Assembly (NCBI GenBank): GCA_031276855.1
Contig: JAISMH010000159.1
Span: 1 to 40,208, forward strand
Source: Synergistaceae bacterium
GTDB lineage: Bacteria > Synergistota > Synergistia > Synergistales > Aminobacteriaceae
Reading direction: 5' to 3'
DNA: 40,208 nucleotides
The notes under the pieces are model-generated. The model saw only the letters and a list, made by a program, of their open reading frames with translations. It was not told where the DNA came from and did not search any database. The translations under genes were made by a program, and so were the position numbers. Positions 1 to 40,208 of this stretch are shown piece by piece; the stretch's first letter is position 1; every line of letters begins with the position of its first letter.

Positions 1-1616
1 CCCTGGCAGGAAACCCATAAGTTTCCGTGGCGCAAAACGACCTCCGCGCCGCCGGCGAAGGGCTCCAGACCGTTTTTCAGAAACGCCCTGTTCCGGTCCA
101 GCCGAAGAACCTCGTAGCAGTAGCGGTTCGCGACGTCCAAAACCAGCACGGCTCCGCCCGTTTCGGCGTCCGTTTTCTCCGATTTCTCCGAGAAAACAGG
201 AACGGCCTCCAGCAGGGCGCAGTACAGCACGAACTCCTGGCCGCGCAGGGCCTCCAGAGCCGCGTCCCATTGCTCCGCCGGACAGGGGCGGCCGGGCGAA
301 AAAGGAGGGGCGGAGGGCATTTCCGAAGACGAAATTTCCGAAAACGGGGTTTCCGGAATCGGGGGTTTCGGAATCGGGGGCTTCGGAATCGAGGGCTTCG
401 GAATCGGAGGTTCTTGCGGCGCGGGCGTTTTTCGTGCGATCGCGGCGGCCCGTCCGCGCGGCGCCGGCTCGGACGGTTTGGATTCCTCCCCTTCCTTCAG
501 GCGAACCATCTTCGCCATCAAAAGTCCGCTCAGGACGTCGATCCGCAGCCCCTGACGGACCTGCGGAAGAAGCTCCGAGAGAAAATCCATGACGGACGCG
601 AGTTCCCGCGGATCCCAAAGCGGCGATTCCGTCTTCAGGTATTCTTTCTCCTGATCCGAGGCGTCGAGAGCGGCGAGGACGCCGCTCCATCGAGCCGTCA
701 GCCAGAGGTTGCGGACGAGGGCGAAGAGTTCTTCGAGAAAACGCTGCGGCGAAGCCCCCCCGGCGAGCATACGGTCCAGTTCGAGGAAGGTTTCCGCCTC
801 TCCCGCGCGCCAGCCGGAGAGCCACCGTTCGAGAGTGGGGCGGCTTCCCTGCCCCAGGGTGGTCTCGACATCGGAAAGGGCGATCTCCGAGCGCCCCAGG
901 TTGGCGGCCTGCTCCAGCATGGAAAGCGCGTCGCGCAGAGCGCCGTCCGCCTGACGCGCGATCTCCCAGAGGGCTTCCGTCTGGTACGCGAGGCCCTCCG
1001 CGGCGGAGACGCGGACCAGTCGGTCGTAAATGTCCCGCGCGCCGATGCGGCGGAAGGGAATGTGCTGGCAGCGCGAACGGATGGTGACGGGAACCTTGTG
1101 CGCCTCCGTCGTCGCCAGAATGAACACCACGTACGCGGGAGGCTCCTCCAGCGTTTTCAGGAGCGCGTTGAAGGCCGATATGGAGAGCATATGCACTTCG
1201 TCCACAATGTAGACTTTATAAAGAGAGGAAAAGGGCGCGAGGGTGACGTGGCTCTTGAGCTCGCGCACCTCGTCCACGCTGTTGTTGGAGGCCCCGTCGA
1301 TCTCGATGACGTCGAGACTCTCGCCCGCCGCTATGGCCAGACAATTTTTGCACTCGCAGCACGGCTCGCAGGCCCTGAGTTCTTCGGCGGCGTTCTTTCC
1401 GCCGCCCTCGCCCTTCACGGGCGAAAGACAGTTGAGCGCCTTCGCGAGCAGGCGGGCGACCGTCGTCTTGCCGCAGCCGCGCGGACCGGAAAAGAGGTAC
1501 GCGTGACCGACGCGGGAACGTTCGAGACTCCTGACGATGACGTCCACCGCCGTTTTCTGACCCGCGACCTCGGAAAACCTCTGAGGCCGGTACCGTCGAT
1601 AGAGTGAAATTCCCAA
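1..1616 (-). CDS. dnaX: DNA polymerase III subunit gamma/tau, partial (C-terminus beyond window)
   Basis: Clamp-loader ATPase subunit of the replicative polymerase. The minus-strand reading frame is open to the window edge for about 538 codons. It begins near LYRRYRPQRFSEVAGQ, the usual DnaX N-terminus. Walker A GPRGCGKTT lies at about residues 43-51, a four-cysteine zinc site ending CEPCCECKNC follows, and Walker B DEVH is at residues 139-142. The chosen start is TTG at 1616, preceded by a purine-rich GGGGGCAGGA; no ATG lies near the conserved N-terminus, so the start is moderately sure. Residues about 402-430 are a proline-rich linker of IPKP-type repeats encoded by 15-base units. It lies 94 bp downstream of the small membrane protein gene and probably shares its promoter. 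The stop codon is outside the window. Confidence 0.93.
   Translation of the reverse strand, partial: MGISLYRRYRPQRFSEVAGQKTAVDVIVRSLERSRVGHAYLFSGPRGCGKTTVARLLAKALNCLSPVKGEGGGKNAAEELRACEPCCECKNCLAIAAGESLDVIEIDGASNNSVDEVRELKSHVTLAPFSSLYKVYIVDEVHMLSISAFNALLKTLEEPPAYVVFILATTEAHKVPVTIRSRCQHIPFRRIGARDIYDRLVRVSAAEGLAYQTEALWEIARQADGALRDALSMLEQAANLGRSEIALSDVETTLGQGSRPTLERWLSGWRAGEAETFLELDRMLAGGASPQRFLEELFALVRNLWLTARWSGVLAALDASDQEKEYLKTESPLWDPRELASVMDFLSELLPQVRQGLRIDVLSGLLMAKMVRLKEGEESKPSEPAPRGRAAAIARKTPAPQEPPIPKPSIPKPPIPKPPIPETPFSEISSSEMPSAPPFSPGRPCPAEQWDAALEALRGQEFVLYCALLEAVPVFSEKSEKTDAETGGAVLVLDVANRYCYEVLRLDRNRAFLKNGLEPFAGGAEVVLRHGNLWVSCQ
325..411 (-). repeat. 15-base tandem repeat inside dnaX
   Basis: About four imperfect 15-base units of the type GAATCGGGGGCTTCG (plus strand) encode successive IPKPP/IPKPS pentapeptides in the DnaX linker. 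The period is a multiple of three, so the frame is kept. The flanking bases decay into related TTCCGAA units. A flexible linker between the ATPase core and the C-terminal domain is normal for DnaX; the repeat structure is the unusual part. Confidence 0.8.
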
Positions 1617-1710
1617 AATCCTGCCCCCCGTCGGCTCCAAAAAACACCTTTCGGCCCGGCCCGACAGCTCCGTCCGTTCGGCGAACCCCGCCTTGCCGAG
1701 TGCGATTTTA

Positions 1711-2175
1711 TCACGGAAGGCGGTGGTTCGTCAGGACGCGGCGCGCCTCGGTCTGGCGGGAGCGCGTCCTCAACTTCTCGAATTCCTGAGCGATGCGCTC
1801 CTTCTCCTTGCGTTCGACGGGCAGAGAGTCCAGCAACGCCGTCAGGTCGTCCTCCAGTCTGGAGAGCTCCTGCTGCGAGCAGGGCAGGGTGCGCCCGATG
1901 AACTTCGCCCCGTTGATCGCGTTCTCCGCCGCGAGAAGGGCCAGACGGCCCGAGATCGCCCGCAGCTCTCCGACGGCGGGGGAAAGCTCTTCCCCTCCGT
2001 CCCCGCCGCTCGCCGGGTCGGCCATCGCGTAGAACAAAAACAGGGCCGTCAGTAAAAACATCGCTCCGCCGGACAGGTAGCGCCCGAGATAAAAAAGGTG
2101 GCCGGCCGCTCCGCTGCTCAGCATTCCCGCGCAAAACAGCAGCCCCTTGCCCAACCCCCGCCACGTCGTCTTCAT
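1711..2175 (-). CDS. small membrane-anchored coiled-coil protein, unknown function
   Basis: A 154-residue protein I do not recognise. After a short basic start (MKTTWRGLGKG) there are two hydrophobic stretches, about residues 10-32 and 33-51, consistent with a membrane hairpin. A charged, leucine-rich region follows from about residue 65 to the end, with heptad-like spacing around LSRLEDDLTALLDSLPVERKEKERIAQEF, suggesting a cytoplasmic coiled coil. It sits directly upstream of dnaX on the same strand, 94 bp away, and is probably co-transcribed. An extended -10 promoter lies upstream. Codon use matches the neighbours, so it is very likely a real gene. Function cannot be inferred from context alone. 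Confidence 0.75.
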   Translation of the reverse strand: MKTTWRGLGKGLLFCAGMLSSGAAGHLFYLGRYLSGGAMFLLTALFLFYAMADPASGGDGGEELSPAVGELRAISGRLALLAAENAINGAKFIGRTLPCSQQELSRLEDDLTALLDSLPVERKEKERIAQEFEKLRTRSRQTEARRVLTNHRLP

Positions 2176-2216
2176 TGCCCTCTTTCACCGCCTCGCGTCC
2201 GATCTGCCTGTCTGGA

Positions 2217-2246
2217 ATTCTAACATAAGAGCCTATTCCCATAACG
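2217..2246 (-). promoter_or_regulatory. putative promoter for the 154-aa gene and dnaX
   Basis: On the minus strand a TGT-TAGAAT extended -10 (TAGAAT at 2217-2222) lies about 40 bp upstream of the start at 2175, with a weak -35 candidate TTATGG 16 bp further upstream. It faces away from the riboswitch promoter, so the two transcription units diverge here. Confidence 0.45.
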
Positions 2247-2291
2247 GCCCCGGCCCCCCTCGGATGGCAATCGGCGTTTTCCTGCTTTCCG

Positions 2292-2322
2292 CTTAAAAAT
2301 TTACCTCTCGGGAGTGTATAAT
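2292..2322 (+). promoter_or_regulatory. promoter of the riboswitch-nrdDG unit
   Basis: A perfect -10 TATAAT lies at 2317-2322. The best -35 candidate is TTAAAA, about 18 bp upstream, which is weak. The predicted transcription start near 2329 is just before the 5' side of the cobalamin aptamer. Confidence 0.6.
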
Positions 2323-2341
2323 GAGCCTCGACTGAAAGCCT

Positions 2342-2487
2342 ATGCGTTTCGGTGTCTGGGAAGCCGGTGAGAATCCGGAGCGGCCCCGCCACTGTATTCG
2401 GGACGAAATCGCGGGAAGCCACCGCCCCTGAGGCGGGAAGGCGCGAAAGTAGGATGAACGAAAGCCAGGAGACCGGCCGAAACGATC
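2342..2487 (+). ncRNA. cobalamin (B12) riboswitch aptamer
   Basis: The stretch carries the conserved cobalamin-riboswitch blocks in order: GGTG...GGGAA, GCCGGTGAGAATCCGG, GCGGCCCCGCCACTGTA, GGGAAGCCAC, and the B12 box AAGCCAGGAGACCGGCC near 2462-2478. The closing helix P1 is visible: CGTTTCGG (2345-2352) pairs with CCGAAACG (2477-2484). The aptamer binds adenosylcobalamin or a related corrinoid. Here it stands between a sigma70-type promoter and an intrinsic terminator that precedes nrdD, so the expected behaviour is B12-dependent termination. Genes under this riboswitch usually concern B12 synthesis, uptake or B12-independent isoenzymes. Confidence 0.95.
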
Positions 2488-2553
2488 TTTTCGCTGTTGC
2501 GCGCGGGCGCATGGGGAATCTCCGAGGTGTACGCGGGTGTGCGCATTTATCGG

Positions 2554-2586
2554 GAGAAGCCCTTACGCGGGCTTCTTCTTTTTTTG
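2554..2586 (+). terminator. intrinsic terminator, expression platform of the B12 riboswitch
   Basis: AGAAGCCC (2555-2562) pairs with GGGCTTCT (2569-2576) around a six-base loop, followed at once by a T-rich run to 2585. It lies between the aptamer and the nrdD start at 2629, so it can stop transcription before the gene. Control is therefore most likely at the level of transcription attenuation. Confidence 0.85.
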
Positions 2587-2628
2587 CGCGTTTTTGTACG
2601 TCAATAATTTGCATGGAGGATCTGCTGC

Positions 2629-4920
2629 ATGATAACGAAGATCGAAAAGCGGGACGGACGCGCGGCGCCGTTCAACATCGAAAAAATTTCAAACGCGGTT
2701 TTCAAGGCGCTCTCGGCGGCCGGGGAGGCGAATTCCCTGCCGTCGTCCCCGCCGCTTCCCGTCCTCGCCTTTGCTCTGGCGGAAAAGGTCGCCGCGCGCC
2801 TCGAAAACGCTCCGCGGCGCGTTCCCCTGACCGCGCCCGCCGACCCGGAAGTCCGGCCTTCGTACCCGCTTCCCGCCCTGTTCGCGGACTGCGGGGAACG
2901 GGAGTATCCGCCCCACGTCGAAGAGATTCAGGACATCGTGGAGCGCGTCCTGATAGACGAGGGGTATCTCGAAACCGCGAAGGCGTACATTCTTTACCGC
3001 GCGCAGCGCAGCCGCGTCCGCAATATGCGGAACCACCTCATGAAAATTTACGGGGACCTGACCTTTCAGGACGCTCAGGAAAACGACCTGAAGCGGGAGA
3101 ACGCCAACATCGACGGGAACACGGCGATGGGGACGATGCTGCGCTACGGCTCGGAAGGGGCCAAATATTTCAACGAGATTTTCGTCCTCGATCCGGAACA
3201 CGCGGCCGCCCACAAACAGGGAGACATCCACATCCACGACATGGATTTTCTGACCCTGACGACGACCTGCTGCCAGATCGACCTCGACGCCCTCTTCAAA
3301 AACGGGTTCGGCACGGGACACGGATACCTCCGCGAGCCGAACGACATCCGAAGCTACGCCGCCCTCGCCTGCATCGCCATTCAATCGAACCAGAACGACC
3401 AGCACGGGGGACAGAGCGTCCCCGCCTTCGATTACGCCATGGCGCCGGGCGCGGCGAAGACTTACGCGCGGCTCTACAAAGAGAACCTGAAAAAGGCCCT
3501 CGCGCTTCTGCCCGGAGACGATCCCGGGACGCGGGAGCGGGCGGAGGCGTTCGCGCGGGCGGAGGCGGAGCGGGAGACCGACCGCGCGGTGTATCAGGCG
3601 ATGGAGGCGCTGGTCCACAACCTGAACACGATGCACAGCCGGGCCGGGGCGCAGATTCCCTTCAGCTCCCTCAACTACGGCACGGACACCTCGCCGGAGG
3701 GGCGTCTCGTCACGAAAAACCTGCTGCTGGCGACCGACGCGGGGCTGGGCAGCGGAGAGACCGCCATCTTTCCCGTCAGCATTTTCAAGGTGAAGGAGGG
3801 CGTCAACTACAATCCGGGGGATCCGAACTACGACCTGTTCCAGCTGGCCTGCCGGGTCAGCGCGAAGCGCCTCTTCCCCAACTTCGCGTTCATCGACGCG
3901 CCGTTCAATTTGCGGTACTACCGTCCCGGGCGGCCCGAAACGGAGGCCGCCTACATGGGCTGCCGCACGCGCGTGATCGGCAACGTCTTCGACGAAACGC
4001 GGGAGGTCGTGACGGGACGGGGAAACCTGAGCTTCACCACCGTCAACCTGCCCCGTCTGGCCCTGAAAAGCGGCGGCGCCGCGTCCGTTTTCCGGGGCCT
4101 GCTGGACGAAAAAATCAGCCTGGTCGTCGACCAGCTGCTGGAGCGTTTCAAGATTCAGGCGAAGAAAAAAGTGAAAAACTTCCCGTTCCTCATGGGGCAG
4201 GGGATATGGATGGACTCGGAGAAACTGGCGCAGGACGACGAAATCGGAGAAATTCTGCGCCACGGAAGCCTGTCGATGGGCTTTATCGGCCTGGCGGAGT
4301 GTCTGAAGGCCCTGACGGGAAAGCACCACGGCGAATCCGAAGACTCGCAGAGGCTGGGGCTCGAAATCGTGAAACACATGCGGCGGCGCATGGACGAGGC
4401 CGCTCTGATGTACAGAATGAACTTCACCCTGCTGGCGACCCCGGCGGAGGGGACGGCCGGGCGGTTCGTCAAGATGGACCGCGGGCTCTTCGGCCCGATC
4501 GAGGGCGTGACCGACCGGGAGTACTACACGAACAGCTTCCATATCCCCGTTTACCACAAGCTGGGGGCATACGACAAAATTCGGCTGGAGGCCCCGTACC
4601 ACGCGCTGACGAACGCGGGACACATCACCTACGTGGAGATGGACGGAGACCCCCTGCAAAATCCGAAGGCGTTCGAGAAAATCGTGCGGGCGATGAAAGA
4701 GGCCGGGGTCGGCTACGGCTCGATCAACCACCCCGTGGATCGGGACCCGGTCTGCGGATACACGGGGGTCATCCGGGACGTCTGCCCGCTCTGCGGCAGG
4801 CGGGAGGACGGCGTGAAGTTCGAGCGCATACGGCGGATCACGGGCTATCTGGTGGGAACGCTCGACCGCTTCAACGACGCAAAAAAAGCCGAGGAGCGCG
4901 ACCGTGTCAAACACATCTGA
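2629..4920 (+). CDS. nrdD: anaerobic (class III) ribonucleoside-triphosphate reductase
   Basis: Reduces ribonucleoside triphosphates to deoxynucleotides under anoxia with a glycyl radical; independent of B12. The 763-residue protein has an N-terminal ATP-cone (about residues 1-95, starting MITKIEKRDGR), the active-site region ACIAIQSNQNDQHGGQS, and a C-terminal glycyl-radical motif RRITGYLVG with the radical glycine near residue 739. A C-terminal metal site reads DPVCGYTG...CPLCG; only three cysteines of a possible CxxC/CxxC pair are seen. GGAGGATC upstream serves as ribosome binding site. It is preceded by a B12 riboswitch and terminator and followed by nrdG, whose start overlaps its last 17 bases. 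Confidence 0.97.
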   Translation: MITKIEKRDGRAAPFNIEKISNAVFKALSAAGEANSLPSSPPLPVLAFALAEKVAARLENAPRRVPLTAPADPEVRPSYPLPALFADCGEREYPPHVEEIQDIVERVLIDEGYLETAKAYILYRAQRSRVRNMRNHLMKIYGDLTFQDAQENDLKRENANIDGNTAMGTMLRYGSEGAKYFNEIFVLDPEHAAAHKQGDIHIHDMDFLTLTTTCCQIDLDALFKNGFGTGHGYLREPNDIRSYAALACIAIQSNQNDQHGGQSVPAFDYAMAPGAAKTYARLYKENLKKALALLPGDDPGTRERAEAFARAEAERETDRAVYQAMEALVHNLNTMHSRAGAQIPFSSLNYGTDTSPEGRLVTKNLLLATDAGLGSGETAIFPVSIFKVKEGVNYNPGDPNYDLFQLACRVSAKRLFPNFAFIDAPFNLRYYRPGRPETEAAYMGCRTRVIGNVFDETREVVTGRGNLSFTTVNLPRLALKSGGAASVFRGLLDEKISLVVDQLLERFKIQAKKKVKNFPFLMGQGIWMDSEKLAQDDEIGEILRHGSLSMGFIGLAECLKALTGKHHGESEDSQRLGLEIVKHMRRRMDEAALMYRMNFTLLATPAEGTAGRFVKMDRGLFGPIEGVTDREYYTNSFHIPVYHKLGAYDKIRLEAPYHALTNAGHITYVEMDGDPLQNPKAFEKIVRAMKEAGVGYGSINHPVDRDPVCGYTGVIRDVCPLCGRREDGVKFERIRRITGYLVGTLDRFNDAKKAEERDRVKHI

Positions 4921-5524
4921 CGAAAAACCTCTGGGCTCCGCCCAAACCCGGCAGGGGGCGCGGTCCCCTGCACCCCATAATAGCTCGGGGACATCCGGTC
5001 CTGTGCGGTTGTCGGGTATCGTCGAGGAATCTTGCGTGGACGGGCCGGGAATACGGTTCGTCGTCTTCGCGCAGGGCTGCCGGCACCGGTGCCCGGCCTG
5101 CCACAACCCCCAGACGCACCCGTTCGAGGGAGGATTCCCGACGGACGGCGAAGAGATTATGCGCCGCATGGCGGCCAACCCGCTTCTGGACGGAATCACG
5201 CTCTCAGGAGGCGACCCGTTCGAGCAGGCGGACGCCTTCGCCGCTCTGGCGGAAAAAGCGCGCGAAAGAGGCTACGACGTCGTGACCTACACGGGTTGGA
5301 GATACGAGGAAATCCTGCTCCGCGGCGAACAGGGCTGGAGGCGTCTTCTGGAGTCCACGGACATCCTTGTGGACGGACGCTTCGAATTGACCTTGGAAAG
5401 CGACCTCCTGCCCTTCCGGGGTTCGTCCAACCAGCGCCTGATCGACGTGCCGCGCTCGCTGGAAAGCGGCCGCTTATACCAAATTTATACCAATCAGACG
5501 CGGGAGCGAAAGGCGCGCTCGTAG
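4904..5524 (+). CDS. nrdG: anaerobic ribonucleotide reductase activating protein (radical SAM)
   Basis: Installs the glycyl radical on NrdD using S-adenosylmethionine and a 4Fe-4S cluster. The CxxxCxxC motif is CRHRCPAC, with cysteines at residues 59, 63 and 66, and LSGGDPFEQ supplies the SAM-binding glycines. The start is GTG at 4904 with GAGGAG seven bases upstream, overlapping nrdD by 17 bases, which suggests translational coupling. Residues about 8-26 are unlike any NrdG: they are encoded by a copy of the dispersed GC-rich hairpin repeat, read in frame. If that start is not used, an alternative GTG at residue 34 (VRLSGIVEES) would skip the insert but has a poor ribosome binding site. The 3' end overlaps the convergent permease gene by 31 bp. 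Confidence 0.95.
   Translation: MSNTSDEKPLGSAQTRQGARSPAPHNSSGTSGPVRLSGIVEESCVDGPGIRFVVFAQGCRHRCPACHNPQTHPFEGGFPTDGEEIMRRMAANPLLDGITLSGGDPFEQADAFAALAEKARERGYDVVTYTGWRYEEILLRGEQGWRRLLESTDILVDGRFELTLESDLLPFRGSSNQRLIDVPRSLESGRLYQIYTNQTRERKARS
4929..4979 (-). repeat. dispersed double-hairpin repeat, copy inside nrdG
   Basis: The sequence holds GGGCTCCGCCC followed by a second palindrome built from GGCAGGGGG and CCCCTGC, ending CACCCCAT. It matches the copy at 37951-38000 in the same order and, inverted, the copy at 37262-37310. It is translated as residues about 8-26 of NrdG without breaking the frame. Other copies lie between genes. Confidence 0.85.
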
Positions 5525-6324
5525 ACCATGATGACGAGAGTCGTCGTCACGGTCAGGATGACGGCCAGCGCGTCGGCTTGGGCGATGTCCGAGGACATGT
5601 CGGAGACCTGAGTGTAGATCACCATCGGCAGAATCTTCACGGCGGTGCCCGTCAGAGCGAAGGCCGTCCCGAACGCCCCCATGCTCACCGCGAAAAGAAG
5701 CGAGGACCCGGACAGGATCGCCGGGCCCAGCATGGGGAGAAGCACCTTGAAGAAAATCGTCCCGCGTTCGGCCCCGAGACTGGCCGCCGCCTCCAGAAGG
5801 TTCCAGTCGGCGTTGCTCCACGCCACGGTCATGGTGAGAATCATGCGCGGGATGAGAAAATAAAGATAGGCCACGACCAGTCCCCGCCACGTGAAAAGAA
5901 ACGCCGAAAACTCCAGCGGGTTGATGTCCAGAAACCGCTTCAAAAGAAGCGTGAAAAATCCGCTCGTCCCCAGCAGAACGATAAAGGCGAAACCGACGAC
6001 GAGCCCGCTGAACGTCAGGGGCACGGACGTGACGGCCATCAAAAAACCCTTCCGCCGCCCGCTCTTGTGAATGGCATAAGATATGGGAAGTCCGATGAGC
6101 GTTCCCAGAAAGGCCGTACTGACGGAAAGGGCGATGCTCGTGAAAAAAGACTCCCGGTAGAGCTTTTTGACGAACAAAGACAAATAATTGCCGCGGGAGA
6201 ACGCTCCGTTGACGAAGAAGCTCTCCCACAGCACCAGCGCCAGAGGCCACGCCAGAAAGGCGGCCAGGAGGGCCGCCGCCGGCAGCAGCAGAAAGTAAAG
6301 TCCCTTTCTTCTACTTTTATTCAA
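5494..6324 (-). CDS. ABC transporter permease (Fe/polyamine/phosphonate-type)
   Basis: Inner-membrane permease of 276 residues with about six hydrophobic segments. An EAA-loop, EAAASLGAERGTIFFKVLLP, contacts the ATPase. It resembles permeases of the binding-protein importers for ferric iron, spermidine/putrescine, thiamine or 2-aminoethylphosphonate; the substrate is not settled. The start is TTG at 6324 with GGAGG about 11 bases upstream; the spacing is long but no better start is present. It is the last gene of the minus-strand operon, 30 bp after the binding-protein gene, and pairs with the permease at 9155-9973. Confidence 0.88.
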   Translation of the reverse strand: MNKSRRKGLYFLLLPAAALLAAFLAWPLALVLWESFFVNGAFSRGNYLSLFVKKLYRESFFTSIALSVSTAFLGTLIGLPISYAIHKSGRRKGFLMAVTSVPLTFSGLVVGFAFIVLLGTSGFFTLLLKRFLDINPLEFSAFLFTWRGLVVAYLYFLIPRMILTMTVAWSNADWNLLEAAASLGAERGTIFFKVLLPMLGPAILSGSSLLFAVSMGAFGTAFALTGTAVKILPMVIYTQVSDMSSDIAQADALAVILTVTTTLVIMVYERAFRSRV

Positions 6325-6354
6325 GACTCAAGACGCCTCCGGTAAGCCCTTATC

Positions 6355-7419
6355 CTAATCTTCTCCCAGAACCTTGGAGCCCCACAGACCCGCCAGAGTG
6401 GTCTGGACCTCCGCGGCCTTCACCCAGTCCACGTCCTTGACGCGCTCGTAGTCCGAGGCGGGCAGGAATTTGTCCGCCACTTCGGCCGGCATCTTGAAAC
6501 CGGGGATGATGGGAAGGACGTACCCCTTGGCGAAAAGCCCCTGACCCTCGTCCGACAGGACATAGTTCAGCCAGAGCCTGCCGGCGTTCGGGTTGGGCCC
6601 GCCCTTGACGAGGCTCATGGCGTAGGGCGACGCGATCGTTCCCTCGGCCGGGATGACGATATCGATGGCGTCTCCCAGTCCGGCGATGTATTTCGCGCGG
6701 TAGGCGTTGGCGTCGTAGGTGATCCAGATGGGGATCTCGCCCTTCACGAACTTGTCGAACTCCGTCGTCTTCTCGATCATGCGGACGTTGCCGCTCTGCT
6801 GGAGCTTCGCCAGATACTCGATGCCCGCGTCGGGATGATCGAGGTCGCCGCCCTGAGCGTAGGCGCAGGCCAGCACGATCGCGTATCCGATACCCGCGGT
6901 CCGCGGGTCGAGGTAGACGACGGACTTCGAATACTCCGGCTTCAAAAGGTCGGCCCAGCTCTTGGGCGTCTCCTTGACCAAGTGCTTGTTCACCACGAAG
7001 GCGATCGTCATCTTGTGGACGCAGAACCAGTTTCCGTCAGGGTCTTTGAGGATTTTCGGGATCTTCTCGAAGTTGACGGGCTTGAAGGGCTCGGTCACGG
7101 CCTTCCCTTGAGCCGCCGCGGCCGAGGGCATGAAGTAATAAGCCGAGTCGCCCTGCGGGTTGTTGCGCTCCTTGTCCAGACGGACGACCGTCGCGCCGCT
7201 CCCCAGGTCGTTGAACGTGACCTCGATTCCGTAACGCGCCTCGAATCCGTCGAAAAGAGCCTGCCAGTTCGCCCAGGTCGGGCCGGTGTCGTAGCTGTTC
7301 ACGGCGTTCTCCTTCTTCGCCGCCGCAGCCAGGGCGTTTTCCCCCTCGTAAAGCTCCGCGGCACAAGCCGCACCCGTCAACAACAAAACTCCCGCAAGAA
7401 CCGCCGCCAATTTCTTCAT
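6355..7419 (-). CDS. ABC transporter substrate-binding protein (family 1, AfuA/PotD-like)
   Basis: Periplasmic solute-binding protein. The N-terminus MKKLAAVLAGVLLLTGAACA is a signal peptide, possibly with a lipobox-like cysteine (GAAC) or a signal peptidase I site at CAA-EL. The mature part shows the two-lobed family pattern (LKPEYSKSVVYLDPRTAGIGYAIVL region, then WITYDANAYRAKYIAG). The start is ATG at 7419, ten bases after AGGAG; a GTG nine bases earlier is too close to that site. It follows the ATPase gene in the operon, separated by a hairpin-repeat cluster that may set its expression level apart. Substrate unknown; relatives bind Fe3+, polyamines, thiamine or phosphonates. Confidence 0.88.
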   Translation of the reverse strand: MKKLAAVLAGVLLLTGAACAAELYEGENALAAAAKKENAVNSYDTGPTWANWQALFDGFEARYGIEVTFNDLGSGATVVRLDKERNNPQGDSAYYFMPSAAAAQGKAVTEPFKPVNFEKIPKILKDPDGNWFCVHKMTIAFVVNKHLVKETPKSWADLLKPEYSKSVVYLDPRTAGIGYAIVLACAYAQGGDLDHPDAGIEYLAKLQQSGNVRMIEKTTEFDKFVKGEIPIWITYDANAYRAKYIAGLGDAIDIVIPAEGTIASPYAMSLVKGGPNPNAGRLWLNYVLSDEGQGLFAKGYVLPIIPGFKMPAEVADKFLPASDYERVKDVDWVKAAEVQTTLAGLWGSKVLGED

Positions 7420-7443
7420 AGACTGCACTCTCCTTTCATTGTC

Positions 7444-7540
7444 GAAAACCGCGGGGCGCTGCCCCGCACCTCAATTGAAAACCGCGGGGCACTGCCCCGC
7501 ACCCTGCTCAAGGGCCGTGGGCCCTTGAGAATCCCGTCAC
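7444..7540 (-). repeat. hairpin-repeat cluster between ATPase and binding-protein genes
   Basis: Two direct copies of a 27-base unit (7444-7470 and 7477-7503), each with the palindrome GCGGGGC-N2-GCCCCGC, are followed by a third palindrome CTCAAGGGCC/GGCCCTTGAG-like and the phrase GAGAATCCCG. The last part is the inverted equivalent of 23538-23560. It lies within the operon, so it more likely stabilises or partly terminates the mRNA than ends it. Confidence 0.8.
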
Positions 7541-7564
7541 AAAAAAATTAACCTTGCAAAAAAA

Positions 7565-8647
7565 TTAAAATAAAAGATGCGCGTCCGAGGGGGCGAAGCG
7601 GACTTTCAGAAGATCCCCCATCTGCGCGGACTCGCCGGCAGCGTTCAGAAGATCCAAAAGAAGCGTTTCGCCGTCCGGCGAGTCCACCGCAAGAGCGACG
7701 CGGGTCAGAGGCCCCAGGAAAATCCTGCCCGCGACACGCCCCTCCAAAGCGTTGGGACCGTCGTACTCCGCTTCCGCGGGGACGAGGCGCTCCGGGCGGA
7801 TTGTCAGGATGGCGCGGGCACCCGGGTTCCGCTCCGCCTCGGCAGGCGTCTCCACGGTAAAAAACCGGCCGTTCCACGCGAATTTTCCACCGCCCTCGTA
7901 GACCCCGCGCAGGATGTTGTTGACGCCGATGAAGTCCGCCGCGAACTCCGAGGCGGGCGAACTGTAAAGCTCCGCGGGCGTGCCCACCTGCTCCAACGAA
8001 CCGCCGCGCATCAGCGCCACGCGGTCGGATATGGAAAGGGCCTCCTCCTGGTCGTGCGTCACGTAGATCATGGTGATGCCGCTGTCCCGCTGGATACGTT
8101 TGATCTCGAATCTCAGAGTGTTGCGGACTTTGGCGTCCAGCGCCGACAGGGGCTCGTCGAGAAGCAGGACGCGCGGCTCTATGGCCAGAGCGCGAACCAG
8201 CGCCACCCTCTGCTGCTGCCCCCCCGAAAGCTGGCGCGGGTAGGAGTCCGCCCGGTCCGCCATGTTCACCATCGCGAGCAGCGAGGCGACGGTCTCCTCT
8301 ATTTGGAGCTGCGGCCGTTTCTGGACCTTCATCCCGAAGGCCACGTTCTCGCGGACCGTCATGTTGGGGAAAAGCGCGTAATTTTGAAAAACGATGCCCA
8401 CGCGCCGCCCGCGCACCGGCACTCCCTTCATGGAGACGCCTCCGATGAGGACATCGCCGGCGTCGGGTTCGATGAAACCGGCGATCATGCGCAGCATCGT
8501 CGTTTTCCCGCAGCCGGACGGCCCGACGACGGACAGAAACTCGCCCTCCCTCACCGCCAGCGAAACTCCGCGGACGGCCTGGGTGCTTCCGTACAGCTTG
8601 CCGACCCCGATCAGCTCGACGCCGTTTTTTCCGGACCCCGGATTCAT
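7565..8647 (-). CDS. ABC transporter ATP-binding protein (PotA/FbpC type)
   Basis: Cytoplasmic ATPase that powers the importer. The 360-residue protein has Walker A GPSGCGKTT at residues 42-50, signature LSGGQ at 140-144, Walker B LLLDEP at 161-166 and the switch histidine in YVTHDQEEA. A C-terminal regulatory TOBE-like domain follows (LTIRPERLVPAEAEY region). The start is ATG at 8647: its ATGA overlaps the stop of the upstream SLOG-protein gene, and GGAGGG lies nine bases before it. A longer open frame to 8743 is only an overlap with that gene. Sequence type fits iron, polyamine or phosphonate importers. Confidence 0.93.
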   Translation of the reverse strand: MNPGSGKNGVELIGVGKLYGSTQAVRGVSLAVREGEFLSVVGPSGCGKTTMLRMIAGFIEPDAGDVLIGGVSMKGVPVRGRRVGIVFQNYALFPNMTVRENVAFGMKVQKRPQLQIEETVASLLAMVNMADRADSYPRQLSGGQQQRVALVRALAIEPRVLLLDEPLSALDAKVRNTLRFEIKRIQRDSGITMIYVTHDQEEALSISDRVALMRGGSLEQVGTPAELYSSPASEFAADFIGVNNILRGVYEGGGKFAWNGRFFTVETPAEAERNPGARAILTIRPERLVPAEAEYDGPNALEGRVAGRIFLGPLTRVALAVDSPDGETLLLDLLNAAGESAQMGDLLKVRFAPSDAHLLF

Positions 8648-9135
8648 TCGGGGAGGCCCTCCAAGGCCGCCGTCACGGCGTCGAGCGGCGTCGAAACACG
8701 CACCAGCGCCGCGGGCGCTCCGTTTTCGTCCTCGACGCGCCACGTGAAGAGCCCGACCACGCGCTTGCCCTGCCGCATGGCGAACCCCAGTTCGGAAAGA
8801 GTCCCGTAGGCCCCTCCTATGGAAATGACGGCCTGCCCGGCGGAGACGACGGCGATGTTGCGCACTTCCCCGAGCCCCGTGACCAGGGGAATGGAGACGT
8901 AGGGGTTGGCCTCCGACAGCGCGGACGGCAGGAGCCCGACGGAAATCCCCCCGCCCTCGGAGGCCCCGCGGCAGACGCCCTCCATGACGCCTCCGCGCCC
9001 GCCGCAGACGACGATACAGCTCCTTTCGGCGAGAAGGCGCCCTGTCTCCCGCGCCAGTTCGTAGATCCCGGGCGAAGCCGTCGAGGTGCCGATGACGCTG
9101 ATGATTCGTTTCCTTTTCAGGTTTGTCTCCGCCAT
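8644..9135 (-). CDS. SLOG-superfamily protein (TIGR00725/LOG-like)
   Basis: A 163-residue Rossmann-type protein. Glycine-rich motifs CGGRGGVMEGVCRGA (about residues 45-58) and SIGGAYGTLSELGFA (about 106-120) match the nucleotide-binding loops of SLOG proteins such as LOG phosphoribohydrolases and the TIGR00725 family. The latter loop replaces the PGGxGTxxE signature of LOG enzymes with GGAYGTLSE, so hydrolase activity is possible but not assured. It lies between the first permease and the ATPase genes and overlaps the ATPase start by four bases (ATGA). What a nucleotide-binding SLOG protein does inside an ABC importer operon is unknown to me. Confidence 0.82.
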   Translation of the reverse strand: MAETNLKRKRIISVIGTSTASPGIYELARETGRLLAERSCIVVCGGRGGVMEGVCRGASEGGGISVGLLPSALSEANPYVSIPLVTGLGEVRNIAVVSAGQAVISIGGAYGTLSELGFAMRQGKRVVGLFTWRVEDENGAPAALVRVSTPLDAVTAALEGLPE

Positions 9136-9154
9136 TTTTTTCGCCTCCCGAAAT

Positions 9155-9973
9155 TCAACTTCCCATGACCGCTTCGCCGGAGAAGGAACGGCCCAAAAGC
9201 GACAGCCCCACGAGGGCCAGCAGGCTCGTCAGAACCATGAGAACCGTCGCGGCGCACGCGAAGCCGGTGGAGACGTAAAACGCCTGATAGAGAACGACGG
9301 GGAAGGTCTGGGTCTTCGAGCCCGTGACCATGACGGCGAGCTGGAACTCCCCGAGAGACATCGCGAAGGTCATGAGGGCGCCCGACACGATGCCCGGCAG
9401 CAGGTTGGGGATCAGAACCCGGCGTATCGTCGTCCAGAGGGACGCGCCCAAGGAGAGGGACATTTCTTCGAGCGTGCTCCAGCGGATCATTTCAATGTTG
9501 GCCATGAGGGGTCTCATCATGAAAGGCAGGGTGTAAACGAGGTGCGCGCCCAAGAGGAGCTGCCACGTCCCCACCAGGGAAAAGCCCTTCCAGTTGTACG
9601 CCTGAATCATTCCCAGCCCCATGACGACCGGCGGGATGGCGATGGGGAGCAGAAGGCAGAAGTCGAAGGCCGCGCGTATCCTTCGGCTGTCCAGAACGTG
9701 GACGGCGTAGACCGTGAGAACGGAGACGGCCCCGTTGATCAAAACCGTCAGGCCCGCGACCCACAGACTCATCACCATGGCGCGCGTGTACATCGCCTTT
9801 CGGAAAAGCTGAACGTACCAGTCGAGCGTGAAGCCCGTCGGCAAAAGGGTACTGAACCATTTTTCCCCGAACGACCCGATCAGCATCAAAACAATGGGCG
9901 CCAGGATAAAGGAAAAATACAGGAGAATCAACGAAACCGAAAAAGCGCGCCTCAGCATTTCGAAAGATTCCAT
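9155..9973 (-). CDS. ABC transporter permease (PotC/ThiP-like)
   Basis: Inner-membrane permease of 272 residues with about six hydrophobic segments. The EAA-like loop, LEEMSLSLGASLWTTIRRVLIP, contacts the ATPase. It is the first gene of the minus-strand importer operon and would form a heterodimer with the permease at 5494-6324. A strong extended -10 promoter lies about 50 bp upstream. Operon order here is permease, SLOG protein, ATPase, binding protein, permease, which splits the two permeases to the ends. Confidence 0.9.
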   Translation of the reverse strand: MESFEMLRRAFSVSLILLYFSFILAPIVLMLIGSFGEKWFSTLLPTGFTLDWYVQLFRKAMYTRAMVMSLWVAGLTVLINGAVSVLTVYAVHVLDSRRIRAAFDFCLLLPIAIPPVVMGLGMIQAYNWKGFSLVGTWQLLLGAHLVYTLPFMMRPLMANIEMIRWSTLEEMSLSLGASLWTTIRRVLIPNLLPGIVSGALMTFAMSLGEFQLAVMVTGSKTQTFPVVLYQAFYVSTGFACAATVLMVLTSLLALVGLSLLGRSFSGEAVMGS

Positions 9974-10020
9974 TCCCCTTTGCGGTATATTTTGACCGTT
10001 TTGAATTCTATCCGATTTGC

Positions 10021-10029
10021 ATTATATCA
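10021..10029 (-). promoter_or_regulatory. extended -10 promoter of the ABC importer operon
   Basis: On the minus strand TGATATAAT is a perfect extended -10 (TATAAT at 10021-10026), about 50 bp upstream of the permease start. No good -35 is seen, as is common for extended -10 promoters. Confidence 0.6.
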
Positions 10030-10128
10030 GAACGACGCCTGTTCTTTCCCGGAATATGCCCCGCGGAGGGCAGACGGCCTGACTTCGGAAGCGGACATTT
10101 TCTCGGACGATTGACATTTGCAAGGCCC

Positions 10129-13100
10129 TCAATCTTCTTCGTCGTCGGGCAGAAGGAGGGACTCGCCGCGCAGTTCTCCTTTGCGGCACACGCCCTTCAT
10201 GCCGCACCAGCGGCAGGTCTCCGCGGCGTAGCAGGGCTCGTACCGCCCGGACCTCAGAATGCCCGCCGCGCACCGCATGGCCTCCCGGGCCTCCTTCATC
10301 CGCTCCTCCAGCGAACCGCCTTTGACGCTCTTCCCCGCCCGCCCGGCCTCCGCGTAACAGAGGACGGGCGGCTCGAACGTCCCGGCCGCGCCTCCGTCCC
10401 TGTGCCCCAGAAACCCCACGCCGATAACGCGCGCCGCGGACGAGTGCATCAGGGCGTAAGCGGAAAGCTGAAGGCCGTGAGAGAACGATTCGCGCTCCGG
10501 CGCCAGAAACTCCGCGAGATGACGGCGCAGGGCGAGGCGCGGAAGCCCCTTGTCGTAAGAGGCGCTCTTTCCCCATTTGTAGTCCACGATGACGGCGCCG
10601 TCCTCGAAGACCTCTCCGTTCTCGAAGACCTCCATGCGGTCGCACCGCCCGACGAACGTCACACCGTCCAGTTCGTAAGGCTCCAAGTCCGCCTCCACCC
10701 TCAGGGAGACCCGGCGCGTCCCGGACGCCGCGAGGCTCTCCGAAATCCTCTCCTGAACCCCGGCCAGACGCATGACGTAGAACTCCATGTTTCGCACGTG
10801 GCGCCTCAGCCGGGGGTCCTTCAACAGACGCTCGAACGGAGCGTAGTCCTCCCCGGCGGTCAGCACCCTCTGCCACTCCTCGGCGGCCAGCCGGACGAGG
10901 GAGGTGTCCGGCCGCTCCTCCCTGCGGCGCCAAACTTTTTCCCAGAGCTTGTGCGTCAGAAGCCCCGCCTCCGCCTCGCTGAACAGGGCCGCGGAACGCT
11001 CTTTCAGCCGCGCCGCGCGCTTCAGCCAGTAACGCAGGGGGCAGTCCAGCAGGTCGAACAGGTCGCTGACGGGGAACCGCGGGCGGCCGGCTTCCGACTG
11101 AACGGACTGCGCGGACTGCGCGGCGGGCATGAAACGGCGGGTTCTCCGATCCGGGCCGGCCTCGATTTCGGGAAAAAAGAAAGTTTCGGGAACGAAGAGG
11201 GTTTCGGGAGAAGCGGACTCGCGCGGCGCGCCGCCGGGCGTCAGATCCCCGAGGCCGAAGGTGGGGAACTCGATATGCTCCCACAGCTTCATGTCCGCGA
11301 AAAAAGAGTCCATGAAGGAGACCTTTCCCGCAGGGCGGCCGTCCTCGTCCGTCACGGAGCGGAACGTCACGGTCAGGACGTCCCCCGTCTGGAGCAGGCG
11401 TCTGAAGAGGGCCTCCTTCTGCACCCGTTTGTCGTGGAGAGAGGGAAGGTAGGCGGAAACGGCGCTCATCATCTCCCGCTCCGGCGCGTCCAGAAGGGGC
11501 GAGGAGCGGATGGCCCCGGGCCAGTTCTTCTGCGTCACGTCGGTCATGATCCACACGGGATGGGAAGCCAGAATCGGCGGCGGCCCGGCGTAGAGGGTGA
11601 GCGCGCCGCCCAGCGGCGGAGACGGCCGCACCAGAGTCTCCTCGCACCAGCTCGCCAGAAAACGGACGGCTTCCTTCCCCTTGAGGACGACGCCGCCCGC
11701 GGGCCCGAGGTCCGGCTGGAGCTCCTGAAGCGCGGCCCGCTTGGCGTCGACCTCCGCCACGGACGCGGACAGTTCCCTCAGGGTTCCGTCCAGCTCGGGG
11801 TCGTCCGCCGAAACGTCCGCCAGAGCCGCAAGCCACAGCCCCGGCGCGGTCAGAAAAACATGGAGCGCCTTCAGCAGCCCGGCGGGAGACGCGCCTTTTT
11901 CGAGCGCGCGGCAGAACCGGACCAGGGCCCTGAAAGCCTTCTGAGCTTTCATAAATTCGACCGCTGGGGCTTTCATAAATTCACCCGCCGGGGCCTTCGT
12001 AAATTCGCCCGCCGGGGCCGCCGGAGCCTCCTTCCGGCCGGCGCCGGCGGAGGGAGTGCCGTTCTTTCCGGGCCCGCCGGCCCGAATCGTCAGGTACGTT
12101 TCCCAGCCCTTGACCCCGCGGGGTCCGGCGCGGACGGCGTCGTCGATGGGAAAATCCGACCCCGTCCAGGGCTGGGCCAGCAGAAGCGCGGTTTCGTAGG
12201 GCTCCAGCCCCTGAATCCAGGCCGTCCACAGGGGGCCGAGCGCCGTCCCCAAAAGGCTCTCGGCGACGCTCCGCCCCCGCGCCGGAGAATACGGGATACG
12301 ATAACGCCTCAGCGCGGATTCCAGCGCGGGCAGGCGCTGTTCCGGCGCCGTCATGCCGATGGCCCCGAAACCGGGAAAGGGGAAGGAAGAAGAACGGGGA
12401 ACATTCCGCCCTTCCGGCCCGCCGGAAGACGGAGCCGAATCGGGCGCGTTCCGGGAGGAGAGGGGCCCCCTGTCGGCGTGCCAGAGGGCGAGCTGGCGCG
12501 CGGCCAGTTCCGGCTCCAGGCCGGGCTCCGAGACGGAGAACGACACGACCGTGCCGGGCGAAAGGGGCGGGTCCTCCTCCCACGTGCCGCCGCGGAGCTG
12601 CCATGTCGCGTCCTGAAAGCCCGCCAGTTCCGCCGCGGGCTTGAGGACGGTCACGTCTTCGAGCCCGAGTTCCTCGATTCGCCGCACGAGGGCGAGCTGG
12701 CCTCCGGTGAAGGACATGAAGCCGGCGAACGTGAAGCGCCTTTCCTCGGCCCAGTCCTTCGCGCCGTCTTTGAGCAGTTTCAGCGCCATCAGAGGGATCT
12801 GGGCGCTGTCCATCAACCTGTTCTCTTCGAGGTACGCGATATAGCGCCGGTAGAGTTCCGGCAGAACCTTCGAGGTGGGGCTGCCGTCCCGTTCCGTGAC
12901 GGCGAGCTGATCGGGGGAAACGGCCTCGTTGAGCAGCTCCCGGATGTCGGCGGTCAGAATATCGATGAAGCCGGGCCGGGAGAGGCCCGGCCACGAGTCG
13001 AGAACGCCGTTGGCGCCGGCGGCGCCTTCGTTTTCATCTTTGCCTTCGTTTTCATCTTTGCTTTCGCCGCGGCGTTTCCGGACGGCCCCCTGTTCCGTCA

Positions 13101-13494
13101 GGAACGCGGAGACGATGTGGGACAGCACCAGCCGATGATCCGGCGGGTCGATCTGTCTCAGGCGGCTGATGCCGAAGAAAACGCAGATGTCGCCGTAGAG
13201 GTCCTCCCAGTTCCAGAGAAGTATTTTGTCCGAGTCCGGGTCCGGGCCCGGGCCTTTGCCCGGGCGGGCGGGAGCTGCCGGCCCGAAGTCGCTCAGACCC
13301 GCGCGCTTTCTCCACCAGTCGCGGTCCCGGCGCGACGGCACGATGAAGCACGTCTTTTTCCATTGTAGATTCTCTGAAATACCCTGTATATTCTCTGTAA
13401 TACCCTGTATATTTTCCGCAATACCCTGCCCGCGGATCTGCTCCTTCAGCAGGGCGTCGAGCTCGGAGACTTTGCGGTACGGAACGACGCGCAC
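10129..13494 (-). CDS. AddB/RecB-like PD-(D/E)XK nuclease with predicted 4Fe-4S cluster
   Basis: A 1121-residue DNA-processing protein. The C-terminal third is a RecB-family nuclease: GRCDRMEVFENGE and VIVDYKWGK hold the catalytic D...DxK residues. Cys818 in CPLRYWLK and Cys1094, Cys1097 and Cys1103 in CRWCGMKGVC form the AddB-type iron-sulfur cluster that clamps the nuclease domain. The N-terminal part resembles the inactive helicase-like arm of AddB; I see no Walker A. The start is GTG at 13494 with GGAGGGGG upstream. Three blocks of short in-frame tandem repeats interrupt it. No addA partner is adjacent, which is unusual because addA and addB usually sit together. Confidence 0.85.
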   Translation of the reverse strand: MRVVPYRKVSELDALLKEQIRGQGIAENIQGITENIQGISENLQWKKTCFIVPSRRDRDWWRKRAGLSDFGPAAPARPGKGPGPDPDSDKILLWNWEDLYGDICVFFGISRLRQIDPPDHRLVLSHIVSAFLTEQGAVRKRRGESKDENEGKDENEGAAGANGVLDSWPGLSRPGFIDILTADIRELLNEAVSPDQLAVTERDGSPTSKVLPELYRRYIAYLEENRLMDSAQIPLMALKLLKDGAKDWAEERRFTFAGFMSFTGGQLALVRRIEELGLEDVTVLKPAAELAGFQDATWQLRGGTWEEDPPLSPGTVVSFSVSEPGLEPELAARQLALWHADRGPLSSRNAPDSAPSSGGPEGRNVPRSSSFPFPGFGAIGMTAPEQRLPALESALRRYRIPYSPARGRSVAESLLGTALGPLWTAWIQGLEPYETALLLAQPWTGSDFPIDDAVRAGPRGVKGWETYLTIRAGGPGKNGTPSAGAGRKEAPAAPAGEFTKAPAGEFMKAPAVEFMKAQKAFRALVRFCRALEKGASPAGLLKALHVFLTAPGLWLAALADVSADDPELDGTLRELSASVAEVDAKRAALQELQPDLGPAGGVVLKGKEAVRFLASWCEETLVRPSPPLGGALTLYAGPPPILASHPVWIMTDVTQKNWPGAIRSSPLLDAPEREMMSAVSAYLPSLHDKRVQKEALFRRLLQTGDVLTVTFRSVTDEDGRPAGKVSFMDSFFADMKLWEHIEFPTFGLGDLTPGGAPRESASPETLFVPETFFFPEIEAGPDRRTRRFMPAAQSAQSVQSEAGRPRFPVSDLFDLLDCPLRYWLKRAARLKERSAALFSEAEAGLLTHKLWEKVWRRREERPDTSLVRLAAEEWQRVLTAGEDYAPFERLLKDPRLRRHVRNMEFYVMRLAGVQERISESLAASGTRRVSLRVEADLEPYELDGVTFVGRCDRMEVFENGEVFEDGAVIVDYKWGKSASYDKGLPRLALRRHLAEFLAPERESFSHGLQLSAYALMHSSAARVIGVGFLGHRDGGAAGTFEPPVLCYAEAGRAGKSVKGGSLEERMKEAREAMRCAAGILRSGRYEPCYAAETCRWCGMKGVCRKGELRGESLLLPDDEED
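11947..12018 (-). repeat. 24-base in-frame tandem repeat in the AddB-like gene
   Basis: Three 24-base units (11947-11970, 11971-11994, 11995-12018) encode APAVEFMK, APAGEFMK and APAGEFTK. The units are near-identical and keep the frame, adding 24 residues in a probable surface loop. Confidence 0.9.
13025..13060 (-). repeat. 18-base in-frame tandem repeat in the AddB-like gene
   Basis: Two perfect 18-base units (13025-13042 and 13043-13060) encode KDENEG twice, with a partial third unit at the edge. The acidic insert lies between conserved blocks of the N-terminal region. Confidence 0.88.
13369..13431 (-). repeat. 21-base in-frame tandem repeat near the N-terminus of the AddB-like gene
   Basis: Three 21-base units (13369-13389, 13390-13410, 13411-13431) encode the heptads GIAENIQ, GITENIQ and GISENLQ. 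They are much richer in A and T than the surrounding gene, which suggests local slippage expansion. Confidence 0.88.
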
Positions 13495-13668
13495 GGCGCC
13501 ACCCCCTCCTGATTTTTCGCGTGCTGCGCACGTCCAGACTATAACACGCCGCCGGGAACGCCAGACCGTCGGGAATGATGTTCCTCCACTGTCATGTCAC
13601 ATATAGTGTTATGATCACCCCAGGCGATTGAAGACTGCCCTTGGCGGAAACAATTTGGAGGGGTGGAC

Positions 13669-15150
13669 ATGCAGGCCAGAAAAACAGCTTTCTATCACAG
13701 CAACGCCGCGCAAATCATAGGTGACATCCAGGATCCATTGAACATCTTGTTGGATGCCGTTTTGGAAAGTTCTTACGACGGCATTTACATAACCGACGGC
13801 AATGCGAATACCATTAGGATCAACACGTCTTACGAAATCATCTCCGGCCTCAAACGATCTGACGTGATCGGCAAGAACATGCGCGACCTGGTTGCCAGCG
13901 GTCTTATCTCCAACTCCGGGACCTTGCTCGTGCTGGAAAAACGGCACCCCATCACCCTCGAACAAAAATTCAAAACGGGGAAACAAGCCGTTATCACCAG
14001 CACTCCCACTTTCGACGACCAGAACAACATCGTCATGGTCGTGACCAACGTCCGGGACATCACGGAGATGTGGGAATTGCGCAACCAATTGAACAAAGAA
14101 GAAGAACTGACGAAACGCCAGCTTTCGGAGTTGGAGATCATACGCAAACAGATTCTGGGCGTCGGCAAGATGATTGCCGTGGATCAAGCGATGCTCCAGA
14201 CCATGCTGGTGGTCAACAAGGTCGCGCCTATGGACACCACCGTGCTCCTGTTGGGCGAAACCGGCGTGGGCAAGGAAATCATCGCCTCCTACATCCATCA
14301 GAACAGTCTGCGCAAGAACCGTCCAATCATCAAAGTGAACTGCGGGGCGATCCCCACGCAGCTTGTGGAAAGCGAGCTGTTCGGCTATGAGGACGGCTCC
14401 TTCACCGGCGCCAAAAAAGACGGCAAGATGGGGTTGCTGGAGATCGCCAACGAGGGAACCGTGCTCTTGGACGAGATCGGCGACCTGCCCCTCGACGTCC
14501 AGGTCAAACTGCTGCGGTTGTTGCAGGAGAAGGAAATCCAACGGATCGGATCCACGGTTTCGCGGAAGGTGGACGTGCGCATCATCGGGGCCACCAACCG
14601 GGATCTGCAAAAAATGGTAGAGAGCAAGGAGTTTCGCAAAGATCTGTATTATCGCCTGAACGTGGTCCCCATCACCGTGCCGCCGCTGCGGAAGCGTCCC
14701 GGCGATATCCTGCCGCTGGCGGAGGCTTTTTTGGCGGAGTTGAACCTCCATTACCATTTTCAAAAAAAATTTACCCTGTCGGCTGTTTACGAACTTCAGT
14801 CCTACGAGTGGCCCGGGAATGTCCGCGAGCTTCGCAACGTCATCGAGAGGGCCGTCATTTTAAGCTCGGAAGAGACCATACAGCCGTGCGATCTGGGGAT
14901 TTTCAAGCCAAAACCCGCAGAAACCGTAGAAGCCGCGGCGTTGTCGCTTTCGGATCAAACGATCGATTTGAAACAAATACTGATGAACATAGAACGCGAT
15001 TATATCGACACGGCCTACCGCGTGCACCGCAACGTCCGAAAGGCCGCCGGAAGCCTCTCCATGGATGCGGCCACATACGTCAGGAAAAGGAAAAAATACG
15101 GTGTCCCGGGAGCTTTTCGTGACAATATCGTGAACAACTTCAACGAGTGA
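13669..15150 (+). CDS. sigma-54-dependent transcriptional activator (PAS-AAA+-HTH)
   Basis: Enhancer-binding activator of 493 residues that would remodel sigma-54 RNA polymerase. An N-terminal PAS-like sensor spans about residues 25-130 (LLDAVLESSYDGIYITDGNAN). The AAA+ domain has Walker A GETGVGKE at residues 196-203, the sigma-54 contact loop GSFTGA at 243-248 (a variant of GAFTGA that keeps the threonine), Walker B VLLDEIGDL, and the arginine-finger region FRKDLYYRLNVVPI. A C-terminal helix-turn-helix follows (VRKAAGSLSMDAATYVRKRKKY). The start is ATG at 13669, eight bases after GGAG. Its base composition is less GC-rich than its flanks, hinting at separate origin. It stands alone; no sigma-54 promoter was found near by, so its target is unknown. 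Confidence 0.92.
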   Translation: MQARKTAFYHSNAAQIIGDIQDPLNILLDAVLESSYDGIYITDGNANTIRINTSYEIISGLKRSDVIGKNMRDLVASGLISNSGTLLVLEKRHPITLEQKFKTGKQAVITSTPTFDDQNNIVMVVTNVRDITEMWELRNQLNKEEELTKRQLSELEIIRKQILGVGKMIAVDQAMLQTMLVVNKVAPMDTTVLLLGETGVGKEIIASYIHQNSLRKNRPIIKVNCGAIPTQLVESELFGYEDGSFTGAKKDGKMGLLEIANEGTVLLDEIGDLPLDVQVKLLRLLQEKEIQRIGSTVSRKVDVRIIGATNRDLQKMVESKEFRKDLYYRLNVVPITVPPLRKRPGDILPLAEAFLAELNLHYHFQKKFTLSAVYELQSYEWPGNVRELRNVIERAVILSSEETIQPCDLGIFKPKPAETVEAAALSLSDQTIDLKQILMNIERDYIDTAYRVHRNVRKAAGSLSMDAATYVRKRKKYGVPGAFRDNIVNNFNE

Positions 15151-15314
15151 CAAAACTTCCGTCCCATCATGAGCATACAAGGGAATATTTTATATCCGAC
15201 GGCAAAGAACGAGATGTCGGTTCATCAGTTTACGAACCTGTTTCAGGGACAAGTGGGTGCTTTTCGCGACAACCTACGCCAATCTCAACCACCAACCAGT
15301 TATTCGACTTCACA
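15151..15314. other. intergenic sequence, nothing recognised
   Basis: Sequence between the sigma-54 activator and the Rpn-like fragment. Short open frames exist, but none shows a ribosome binding site or a recognisable motif. Base composition is lower in GC than flanking genes, as for decayed DNA. Confidence 0.4.
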
Positions 15315-15317
15315 TTA

Positions 15318-15500
15318 TAAACGAATTGAGAGAACGTCAAGACATGCCGCAGCTGTCTGTCACTCGTCCGTGATAATGCTTGAACGGATACTCGACTTCC
15401 TTCGGCAGTTTGCGGACTTCAAAATAGTACATCACCATTCTGTCCGATAAAATTTCGCGGCGCTTCATGAAGCATCACGGTAATTTGGGGTATCAGAAAA
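15318..15500 (-). pseudogene. fragment of an Rpn-family (PD-(D/E)XK transposase-like) nuclease gene
   Basis: On the minus strand one frame reads REILSDRMVMYYFEVRKLPK and then stops after CGMS; an upstream frame gives DTPNYRDAS, which would join it across a frameshift. This resembles the segment of Rpn/PD-(D/E)XK transposase-family proteins in which an LTD...LEIHFLELPKL-type strand follows the nuclease core. Only about 50 codons are left, without a start or a complete domain, so it is a relic at most. The match is from memory of the family pattern and is tentative. Confidence 0.38.
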
Positions 15501-15503
15501 TCG

Positions 15504-15532
15504 TTGGCTTTCCCGCGGCTTTGTCGTAATAT
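15504..15532 (+). promoter_or_regulatory. promoter reading into the crRNA-like unit and towards nrdJ
   Basis: TTGGCT (15504-15509) and TAATAT (15527-15532) are separated by exactly 17 bp. The predicted start is at about 15540, one base before the first CRISPR-like repeat segment. No better promoter is visible for nrdJ. Confidence 0.55.
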
Positions 15533-15540
15533 GTTTATCA

Positions 15541-15627
15541 GGCGCGTGAGTTGAAACTGCCGGCATCTCTCGCAAATGCGGGCAGTTTTATGTTTTATTG
15601 CGCCCATACGGGCGCGTGAGTTGAAAC
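15541..15627 (+). CRISPR. CRISPR-like remnant or crRNA-like unit: partial repeat, 39-nt spacer-like segment, full repeat
   Basis: A 17-base segment GGCGCGTGAGTTGAAAC occurs at 15541-15557 and again at 15611-15627. At the second site it ends a 31-base sequence (15597-15627) with the palindrome GCGCCC-ATAC-GGGCGC followed by GTGAGTTGAAAC, which is the architecture of type I-C CRISPR repeats. The 5' half of the first copy is absent and a promoter occupies its place. The 39-base segment between them forms a hairpin with a T-rich tail. There is no longer array and no cas gene in the window. It could be the last trace of an array, or a solitary crRNA-like RNA of the CreA type. Confidence 0.5.
15554..15596 (+). 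terminator. hairpin with T-rich tail inside the crRNA-like unit
   Basis: AAACTGCC (15554-15561) pairs with GGCAGTTT (15581-15588); after one mismatch GCAT pairs with ATGC around a nine-base loop. The tail TTTTATGTTTTATT follows. The AAAC end of the repeat is part of the stem. As an intrinsic terminator it would yield an RNA of about 50 bases or attenuate transcription into nrdJ. Confidence 0.55.
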
Positions 15628-15675
15628 CCCCTGCGGGGCGCTACGAGATTTGAGTGTACAGAAGGAGTGTCCGCA

Positions 15676-18297
15676 TTGACCCGTTCTCTGAAAGAACGTT
15701 TTGCCGTCCATTTCCCCCCCGGTGCCTTCGAGACCCCGGCCGTGCCGCGGCTGTCCGAAAACGCGATGTGGCTTCTGGAGCAGCGCTACTTCGTGACGCG
15801 GTACGACGAAAGGGTGCGGGGAACGCGCAAAGAGAGGACCTTTGAAGAGTTCGCCCTCCGCGTCGCACGCACGGTCGCGAGCGCGGAGACGCTTTACCTC
15901 GACCCGGCCGATCCCGGCTCTCTGGAGTGGCTTCAAACTCTGGAGAACAACATCGTGAGCGATATTCTGAACCGGCGGTTCCTTTTCAACTCTCCCTGCC
16001 TCTTCAGCGCGGCGGCGGGCCTCACCGTCAAGCCCGAATTCGCCTCAATCATCTACCGGCCCGCCGAGGGAATGACCTGGGAGGACTACGCCCGCCTCCG
16101 CGAAGCCCGCACGAAGAACCAGCAGCTTTTCGCCTGCTTCGTCATCGGCGTGCCCGACAGTATCGAGGGGATCTTCGACTCCGTCAGGGACGCCAGCATC
16201 ATCAGCAAGTTCGGCGGAGGCGTGGGCGGCAACTTCGGTTGGCTGCGCGAAAACGGAGCGGAGATCAACGGAGGCACGGGCGGCAAGGCGTCGGGCCCCG
16301 TTTCCTTCATGGAGACGTGGAACACGATGGGAGCCGTCGTCGTGCAGGGCGGGAAACGCCGCGCGGCCCTCATGGGAATGCTGTTCGACAACCACCCGGA
16401 CATTTTCCGCTTCATCGACTCCAAAACCGAGGACGGCAAACTGTCCTATTTCAATATCTCCGTCGCCGTTTCCGACAAGCTGATGGCGGCGGCGGCGGCC
16501 AACGGGGACTTCGACCTGATTTCCAGAAACGACGGCTCCGTCAGGGAGACCGTCAAGGCCCGGGAACTCCTGGGCCGCATCTGCGAAAGCGCTTGGAAGC
16601 GCGGGGACCCCGGAATATTTTTCATCGACCGGGCCCAGCAGGACAACATTCTCAAAATGAGCAAAGAATGGATTATCGAGTCCACGAACCCCTGCGGCGA
16701 ACAGCCGCTTCCGAACTACACCAGCTGCAACCTCGGCTCCGTCAACGCGGAGGCGTTTGCCGGCACCGGCACGAGCGCCGACGCTCCGGTCGGCTCCGGC
16801 GGGCTCTTCGACTGGGACGCTTTCGCGGATCAGGCGGCCCGATCCATCTACTATCTGGATCTGGTCATCGACGCCTGTTCCTATCCTCTGGAGAAAATCG
16901 AGGAGCGGACCAAAAAGATCCGCCCCGTGGGGCTCGGGATCATGGGTCTCGCGGACGCGGCCATCCTTCAGGGAATCGCTTACGGCGGGGAGGAGTTCCG
17001 CGAATACTGCGACCGGCTCGGCGGCGTGCTCGCGGCGAGCGCGCTTTTCACGACGGCCCAGATCGTGAGCGGTGTCGGCAAGGAGCCGTTCCCCGAGCAC
17101 GCGCTGGTGAAACAGCTTTTCGACGCATTCCGCTCCCAGGTGGAGGGCGGAGAGAGACTCTTCAGCGAGGGCGTGCTGTTCAGCGACGAGTGGTTTCAGC
17201 TTCTCTCCGGGGAGGAATACGACCAGCTGCTGGACCGGATGCGCCAATCGGCGACGATTCCCCGGACGCTCGTCAACACCCTCGCGGAGTTCAGAAAACC
17301 GGGACGGGGGTACTCTTTCGAAGAGGCCAGGACGGCCCTGCACAGCCTGGTACACGGCCGGGTGCGCAACAGCCGCCGCCTTTCCATCGCGCCGACGGGC
17401 TCCATTTCCATGATCCTCGACGCCAGTTCGGGGATCGAGCCCAACTTCGCGTGGTCGTGGAACAGGCACATCGTCAAGATCGACGGCTCCGGCACGGAAG
17501 AGCGCGAATTCTGGCACAAGCTCCTCTCCAAAGAGCAGCGCGAGGAGTATCGGAAAACGGGCCGCCTCTCCGACGCGGTTTACGCGACGGCCTACGACAT
17601 CACGACGGAACAGCACGTGGATGTCACGGGCGCGTTCGCCCGCGTGGTGGATTCGGGCGTCAGCAAGACGGTGAACCTGCCGTTCGGCGCCGCCGTCGAG
17701 GACGTCCGGCGCGTCTACGAGGAATGTTACCGCCTGGGCTGCAAGGGCATCACCATCTACCGGGACGGCTCCCGCTCCTATCAGCCCATCGAGATCAAGA
17801 AAGCCGACGACGCCAGGACGTCCGGGCGGGTCAAGGAACGGCCGGGCCTCGTGGTGTTCGGCAAGACGATCAAGGAGAGTACGCCCTGGGGCAGTATTTA
17901 TATCACGCTGAACTTCGACGGCAACGACCCCTTCGAGATTTTCATCACGGTCGGCAAGAGCGGCTCGGAACTGAAGGCCATGACGGAGGCCCTTTCCAGG
18001 GCGATCTCCATCGGGCTCCGGTCCGGCAGCAAGCTCGAAGACTTCATCGACACGCTGAAGGGACTGTCCGGCAAGGAGTACTGGATGTTCGGCTTCGACG
18101 ATTCCCGCGTCGCCCGCTCCATCCCGGACGCCATAGCCGTTCTGCTCGAAAAGCTGGTCGAGGGCCCGCGCGGGAAGGGCGACCCGCTCCCCGCGACGCA
18201 CGAAGGGGGGGCCCTCTGCCCGGAGTGCAAGTCTCCGATGGAGATGATCTCCGGCTGCGCGTACTGCTTCAGCTGCGGCTACAGCCCCTGCAAGTGA
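15676..18297 (+). CDS. nrdJ: vitamin B12-dependent (class II) ribonucleotide reductase
   Basis: Makes deoxynucleotides using adenosylcobalamin as radical source, with or without oxygen. The protein of about 873 residues shows the class I/II barrel motifs: KFGGGVGGNFGWLRENGAEI, the finger-loop NPCGEQPL with N338, C340 and E342 (radical cysteine and flanking active-site residues), and the phosphate-binding RRLSIAPTGSISM. A C-terminal cysteine-rich tail (CPECKSPMEMISGCAYC, then FSCGYSPC) probably includes a zinc site and the redox-active pair. The start is placed at TTG 15676, eight bases after GAAGGAG; GTG at 15667 overlaps that site and is less likely. It is followed closely by bioY. Confidence 0.96.
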   Translation: MTRSLKERFAVHFPPGAFETPAVPRLSENAMWLLEQRYFVTRYDERVRGTRKERTFEEFALRVARTVASAETLYLDPADPGSLEWLQTLENNIVSDILNRRFLFNSPCLFSAAAGLTVKPEFASIIYRPAEGMTWEDYARLREARTKNQQLFACFVIGVPDSIEGIFDSVRDASIISKFGGGVGGNFGWLRENGAEINGGTGGKASGPVSFMETWNTMGAVVVQGGKRRAALMGMLFDNHPDIFRFIDSKTEDGKLSYFNISVAVSDKLMAAAAANGDFDLISRNDGSVRETVKARELLGRICESAWKRGDPGIFFIDRAQQDNILKMSKEWIIESTNPCGEQPLPNYTSCNLGSVNAEAFAGTGTSADAPVGSGGLFDWDAFADQAARSIYYLDLVIDACSYPLEKIEERTKKIRPVGLGIMGLADAAILQGIAYGGEEFREYCDRLGGVLAASALFTTAQIVSGVGKEPFPEHALVKQLFDAFRSQVEGGERLFSEGVLFSDEWFQLLSGEEYDQLLDRMRQSATIPRTLVNTLAEFRKPGRGYSFEEARTALHSLVHGRVRNSRRLSIAPTGSISMILDASSGIEPNFAWSWNRHIVKIDGSGTEEREFWHKLLSKEQREEYRKTGRLSDAVYATAYDITTEQHVDVTGAFARVVDSGVSKTVNLPFGAAVEDVRRVYEECYRLGCKGITIYRDGSRSYQPIEIKKADDARTSGRVKERPGLVVFGKTIKESTPWGSIYITLNFDGNDPFEIFITVGKSGSELKAMTEALSRAISIGLRSGSKLEDFIDTLKGLSGKEYWMFGFDDSRVARSIPDAIAVLLEKLVEGPRGKGDPLPATHEGGALCPECKSPMEMISGCAYCFSCGYSPCK

Positions 18298-18344
18298 TTT
18301 GCAGGTGATTCAAGAAAAGATGTGACCGAAGGGAGACTGTGAAA

Positions 18345-18920
18345 GTGAAAAAAAGCCTTCTTCTGACCTCTTTCTTCGCCGTTCTGACGGGCGTGGGGGG
18401 GTATATGACGATTCCGATGGTTCCCGTGCCCTTTACGATGCAGACTTTCGTCGTGCTGATGTCGGGATTGCTGTTGGGGCCCAAGTACGGGCCGCTGTCG
18501 CAGGTTCTTTATGTCGCCATGGGGCTTCTGGGGCTTCCCGTTTTCGCCGGCGGGAGGGGGGGCCCGCATTATCTGTTCTCTCCGACATTCGGCTTTCTGG
18601 CGGGAGGCATTTTCATGTCCTGGTTCACGGGGTGGTGGAGCGCGCGGGTTTCGGCGGAGAAGAAAGGGGCGGCGCGGCATTATTCCCTCGTCTGTCTCGC
18701 CGCCTCCGCCGCGCTTTATATCGTCGCGCTGCCCTGTTTTTATCTGAACATGAACTACGTGACGGGAGCGGAGATGAGTTTCCTCCGGGCCGTTCAGGTG
18801 GCGTTTCTGCCTTTCGTTCTGCCGGACGCGGTCAAGGCCGTGGCCGCGGGGTGGCTGGCGTCCCGCACGATTCCCCTCCTGCGCGGCGCGGGGCTGCTGA
18901 ACGCAAAGGACCGCAAGTAG
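18345..18920 (+). CDS. bioY: biotin transporter BioY (ECF S-component)
   Basis: Membrane substrate-capture subunit for biotin uptake, working alone or with a shared ECF energising module. The protein of about 191 residues has roughly six hydrophobic segments and the BioY pattern TIPMVPVPFTMQTFVVLMSGLLLGP in the first part and GGPHYLFSPTFGFLAGG in the middle. The start is GTG at 18345, nine bases after GGGAG; a GTG at 18339 is only three bases from it. It lies 47 bp after nrdJ on the same strand, probably in one transcript. No biotin biosynthesis gene is in the window, so the cell may scavenge biotin. Confidence 0.93.
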   Translation: MKKSLLLTSFFAVLTGVGGYMTIPMVPVPFTMQTFVVLMSGLLLGPKYGPLSQVLYVAMGLLGLPVFAGGRGGPHYLFSPTFGFLAGGIFMSWFTGWWSARVSAEKKGAARHYSLVCLAASAALYIVALPCFYLNMNYVTGAEMSFLRAVQVAFLPFVLPDAVKAVAAGWLASRTIPLLRGAGLLNAKDRK

Positions 18921-18960
18921 GGAAATATTGAACAGAGGGAAAGAGGAAAACACGAGTTTG

Positions 18961-21294
18961 ATGCAGCGGGCGGAGCTTCTCGTCACAGGAGTCGTACAGG
19001 GCGTAGGGTTCCGCCCTTTTTGCGCGCGCGCGGCGCTCTCTCTCGGCCTTCGCGGCACGGCGCGGAACACTCCGGACGGGGTGGAGATCGTCCTCGAGGG
19101 AGAGGAGGGCGTCATCGACGAATATCTGCGGATGCTGCGGGAAGAATCCCCTTCCGCGGCGGTCGTCGCCGGCGTGCAAATCCGCCGCGCTCCTTTGGGC
19201 CGCCCCGCCTTTTCCGATTTTTCCATCGCCGCGAGCGTCCGCTCGGGCGCGAACGAACGGCGGGTTCTGATCCCCTCCGACTTGGCCGTCTGCGAGGACT
19301 GTCTGGCCGAGATGCGCGACCCCCGGAACCGGCGCTACCGTTACCCTTTCATCAACTGCACGAACTGCGGCCCGCGCTACACGATCATTCGGGCGCTTCC
19401 CTACGACAGGCCCGCGACGACGATGGCGGATTTCCCGATGTGCCCCGACTGCGAGCGGGAGTACCGCGACCCGGCCGACCGGCGCTACCACGCGCAGCCC
19501 AACGCCTGCCCCGTCTGCGGGCCGAAAATTTGGCTCGCGGACCCCGCGGGCCGGACGCTGTGCGAAGGGGAGGACGCGCTGGAGGGCCTCGTCTCCGCGC
19601 TTATGGCGGGGAAAATCGCCGCCGTCAAGGGCATCGGCGGATTCCACATCGCCTGTCTGCCGGAGGAAGCGCCGCTTCGGGAGCTGCGCGCCAGAAAGCA
19701 CAGGCCGGATAAGCCTTTTGCCCTGATGACGCGGGACATCGGCGCCGCCCGGCGCCTCGCGGACGTCTCGCCGGAGGCGGAGCGCCTTCTCTCGGGGGTG
19801 CAGCGCCCCATCGTCCTCTGCCCGAGCCGGGGCCGTCCGTCTCTCGTGAACCCCGGCCAGGGACGGCTGGGCCTGATGCTGCCCTACACGCCTTTGCACC
19901 ATCTGCTTATAGAGCGTTTCGAGGCGCTCGTCATGACCAGCGCGAACCTCAGCGACGAGCCCATCGTTTCGACCGAGGCGGAGGCGTTCTCCTCGCTCTC
20001 CGACGTCGCGGATGTCCTGCTCTGCCACAACCGCGCCATTCACACGGCCATCGACGACTCCGTTCTGGTTCCCGGGCCGCCGGTCCCCGGGCCGCCGATT
20101 TTCCTGCGGCGCGCGCGCGGCTACGTGCCCAACCCGATGTCCCTGTCCCGGGAGGCCGTCCCGGGCGTTTTCGATGTTCCCGACATACTGGCCGCCGGCG
20201 CTCAGATGAAATCCACCTATACGCTGACGAAGGGGAGAACCCTCTTTCCGGGGCAGTATCTGGGGGACCTCGAGCAGCTGGGTACGGCGGCCTGCTACAA
20301 AAAATCCCTCGCGCACTTCATCGGCCTGTACGGGATCGAGCCGAAGATCCTCGCCTTCGACAGCCATCCCGGCTATTCGGCGGCCGGCCTGGCCCACGAG
20401 TTCGCGCCGGACGCCGCGCTCTGCCCGGTTCAGCACCACCACGCGCACCTGGCCTCGGTTCTTCTGGACAACGGCTCCTTCGAGCCCGTCATCGGAGCGA
20501 TCTTTGACGGCACGGGCTACGGGGAGGACGGTACGATATGGGGCGGGGAGTTCCTCGTGGGGGACGCCGGGGAGGTCCGGCGCATGGGGTCCCTTTGGCC
20601 CTTCCGACTGCCGGGCGGGGAGAACGCGATACGGGAGCCGTGGCGCTGCGCTCTGGCCTTGCTGGACGAGGCGCTCGGCACCGGCGAAAGAGCGGGGACA
20701 CGAAAAGCGGAGAAACCGGAAGCTGTTGCCCGCGCGCTCTGGCCCGCCTTCGCTCCGCGCGCCGGGGCCGTCCTGTCCGCGATGGGGGCCGCGCCCGTCA
20801 CGACATCCTGCGGAAGGCTGTTCGACGGGTTTTCCGCTCTTTTGGGTCTGTGCCCGGCGGCGAGCTACGACGGACAGGCGGCGATGGCGCTGGAAAACGC
20901 CGCGAAGAGGGAAGTCGTCCCCGACTCCCTGCCGTTCGGCGTCGAGGACGGGGAGTTCGTCCGCCTGGACTGGCGCGGCGCGGCACGGGCGGTTCTCGAA
21001 GCCGGGCTCCCTGCGGCCGAGGGCGCAGCCCTGGCCGGGGCGTTCCACTGCGGCTTGGCGCGCGCCGTCGCGGAGGTCTGTTCCCTCCTGCGGGACAGGA
21101 CGGGAATCGGGAGGGCCGCCCTGTCCGGCGGCGTGTGGCAGAACGCGGTTCTTCTGGACTTGACCGTCAGGGAGCTTTCCTCCCGCGGATTCGCGGTTCT
21201 GACGCACAGGCGCCTCTCCCCGAACGACGAGGGCGTCTCCGTCGGGCAGGCCGCCGCCGCGGCCCGGCGCTTCTCCATTTTCGGAGTATTATGA
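18961..21294 (+). CDS. hypF: carbamoyltransferase HypF, [NiFe]-hydrogenase maturation
   Basis: Uses carbamoyl phosphate and ATP to load the carbamoyl group that HypE turns into the cyanide ligands of [NiFe]-hydrogenase. Domains in order: acylphosphatase (VTGVVQGVGFRPF near the N-terminus), two zinc fingers (C111/C114 with C133/C136, C161/C164 with C183/C186), a YrdC-like domain (KGIGGFHIAC onward), and a Kae1-like domain with the metal ligands in QHHHAHLASVL. The start is uncertain: ATG 18961, TTG 18958 (ten bases after AGAGGA) or TTG 18928 are all in frame. No other hyp or hydrogenase gene is in the window, so it is split from its usual cluster. Confidence 0.96.
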   Translation: MQRAELLVTGVVQGVGFRPFCARAALSLGLRGTARNTPDGVEIVLEGEEGVIDEYLRMLREESPSAAVVAGVQIRRAPLGRPAFSDFSIAASVRSGANERRVLIPSDLAVCEDCLAEMRDPRNRRYRYPFINCTNCGPRYTIIRALPYDRPATTMADFPMCPDCEREYRDPADRRYHAQPNACPVCGPKIWLADPAGRTLCEGEDALEGLVSALMAGKIAAVKGIGGFHIACLPEEAPLRELRARKHRPDKPFALMTRDIGAARRLADVSPEAERLLSGVQRPIVLCPSRGRPSLVNPGQGRLGLMLPYTPLHHLLIERFEALVMTSANLSDEPIVSTEAEAFSSLSDVADVLLCHNRAIHTAIDDSVLVPGPPVPGPPIFLRRARGYVPNPMSLSREAVPGVFDVPDILAAGAQMKSTYTLTKGRTLFPGQYLGDLEQLGTAACYKKSLAHFIGLYGIEPKILAFDSHPGYSAAGLAHEFAPDAALCPVQHHHAHLASVLLDNGSFEPVIGAIFDGTGYGEDGTIWGGEFLVGDAGEVRRMGSLWPFRLPGGENAIREPWRCALALLDEALGTGERAGTRKAEKPEAVARALWPAFAPRAGAVLSAMGAAPVTTSCGRLFDGFSALLGLCPAASYDGQAAMALENAAKREVVPDSLPFGVEDGEFVRLDWRGAARAVLEAGLPAAEGAALAGAFHCGLARAVAEVCSLLRDRTGIGRAALSGGVWQNAVLLDLTVRELSSRGFAVLTHRRLSPNDEGVSVGQAAAAARRFSIFGVL

Positions 21295-21345
21295 TAGTGA
21301 AATCTTGCGCGGATCGGGGGCAAGTGAGATTATAGGGGAGCGGAT

Positions 21346-21390
21346 GAGGTTCCTTCGAGGCCGCCTCTGTAATTTTTTATTTTTTATTTA
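21346..21390 (+). terminator. putative intrinsic terminator after hypF
   Basis: GAGG-tt-CC (21346-21353) pairs imperfectly with GG-ccg-CCTC (to 21367), followed by long T-rich runs from about 21373. The stem is short and interrupted, so this is moderately supported. Confidence 0.45.
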
Positions 21391-21420
21391 TATTTATTTC
21401 ATTTGAGGAGATCTTGAACA

Positions 21421-22476
21421 ATGATAGTGAGTTTCATTTCGTTTGTGATCGTCATCGGTATCTGTGTGCTGGTGCACGAGTACGGACATTACGTCACGGC
21501 CCGTCTGCTGGGAGTTCAGGTACACGAGTTCGCCTTCGGCATGGGGCCGGTCGTGAAACAGATCGAGCGGCGGGGCGAGGGTGGAAGCCGGATGCTCTGG
21601 TCGTGGCGTCTTTTCCCGGTGGGCGGATTCTGCCGTCTGGCCGGCATGGGAGAGGACGCCGACGGCGAAGCGGTGCTCCCCGGCATGGGGTTCAACGAGC
21701 AGCGCGCGTGGAGGCGTTTCCTCATTCTGCTGAACGGGTCCCTCGGCAACATCGTGCTGGCTCTTTTCCTGACGGCTCTGTTCCTGTACGGGCATGGGTA
21801 CATGGACATGAACGATACGAAGATCGGAACGCTGATGGAGGGCTTTCCCGCGGAGCGGGCGGGTTTCCGGACGGGCGACCGCATCGTTCGGGTCAACGGC
21901 AAGCCCGTCCATGAATGGCGCGAGATGTCGGCGAGCCTGCGGGAGGCGGCCCGCGAAGGCGACGTGGCCTTCACGGTCGAGAGGGGTGGAGAAACGCTCA
22001 CGATCACGACGTCCGTCCCTTTCAACAGGGAGCACGGAAACCCCATGCTGGGCATCACTCCCGCCCTGAAGCGCTGCACCGCCCTGGAAGCGGCTCAGAA
22101 CGCGACCGGCTATATCAGACAGATGACCGGTCTGTTGCTTCGGGGCCTGTGGGACTGGATCACCCAAAAGCAGGAAATGGAAGTCACCGGGCCCATCGGT
22201 ATCGCGTCCATGTCGGGAAACGCGATGCGGGAAGGGCTTTGGAGTTTCGTCACGTTCCTCGCCATGATCAGTCTGAACTTGGGACTTCTGAACCTTCTTC
22301 CCTTCCCCGCTCTGGACGGAGGGAGAATCCTCTTCGTGCTGCTGGAAATGCTGGTGCGGCGGCGCCTGCCTGAAAGGGTAGAAAACTGGATTCACACGAC
22401 GTGTTTCGTTCTGCTGCTCATTCTGATGATTTTCGTGACCTGGCAGGATATTTACCGTCTTTTCCTGCTGGAATGA
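21421..22476 (+). CDS. rseP: RIP (site-2) metalloprotease RseP/RasP
   Basis: Membrane zinc protease that cuts transmembrane substrates, such as anti-sigma factors. In the 351-residue protein the zinc motif HEYGH is at residues 19-23 in the first membrane segment, a PDZ-like domain spans about 125-200 (LMEGFPAERAGFRTGDRIVRVNGKPV), and the second metal-ligand motif NLLPFPALDGGR is near residue 300, followed by C-terminal membrane segments. GAGGAG precedes the ATG. It is directly followed by ispG; the order rseP-ispG is a common operon pairing in bacteria. Confidence 0.95.
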   Translation: MIVSFISFVIVIGICVLVHEYGHYVTARLLGVQVHEFAFGMGPVVKQIERRGEGGSRMLWSWRLFPVGGFCRLAGMGEDADGEAVLPGMGFNEQRAWRRFLILLNGSLGNIVLALFLTALFLYGHGYMDMNDTKIGTLMEGFPAERAGFRTGDRIVRVNGKPVHEWREMSASLREAAREGDVAFTVERGGETLTITTSVPFNREHGNPMLGITPALKRCTALEAAQNATGYIRQMTGLLLRGLWDWITQKQEMEVTGPIGIASMSGNAMREGLWSFVTFLAMISLNLGLLNLLPFPALDGGRILFVLLEMLVRRRLPERVENWIHTTCFVLLLILMIFVTWQDIYRLFLLE

Positions 22477-22498
22477 CCCCAGCCGGAATGACCCCGAA

Positions 22499-23533
22499 AT
22501 GACGCGCCGAGTCGAAATCCGGGGGCTCGCGATCGGCGGGAACGCCCCCGTCCGCGTCGAGAGTATGCTCAAGCGGAGGCTTTCCGACAGGGAAGAGTGC
22601 CTCGGGCAGTGCGAGCGCCTTCTGGGCGAGGGCTGCGAGCTCGCGCGCGCGGCGTTCCCTTCCCTCGATCTGGCAGATTCGCTGGAATGGCTCAACCGGC
22701 ACACGTCTCTGCCTCTGATGGCCGATATTCATTTCGATCCCGCCCTTGCGGTCGCCGCGATGAAGGCCGGGTGTGCCGCCATACGCGTCAACCCCGGCAA
22801 CATGCCCCTGCGTCGTCTGGCGGAGGTGGTGCGGACCGCCGAAGACCTGGAGGCGGTCATTCGGGTCGGGGCCAACGGCGGTTCCCTTTCGGGCCGCCAT
22901 TTGGCCGCCGCGGAGGGCGACCGCGCGGCGGCCCTTTTTCTGGCGGTCAAAGAGCAGGCCGATCTGCTTTTGGGGCAGGGGTTCCGGGACGTCGTTCTGT
23001 CCGCCAAAAGCTCTTCCGTGGAGGAGACCGTCCGGGCCAACGTCTTTATCGCGCGGGCCTACCCCGATCTGCCGCTGCACATCGGCGTCACGGAGGCGGG
23101 GCCGGGGGACGCGGGAGTCGTCAAAAGCACCGCGGGTATCGCCGCTCTTTTGGGTCAGGGAATCGGGAACACGCTGCGCGTCTCCCTGACCGACGAGCCG
23201 GAGCGGGAGGTTCGCGTGGGTTATGAAATTCTGAAGGCCCTGGGCTTGCGAGTCAGGGGCGTCAATTTGATTTCATGCCCCACCTGCGGACGCCGGAGGG
23301 CCGATGTCATGGAGCTGGTGAAAGTGATAGAGCCTCTGCTTCCCGGCCTGCCGGACGGAACGGACGTGGCGGTGATGGGGTGCGAGGTCAACGGCCCGCG
23401 GGAGGCCGCCGGCGCGCGCTTGGGCATAGCCGGAACGCCCGCCGGAGCGGTGCTTTTCAAGGAAGGCGCCGTGGTGGGAGAGTACTCTTTCGAGGATCTG
23501 CCGAAAGTTCTCCCCGCGTTTTTCGGCCGCTGA
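22499..23533 (+). CDS. ispG: 4-hydroxy-3-methylbut-2-en-1-yl diphosphate synthase IspG
   Basis: Converts methylerythritol cyclodiphosphate to HMBPP in the non-mevalonate isoprenoid pathway, with a 4Fe-4S cluster. The 344-residue protein has an N-terminal TIM-barrel part (LMADIHFDPALAVAA, IRVNPGN) and a C-terminal cluster domain with C260 and C263 in SCPTCGR, C295 in VMGCEVNGPRE and the fourth ligand E302. It lies 22 bp after rseP. The ribosome binding site is weak (CCCGAA), so coupling with rseP is likely. The length is that of the short bacterial form. Confidence 0.97.
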   Translation: MTRRVEIRGLAIGGNAPVRVESMLKRRLSDREECLGQCERLLGEGCELARAAFPSLDLADSLEWLNRHTSLPLMADIHFDPALAVAAMKAGCAAIRVNPGNMPLRRLAEVVRTAEDLEAVIRVGANGGSLSGRHLAAAEGDRAAALFLAVKEQADLLLGQGFRDVVLSAKSSSVEETVRANVFIARAYPDLPLHIGVTEAGPGDAGVVKSTAGIAALLGQGIGNTLRVSLTDEPEREVRVGYEILKALGLRVRGVNLISCPTCGRRRADVMELVKVIEPLLPGLPDGTDVAVMGCEVNGPREAAGARLGIAGTPAGAVLFKEGAVVGEYSFEDLPKVLPAFFGR

Positions 23534-23537
23534 CATC

Positions 23538-23592
23538 ACGGGATTCTCACGGGCCTTCGGCCCTTGAGCGGGGTTTGGGGCGGAGCCCCAAG
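23538..23592 (+). repeat. dispersed double-hairpin repeat after ispG
   Basis: CACGGGCCTTCGGCCCTTG forms one hairpin and TTGGGGCGGAGCCCCAA a second. The second hairpin is shared with copies at 29491-29539 and 37262-37310. It lies between ispG and the purine permease gene, in the same orientation relative to the preceding gene as most other copies. Confidence 0.85.
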
Positions 23593-23622
23593 TTCTATTT
23601 TTGAAGGGAGAGGGTTTCATTC

Positions 23623-24933
23623 ATGTTGTCTTTTCTGGAAAAGCGTTTCAGGCTTCAGGAGAACCGCACGACGGTAAAAACGGAGGTTCTTGCCGGTGTC
23701 ACGACGTTCGTGACGATGGCCTACATCATTTTCGTCAACCCGGACATTCTCTCCAAGACGGGAATGCCCTTCGGTTCCCTGATGGTCACCACCTGCGTCG
23801 CATCCGCCTTTGCCACGTTTTTGATGGCGTTTTTGGCCAATTACCCCGTCGCCCTGGCTCCCGGCATGGGGCTCAACGCCTTTTTCGCCTTCAGCGTCGT
23901 TTTGAATCCCGCCATGGGCATGACCTGGCAGATGGCTCTGGCCGCCATACTCATCGAGGGGATCATCTTCATCATCCTGACCCTCACCAAAGTGCGCGAG
24001 ACCATCGTCAACACCATCCCCAAGACTCTGAAGATCGGGATAGCCAGCGGCATCGGCATGTTCATCGCCTTTATCGGTCTGCAGGGCGCGGGCATCGTCG
24101 TCGCCAACTCCGCGACTCTGGTGGCCCTGGGCAGCGTCAGAAACAGCCTTCCCATCGCGCTGGCCCTCGGCGGCCTGATTTTGATGGCGGCGCTGGAACA
24201 CTTCAAGGTCAAGGGCTCCCTTCTGATCGGTATCGCGGCCGTCACCGGCGCGGGCATCGCTTTGGGCAGGGTGCCGCTTCCGGAGGCCTTCGTCTCCGCT
24301 CCGCCGTCGATCGCGCCCATTTTCATGCAGTTCGATTTCTCCGGGCTGGCCGACCCCAATTTCTGGATTGTCGTGTTCACGTTCTTCTTCGTCGATTTCT
24401 TCGACACGGTGGGAACGCTGGTCGGCGTCTGCAACCGCAGCGGGCTTCTGGACGCGCAGGGGCATCTGCCCCGGGCGAAGGAGGCGCTGATGGCCGACGC
24501 CGTCGGGACCGTCGCGGGGGCCATGCTGGGAACCTCGACCGTCACGTCCTACGTCGAGAGCGCGAGCGGCGTCGCGCAGGGCGGGCGCACGGGGCTGACG
24601 GCGCTCGTCACGGGAATTTTGTTTCTGGCCGCGATTTTCTTCAGCCCCATTGTCGGAATCGTGCCTTCCTACGCGACGGCGCCCGCTCTGATCATGGTGG
24701 GCATCTACATGATGATGGGCTTGCGCGACCTGGATTTCGGAGACTGGACGGAACTGACGCCCGCGCTGCTGGCTTTCATCATGATGCCGCTGGCCTACAG
24801 CATCGCTATAGGGATAGAGTTCGGAATCGTCTCCTACGTCGTCCTCAAAATCGTGACCGGCAAGACGAAGGACATACACTGGGTCATGGTCGCCCTTTCG
24901 GTTCTCTTCGTCCTCAAGGAGCTTTATTCTTAA
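23623..24933 (+). CDS. NCS2/AzgA-family purine (guanine/hypoxanthine) permease
   Basis: Inner-membrane proton-coupled purine importer. The 436-residue protein has about 12 to 14 hydrophobic segments and typical AzgA motifs: TEVLAGVTTFVTMAYIIFVNP near the N-terminus, ALAPGMGLNAFFAF, and DFFDTVGTLVGVC in the middle. Relatives (PbuG, AzgA) move guanine, hypoxanthine or adenine. GAAGGGAGAGG provides the ribosome binding site. A purine riboswitch was looked for upstream and not seen; the hairpin repeat fills that space. It converges with the PrpR-like gene, 77 bp apart. Confidence 0.93.
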   Translation: MLSFLEKRFRLQENRTTVKTEVLAGVTTFVTMAYIIFVNPDILSKTGMPFGSLMVTTCVASAFATFLMAFLANYPVALAPGMGLNAFFAFSVVLNPAMGMTWQMALAAILIEGIIFIILTLTKVRETIVNTIPKTLKIGIASGIGMFIAFIGLQGAGIVVANSATLVALGSVRNSLPIALALGGLILMAALEHFKVKGSLLIGIAAVTGAGIALGRVPLPEAFVSAPPSIAPIFMQFDFSGLADPNFWIVVFTFFFVDFFDTVGTLVGVCNRSGLLDAQGHLPRAKEALMADAVGTVAGAMLGTSTVTSYVESASGVAQGGRTGLTALVTGILFLAAIFFSPIVGIVPSYATAPALIMVGIYMMMGLRDLDFGDWTELTPALLAFIMMPLAYSIAIGIEFGIVSYVVLKIVTGKTKDIHWVMVALSVLFVLKELYS

Positions 24934-25010
24934 TTCAAGCTCAGCGATTCGCACAGCTCCTTCGCCGCGGGTTCTCTGCTTACCGTTCGCCCAAAACTGG
25001 TCGAATATCG

Positions 25011-26813
25011 TCAGTTTCGCTGTTTGTTCAGCATACGCCACAGCGTGCTCCGGCTGATGCCGAGACGGCGCGCCGCCTTGGACTGGTTCATGTTCTCCTG
25101 GTCCAGCACGATTCTGACGATGTCGCCCGTAATGTTTTCGAGGGATTTCCCAAGGTCCAGGGCGCGCGCCTGAGGGGTGAAATTCTGCCCGTCCCCGCTT
25201 GCCAGCGCGCTCTCGACGGCAAGCGCGCGCTCGACCTCCTCGGCGGATATGTATGGGGATCCGCTCAGAACGACCAGCTCGGTAAGGACCCTTTTCAATT
25301 GGTCCAGGTTGTACTCCCAGCGGTATTCCATCATGAGCCGCATGGCTTCGGGGGCGAGACCAACGACTTCCCCGCCGGTCGCCGTGTTGATCTCGTTGAT
25401 GTAGAGGCTGCAAAGGCTGGAAATGTCGTGGGGACGCTGCCTCAGAGGGGGCATCTTCAGGACCAGACACCTCAGTTCGTTGCGCAGACGCGCGTGGAAA
25501 CGGTTTTCCTCGGGAGAGCCGCGCCTCGGCACGAAAGAAAAAATCAGGCGGTTTCTCTCGCAGATGTCCGTGCTTTTGAAGTAGCGGATCAGACGATCGC
25601 CTGTCGGCTCGTCGAGGCGGTCGGTGTTTTTCAGGTAAATCGTGAGACGCTCGTCGGCAAAAGGAGAGAAATCGTCCTCCATGAGCCGCTTCCAGGTTTT
25701 TTCGGTCACGGCGCCGCAGTCTATGGAGAGCATGGGATTCTCGGACAAGTGACCTTTTATATAGATGAAATTGGCCGTCTTGTCCTTGCCCGTGCCGGTT
25801 TCGCCGGTTATCAGGACGGGCAGCGCCGACCTGCCGTATTTTTCCGCCGTCTCGTTCAACCCTTCCACAAAAAGATTTTTGCAGAACGTATTGTCGACGT
25901 CCTCCAGCAGATCGGCCTTGTTTTTGTAGGCGATACCCTGTTCGGCGCAGGGATGAGCGCCCGGAAGACACGCCGCGAAGTAGGCGCAGTACCGCTTTTC
26001 CCTCACCCCGAACGCCCGCCCGGACAAGGAGTACAACTCTCCTTTTTTGTTCTTTTTCAGCATTTTTTTCTCATGGCACTCCAGCACGGAGCGAAAATTT
26101 TTCTTCATAAAGGCAAGCGTTTCGCCGTCGCAGCCGGCGGGAAAAGAGGAGAAAGCCAGCTCCCCTTCCTCGCCGAAAACGACGATCTCGTCCTTCGCGG
26201 AGCGCAGAAGAGCGTTCAGAAATTCTATTTCTTCGAGATTCTTTCTGTTTCTCTCACATATTTCGACCGCATGATCGAACGCCGCCTCGATGCTCTCCCC
26301 GCCGGAGGTTATCAGGATGCCGTTGATCCCGAGCAGCTTCGCCTGAATCGTCGTGGTCACGTCGCTGACGACGATCGAACATCCTCGTTTTTTGATCGCT
26401 TCGAGGCATGGGCGAATGTCGTCCTGCCCGCCGATCGTCGCAATCTCTATCGTGTCGTACTGCAGAATGTCGCAAAGCAGGTGCGCGCACTTCGTTATGC
26501 TGGGAAAGCCCACGATGGCGAACTTGCCGTTGTAGTGCTGTGCAAGCCTTATGGCTCTCAAAACATCGTAGACCGACAGGAGCACCTCCGCAACCGGGAT
26601 ATCGGTCGCGCGCTTTATCATCTCGGCCGTGCCTCCCCTCGACACGATCGCGGAGAACCCCTGGCTCTGACGCTCCAGCACGATATCCACTCCATTCGAA
26701 AGGTCGCCTACAAAAACCTCCAGGTCGATATCGCCCCGCCGCGCCGCGATGTCCTGCATCAACTCCTTCATTCCGGCGTATGGCGCGATACCCAATATCC
26801 TGACCTTGTCCAT
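25011..26813 (-). CDS. PrpR-type regulator with degenerate AAA+ domain and Fis-like HTH
   Basis: Transcription regulator of 600 residues. The N-terminal PrpR_N-like sensor (about residues 1-200: ILGIAPYAGMKELMQDIA, VSRGGTAEMI, ILITSGGESIEAAF) binds a small metabolite in known members. A linker follows. The AAA+ region has Walker A GETGTGKD at 337-344, but the sigma-54 loop GAFTGA is absent and Walker B reads IYLKNTD in place of the acidic FLDE form. The C-terminal HTH is QSKAARRLGISRSTLWRMLNK. The start is ATG at 26813, eight bases after AGGAGGTG. It is divergent from the dehydrogenase-Liv-transketolase operon and probably controls it, perhaps without sigma-54. Confidence 0.9.
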   Translation of the reverse strand: MDKVRILGIAPYAGMKELMQDIAARRGDIDLEVFVGDLSNGVDIVLERQSQGFSAIVSRGGTAEMIKRATDIPVAEVLLSVYDVLRAIRLAQHYNGKFAIVGFPSITKCAHLLCDILQYDTIEIATIGGQDDIRPCLEAIKKRGCSIVVSDVTTTIQAKLLGINGILITSGGESIEAAFDHAVEICERNRKNLEEIEFLNALLRSAKDEIVVFGEEGELAFSSFPAGCDGETLAFMKKNFRSVLECHEKKMLKKNKKGELYSLSGRAFGVREKRYCAYFAACLPGAHPCAEQGIAYKNKADLLEDVDNTFCKNLFVEGLNETAEKYGRSALPVLITGETGTGKDKTANFIYIKGHLSENPMLSIDCGAVTEKTWKRLMEDDFSPFADERLTIYLKNTDRLDEPTGDRLIRYFKSTDICERNRLIFSFVPRRGSPEENRFHARLRNELRCLVLKMPPLRQRPHDISSLCSLYINEINTATGGEVVGLAPEAMRLMMEYRWEYNLDQLKRVLTELVVLSGSPYISAEEVERALAVESALASGDGQNFTPQARALDLGKSLENITGDIVRIVLDQENMNQSKAARRLGISRSTLWRMLNKQRN

Positions 26814-27135
26814 TTCCGAGGCACCTCCTGATGAAAGCATAAAGAAATATGAAAGCATAGAGAGTTAGAAGCGCAGCGAGCTGGAAGCGCAGAAAGCGAA
26901 TCGCTCTAAAACGAGACAAAATTTCAACCTTTTGTATCATTATGAAGCATAAACAGGGTAAATATTTCTTGCGGTATTCCGTTTCCGCTATAGTATATTA
27001 CACATGTGCCCAATATCTTAAATATAAGCTCTATAATAAAACAAATTGCTTTTCAGCGCGTATGGACGGAGGTATTGCCGGACGGGCTATCCGTCACCGT
27101 CGGATAATATTATTTGTGGTCAGGGAGGATTGAAA
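26814..27135. promoter_or_regulatory. divergent regulatory region of the PrpR-like gene and the catabolic operon
   Basis: This AT-rich stretch holds ATGAAAGCATA-like direct repeats (26831-26841, 26849-26859, and ATGAAGCATA at 26942-26951), the palindrome CACATGTG near 27002-27009, and a good -10 TATAAT near 27033 reading toward the operon. A -35 is weak. No sigma-54 GG/GC element was seen. The ribosome binding site GGGAGGA lies just before 27136. Confidence 0.5.
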
Positions 27136-28428
27136 ATGCCGGGTTCAAAAGCAAAGGAACGCGCCGGGGAGCTTCTGAGAAAGTTCAAGGGCGACAGCTA
27201 CACTTTCGGAATCGGAGTTTTGGAACAGGTGGGGAAAATTGCCAAAACGCAAGGAGGAAAGGTCACGGTCGTCGGCGGCACGAAAACCTCGAAGCCCGTC
27301 GTCGACAGGACAATCGCGGCGCTGAAGAAGGCGGGGCTGGAGCTGGTTCCCGATCGATGTGTCGAGGGAGCCAGGCCGAACGCTCCGAGGGAGGACGTTT
27401 ACCGCCTCGAATCCTACCTCCTGCATTTCGGACCCGACTGCGTGATCTCCGTCGGAGGAGGCAGCGGTATCGACGCCGTGAAGGCGGCGGCCCTGCTTCG
27501 GACGCTGGGTACGGAATCCCCCGAAATCGACGCCTGGTTCGGCACGGGGCTGGTCACCGAGGCTCTGAAGCGCACCGGAAAGAAGCTGACGCCCCATATC
27601 GCGGTGCAGACCTCCGCCAGCAGCGGAGCTCATCTCACGAAATACTCCAACATCACGGACCCCGTCGCCGGGCAGAAAAAGCTGATCGTGGACGACGCGA
27701 TAGTCCCGTTTCACTCTATTTTCGACTATGGAGTCACGGCGACCATGCCCGCCTCGCTGACCGTCGACGGGGCCCTGGACGCGGCCGCGCACGCCATCGA
27801 GGTTTTTTACGGCGCTTCGCCGGACAAATACGAGCTGTGCAGAGAAATCACGGAGACGGTTCTGGATCTCGTGCTGAGCTGCACGAAGCGGGCGGTGGAC
27901 AATCCCGATGATTTGGAGGCCCGCGAGGCGCTGGGGCTCGCCACCGACCTCGGCGGGTACGCCATCATGATCGGCGGCACCAACGGAGCGCACCTGACCA
28001 GCTTTTCTCTGGTGGACGTCACGTCCCACGGGCGCGCCTGCGGCATCATGAACCCCTACTACGCCGTGCTGTTTGCCGCTTCCATCGAGAAACACCTGAA
28101 GGTCATGGGAGCGCGTTACGCCGCCGCCGGATACATGGAACCGGGATTCGAGGCTCTTTCGGGACGCGCCCTGGCGGTATCCGTGGCGGAAGGGATGATG
28201 GCCTTCGCCCGCTCCGTCGGCGCGGAGACGAAGCTCAGCGACTTTCCGAAGTTCACCCCCGCCCACGTGGAACGCGCTCTCGCAGCGGCAAAGGATCCGC
28301 AGCTCAAGATGAAGCTCCAGAACATGCCCGTCCCCATGTCGGTCGGTCAGGTCGACGAGTACATGGGATCGGTACTCGAAGGCGCGGTTTCCGGGGATTT
28401 TTCGAGGGTGAAAACCCTCTCCGCCTGA
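27136..28428 (+). CDS. iron-containing alcohol dehydrogenase family protein
   Basis: NAD(P)-dependent oxidoreductase of 430 residues, somewhat longer than the usual 380-400. The cofactor loop is VISVGGGSGIDAVKAAALL (about residues 112-131). The metal region LDAAAHAIEVF and the later SHGRACGIMNPYYAVLF carry the expected D, H and H ligands; the fourth ligand is not certain. It is the first gene of the plus-strand operon, starting at ATG 27136 seven bases after GGGAGGA; longer frames lack a ribosome binding site. In this setting it probably interconverts an alcohol and an aldehyde or ketone. Confidence 0.88.
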   Translation: MPGSKAKERAGELLRKFKGDSYTFGIGVLEQVGKIAKTQGGKVTVVGGTKTSKPVVDRTIAALKKAGLELVPDRCVEGARPNAPREDVYRLESYLLHFGPDCVISVGGGSGIDAVKAAALLRTLGTESPEIDAWFGTGLVTEALKRTGKKLTPHIAVQTSASSGAHLTKYSNITDPVAGQKKLIVDDAIVPFHSIFDYGVTATMPASLTVDGALDAAAHAIEVFYGASPDKYELCREITETVLDLVLSCTKRAVDNPDDLEAREALGLATDLGGYAIMIGGTNGAHLTSFSLVDVTSHGRACGIMNPYYAVLFAASIEKHLKVMGARYAAAGYMEPGFEALSGRALAVSVAEGMMAFARSVGAETKLSDFPKFTPAHVERALAAAKDPQLKMKLQNMPVPMSVGQVDEYMGSVLEGAVSGDFSRVKTLSA

Positions 28429-28449
28429 GCCGTGGGGAGCGGGAAAACC

Positions 28450-29490
28450 ATGAAAGCTCTCGTAAAATACGCCGCCGGACCGGGAAACATGGAAATCCGC
28501 GATATTCCGGAGCCGACGCTCGGACCGGGACAGGTTCTGATCGAGGTCAAAGAGGCGGGCATCTGCGGGTCGGATATTCACATACACCACAGCGATATCG
28601 CCATTCCCCTCAATCCCCCCGTCGTCACGGGGCACGAGTTTTCGGGCGTCGTCGTGAGAAACGGCGAGGGTTGCTCGAAGTTCGCGCCGGGCGACCGGGT
28701 GGTCTCGGAGACGGCTTTTCACTACTGCGGAGTCTGCGATTTCTGCCGGGAGGGATTTTACAACCTCTGCGTGGAGCGCCGCACTCTGGGTTACTGGTTC
28801 AACGGCGTCTTCACCCGCTGCACGGTCGTTCCGGAAGCGCGGATACACCGTATCCCCGACGGAGTGGACTTCACTTCGGCGGCGATGACGGAGCCGCTGG
28901 CCTGTGTGGTACACGCCGTCTACGACCTGACGAGGATCGTTCCGGGCGATGTCGTCCTCGTTTCGGGGCCGGGGGCGGTGGGGATCATGGCCGCCCAAGT
29001 CGCCAAAATTCACGGCGCGGCGGTCGTCCTCTCCGGGACGGACGCGGACGCGGACCGGCTGAAGCTGGCCGAAAGCCTGGGGATCGATCACACCGTCAAC
29101 GTGCAGAAGGAAAACCTGAACGCGTTTCTGGCCCCTCTCACCGACGGGTACGGCGCGGATGCGGTGCTGGAGTGCTCCGGGTCCTCTTACGGGATCGACG
29201 CGGGACTGAACGCGATCAAAAAACGGGGCTGGTTCACGCAGATAGGACTTCCCGGCAGGAAGATAGAGTTTGACATCGAAAAGGTCTGCTACAAGGAGCT
29301 GCATTTTTCGGGTTCTCTGGGCTCGCGCAACGCCAGCTGGAGGAAGGCCCTTCAGCTTCTGGGCGAAGGAAAGGTCGAAGTGAAGCCTTTGGTGACCGAC
29401 AAACTTTCGATTCTGGAGTGGGAACGCGCCTTCGAGAAGTTCGAGAAAAAAGAGGGCTGCAAGATTTTTCTGCTTCCCGCTCCGGATTGA
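28450..29490 (+). CDS. zinc-dependent medium-chain dehydrogenase (sorbitol/threonine DH-like), first copy
   Basis: MDR-superfamily dehydrogenase of 346 residues. Catalytic zinc ligands are in GICGSDIHIHH and TGHEFSG; the structural zinc site is CGVCDFCREGFYNLC. The nucleotide fold VSGPGAVGIMAAQVAKIHG is followed by an acidic residue in SGTDADADR, which favours NAD+ over NADP+. It most likely oxidises a secondary hydroxyl of a polyol or sugar acid. It lies 21 bp after the iron-type dehydrogenase gene; ATG 28450 is ten bases after GGGGAG. Confidence 0.92.
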   Translation: MKALVKYAAGPGNMEIRDIPEPTLGPGQVLIEVKEAGICGSDIHIHHSDIAIPLNPPVVTGHEFSGVVVRNGEGCSKFAPGDRVVSETAFHYCGVCDFCREGFYNLCVERRTLGYWFNGVFTRCTVVPEARIHRIPDGVDFTSAAMTEPLACVVHAVYDLTRIVPGDVVLVSGPGAVGIMAAQVAKIHGAAVVLSGTDADADRLKLAESLGIDHTVNVQKENLNAFLAPLTDGYGADAVLECSGSSYGIDAGLNAIKKRGWFTQIGLPGRKIEFDIEKVCYKELHFSGSLGSRNASWRKALQLLGEGKVEVKPLVTDKLSILEWERAFEKFEKKEGCKIFLLPAPD

Positions 29491-29539
29491 TGGGGTCAGG
29501 GGACTGAGTCCCCTGCGGGGTATGGGGCGGAGCCCCATG
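29491..29539 (+). repeat. dispersed double-hairpin repeat between the two MDR genes
   Basis: TCAGGGGACTGAGTCCCCTG and TGGGGCGGAGCCCCA form two successive hairpins, followed by ATGATTTTTT. This copy lies inside the operon directly after the first MDR stop codon and could cause partial termination. Confidence 0.87.
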
Positions 29540-29582
29540 ATTTTTTCGGGATGATCGCGTCAGCCCAGGGGGGAGTCTCTCG

Positions 29583-30620
29583 ATGTTTCAGGTAAAACTG
29601 ACGGCGCCGTACACTTTCGAAACCGAGGAAGCCGAAAAGCCCCGGCCCGCGGAAGGACAGGTGTTGTTGAAAGTCTGCTCTGTCGGCATTTGCGGGTCGG
29701 ACATTCAGATGTACCACGGCAGGCACAAATACATGACCTACCCTGTGGTGATCGGGCACGAGGTCTCCGCCGTTGTCGAAGAGACCGGGGCCGGCGTGAG
29801 AGATTTCGCCCCGGGGGACAGGGTGACGGTCGAACCTCAGATTTTTTGCGGAAAATGCTATCCCTGTCTCATAGGCCGTTTCAACGTCTGCGAAAAGCTG
29901 GAAGTCATGGGAGTCCACAGGGACGGGTTCTGCCGCGAGTACGCCGCGCTCGGCGCCTCTTATTTGCACCGCTGTCCCGCGGACATGAAAGAGGAATGGC
30001 CGGCGCTGATGGAACCTTTGGCGGTGGGGGTCGGCTCTGTCAAACGCGGGGGCGATCCTCGGGGGGCCAACATCGCCGTCGTGGGCGCGGGGACGATCGG
30101 AAACTGCGCCGCCCAGGCCGCCAAAGCCATGGGAGCGGCGGGGGTTCTGATCGCGGATATCAGCGCGCCGAAGCTGGAGTTCGCGGAGCGGTGCGGCATC
30201 GAACACTGTGCCGACACGACGAAGACTTCCCTGGCCGACGCCATCGGAAGGGCCTTCGGTCCGCGGGGCGCGGACGTCATTATCGACGCCGTCGGTGTTC
30301 CCGCCTCGCTGTCCTCGATTTTGGGAGCGGCGCGGCGCAGTTCGGTCGTCGTCGTCACGGGAAATTTCAAGGAGCCTTTTTCCCTCGAAGTTCCCATCAT
30401 TCAGAGACAGGAGATCTCCCTCGTCGGGCATATGATGTACGTGCGGGAGGACTTTGCGGACGCCATCCGCTTGGCCGGAAGCGGCGCCGTCAACCTCGGC
30501 GGACTGATCACGCAGCGTTTCCCGATCGCGCGCGGCCCGGCCGCGGCTCTGAAAGGGGCGTTCGAGTTCATCGACGCCCATCCCGCTCAAGTGATGAAGG
30601 CGATTGTAACGTTTTCTTAA
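29583..30620 (+). CDS. zinc-dependent medium-chain dehydrogenase, second copy
   Basis: A second MDR dehydrogenase, 345 residues, clearly diverged from the first. Catalytic zinc motif GICGSDIQMYHG and VIGHEVSAVVEE; structural zinc site CGKCYPCLIGRFNVC; NAD fold VVGAGTIGNCAAQAAKAMG followed by ADIS, with the acidic residue again suggesting NAD+. Closest resemblance is to L-iditol/sorbitol and galactitol-phosphate dehydrogenases. Two such enzymes in a row suggest successive oxidations or two substrates entering one route. Confidence 0.92.
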   Translation: MFQVKLTAPYTFETEEAEKPRPAEGQVLLKVCSVGICGSDIQMYHGRHKYMTYPVVIGHEVSAVVEETGAGVRDFAPGDRVTVEPQIFCGKCYPCLIGRFNVCEKLEVMGVHRDGFCREYAALGASYLHRCPADMKEEWPALMEPLAVGVGSVKRGGDPRGANIAVVGAGTIGNCAAQAAKAMGAAGVLIADISAPKLEFAERCGIEHCADTTKTSLADAIGRAFGPRGADVIIDAVGVPASLSSILGAARRSSVVVVTGNFKEPFSLEVPIIQRQEISLVGHMMYVREDFADAIRLAGSGAVNLGGLITQRFPIARGPAAALKGAFEFIDAHPAQVMKAIVTFS

Positions 30621-30661
30621 AACTCAGGGCGGGAAGCCGCCCAAAATCAAAGGAGGAGAAA

Positions 30662-31822
30662 ATGATGAGAAGTACGGGAATCAGGTTGTGTTTGTGTATT
30701 TTGGCTGCGCTGCTGGCCTTCCCCTTGGCTGTCTCGGCTTTTGACGGGACGGTGACTTTCGGCGCCGTGGCGCCGATGAGCGGCACGAACATCATGGTGG
30801 GGGATTTCGTCAGAAACGGCATTCTGCTGGCGCAAAAACACATCAACGAGCGGGGCGGCATTCTGGGCAAGGAATTGAAAATCGTGTTCGAGGACGAGGT
30901 GGACAACCTCCAGGCGTCCGTCAACGCCATGACCAAAATCATCAACTACCCCGAGGTCGTGGCCTTCTTCGGTTCGACCTACTCCGCCAATTGCATCGCC
31001 GCCTCTCCCGTCGTCCTGCAGAAAAAAATCACGATGTTCGCCGGCGGTTCCTCCGCGAATATTCCTAAGGAAAAGAACCCCTACGTCTGGCAGGTGCGCA
31101 TGACCGACGACCAATCGGGACTGCTTCTGGCCAAGGCCGCCACCCAGGTGATCGGCATGAAGAACCCCGCTGTTCTCTACGTCGCCGAGTCCTTCGGAAC
31201 GGGATTGATGACGCAGACCGTCAGCGCCCTGAAAGGGTTGGGCATCGACGTTCCCGAGAAGAATCTCTACGCCCACAACCCCGACGAAAAGCAGTTTTCT
31301 CCCATATTGACCCAGATCATCAACTCCGACGCGGACGGACTGATCGGCATCAGCCATCAGATGCCCGCCGCGGTCATTACCATGCAGGCCACCGCCGCCG
31401 GAATCGACATCCCGCTGCTGGGCTCTTCGTCGTTCGCCTCGGTGGTGTGCCGCGAAACGGCGAAGGAAGCCTCAGACGGGTGGATGGGCGTGGCCGACTG
31501 GACGCCGGACGTCACCACGCCGGAGGGGAAGGCCTTCTCTGAAGCGTACCGCGAGGAGTACAAGGGCAAGCCCGACTCCGACATGCCCGCCGTCACCGCT
31601 TACGACTCCCTGATGCTTTTCGCGGAGGCGTGCAAAATCGCGAACACCACCACGGATCGCGAGGCAATCAACAACGCCCTCTACAAAATCAAGGCCTACA
31701 AGGGCGCCATGTCCACCTACACCTACAACGACAACCATTGTTTCAGCACCAGCCAGTTCCTGACAATCAACGAAAATCAGCGCGCCGTGCTTAAAGAAGT
31801 CGTCTATACGCGTGAACCCTGA
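30662..31822 (+). CDS. Liv-type ABC transporter substrate-binding protein
   Basis: Periplasmic binding protein of the branched-chain amino acid/amide family, about 386 residues. The signal peptide is hydrophobic (RLCLCILAALLAFPLAVSAF). The mature start TVTFGAVAPMSGTN and the phrase GILLAQKHINERGGILGKEL are family hallmarks. AGGAGG lies five bases before ATG 30662. Members bind leucine, amides, urea or aromatic acids, and some take other small acids or polyols. Given the flanking dehydrogenases the ligand here may not be an amino acid. It is followed by genes for both permeases and both ATPases. Confidence 0.93.
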   Translation: MMRSTGIRLCLCILAALLAFPLAVSAFDGTVTFGAVAPMSGTNIMVGDFVRNGILLAQKHINERGGILGKELKIVFEDEVDNLQASVNAMTKIINYPEVVAFFGSTYSANCIAASPVVLQKKITMFAGGSSANIPKEKNPYVWQVRMTDDQSGLLLAKAATQVIGMKNPAVLYVAESFGTGLMTQTVSALKGLGIDVPEKNLYAHNPDEKQFSPILTQIINSDADGLIGISHQMPAAVITMQATAAGIDIPLLGSSSFASVVCRETAKEASDGWMGVADWTPDVTTPEGKAFSEAYREEYKGKPDSDMPAVTAYDSLMLFAEACKIANTTTDREAINNALYKIKAYKGAMSTYTYNDNHCFSTSQFLTINENQRAVLKEVVYTREP

Positions 31823-31833
31823 GAAAGGGAAGT

Positions 31834-31888
31834 CTCGGGGGGCATGCGAGCCCGCTTTTGGGCGGACAAGCTCCGTCCCCCTGAGCTT
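31834..31888 (+). other. mRNA hairpin between binding-protein and permease genes
   Basis: CTCGGGGG and CCCCCTGAG-type arms enclose an inner stem CCGC-tttt-GGGC. The U tract after it is weak (GCTTTAATG). Such structures often keep the binding-protein mRNA more abundant than that of the permeases. Confidence 0.4.
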
Positions 31889-31942
31889 TAATGTCTGCAT
31901 TGTTTTCGTTTTCTACGCGCTTATAAAATTGGGGGGCCGAAC

Positions 31943-32839
31943 ATGCAGGGTTTGAATATTTTGCTGCAACCCAACGTCTTCATGCAGCTGACGATAAACG
32001 GCGTCGCCATGGGGATGATTTACGCTTTGATGGCAATGGGGCTTATCCTTCTGATTCGGGCCATCGGCGTCATGAACTTCGCGCAGGGCGAACTGCTGAT
32101 GTTGGGCGCTTTCATCACGTGGGGGCTGACTTATCAGGTGAAACTGCCTTTTGTGCTGATGATTCCCGCCGCCATGCTCTGTTTCGCCTTCGTGGGAGTC
32201 GTTTTCATGTTTGTGGCCTACTGGCCCCTGCGTACCGCGTCTTATCCCACGGCCACCGTCATTTCCACGATGGGCGCCGCTATGGTCATTCGGGAGATTG
32301 CCACGATCACCTGGGGAAGCCTCCCTCTCGTCTCCGCCCCTCTGGTCAAGGGGGTCGTCAGGGTGGGGTCGCTGCGCCTTCAATACCAATACCTTTTGAC
32401 TATAGCCATAGGCGCCGTTTTGATCTTCCTCGTCTTCGTGCTTTTCGAGAAGCTCTACGCGGGCAGAATCATGCAGGCCGCCGCCCAGGACAAATACGCG
32501 GCGGAGCTTTTGGGTATACCGACCGTTCTGACGACAGCCGCCACCTACATCATCGTCGTCACGCTGGCGAGCGTCGGCGGGTATATGATCGCGCCGGTCT
32601 TTCTGGTCAACGTAACGCTGGGAACGCTCCAGCTGCGCGCTTTTGCGGGAGTGGTCACGGGCGGGTTCGGCTCCGTGAAGGGGGCCATCGTCGGAAGCCT
32701 TTTCATCGGCCTCGTCGAATCCTACAGCTCGACCTTCACAACGACTTACAAGGACGCCGTCGTTTTTCTCGTGTTGATCGTCGTCCTGCTCTTCCGTCCG
32801 CAGGGGCTTTTCGGCGAGCGCGTGGCGGACAAAGCCTGA
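31943..32839 (+). CDS. livH: Liv-type ABC transporter permease LivH
   Basis: Inner-membrane permease of 298 residues with about eight hydrophobic segments. LivH hallmarks are NGVAMGMIYALMAMGLILL, GVMNFAQGELLMLGAF and the C-terminal GGFGSVKGAIVGSLFIGLVE. It pairs with LivM to form the channel of the importer. The gene lies 120 bp after that of the binding protein and ends 10 bp before the likely livM start. Confidence 0.94.
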   Translation: MQGLNILLQPNVFMQLTINGVAMGMIYALMAMGLILLIRAIGVMNFAQGELLMLGAFITWGLTYQVKLPFVLMIPAAMLCFAFVGVVFMFVAYWPLRTASYPTATVISTMGAAMVIREIATITWGSLPLVSAPLVKGVVRVGSLRLQYQYLLTIAIGAVLIFLVFVLFEKLYAGRIMQAAAQDKYAAELLGIPTVLTTAATYIIVVTLASVGGYMIAPVFLVNVTLGTLQLRAFAGVVTGGFGSVKGAIVGSLFIGLVESYSSTFTTTYKDAVVFLVLIVVLLFRPQGLFGERVADKA

Positions 32840-32849
32840 GGTGAGCCCA

Positions 32850-33878
32850 TTGAGCAAGAAAAAAAACGCCTTTCTGAGCATGACCGTTTTCAAAGTCGCA
32901 GCGCTTTCGGCTGCTTTCGCCGCCTTTGCTTTCTATACGCCAAGGTTCACCAACGACTACAGCATGATGATCATGAACGTCTCCCTGATCAACTTCATCG
33001 CGGCCCTGGGCCTTTCCGTCATGCTGGGCATGGGGGGGCAGCTTTCCTTTGCCGCGGTGTCCTTCATGGGGGCGGGGGCCTATTTCGTGGCCAATCTCAC
33101 GAACGGGCGGCTCGGCGTGATATGGGAGCCCGTTCCCGTCCTTGCCGGGGCGGTTCTGTTCGCGGCCTTTGCGGCCTGGATATGCGGCGCCGTTCTGTTC
33201 CGGCTCGGCGGAACCTACTTCACCTTCGCGACAATCGGATTCGTCCAGGTGACTTGGTCCGTGTACCTCAACTACAAATTTCTCTGCGGAGGGCCGGACG
33301 GCGTTTCGGGCATTCCCGTGATCCGTTTTCTGGGGATGTCTCCCCGGAACTACCACGACTGGTTCTATATTCTGCTGGGCTTTGTTCTTGCCGCGGGTTT
33401 CCTGATCGAGCGCGTGCGCAAGTCCCGTTTGGGGCGGTCCCTCGCCTCCATACGCGACAACGAAATCGCCGCTCAAACGCTGGGGGTCAACATCTATCGG
33501 ACGAAGGTCATCGCCTTTACGATTGCCGGAGCTCTCAGCGGCTTGGCCGGCGGACTTTACGCCATGCACAACCAGTTCATCAGCTCGGATCTCTTCACCT
33601 TCGACATGGCGACGACCTACGTCATCATGACGATGCTCGGAGGGGTGAACAACACGGTCGGCGTCTTCGTGGGCTCTATCCTGGTCACCATGCTGCCGGA
33701 GTGGCTGCGCCCCGTCCAGCGTTACCTGAAACTTTCCTACGGCGTGGGCATCATCCTGCTGATGATTTTCATGCCGATGGGGCTGGCCGGCCTCTGCAAC
33801 GCGGTTCTCAAAAAACTCTCCAAGAGAATTTTGAAAAAAACGCGGGCGGAACCCGACACATTGGGGTGGGAAAAATGA
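32850..33878 (+). CDS. livM: Liv-type ABC transporter permease LivM
   Basis: Second inner-membrane permease, about 342 residues, with the LivM pattern ALGLSVMLGMGGQLSFAAVSFMGAGAY and RLGRSLASIRDNEIAAQTLGVN (cytoplasmic loop contacting the ATPases). The start is placed at TTG 32850, six bases after GAGGTG; GTG 32841 overlaps that site. The stop overlaps the livG start as ATGA. Confidence 0.93.
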   Translation: MSKKKNAFLSMTVFKVAALSAAFAAFAFYTPRFTNDYSMMIMNVSLINFIAALGLSVMLGMGGQLSFAAVSFMGAGAYFVANLTNGRLGVIWEPVPVLAGAVLFAAFAAWICGAVLFRLGGTYFTFATIGFVQVTWSVYLNYKFLCGGPDGVSGIPVIRFLGMSPRNYHDWFYILLGFVLAAGFLIERVRKSRLGRSLASIRDNEIAAQTLGVNIYRTKVIAFTIAGALSGLAGGLYAMHNQFISSDLFTFDMATTYVIMTMLGGVNNTVGVFVGSILVTMLPEWLRPVQRYLKLSYGVGIILLMIFMPMGLAGLCNAVLKKLSKRILKKTRAEPDTLGWEK

Positions 33879-34639
33879 CGGGCAAGCCGATTCTGCGGTT
33901 GGACGATGTTTCCAAGCGGTTCGGGGGCGTCGTCGCCGCCGACGAAGTGACGTTCTCCGTTTTTCCCGGCAGGATTCACGGTCTGATCGGCCCGAACGGG
34001 GCGGGAAAATCGACGCTGATGAACCTCATCAGCGGTATCTACAGGCCTGACGGAGGCAGAATCTACTTTGACGGGAGGGATGTTACCGACGCCCCCTCCC
34101 ACAAGCGCGCCGTCATGGGGATTGGGCGGACGTTCCAGACTCCCAGGTTCCTGCAGCGCTCCAGCATCAGGGACAACCTCCTGCTGGGGGCGGATCTCGG
34201 GAGCGGCTACGGATACACGGCTTCGTTTTTCGGGCGAAAGGTCACGGGCTTTGAAGATTATGTGGAACAACTGCTGGAGATTGCGGGTTTTACTTTCGAG
34301 TGGGAGGACGACATTTCGTCGCTTCCCTACGGTCAGAGGAAATTGCTGGAGATCATACGCTCTCTTCTGGGCGCTCCCCGAGTCATGCTGGTCGACGAAC
34401 CCGCGGCGGGCCTGAACAGCCGGGAGATTGAAAACGCCATGGGGCTCCTCGACTTCGCCGCGAAGGAGAAAAATATCGGGATACTGTTGATTGAACACTC
34501 CATGGACATGATCATGAACATCTGCCGCGACATCGTCGTCATCAACTTCGGCAGGGTCATCGCCGCCGGAACGCCCGCGGAGATTCAAAGCAACGAGGAT
34601 GTCATCGTCGCCTACCTGGGCAGGAACCTCGAAGCCTGA
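33875..34639 (+). CDS. livG: Liv-type ABC transporter ATP-binding protein LivG
   Basis: ATPase of 254 residues. Walker A GPNGAGKST, the LivG-type signature LPYGQRKLLEI in place of LSGGQ, Walker B VMLVDEPAAGL and the switch histidine in IEHSMDMI are all present. The start ATG at 33875 overlaps the livM stop by four bases. It acts as a heterodimer with LivF. Confidence 0.95.
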   Translation: MTGKPILRLDDVSKRFGGVVAADEVTFSVFPGRIHGLIGPNGAGKSTLMNLISGIYRPDGGRIYFDGRDVTDAPSHKRAVMGIGRTFQTPRFLQRSSIRDNLLLGADLGSGYGYTASFFGRKVTGFEDYVEQLLEIAGFTFEWEDDISSLPYGQRKLLEIIRSLLGAPRVMLVDEPAAGLNSREIENAMGLLDFAAKEKNIGILLIEHSMDMIMNICRDIVVINFGRVIAAGTPAEIQSNEDVIVAYLGRNLEA

Positions 34640-34647
34640 CGGGATAA

Positions 34648-34677
34648 ATGGCATTTTAATAAGATGGCATTTTAATA
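34648..34677 (+). repeat. 14-base direct repeat before livF
   Basis: ATGGCATTTTAATA occurs at 34648-34661 and 34664-34677 between livG and livF, just before the ribosome binding site GGAGGA. It looks like a local duplication; no function is evident. Confidence 0.8.
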
Positions 34678-34691
34678 TTGGAGGAATCTCG

Positions 34692-35429
34692 ATGCTTAAA
34701 ATCGCAAATCTTCACGCGTATTACGGTTCGATAGAGGCTTTGAAGGGAATCGACATCGAGATCGCGCCGGGTGTCGTCACTTGTCTGATCGGCAGCAACG
34801 GGGCGGGCAAAACGACGCTGCTCAAGGCCATATCCGGAATGATACGGCGCACGGGCAGCATTGTCTTCGACGAACGGAACGAGCTGATCGGAGAAAGTCC
34901 GACGCGTATCGCCCGCAGGTCTATCGTCCACGTTCCCGAGGGGCGTCATATCTTTCCGGGGCTGAGCGTCGAGGAAAACCTCGAGGTGGGCACCATCGCG
35001 TGGCACGGATTTTTCGGGAGAAAGCCCTACGAAACGGAGAAGCGTTCTGTCTTCGACCTTTTTCCGCGCCTCGAAGAGCGGCGCGGGCAGCTGGGCTGGA
35101 GCCTTTCCGGCGGAGAACAGCAAATGCTCGCCATAGGCCGCGCTCTGATGGCGCGCCCGAAACTCCTGATGCTGGATGAACCTTCGATGGGGCTCGCTCC
35201 GGTCATCGTAAGCGACCTCTTCAGAAAAATCGTGGAAATCAACAAATTGGGTATTCCTATCCTTTTGGTGGAGCAGAACGCGCGTCTCGCCCTGGAAATA
35301 TCGGACTTCGCGTATGTACTCGACCAGGGGCGCGTGAGAATCGAGGGCAAAGCCAAAGACCTTCGCACGGACCCGCGGGTTCAGGAGGCGTACCTTGGCC
35401 GTTTCGCGGGGAAGACACAACCAAATTAA
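34692..35429 (+). CDS. livF: Liv-type ABC transporter ATP-binding protein LivF
   Basis: ATPase of 245 residues: Walker A GSNGAGKTT, signature LSGGEQQMLAIGRAL, Walker B LMLDEPSMGLAP, switch histidine position occupied as VEQNARLAL, which is normal for LivF. ATG 34692 lies eight bases after GGAGG. It completes a five-component importer encoded at 30662-35429. Confidence 0.95.
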   Translation: MLKIANLHAYYGSIEALKGIDIEIAPGVVTCLIGSNGAGKTTLLKAISGMIRRTGSIVFDERNELIGESPTRIARRSIVHVPEGRHIFPGLSVEENLEVGTIAWHGFFGRKPYETEKRSVFDLFPRLEERRGQLGWSLSGGEQQMLAIGRALMARPKLLMLDEPSMGLAPVIVSDLFRKIVEINKLGIPILLVEQNARLALEISDFAYVLDQGRVRIEGKAKDLRTDPRVQEAYLGRFAGKTQPN

Positions 35430-35478
35430 AATTCACCAAATTAAAACTCAATTAAGTCAGTTTAGGAGGATGCTTGGG

Positions 35479-36309
35479 ATGGGATTGACGGCGGAAAGGA
35501 AGGCGTACCTGGAAAAACTGTGTCAGAAGTTTCGCCGGGACGTGGTCGACACATTGTACGGGATACAGACGGGACACCCCGGAGGGTCTCTTTCTGTATG
35601 CGAAATCTTGACGGCGCTTTACTTCGAGAAGGCCAGAGTGGATTCGGCCGACCCACAGAAGCCCGATCGGGATCGGGTAGTCCTCTGCAAAGGGCACGCC
35701 GCTCCCATGCTCTACCGCGTGCTTGCGGAAAGGGGATTCTTTCCCGTCGAGGAAATGAAGACGCTGCGCCGTCTGAACACGAGGCTTCAGGGACACCCTT
35801 CGGCCGAACACACGCCGGGCGTGGATCTCTCGACGGGCCCGCTGGGAGCGGGGCTTTCCGCCGCTTTGGGAATGGCCTTGGGGCTCCGCCTCTCGAAGAC
35901 CGGCGCGAGAGTCTACGCCATTTTGGGGGACGGCGATGTCAACGAGGGAATGGTATGGGAAGCCTGCATGAGCGCCGTGAAGTTCAAGGCGGACAATCTT
36001 GTCGCCATCTACGACTGGAACAAGGTTCAGCTCGACGGGAGGAGCGCCGACATCATGCCGCAGGGAGACGTGCCCGCGAAATTCAAGGCTTTCGGGTGGC
36101 GCTGTCTTTCCTGCGACGGGCACGACATAGAAGCCCTCTGCGAAGCCATCGACAAGGCCAACGACCCCGACGGCCGGCCGGTCGTCATTTTGGCCGACAC
36201 CGTCAAGGGCAAAGGCGTTTCTTTTATGGAAGGGCAGAACGCGTGGCACGGCAAGGCCATCGATGAAGCGAGCTACAAGCGCGCCGCGGCGGAATTGGAG
36301 GGCGACTGA
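35479..36309 (+). CDS. transketolase, N-terminal (thiamine-diphosphate-binding) subunit
   Basis: Binds the diphosphate of thiamine diphosphate; with the C-terminal subunit it moves two-carbon ketol groups between sugar phosphates. The 276-residue protein has the invariant TGHPGGSLS near the N-terminus, KGHAAPMLY, GPLGAGLSAALGMALG and the ThDP motif GDGDVNEGMVWEA...N. The start is ATG 35479, nine bases after AGGAGG. Split transketolases are common in many anaerobes. It lies 49 bp after livF and its stop is one base before the next start. Confidence 0.95.
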   Translation: MGLTAERKAYLEKLCQKFRRDVVDTLYGIQTGHPGGSLSVCEILTALYFEKARVDSADPQKPDRDRVVLCKGHAAPMLYRVLAERGFFPVEEMKTLRRLNTRLQGHPSAEHTPGVDLSTGPLGAGLSAALGMALGLRLSKTGARVYAILGDGDVNEGMVWEACMSAVKFKADNLVAIYDWNKVQLDGRSADIMPQGDVPAKFKAFGWRCLSCDGHDIEALCEAIDKANDPDGRPVVILADTVKGKGVSFMEGQNAWHGKAIDEASYKRAAAELEGD

Positions 36310-36310
36310 A

Positions 36311-37258
36311 ATGGCGAAGGCGATACGCGAAGCTTACGGCGAAGCGCTGGTGAAATACGGGCGCGGCAATCCCGATGTGGTGGTACTGGACGCGGACGTG
36401 TCGGGCTCCACTCGGTCGGCTCTTTTTCAGGCGGCCTGCCCCGAACGATTCTTTAACGTGGGGGTGGCGGAGGCCAACATGGCGGCCATGGGAGCGGGTT
36501 TTGCCTCCGTCGGCAAAATTCCGTTCATCAACACCTTCGCGGCGTTCATAGTGACCCTCGGTCTGCTGCCTGCCCGTATTTTCGGCTCCTATTCCAACCT
36601 GAACGTCAAGTTCATGGGCGCGTACGGCGGACTTTCCGACGCCTACGACGGCCCCAGCCATCATTCCATCGAGGACGTGGCGATCATGAGGGCCCTGCCC
36701 AACTTCAGGGTCTACACGGCCAGCGACGCAACGCTTACGGACTGGCTCGTCAGGCACGCCATCGAGTCGAAGGGGCCCATGTACGTGCGCCTTTCGAGGG
36801 ACGTTTTCCCCTCCGTCTACGGGCCGGGAACGGTCTTCGAGGACGGCAAGGGGAAGGTGCTGCGTGAAGGGAAGGACGCGGCAATCGTCGCCTGCGGCGT
36901 GATGGTCGGTTTGGCTCTCGACGCGGCCAAAGAGTTGGCCGCGGAGGGAATCGAGGCCGCGGTCATCGACATGTTCACGATAAAGCCCCTGGACGCGGAG
37001 CTGCTTTTGGAGTTCGCGCGTTCCGCGGGGGCGATTGTCACGGCCGAGGAACACAGCGTCATCGGAGGACTGGGAGGGGCCGTCGCCGAGGCATTGGTTG
37101 CGGAACAGGCCTGTGTTCCCGTGGGCTTTGTCGGGCTTGCGGACTGTCACACGGAGTGCGGGTCTTACGCGGAGCTTTTGAAAAAGTATCAATTGGACGC
37201 GCCCGCCATCGCGGCGAAGGTTCGAGAAACCGTCGCGAAAAAACGTTCAGCTCTCTAA
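36311..37258 (+). CDS. transketolase, C-terminal (pyrimidine-binding) subunit
   Basis: Second half of the split enzyme, 315 residues: catalytic-glutamate region FFNVGVAEANMAAMGAGFA, then SHHSIEDVAIMRALPN and the C-terminal domain (IDMFTIKPLDAELL). GGAGGG lies eight bases upstream of ATG 36311. It is the last gene of the operon and is followed by a hairpin repeat with T-rich tail. The pair may serve general pentose-phosphate metabolism or a dedicated step for the sugar handled by this operon. Confidence 0.95.
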   Translation: MAKAIREAYGEALVKYGRGNPDVVVLDADVSGSTRSALFQAACPERFFNVGVAEANMAAMGAGFASVGKIPFINTFAAFIVTLGLLPARIFGSYSNLNVKFMGAYGGLSDAYDGPSHHSIEDVAIMRALPNFRVYTASDATLTDWLVRHAIESKGPMYVRLSRDVFPSVYGPGTVFEDGKGKVLREGKDAAIVACGVMVGLALDAAKELAAEGIEAAVIDMFTIKPLDAELLLEFARSAGAIVTAEEHSVIGGLGGAVAEALVAEQACVPVGFVGLADCHTECGSYAELLKKYQLDAPAIAAKVRETVAKKRSAL

Positions 37259-37261
37259 AAC

Positions 37262-37326
37262 GGGGTGCAGGGGCCCACGGGCCCCTGCCGGGTTTGGGCG
37301 GAGCCCAAGGTTTTGTTTTGTTTTTT
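37262..37326 (+). terminator. hairpin repeat copy acting as terminator between tkt and pyrE
   Basis: GCAGGGGCCCACGGGCCCCTGC is a nearly perfect palindrome, followed by TTGGGCGGAGCCCAA and a T-rich tail TTTTGTTTTGTTTTTT. It belongs to the dispersed repeat family and sits between convergent genes, so it may end transcription of the plus-strand operon. Confidence 0.75.
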
Positions 37327-37916
37327 CATTTTCTGCTTCCCGGCTTGACGACGGGAATCCCCTCCCGGCACAGCGGACAGGCGTCGGCTTCCCAGGACTC
37401 CATCTCCATCGCGAGCAGCGCATGGAAGGGGGCGCCGAAACTCACGGTTCCGCCCGAGCGGTCGACGATACTCCCGACCCCTACGATCTCCGCGCCCTTG
37501 GCCTTCAGGAGCCCGATGACCTCTTTGGCGGAGCCGCCCGTCGTCACGACGTCCTCGATGACGAGCGCCCGGCTGCCCGCTTTCACGGAGGCGTCGAACC
37601 CGCGCCGCAGGGTCATGATTCCGTCCTCGCGCTCGGCGAAGACGTTGAGGACGCTTGCGCCGTGAGCGCACAGGTGCCGCGCGATCTCGTAGGCCATGAT
37701 GACGCCGCCGACGGCGGGGCCGGCGACGAGATCGATGTTCTTGTCCCGAAAGAAGTCCGCGATCTCCGCGCAGGCGGCGGCGCTCTCCTCGGGATACTGA
37801 AAAAGCTGCGCGCACTGCATGTAGCGGTTGCTGTGGCGCCCGGAGGTCAGGCGGAAGTGGCCTTCCTTCATGACGCCGGTGCGTCTTAGAAGATCAAGAG
37901 CTTGATTTTCGGTCAT
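37326..37916 (-). CDS. pyrE: orotate phosphoribosyltransferase
   Basis: Adds ribose 5-phosphate from PRPP to orotate, giving OMP, in pyrimidine synthesis. The 196-residue protein has the PRPP loop RALVIEDVVTTGGSAKEVI and SGRHSNRYMQCAQLFQYP near the N-terminus. The extended C-terminus has a cysteine pair, CPLCREG. AAGGAG lies eight bases before the ATG. It is the last gene of the pyr operon, separated from pyrF by a hairpin repeat. Confidence 0.95.
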   Translation of the reverse strand: MTENQALDLLRRTGVMKEGHFRLTSGRHSNRYMQCAQLFQYPEESAAACAEIADFFRDKNIDLVAGPAVGGVIMAYEIARHLCAHGASVLNVFAEREDGIMTLRRGFDASVKAGSRALVIEDVVTTGGSAKEVIGLLKAKGAEIVGVGSIVDRSGGTVSFGAPFHALLAMEMESWEADACPLCREGIPVVKPGSRK

Positions 37917-37950
37917 AACGATTCTCCTTCAAAAATATAAAAAGCTCAAC

Positions 37951-38000
37951 TGGGGCTCCGCCCCAGGCCCGGGCAGGGGTCTTGGACCCCTGCACCCCAT
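37951..38000 (-). repeat. dispersed double-hairpin repeat between pyrF and pyrE
   Basis: TGGGGCTCCGCCCCA and the palindrome GCAGGGGTCTTGGACCCCTGC lie side by side. On the plus strand they are followed by TTTTTTT. Relative to pyrF the copy has the same orientation as those after ispG, the first MDR gene and the transketolase. Confidence 0.87.
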
Positions 38001-38004
38001 TTTT

Positions 38005-39647
<1,643 letters not shown>

Positions 39648-39661
39648 CTAACCCCCCCTCG

Positions 39662-39693
39662 CCTTCCCGACCTCACGGGATCGGATTAAAGGA
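39662..39693 (-). promoter_or_regulatory. PyrR-binding element (anti-antiterminator)
   Basis: The minus strand reads TCCTTTAATCCGATCCCG followed by TGAGGTCGGGAAGG. This fits the PyrR-binding loop, with a UUUAAUCC upstream part and GUGAGG in the loop flanked by pairing arms GATCCC/GGTC. It precedes the terminator by about 45 bases, leaving room for an antiterminator. Confidence 0.82.
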
Positions 39694-39723
39694 CGTAAAA
39701 CCCAACAACTGCACTTCGCCAGA

Positions 39724-39752
39724 ACTTTAACACATCCCACCCGCCTTGTAAA
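39724..39752 (-). promoter_or_regulatory. promoter of the pyr operon
   Basis: TTTACA (39747-39752) and TAAAGT (39724-39729) on the minus strand are separated by 17 bp. The predicted start is near 39717, upstream of the PyrR-binding element. Confidence 0.6.
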
Positions 39753-39804
39753 TATCGTTTCGTAGACCCGTAAGGGGACACAAAGCAAGCGCCGTTACAG
39801 TACA

Positions 39805-40120
39805 GTGGGAATGGAGCGACAAGGACTAAAGTTAAGGTATAAATCGTACGATATGGAAAGTAATGAGTACAGAAGGGAAGAATTGCGGCGTATGCTGAAC
39901 CGATTGCGCGATTACAAAGCGGCCTATATGTTGTTTATTAACAATTACGATGCGCCATTCACGAACAATCAAACGGAACGCGACCTTCGTCCGTGCAAGA
40001 CGAAACAGAAAGTGTCCGGTTGTTTTCGCTTAAGTGCAGGGAGTGTGTCGAAGTTTGCGGTACTGTTCCGAGTGTTTGCCGGGCGAGGGTACGCCGAATC
40101 GCGTAAACCCTTGGAATTTC
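39805..40120 (+). pseudogene. IS66-family transposase, C-terminal remnant
   Basis: The open frame of 119 codons carries the IS66 C-terminal pattern: LRDYKAAYMLFINNYDAPF, then NNQTERDLRPCKTKQKVSG and CFR. After that the match decays (AGSVSKFAVLF in place of the usual KIRSFI stretch) and the last 15 codons run through a tRNA fragment. The N-terminal two thirds of the transposase, the accessory genes and the terminal repeats are missing. It is therefore a dead fragment, bordering the pyr promoter on one side. Confidence 0.85.
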
Positions 40121-40165
40121 TGGTGGGCGATACTGGGTTCGAATCAGTGACCTCTTCCGTGTGAA
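40121..40165 (-). pseudogene. decayed 3' half of a tRNA-Val(CAC) gene
   Basis: The minus strand reads from the anticodon loop TTCACAC through GGAAG, a T-arm with TTCGAAC, the acceptor strand ATCGCCC and CCA. The 5' half (acceptor, D-arm, 5' anticodon stem) is not present upstream, and the last T-stem pair is A-C instead of G-C. Tandem GTGTGAAG copies mark the break. tRNA 3' halves like this are typical leftovers at integration sites of mobile elements. Confidence 0.65.
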
Positions 40166-40208
40166 GGCGTGTGAAGCTCTTGCCACCACTGTATTCTTTT
40201 CGCATAAC

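Follow-up and report, generated by a model that had tools for sequence, protein, structure and literature searches.

The DNA just upstream of nrdJ in the 40,208-nt stretch analyzed here (the window), from a Synergistaceae bacterium of the termite-gut type, carries one and a half CRISPR repeats around a single spacer-like segment. Our preferred reading, to which we give a probability of about 0.58, is that this unit is a decayed type I-C mini-array that has come to lie in the nrdJ 5′ leader, and that the hairpin formed by its spacer acts as a terminator or attenuator, with no guide function needed. The origin of the unit as an array remnant is well supported, and the attenuator role is suggested by predicted folding and by the leaders of related genomes; the hairpin more probably tunes the nrdJ transcript than guides the CRISPR machinery. 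The unit is flanked by a sigma-54 regulator gene on one side and nrdJ on the other and comprises the following features:

15504..15534, + strand: promoter-like site, TTGGCT-17-TAATAT, with a predicted start at about 15541 (prediction only)
15541..15557, + strand: repeat 1, 3′ half only, GGCGCG plus the 11-nt handle TGAGTTGAAAC; the 5′ half is absent
15552..15590, + strand: terminator- or attenuator-like hairpin, TGAAACTGCCGGCAT...ATGCGGGCAGTTTTA, with the tail TGTTTTA
15558..15596, + strand: spacer-like segment, 39 nt, forming the hairpin and then a T-rich tail
15597..15627, + strand: repeat 2, near-complete type I-C repeat, 31 nt, ATTGCGCCCATACGGGCGCGTGAGTTGAAAC
15628..15661, + strand: gap of about 34 nt that separates repeat 2 from the ribosome-binding site of nrdJ, possibly left over from a second spacer
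15676..18297, + strand: nrdJ, B12-type ribonucleotide reductase (Pfam PF02867, PF12637 and PF00317)

The repeats and the type I-C systems of the genome

The 17-mer GGCGCGTGAGTTGAAAC occurs twice, at 15541–15557 and 15611–15627, 70 nt apart and flanking the 39-base hairpin. No third copy was found in the 2.35-Mb assembly at up to one mismatch, and a search of the window at up to three mismatches returned the same two copies only (shuffle mean 0.15). Repeat 2 has a perfect 6-bp stem, GCGCCC/GGGCGC, and an intact handle, and opens with ATT where the repeats of the family open with GTC. There is no third repeat 3′ of repeat 2, and the gap that follows it is possibly the remnant of a second spacer. 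An earlier note on this DNA had described a repeat, a 39-base spacer-like segment, a hairpin and a 31-base palindromic second repeat, all of which were confirmed in the sequence; it had also described the first repeat as lacking its 5′ half, and only the 3′ 17 bases were indeed found there.

Judged by its sequence, the repeat class is certain to be type I-C. The unit's repeat is of the 32-nt type, with a short G+C stem and a ...TGARTTGAAAC end. An array in a genome of the same family (G024:C132, 32-nt repeats) has the repeat GTCGCGCCCTTCGCGGGCGCGTGAGTTGAAAC, the last 17 bases of which are identical to both copies here (17/17 for repeat 1, which matches repeat 2 equally well) and which shares the GCGCCC/GGGCGC stem with repeat 2. 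The genome itself contains a type I-C operon on contig C58, with cas3 (cut by the contig end), cas5c, cas8c, cas7, cas4, cas1 and cas2. The array end on that contig carries GTCGCGCCCATATGGGCGCG, in which the stem is as in repeat 2 and one loop base differs. A cognate type I-C system for the unit is present in the genome, and the earlier label “type I-C-like” is upheld by the match to the G024 array repeat, the I-C cas genes and the stem of the C58 repeat.

Type I-C cas loci were found at two places elsewhere in the genome, C58 and C36, giving two cas5c genes; the window contig has neither cas1 nor cas5c, which lie on C58 and C36. The C36 locus (L174, G000:C36) is a second type I-C fragment, cas3-cas5c-cas8c, and contig C150 (L162, G000:C150) carries a type I-E cas3-cse1 pair. 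The unit is not a regular array, in which a leader is followed by multiple direct repeats separated by unique spacers: the assembly holds two copies, one of them truncated, and the sequence upstream of the unit shows no likeness to the C58 leader (best ungapped match 37/100). The exact repeat had no match in GTDB genomes or viral contigs, and an Rfam search gave only a sub-threshold hit to CRISPR-DR38 (15.8 bits; the gathering score is 44).

The end of C58 has a peculiarity of its own. On the minus strand of positions 1–70 (L004, G000:C58), the first repeat behind the I-C leader is split into GTCGCGCCC and GTCGCGCCCATATGGGCGCGAC, the latter at the contig end. The 34 bases between them match, at 33/34 positions, a segment of cas5c from this very genome (L004 6490–6523), where they are preceded by TTTC, i.e. 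by a TTC PAM. This is either an aberrant self-acquisition or a contig-end chimera. In the window, the intergenic segment 15300–15378 is repeated at C171 of the same genome (91% identity) and partly at C67, and is either a short interspersed element or a relic. The larger interval 15151–15540 was considered as an insertion-sequence relic and rejected, having no support from Pfam, NCBIfam, plasmids or the genome itself.

The spacer hairpin in the nrdJ leader

The hairpin stem extends into GUUGAAAC of repeat 1, with a minimum free energy of −19.3 to −19.7 kcal/mol. For comparison, we used 171 spacers from the arrays of five relatives. Only 1/171 of these folds as strongly as the segment does when the final 8 nucleotides of the handle are included (−19.3 kcal/mol), and the 39-nt segment is longer than 170/171 of them. 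With a terminator defined as a stable hairpin and a T-run before a gene, the segment qualifies at −18.5 kcal/mol with its tail TGTTTTA, while the single real spacer out of 171 that also does so is weak (−7.1 versus −18.5 kcal/mol). The T-run lies before repeat 2. The terminator-like hairpin proposed earlier for the 39-base segment thus holds up, its folding reading as that of an intrinsic terminator.

The start codon of nrdJ, set by comparison with relatives, is a TTG that follows AAGGAG. Using this terminator definition, we scanned the 200-nt region ahead of nrdJ in 59 relatives, all from outside the genus of the source organism, together with controls and shuffled sequences. Of these relatives, 43/59 have a terminator-like hairpin in that region, compared to 1/59 and 1/59 at positions inside nrdJ, 5/56 at 600–800 nt upstream and 4/59 for shuffled leaders. 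CRISPR repeats were present at the nrdJ leader hairpins of none of the 59 relatives. The hairpins differ widely in sequence, so that their position is shared and their sequence is not conserved. Many end 20–60 nt before the start codon, often 35–45 nt, leaving little room for a promoter between hairpin and nrdJ. At least in part, they may simply be the terminators of the upstream gene.

Most of the nearest nrdJ-bearing relatives are Synergistaceae MAGs, and several are apparently termite-gut bins, judging from isolate names. Several of the termite-clade leader hairpins have CATCGGCCG...CGGCCGATGA in common (examples among L101, L102 and L112–L127). A cobalamin riboswitch (93 bits) is located at 2333–2495 of the window and is not adjacent to the B12-dependent nrdJ.

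Transcription of nrdJ probably starts from the site at 15504..15534, as predicted from its two hexamers. The earlier note had described a 17-bp-spaced promoter; the spacing was reproduced, and the predicted start falls at about 15541. The promoter is weaker than the note's wording implies: the match is 4/6 + 4/6 or 8/12 (the limit of our scan was 9/12), and matches of this quality turn up about 0.7 times per kb of forward strand in the window.

We propose the following sequence of events. The likeliest path is that an array fragment beside the nrdJ promoter lost its leader, its further spacers and half of repeat 1, on the 5′ side. The promoter ending near 15534 would start the nrdJ transcript at about 15541, so that the first parts to be transcribed would be the half repeat and the spacer. 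In the RNA, the spacer and GUUGAAAC of the half repeat would then fold into the hairpin, followed by a U-rich run, and together these would stop part of the transcripts before nrdJ, as a terminator or attenuator. The scrap was probably kept or tolerated because its hairpin occupies the usual place of the nrdJ leader hairpin in the clade and could serve as one. At least three other relatives (G009, G029 and G062) contain I-C repeats that are degenerate or stand alone, and stray array pieces are therefore not rare in this group. Counting against an attenuator are the promoter, which is weak and predicted only, and the competing antiterminator structure, of which none is established. Two properties of the spacer also weigh against the preferred reading: its length, which all but one of the 171 compared spacers fall short of or equal, and its terminator-like character, which is rare in a random spacer, so that a chance remnant would need luck, or selection after arrival. 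If the attenuator reading is true, CRISPR debris has been reused as a cis-regulatory RNA element and not as a guide.

Alternative readings of the unit

The unit could instead be an inert remnant: the scrap would do nothing, its hairpin would be a chance trait of the captured spacer, and nrdJ would be served by an unrecognized promoter elsewhere. The array remnants in other relatives and the weak promoter match agree with this. Yet the one spacer among 171 that satisfies the terminator definition does so far more weakly, and the hairpin lies where most relatives have theirs. We therefore regard inertness as unlikely.

We are more doubtful of the guide reading raised by the earlier note. In its fuller form, a short RNA consisting of the handle, a 39-nt guide and the repeat-2 stem would be made from the unit, and the C58 type I-C Cascade would use it, through partial pairing, to repress a promoter of the host or of cas genes. 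Such a crRNA-like RNA of 70 nt would start with UGAGUUGAAAC and end with GGGCGCG, and a CreR-type target would carry the PAM and guide sequence TTC-TGCCGNCA. Several features speak for this. Repeat 1 has lost its 5′ part and retains exactly the Cas5-binding handle, like the degenerate first repeat of CreA, ψR1 (PMC9458426), and the predicted transcription start is the first base of the half repeat. Genes for Cas5c, Cas7, Cas8c and Cas3 are present in the genome along with the matching repeat stem, and there are CreA RNAs on record that have one handle and end at a terminator (PMC8501985).

However, the unit is unlinked to cas genes, and the 3′ handle of repeat 2 is perfect, whereas ψR2 of CreA has usually lost it. 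The T-rich tail precedes repeat 2, so that many transcripts might never reach it. Nor was a target found. Apart from the unit itself, the assembly has no site at which TTC precedes a match to spacer bases 1–21 at up to three mismatches, and there is no TTC-plus-seed match near the unit (15100–15800), so that a nearby toxin-promoter target of the CreA type is lacking. C58, C36 and the searched part of C150 contain no guide or seed match (C58 ends inside cas3, with the cas promoter beyond it). A TTC followed by a 9-base seed match inside a TetR-family coding sequence was rejected as a target, as a single hit where about 0.3 are expected by chance. The spacer had no match among phage and plasmid records, and neither its core nor that of the possible second spacer matched IMG/VR.

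The predicted RNA is also ill suited as a guide, with handle and seed both paired. The mean unpaired probability is 0.02 for the last six handle bases and 0.13 for the seed, compared to medians of 0.71 and 0.44, respectively, for the crRNAs of the relatives, none of which (0/171) is as low on both. The earlier reading therefore stands as far as the type I-C class, the I-C cas genes and the CreA-like first repeat are concerned, but its guide function is poorly supported on four counts: no TTC-PAM target for the 39-base segment beyond the chance-level TetR-family seed, a handle and seed locked in the hairpin, a T-run before repeat 2, and no nearby cas genes or leader. The alternatives named alongside it, attenuation of nrdJ and decay of an array, each agree better with the data, and one does not preclude the other. 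Two repeats around a spacer and a promoter do not suffice for calling a CreA-like guide; one should first check whether the seed is accessible and whether there is a target.

A less probable reading still is that Cas5c cuts repeat 2 in the nrdJ mRNA leader, making the level or stability of the nrdJ message dependent on the CRISPR system. The stem and handle of repeat 2 are intact in the putative 5′ untranslated region, and the genome has its two cas5c genes. The 100-nt leader has two near-equal predicted folds (−39.6 and −39.0 kcal/mol) that differ in which GGCGC pairs with GCGCCC, so GGCGCG of repeat 1 and GGGCGC of repeat 2 could compete for the GCGCCC arm in a two-state leader. However, the leader fold is unremarkable compared to shuffled sequences (z = −1.5), and the case is built on one genome, from sequence and predicted folds. 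In the relative G009, too, one complete I-C repeat stands alone a short way upstream of a small ORF resembling a ribbon-helix-helix regulator (G009:C134, L041, at about 854), but this genome has no detectable cas5d gene. If Cas5c did cut the leader, the expression of ribonucleotide reductase would be affected by a defence enzyme. A full takeover of the mini-array as the leader of an essential metabolic gene, with the spacer as attenuator, repeat 2 as Cas5c site and nrdJ following the CRISPR state, is likewise improbable.

Comparison with known systems

Compared to the type I-C arrays of Synergistaceae (G024:C132), the unit has the same repeat 3′ half and stem and a similar spacing (70 nt versus mostly 64–69), but consists of one and a half repeats with one long hairpin spacer, has no leader and no linked cas genes, and has changed first bases in repeat 2. 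With CreA (CreTA; PMC8501985, PMC9458426) and CreR it shares two repeats, one spacer, a degenerate first repeat with the Cas5 handle, a possible promoter of its own and a terminator-like end. It differs from them in being unlinked to cas, in having no target or toxin that could be found, in its self-folded guide and in the handle of repeat 2, which is not degenerate.

Solitary repeat units and Racr RNA anti-CRISPRs, of which RacrIC1 is a type I-C example (PMC10651486), likewise have an ectopic repeat downstream of a promoter-like site. Racr, however, is a single ectopic repeat in a phage or mobile element, whereas the present unit has two repeats and a spacer in the leader of a chromosomal housekeeping gene. 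Finally, the unit resembles the intrinsic terminators and attenuators of bacterial mRNA leaders in having a hairpin and T-run between a promoter-like site and a start codon; it differs from these in that no sensor or antiterminator was identified and in that a CRISPR spacer and a portion of the adjoining repeat form its hairpin.
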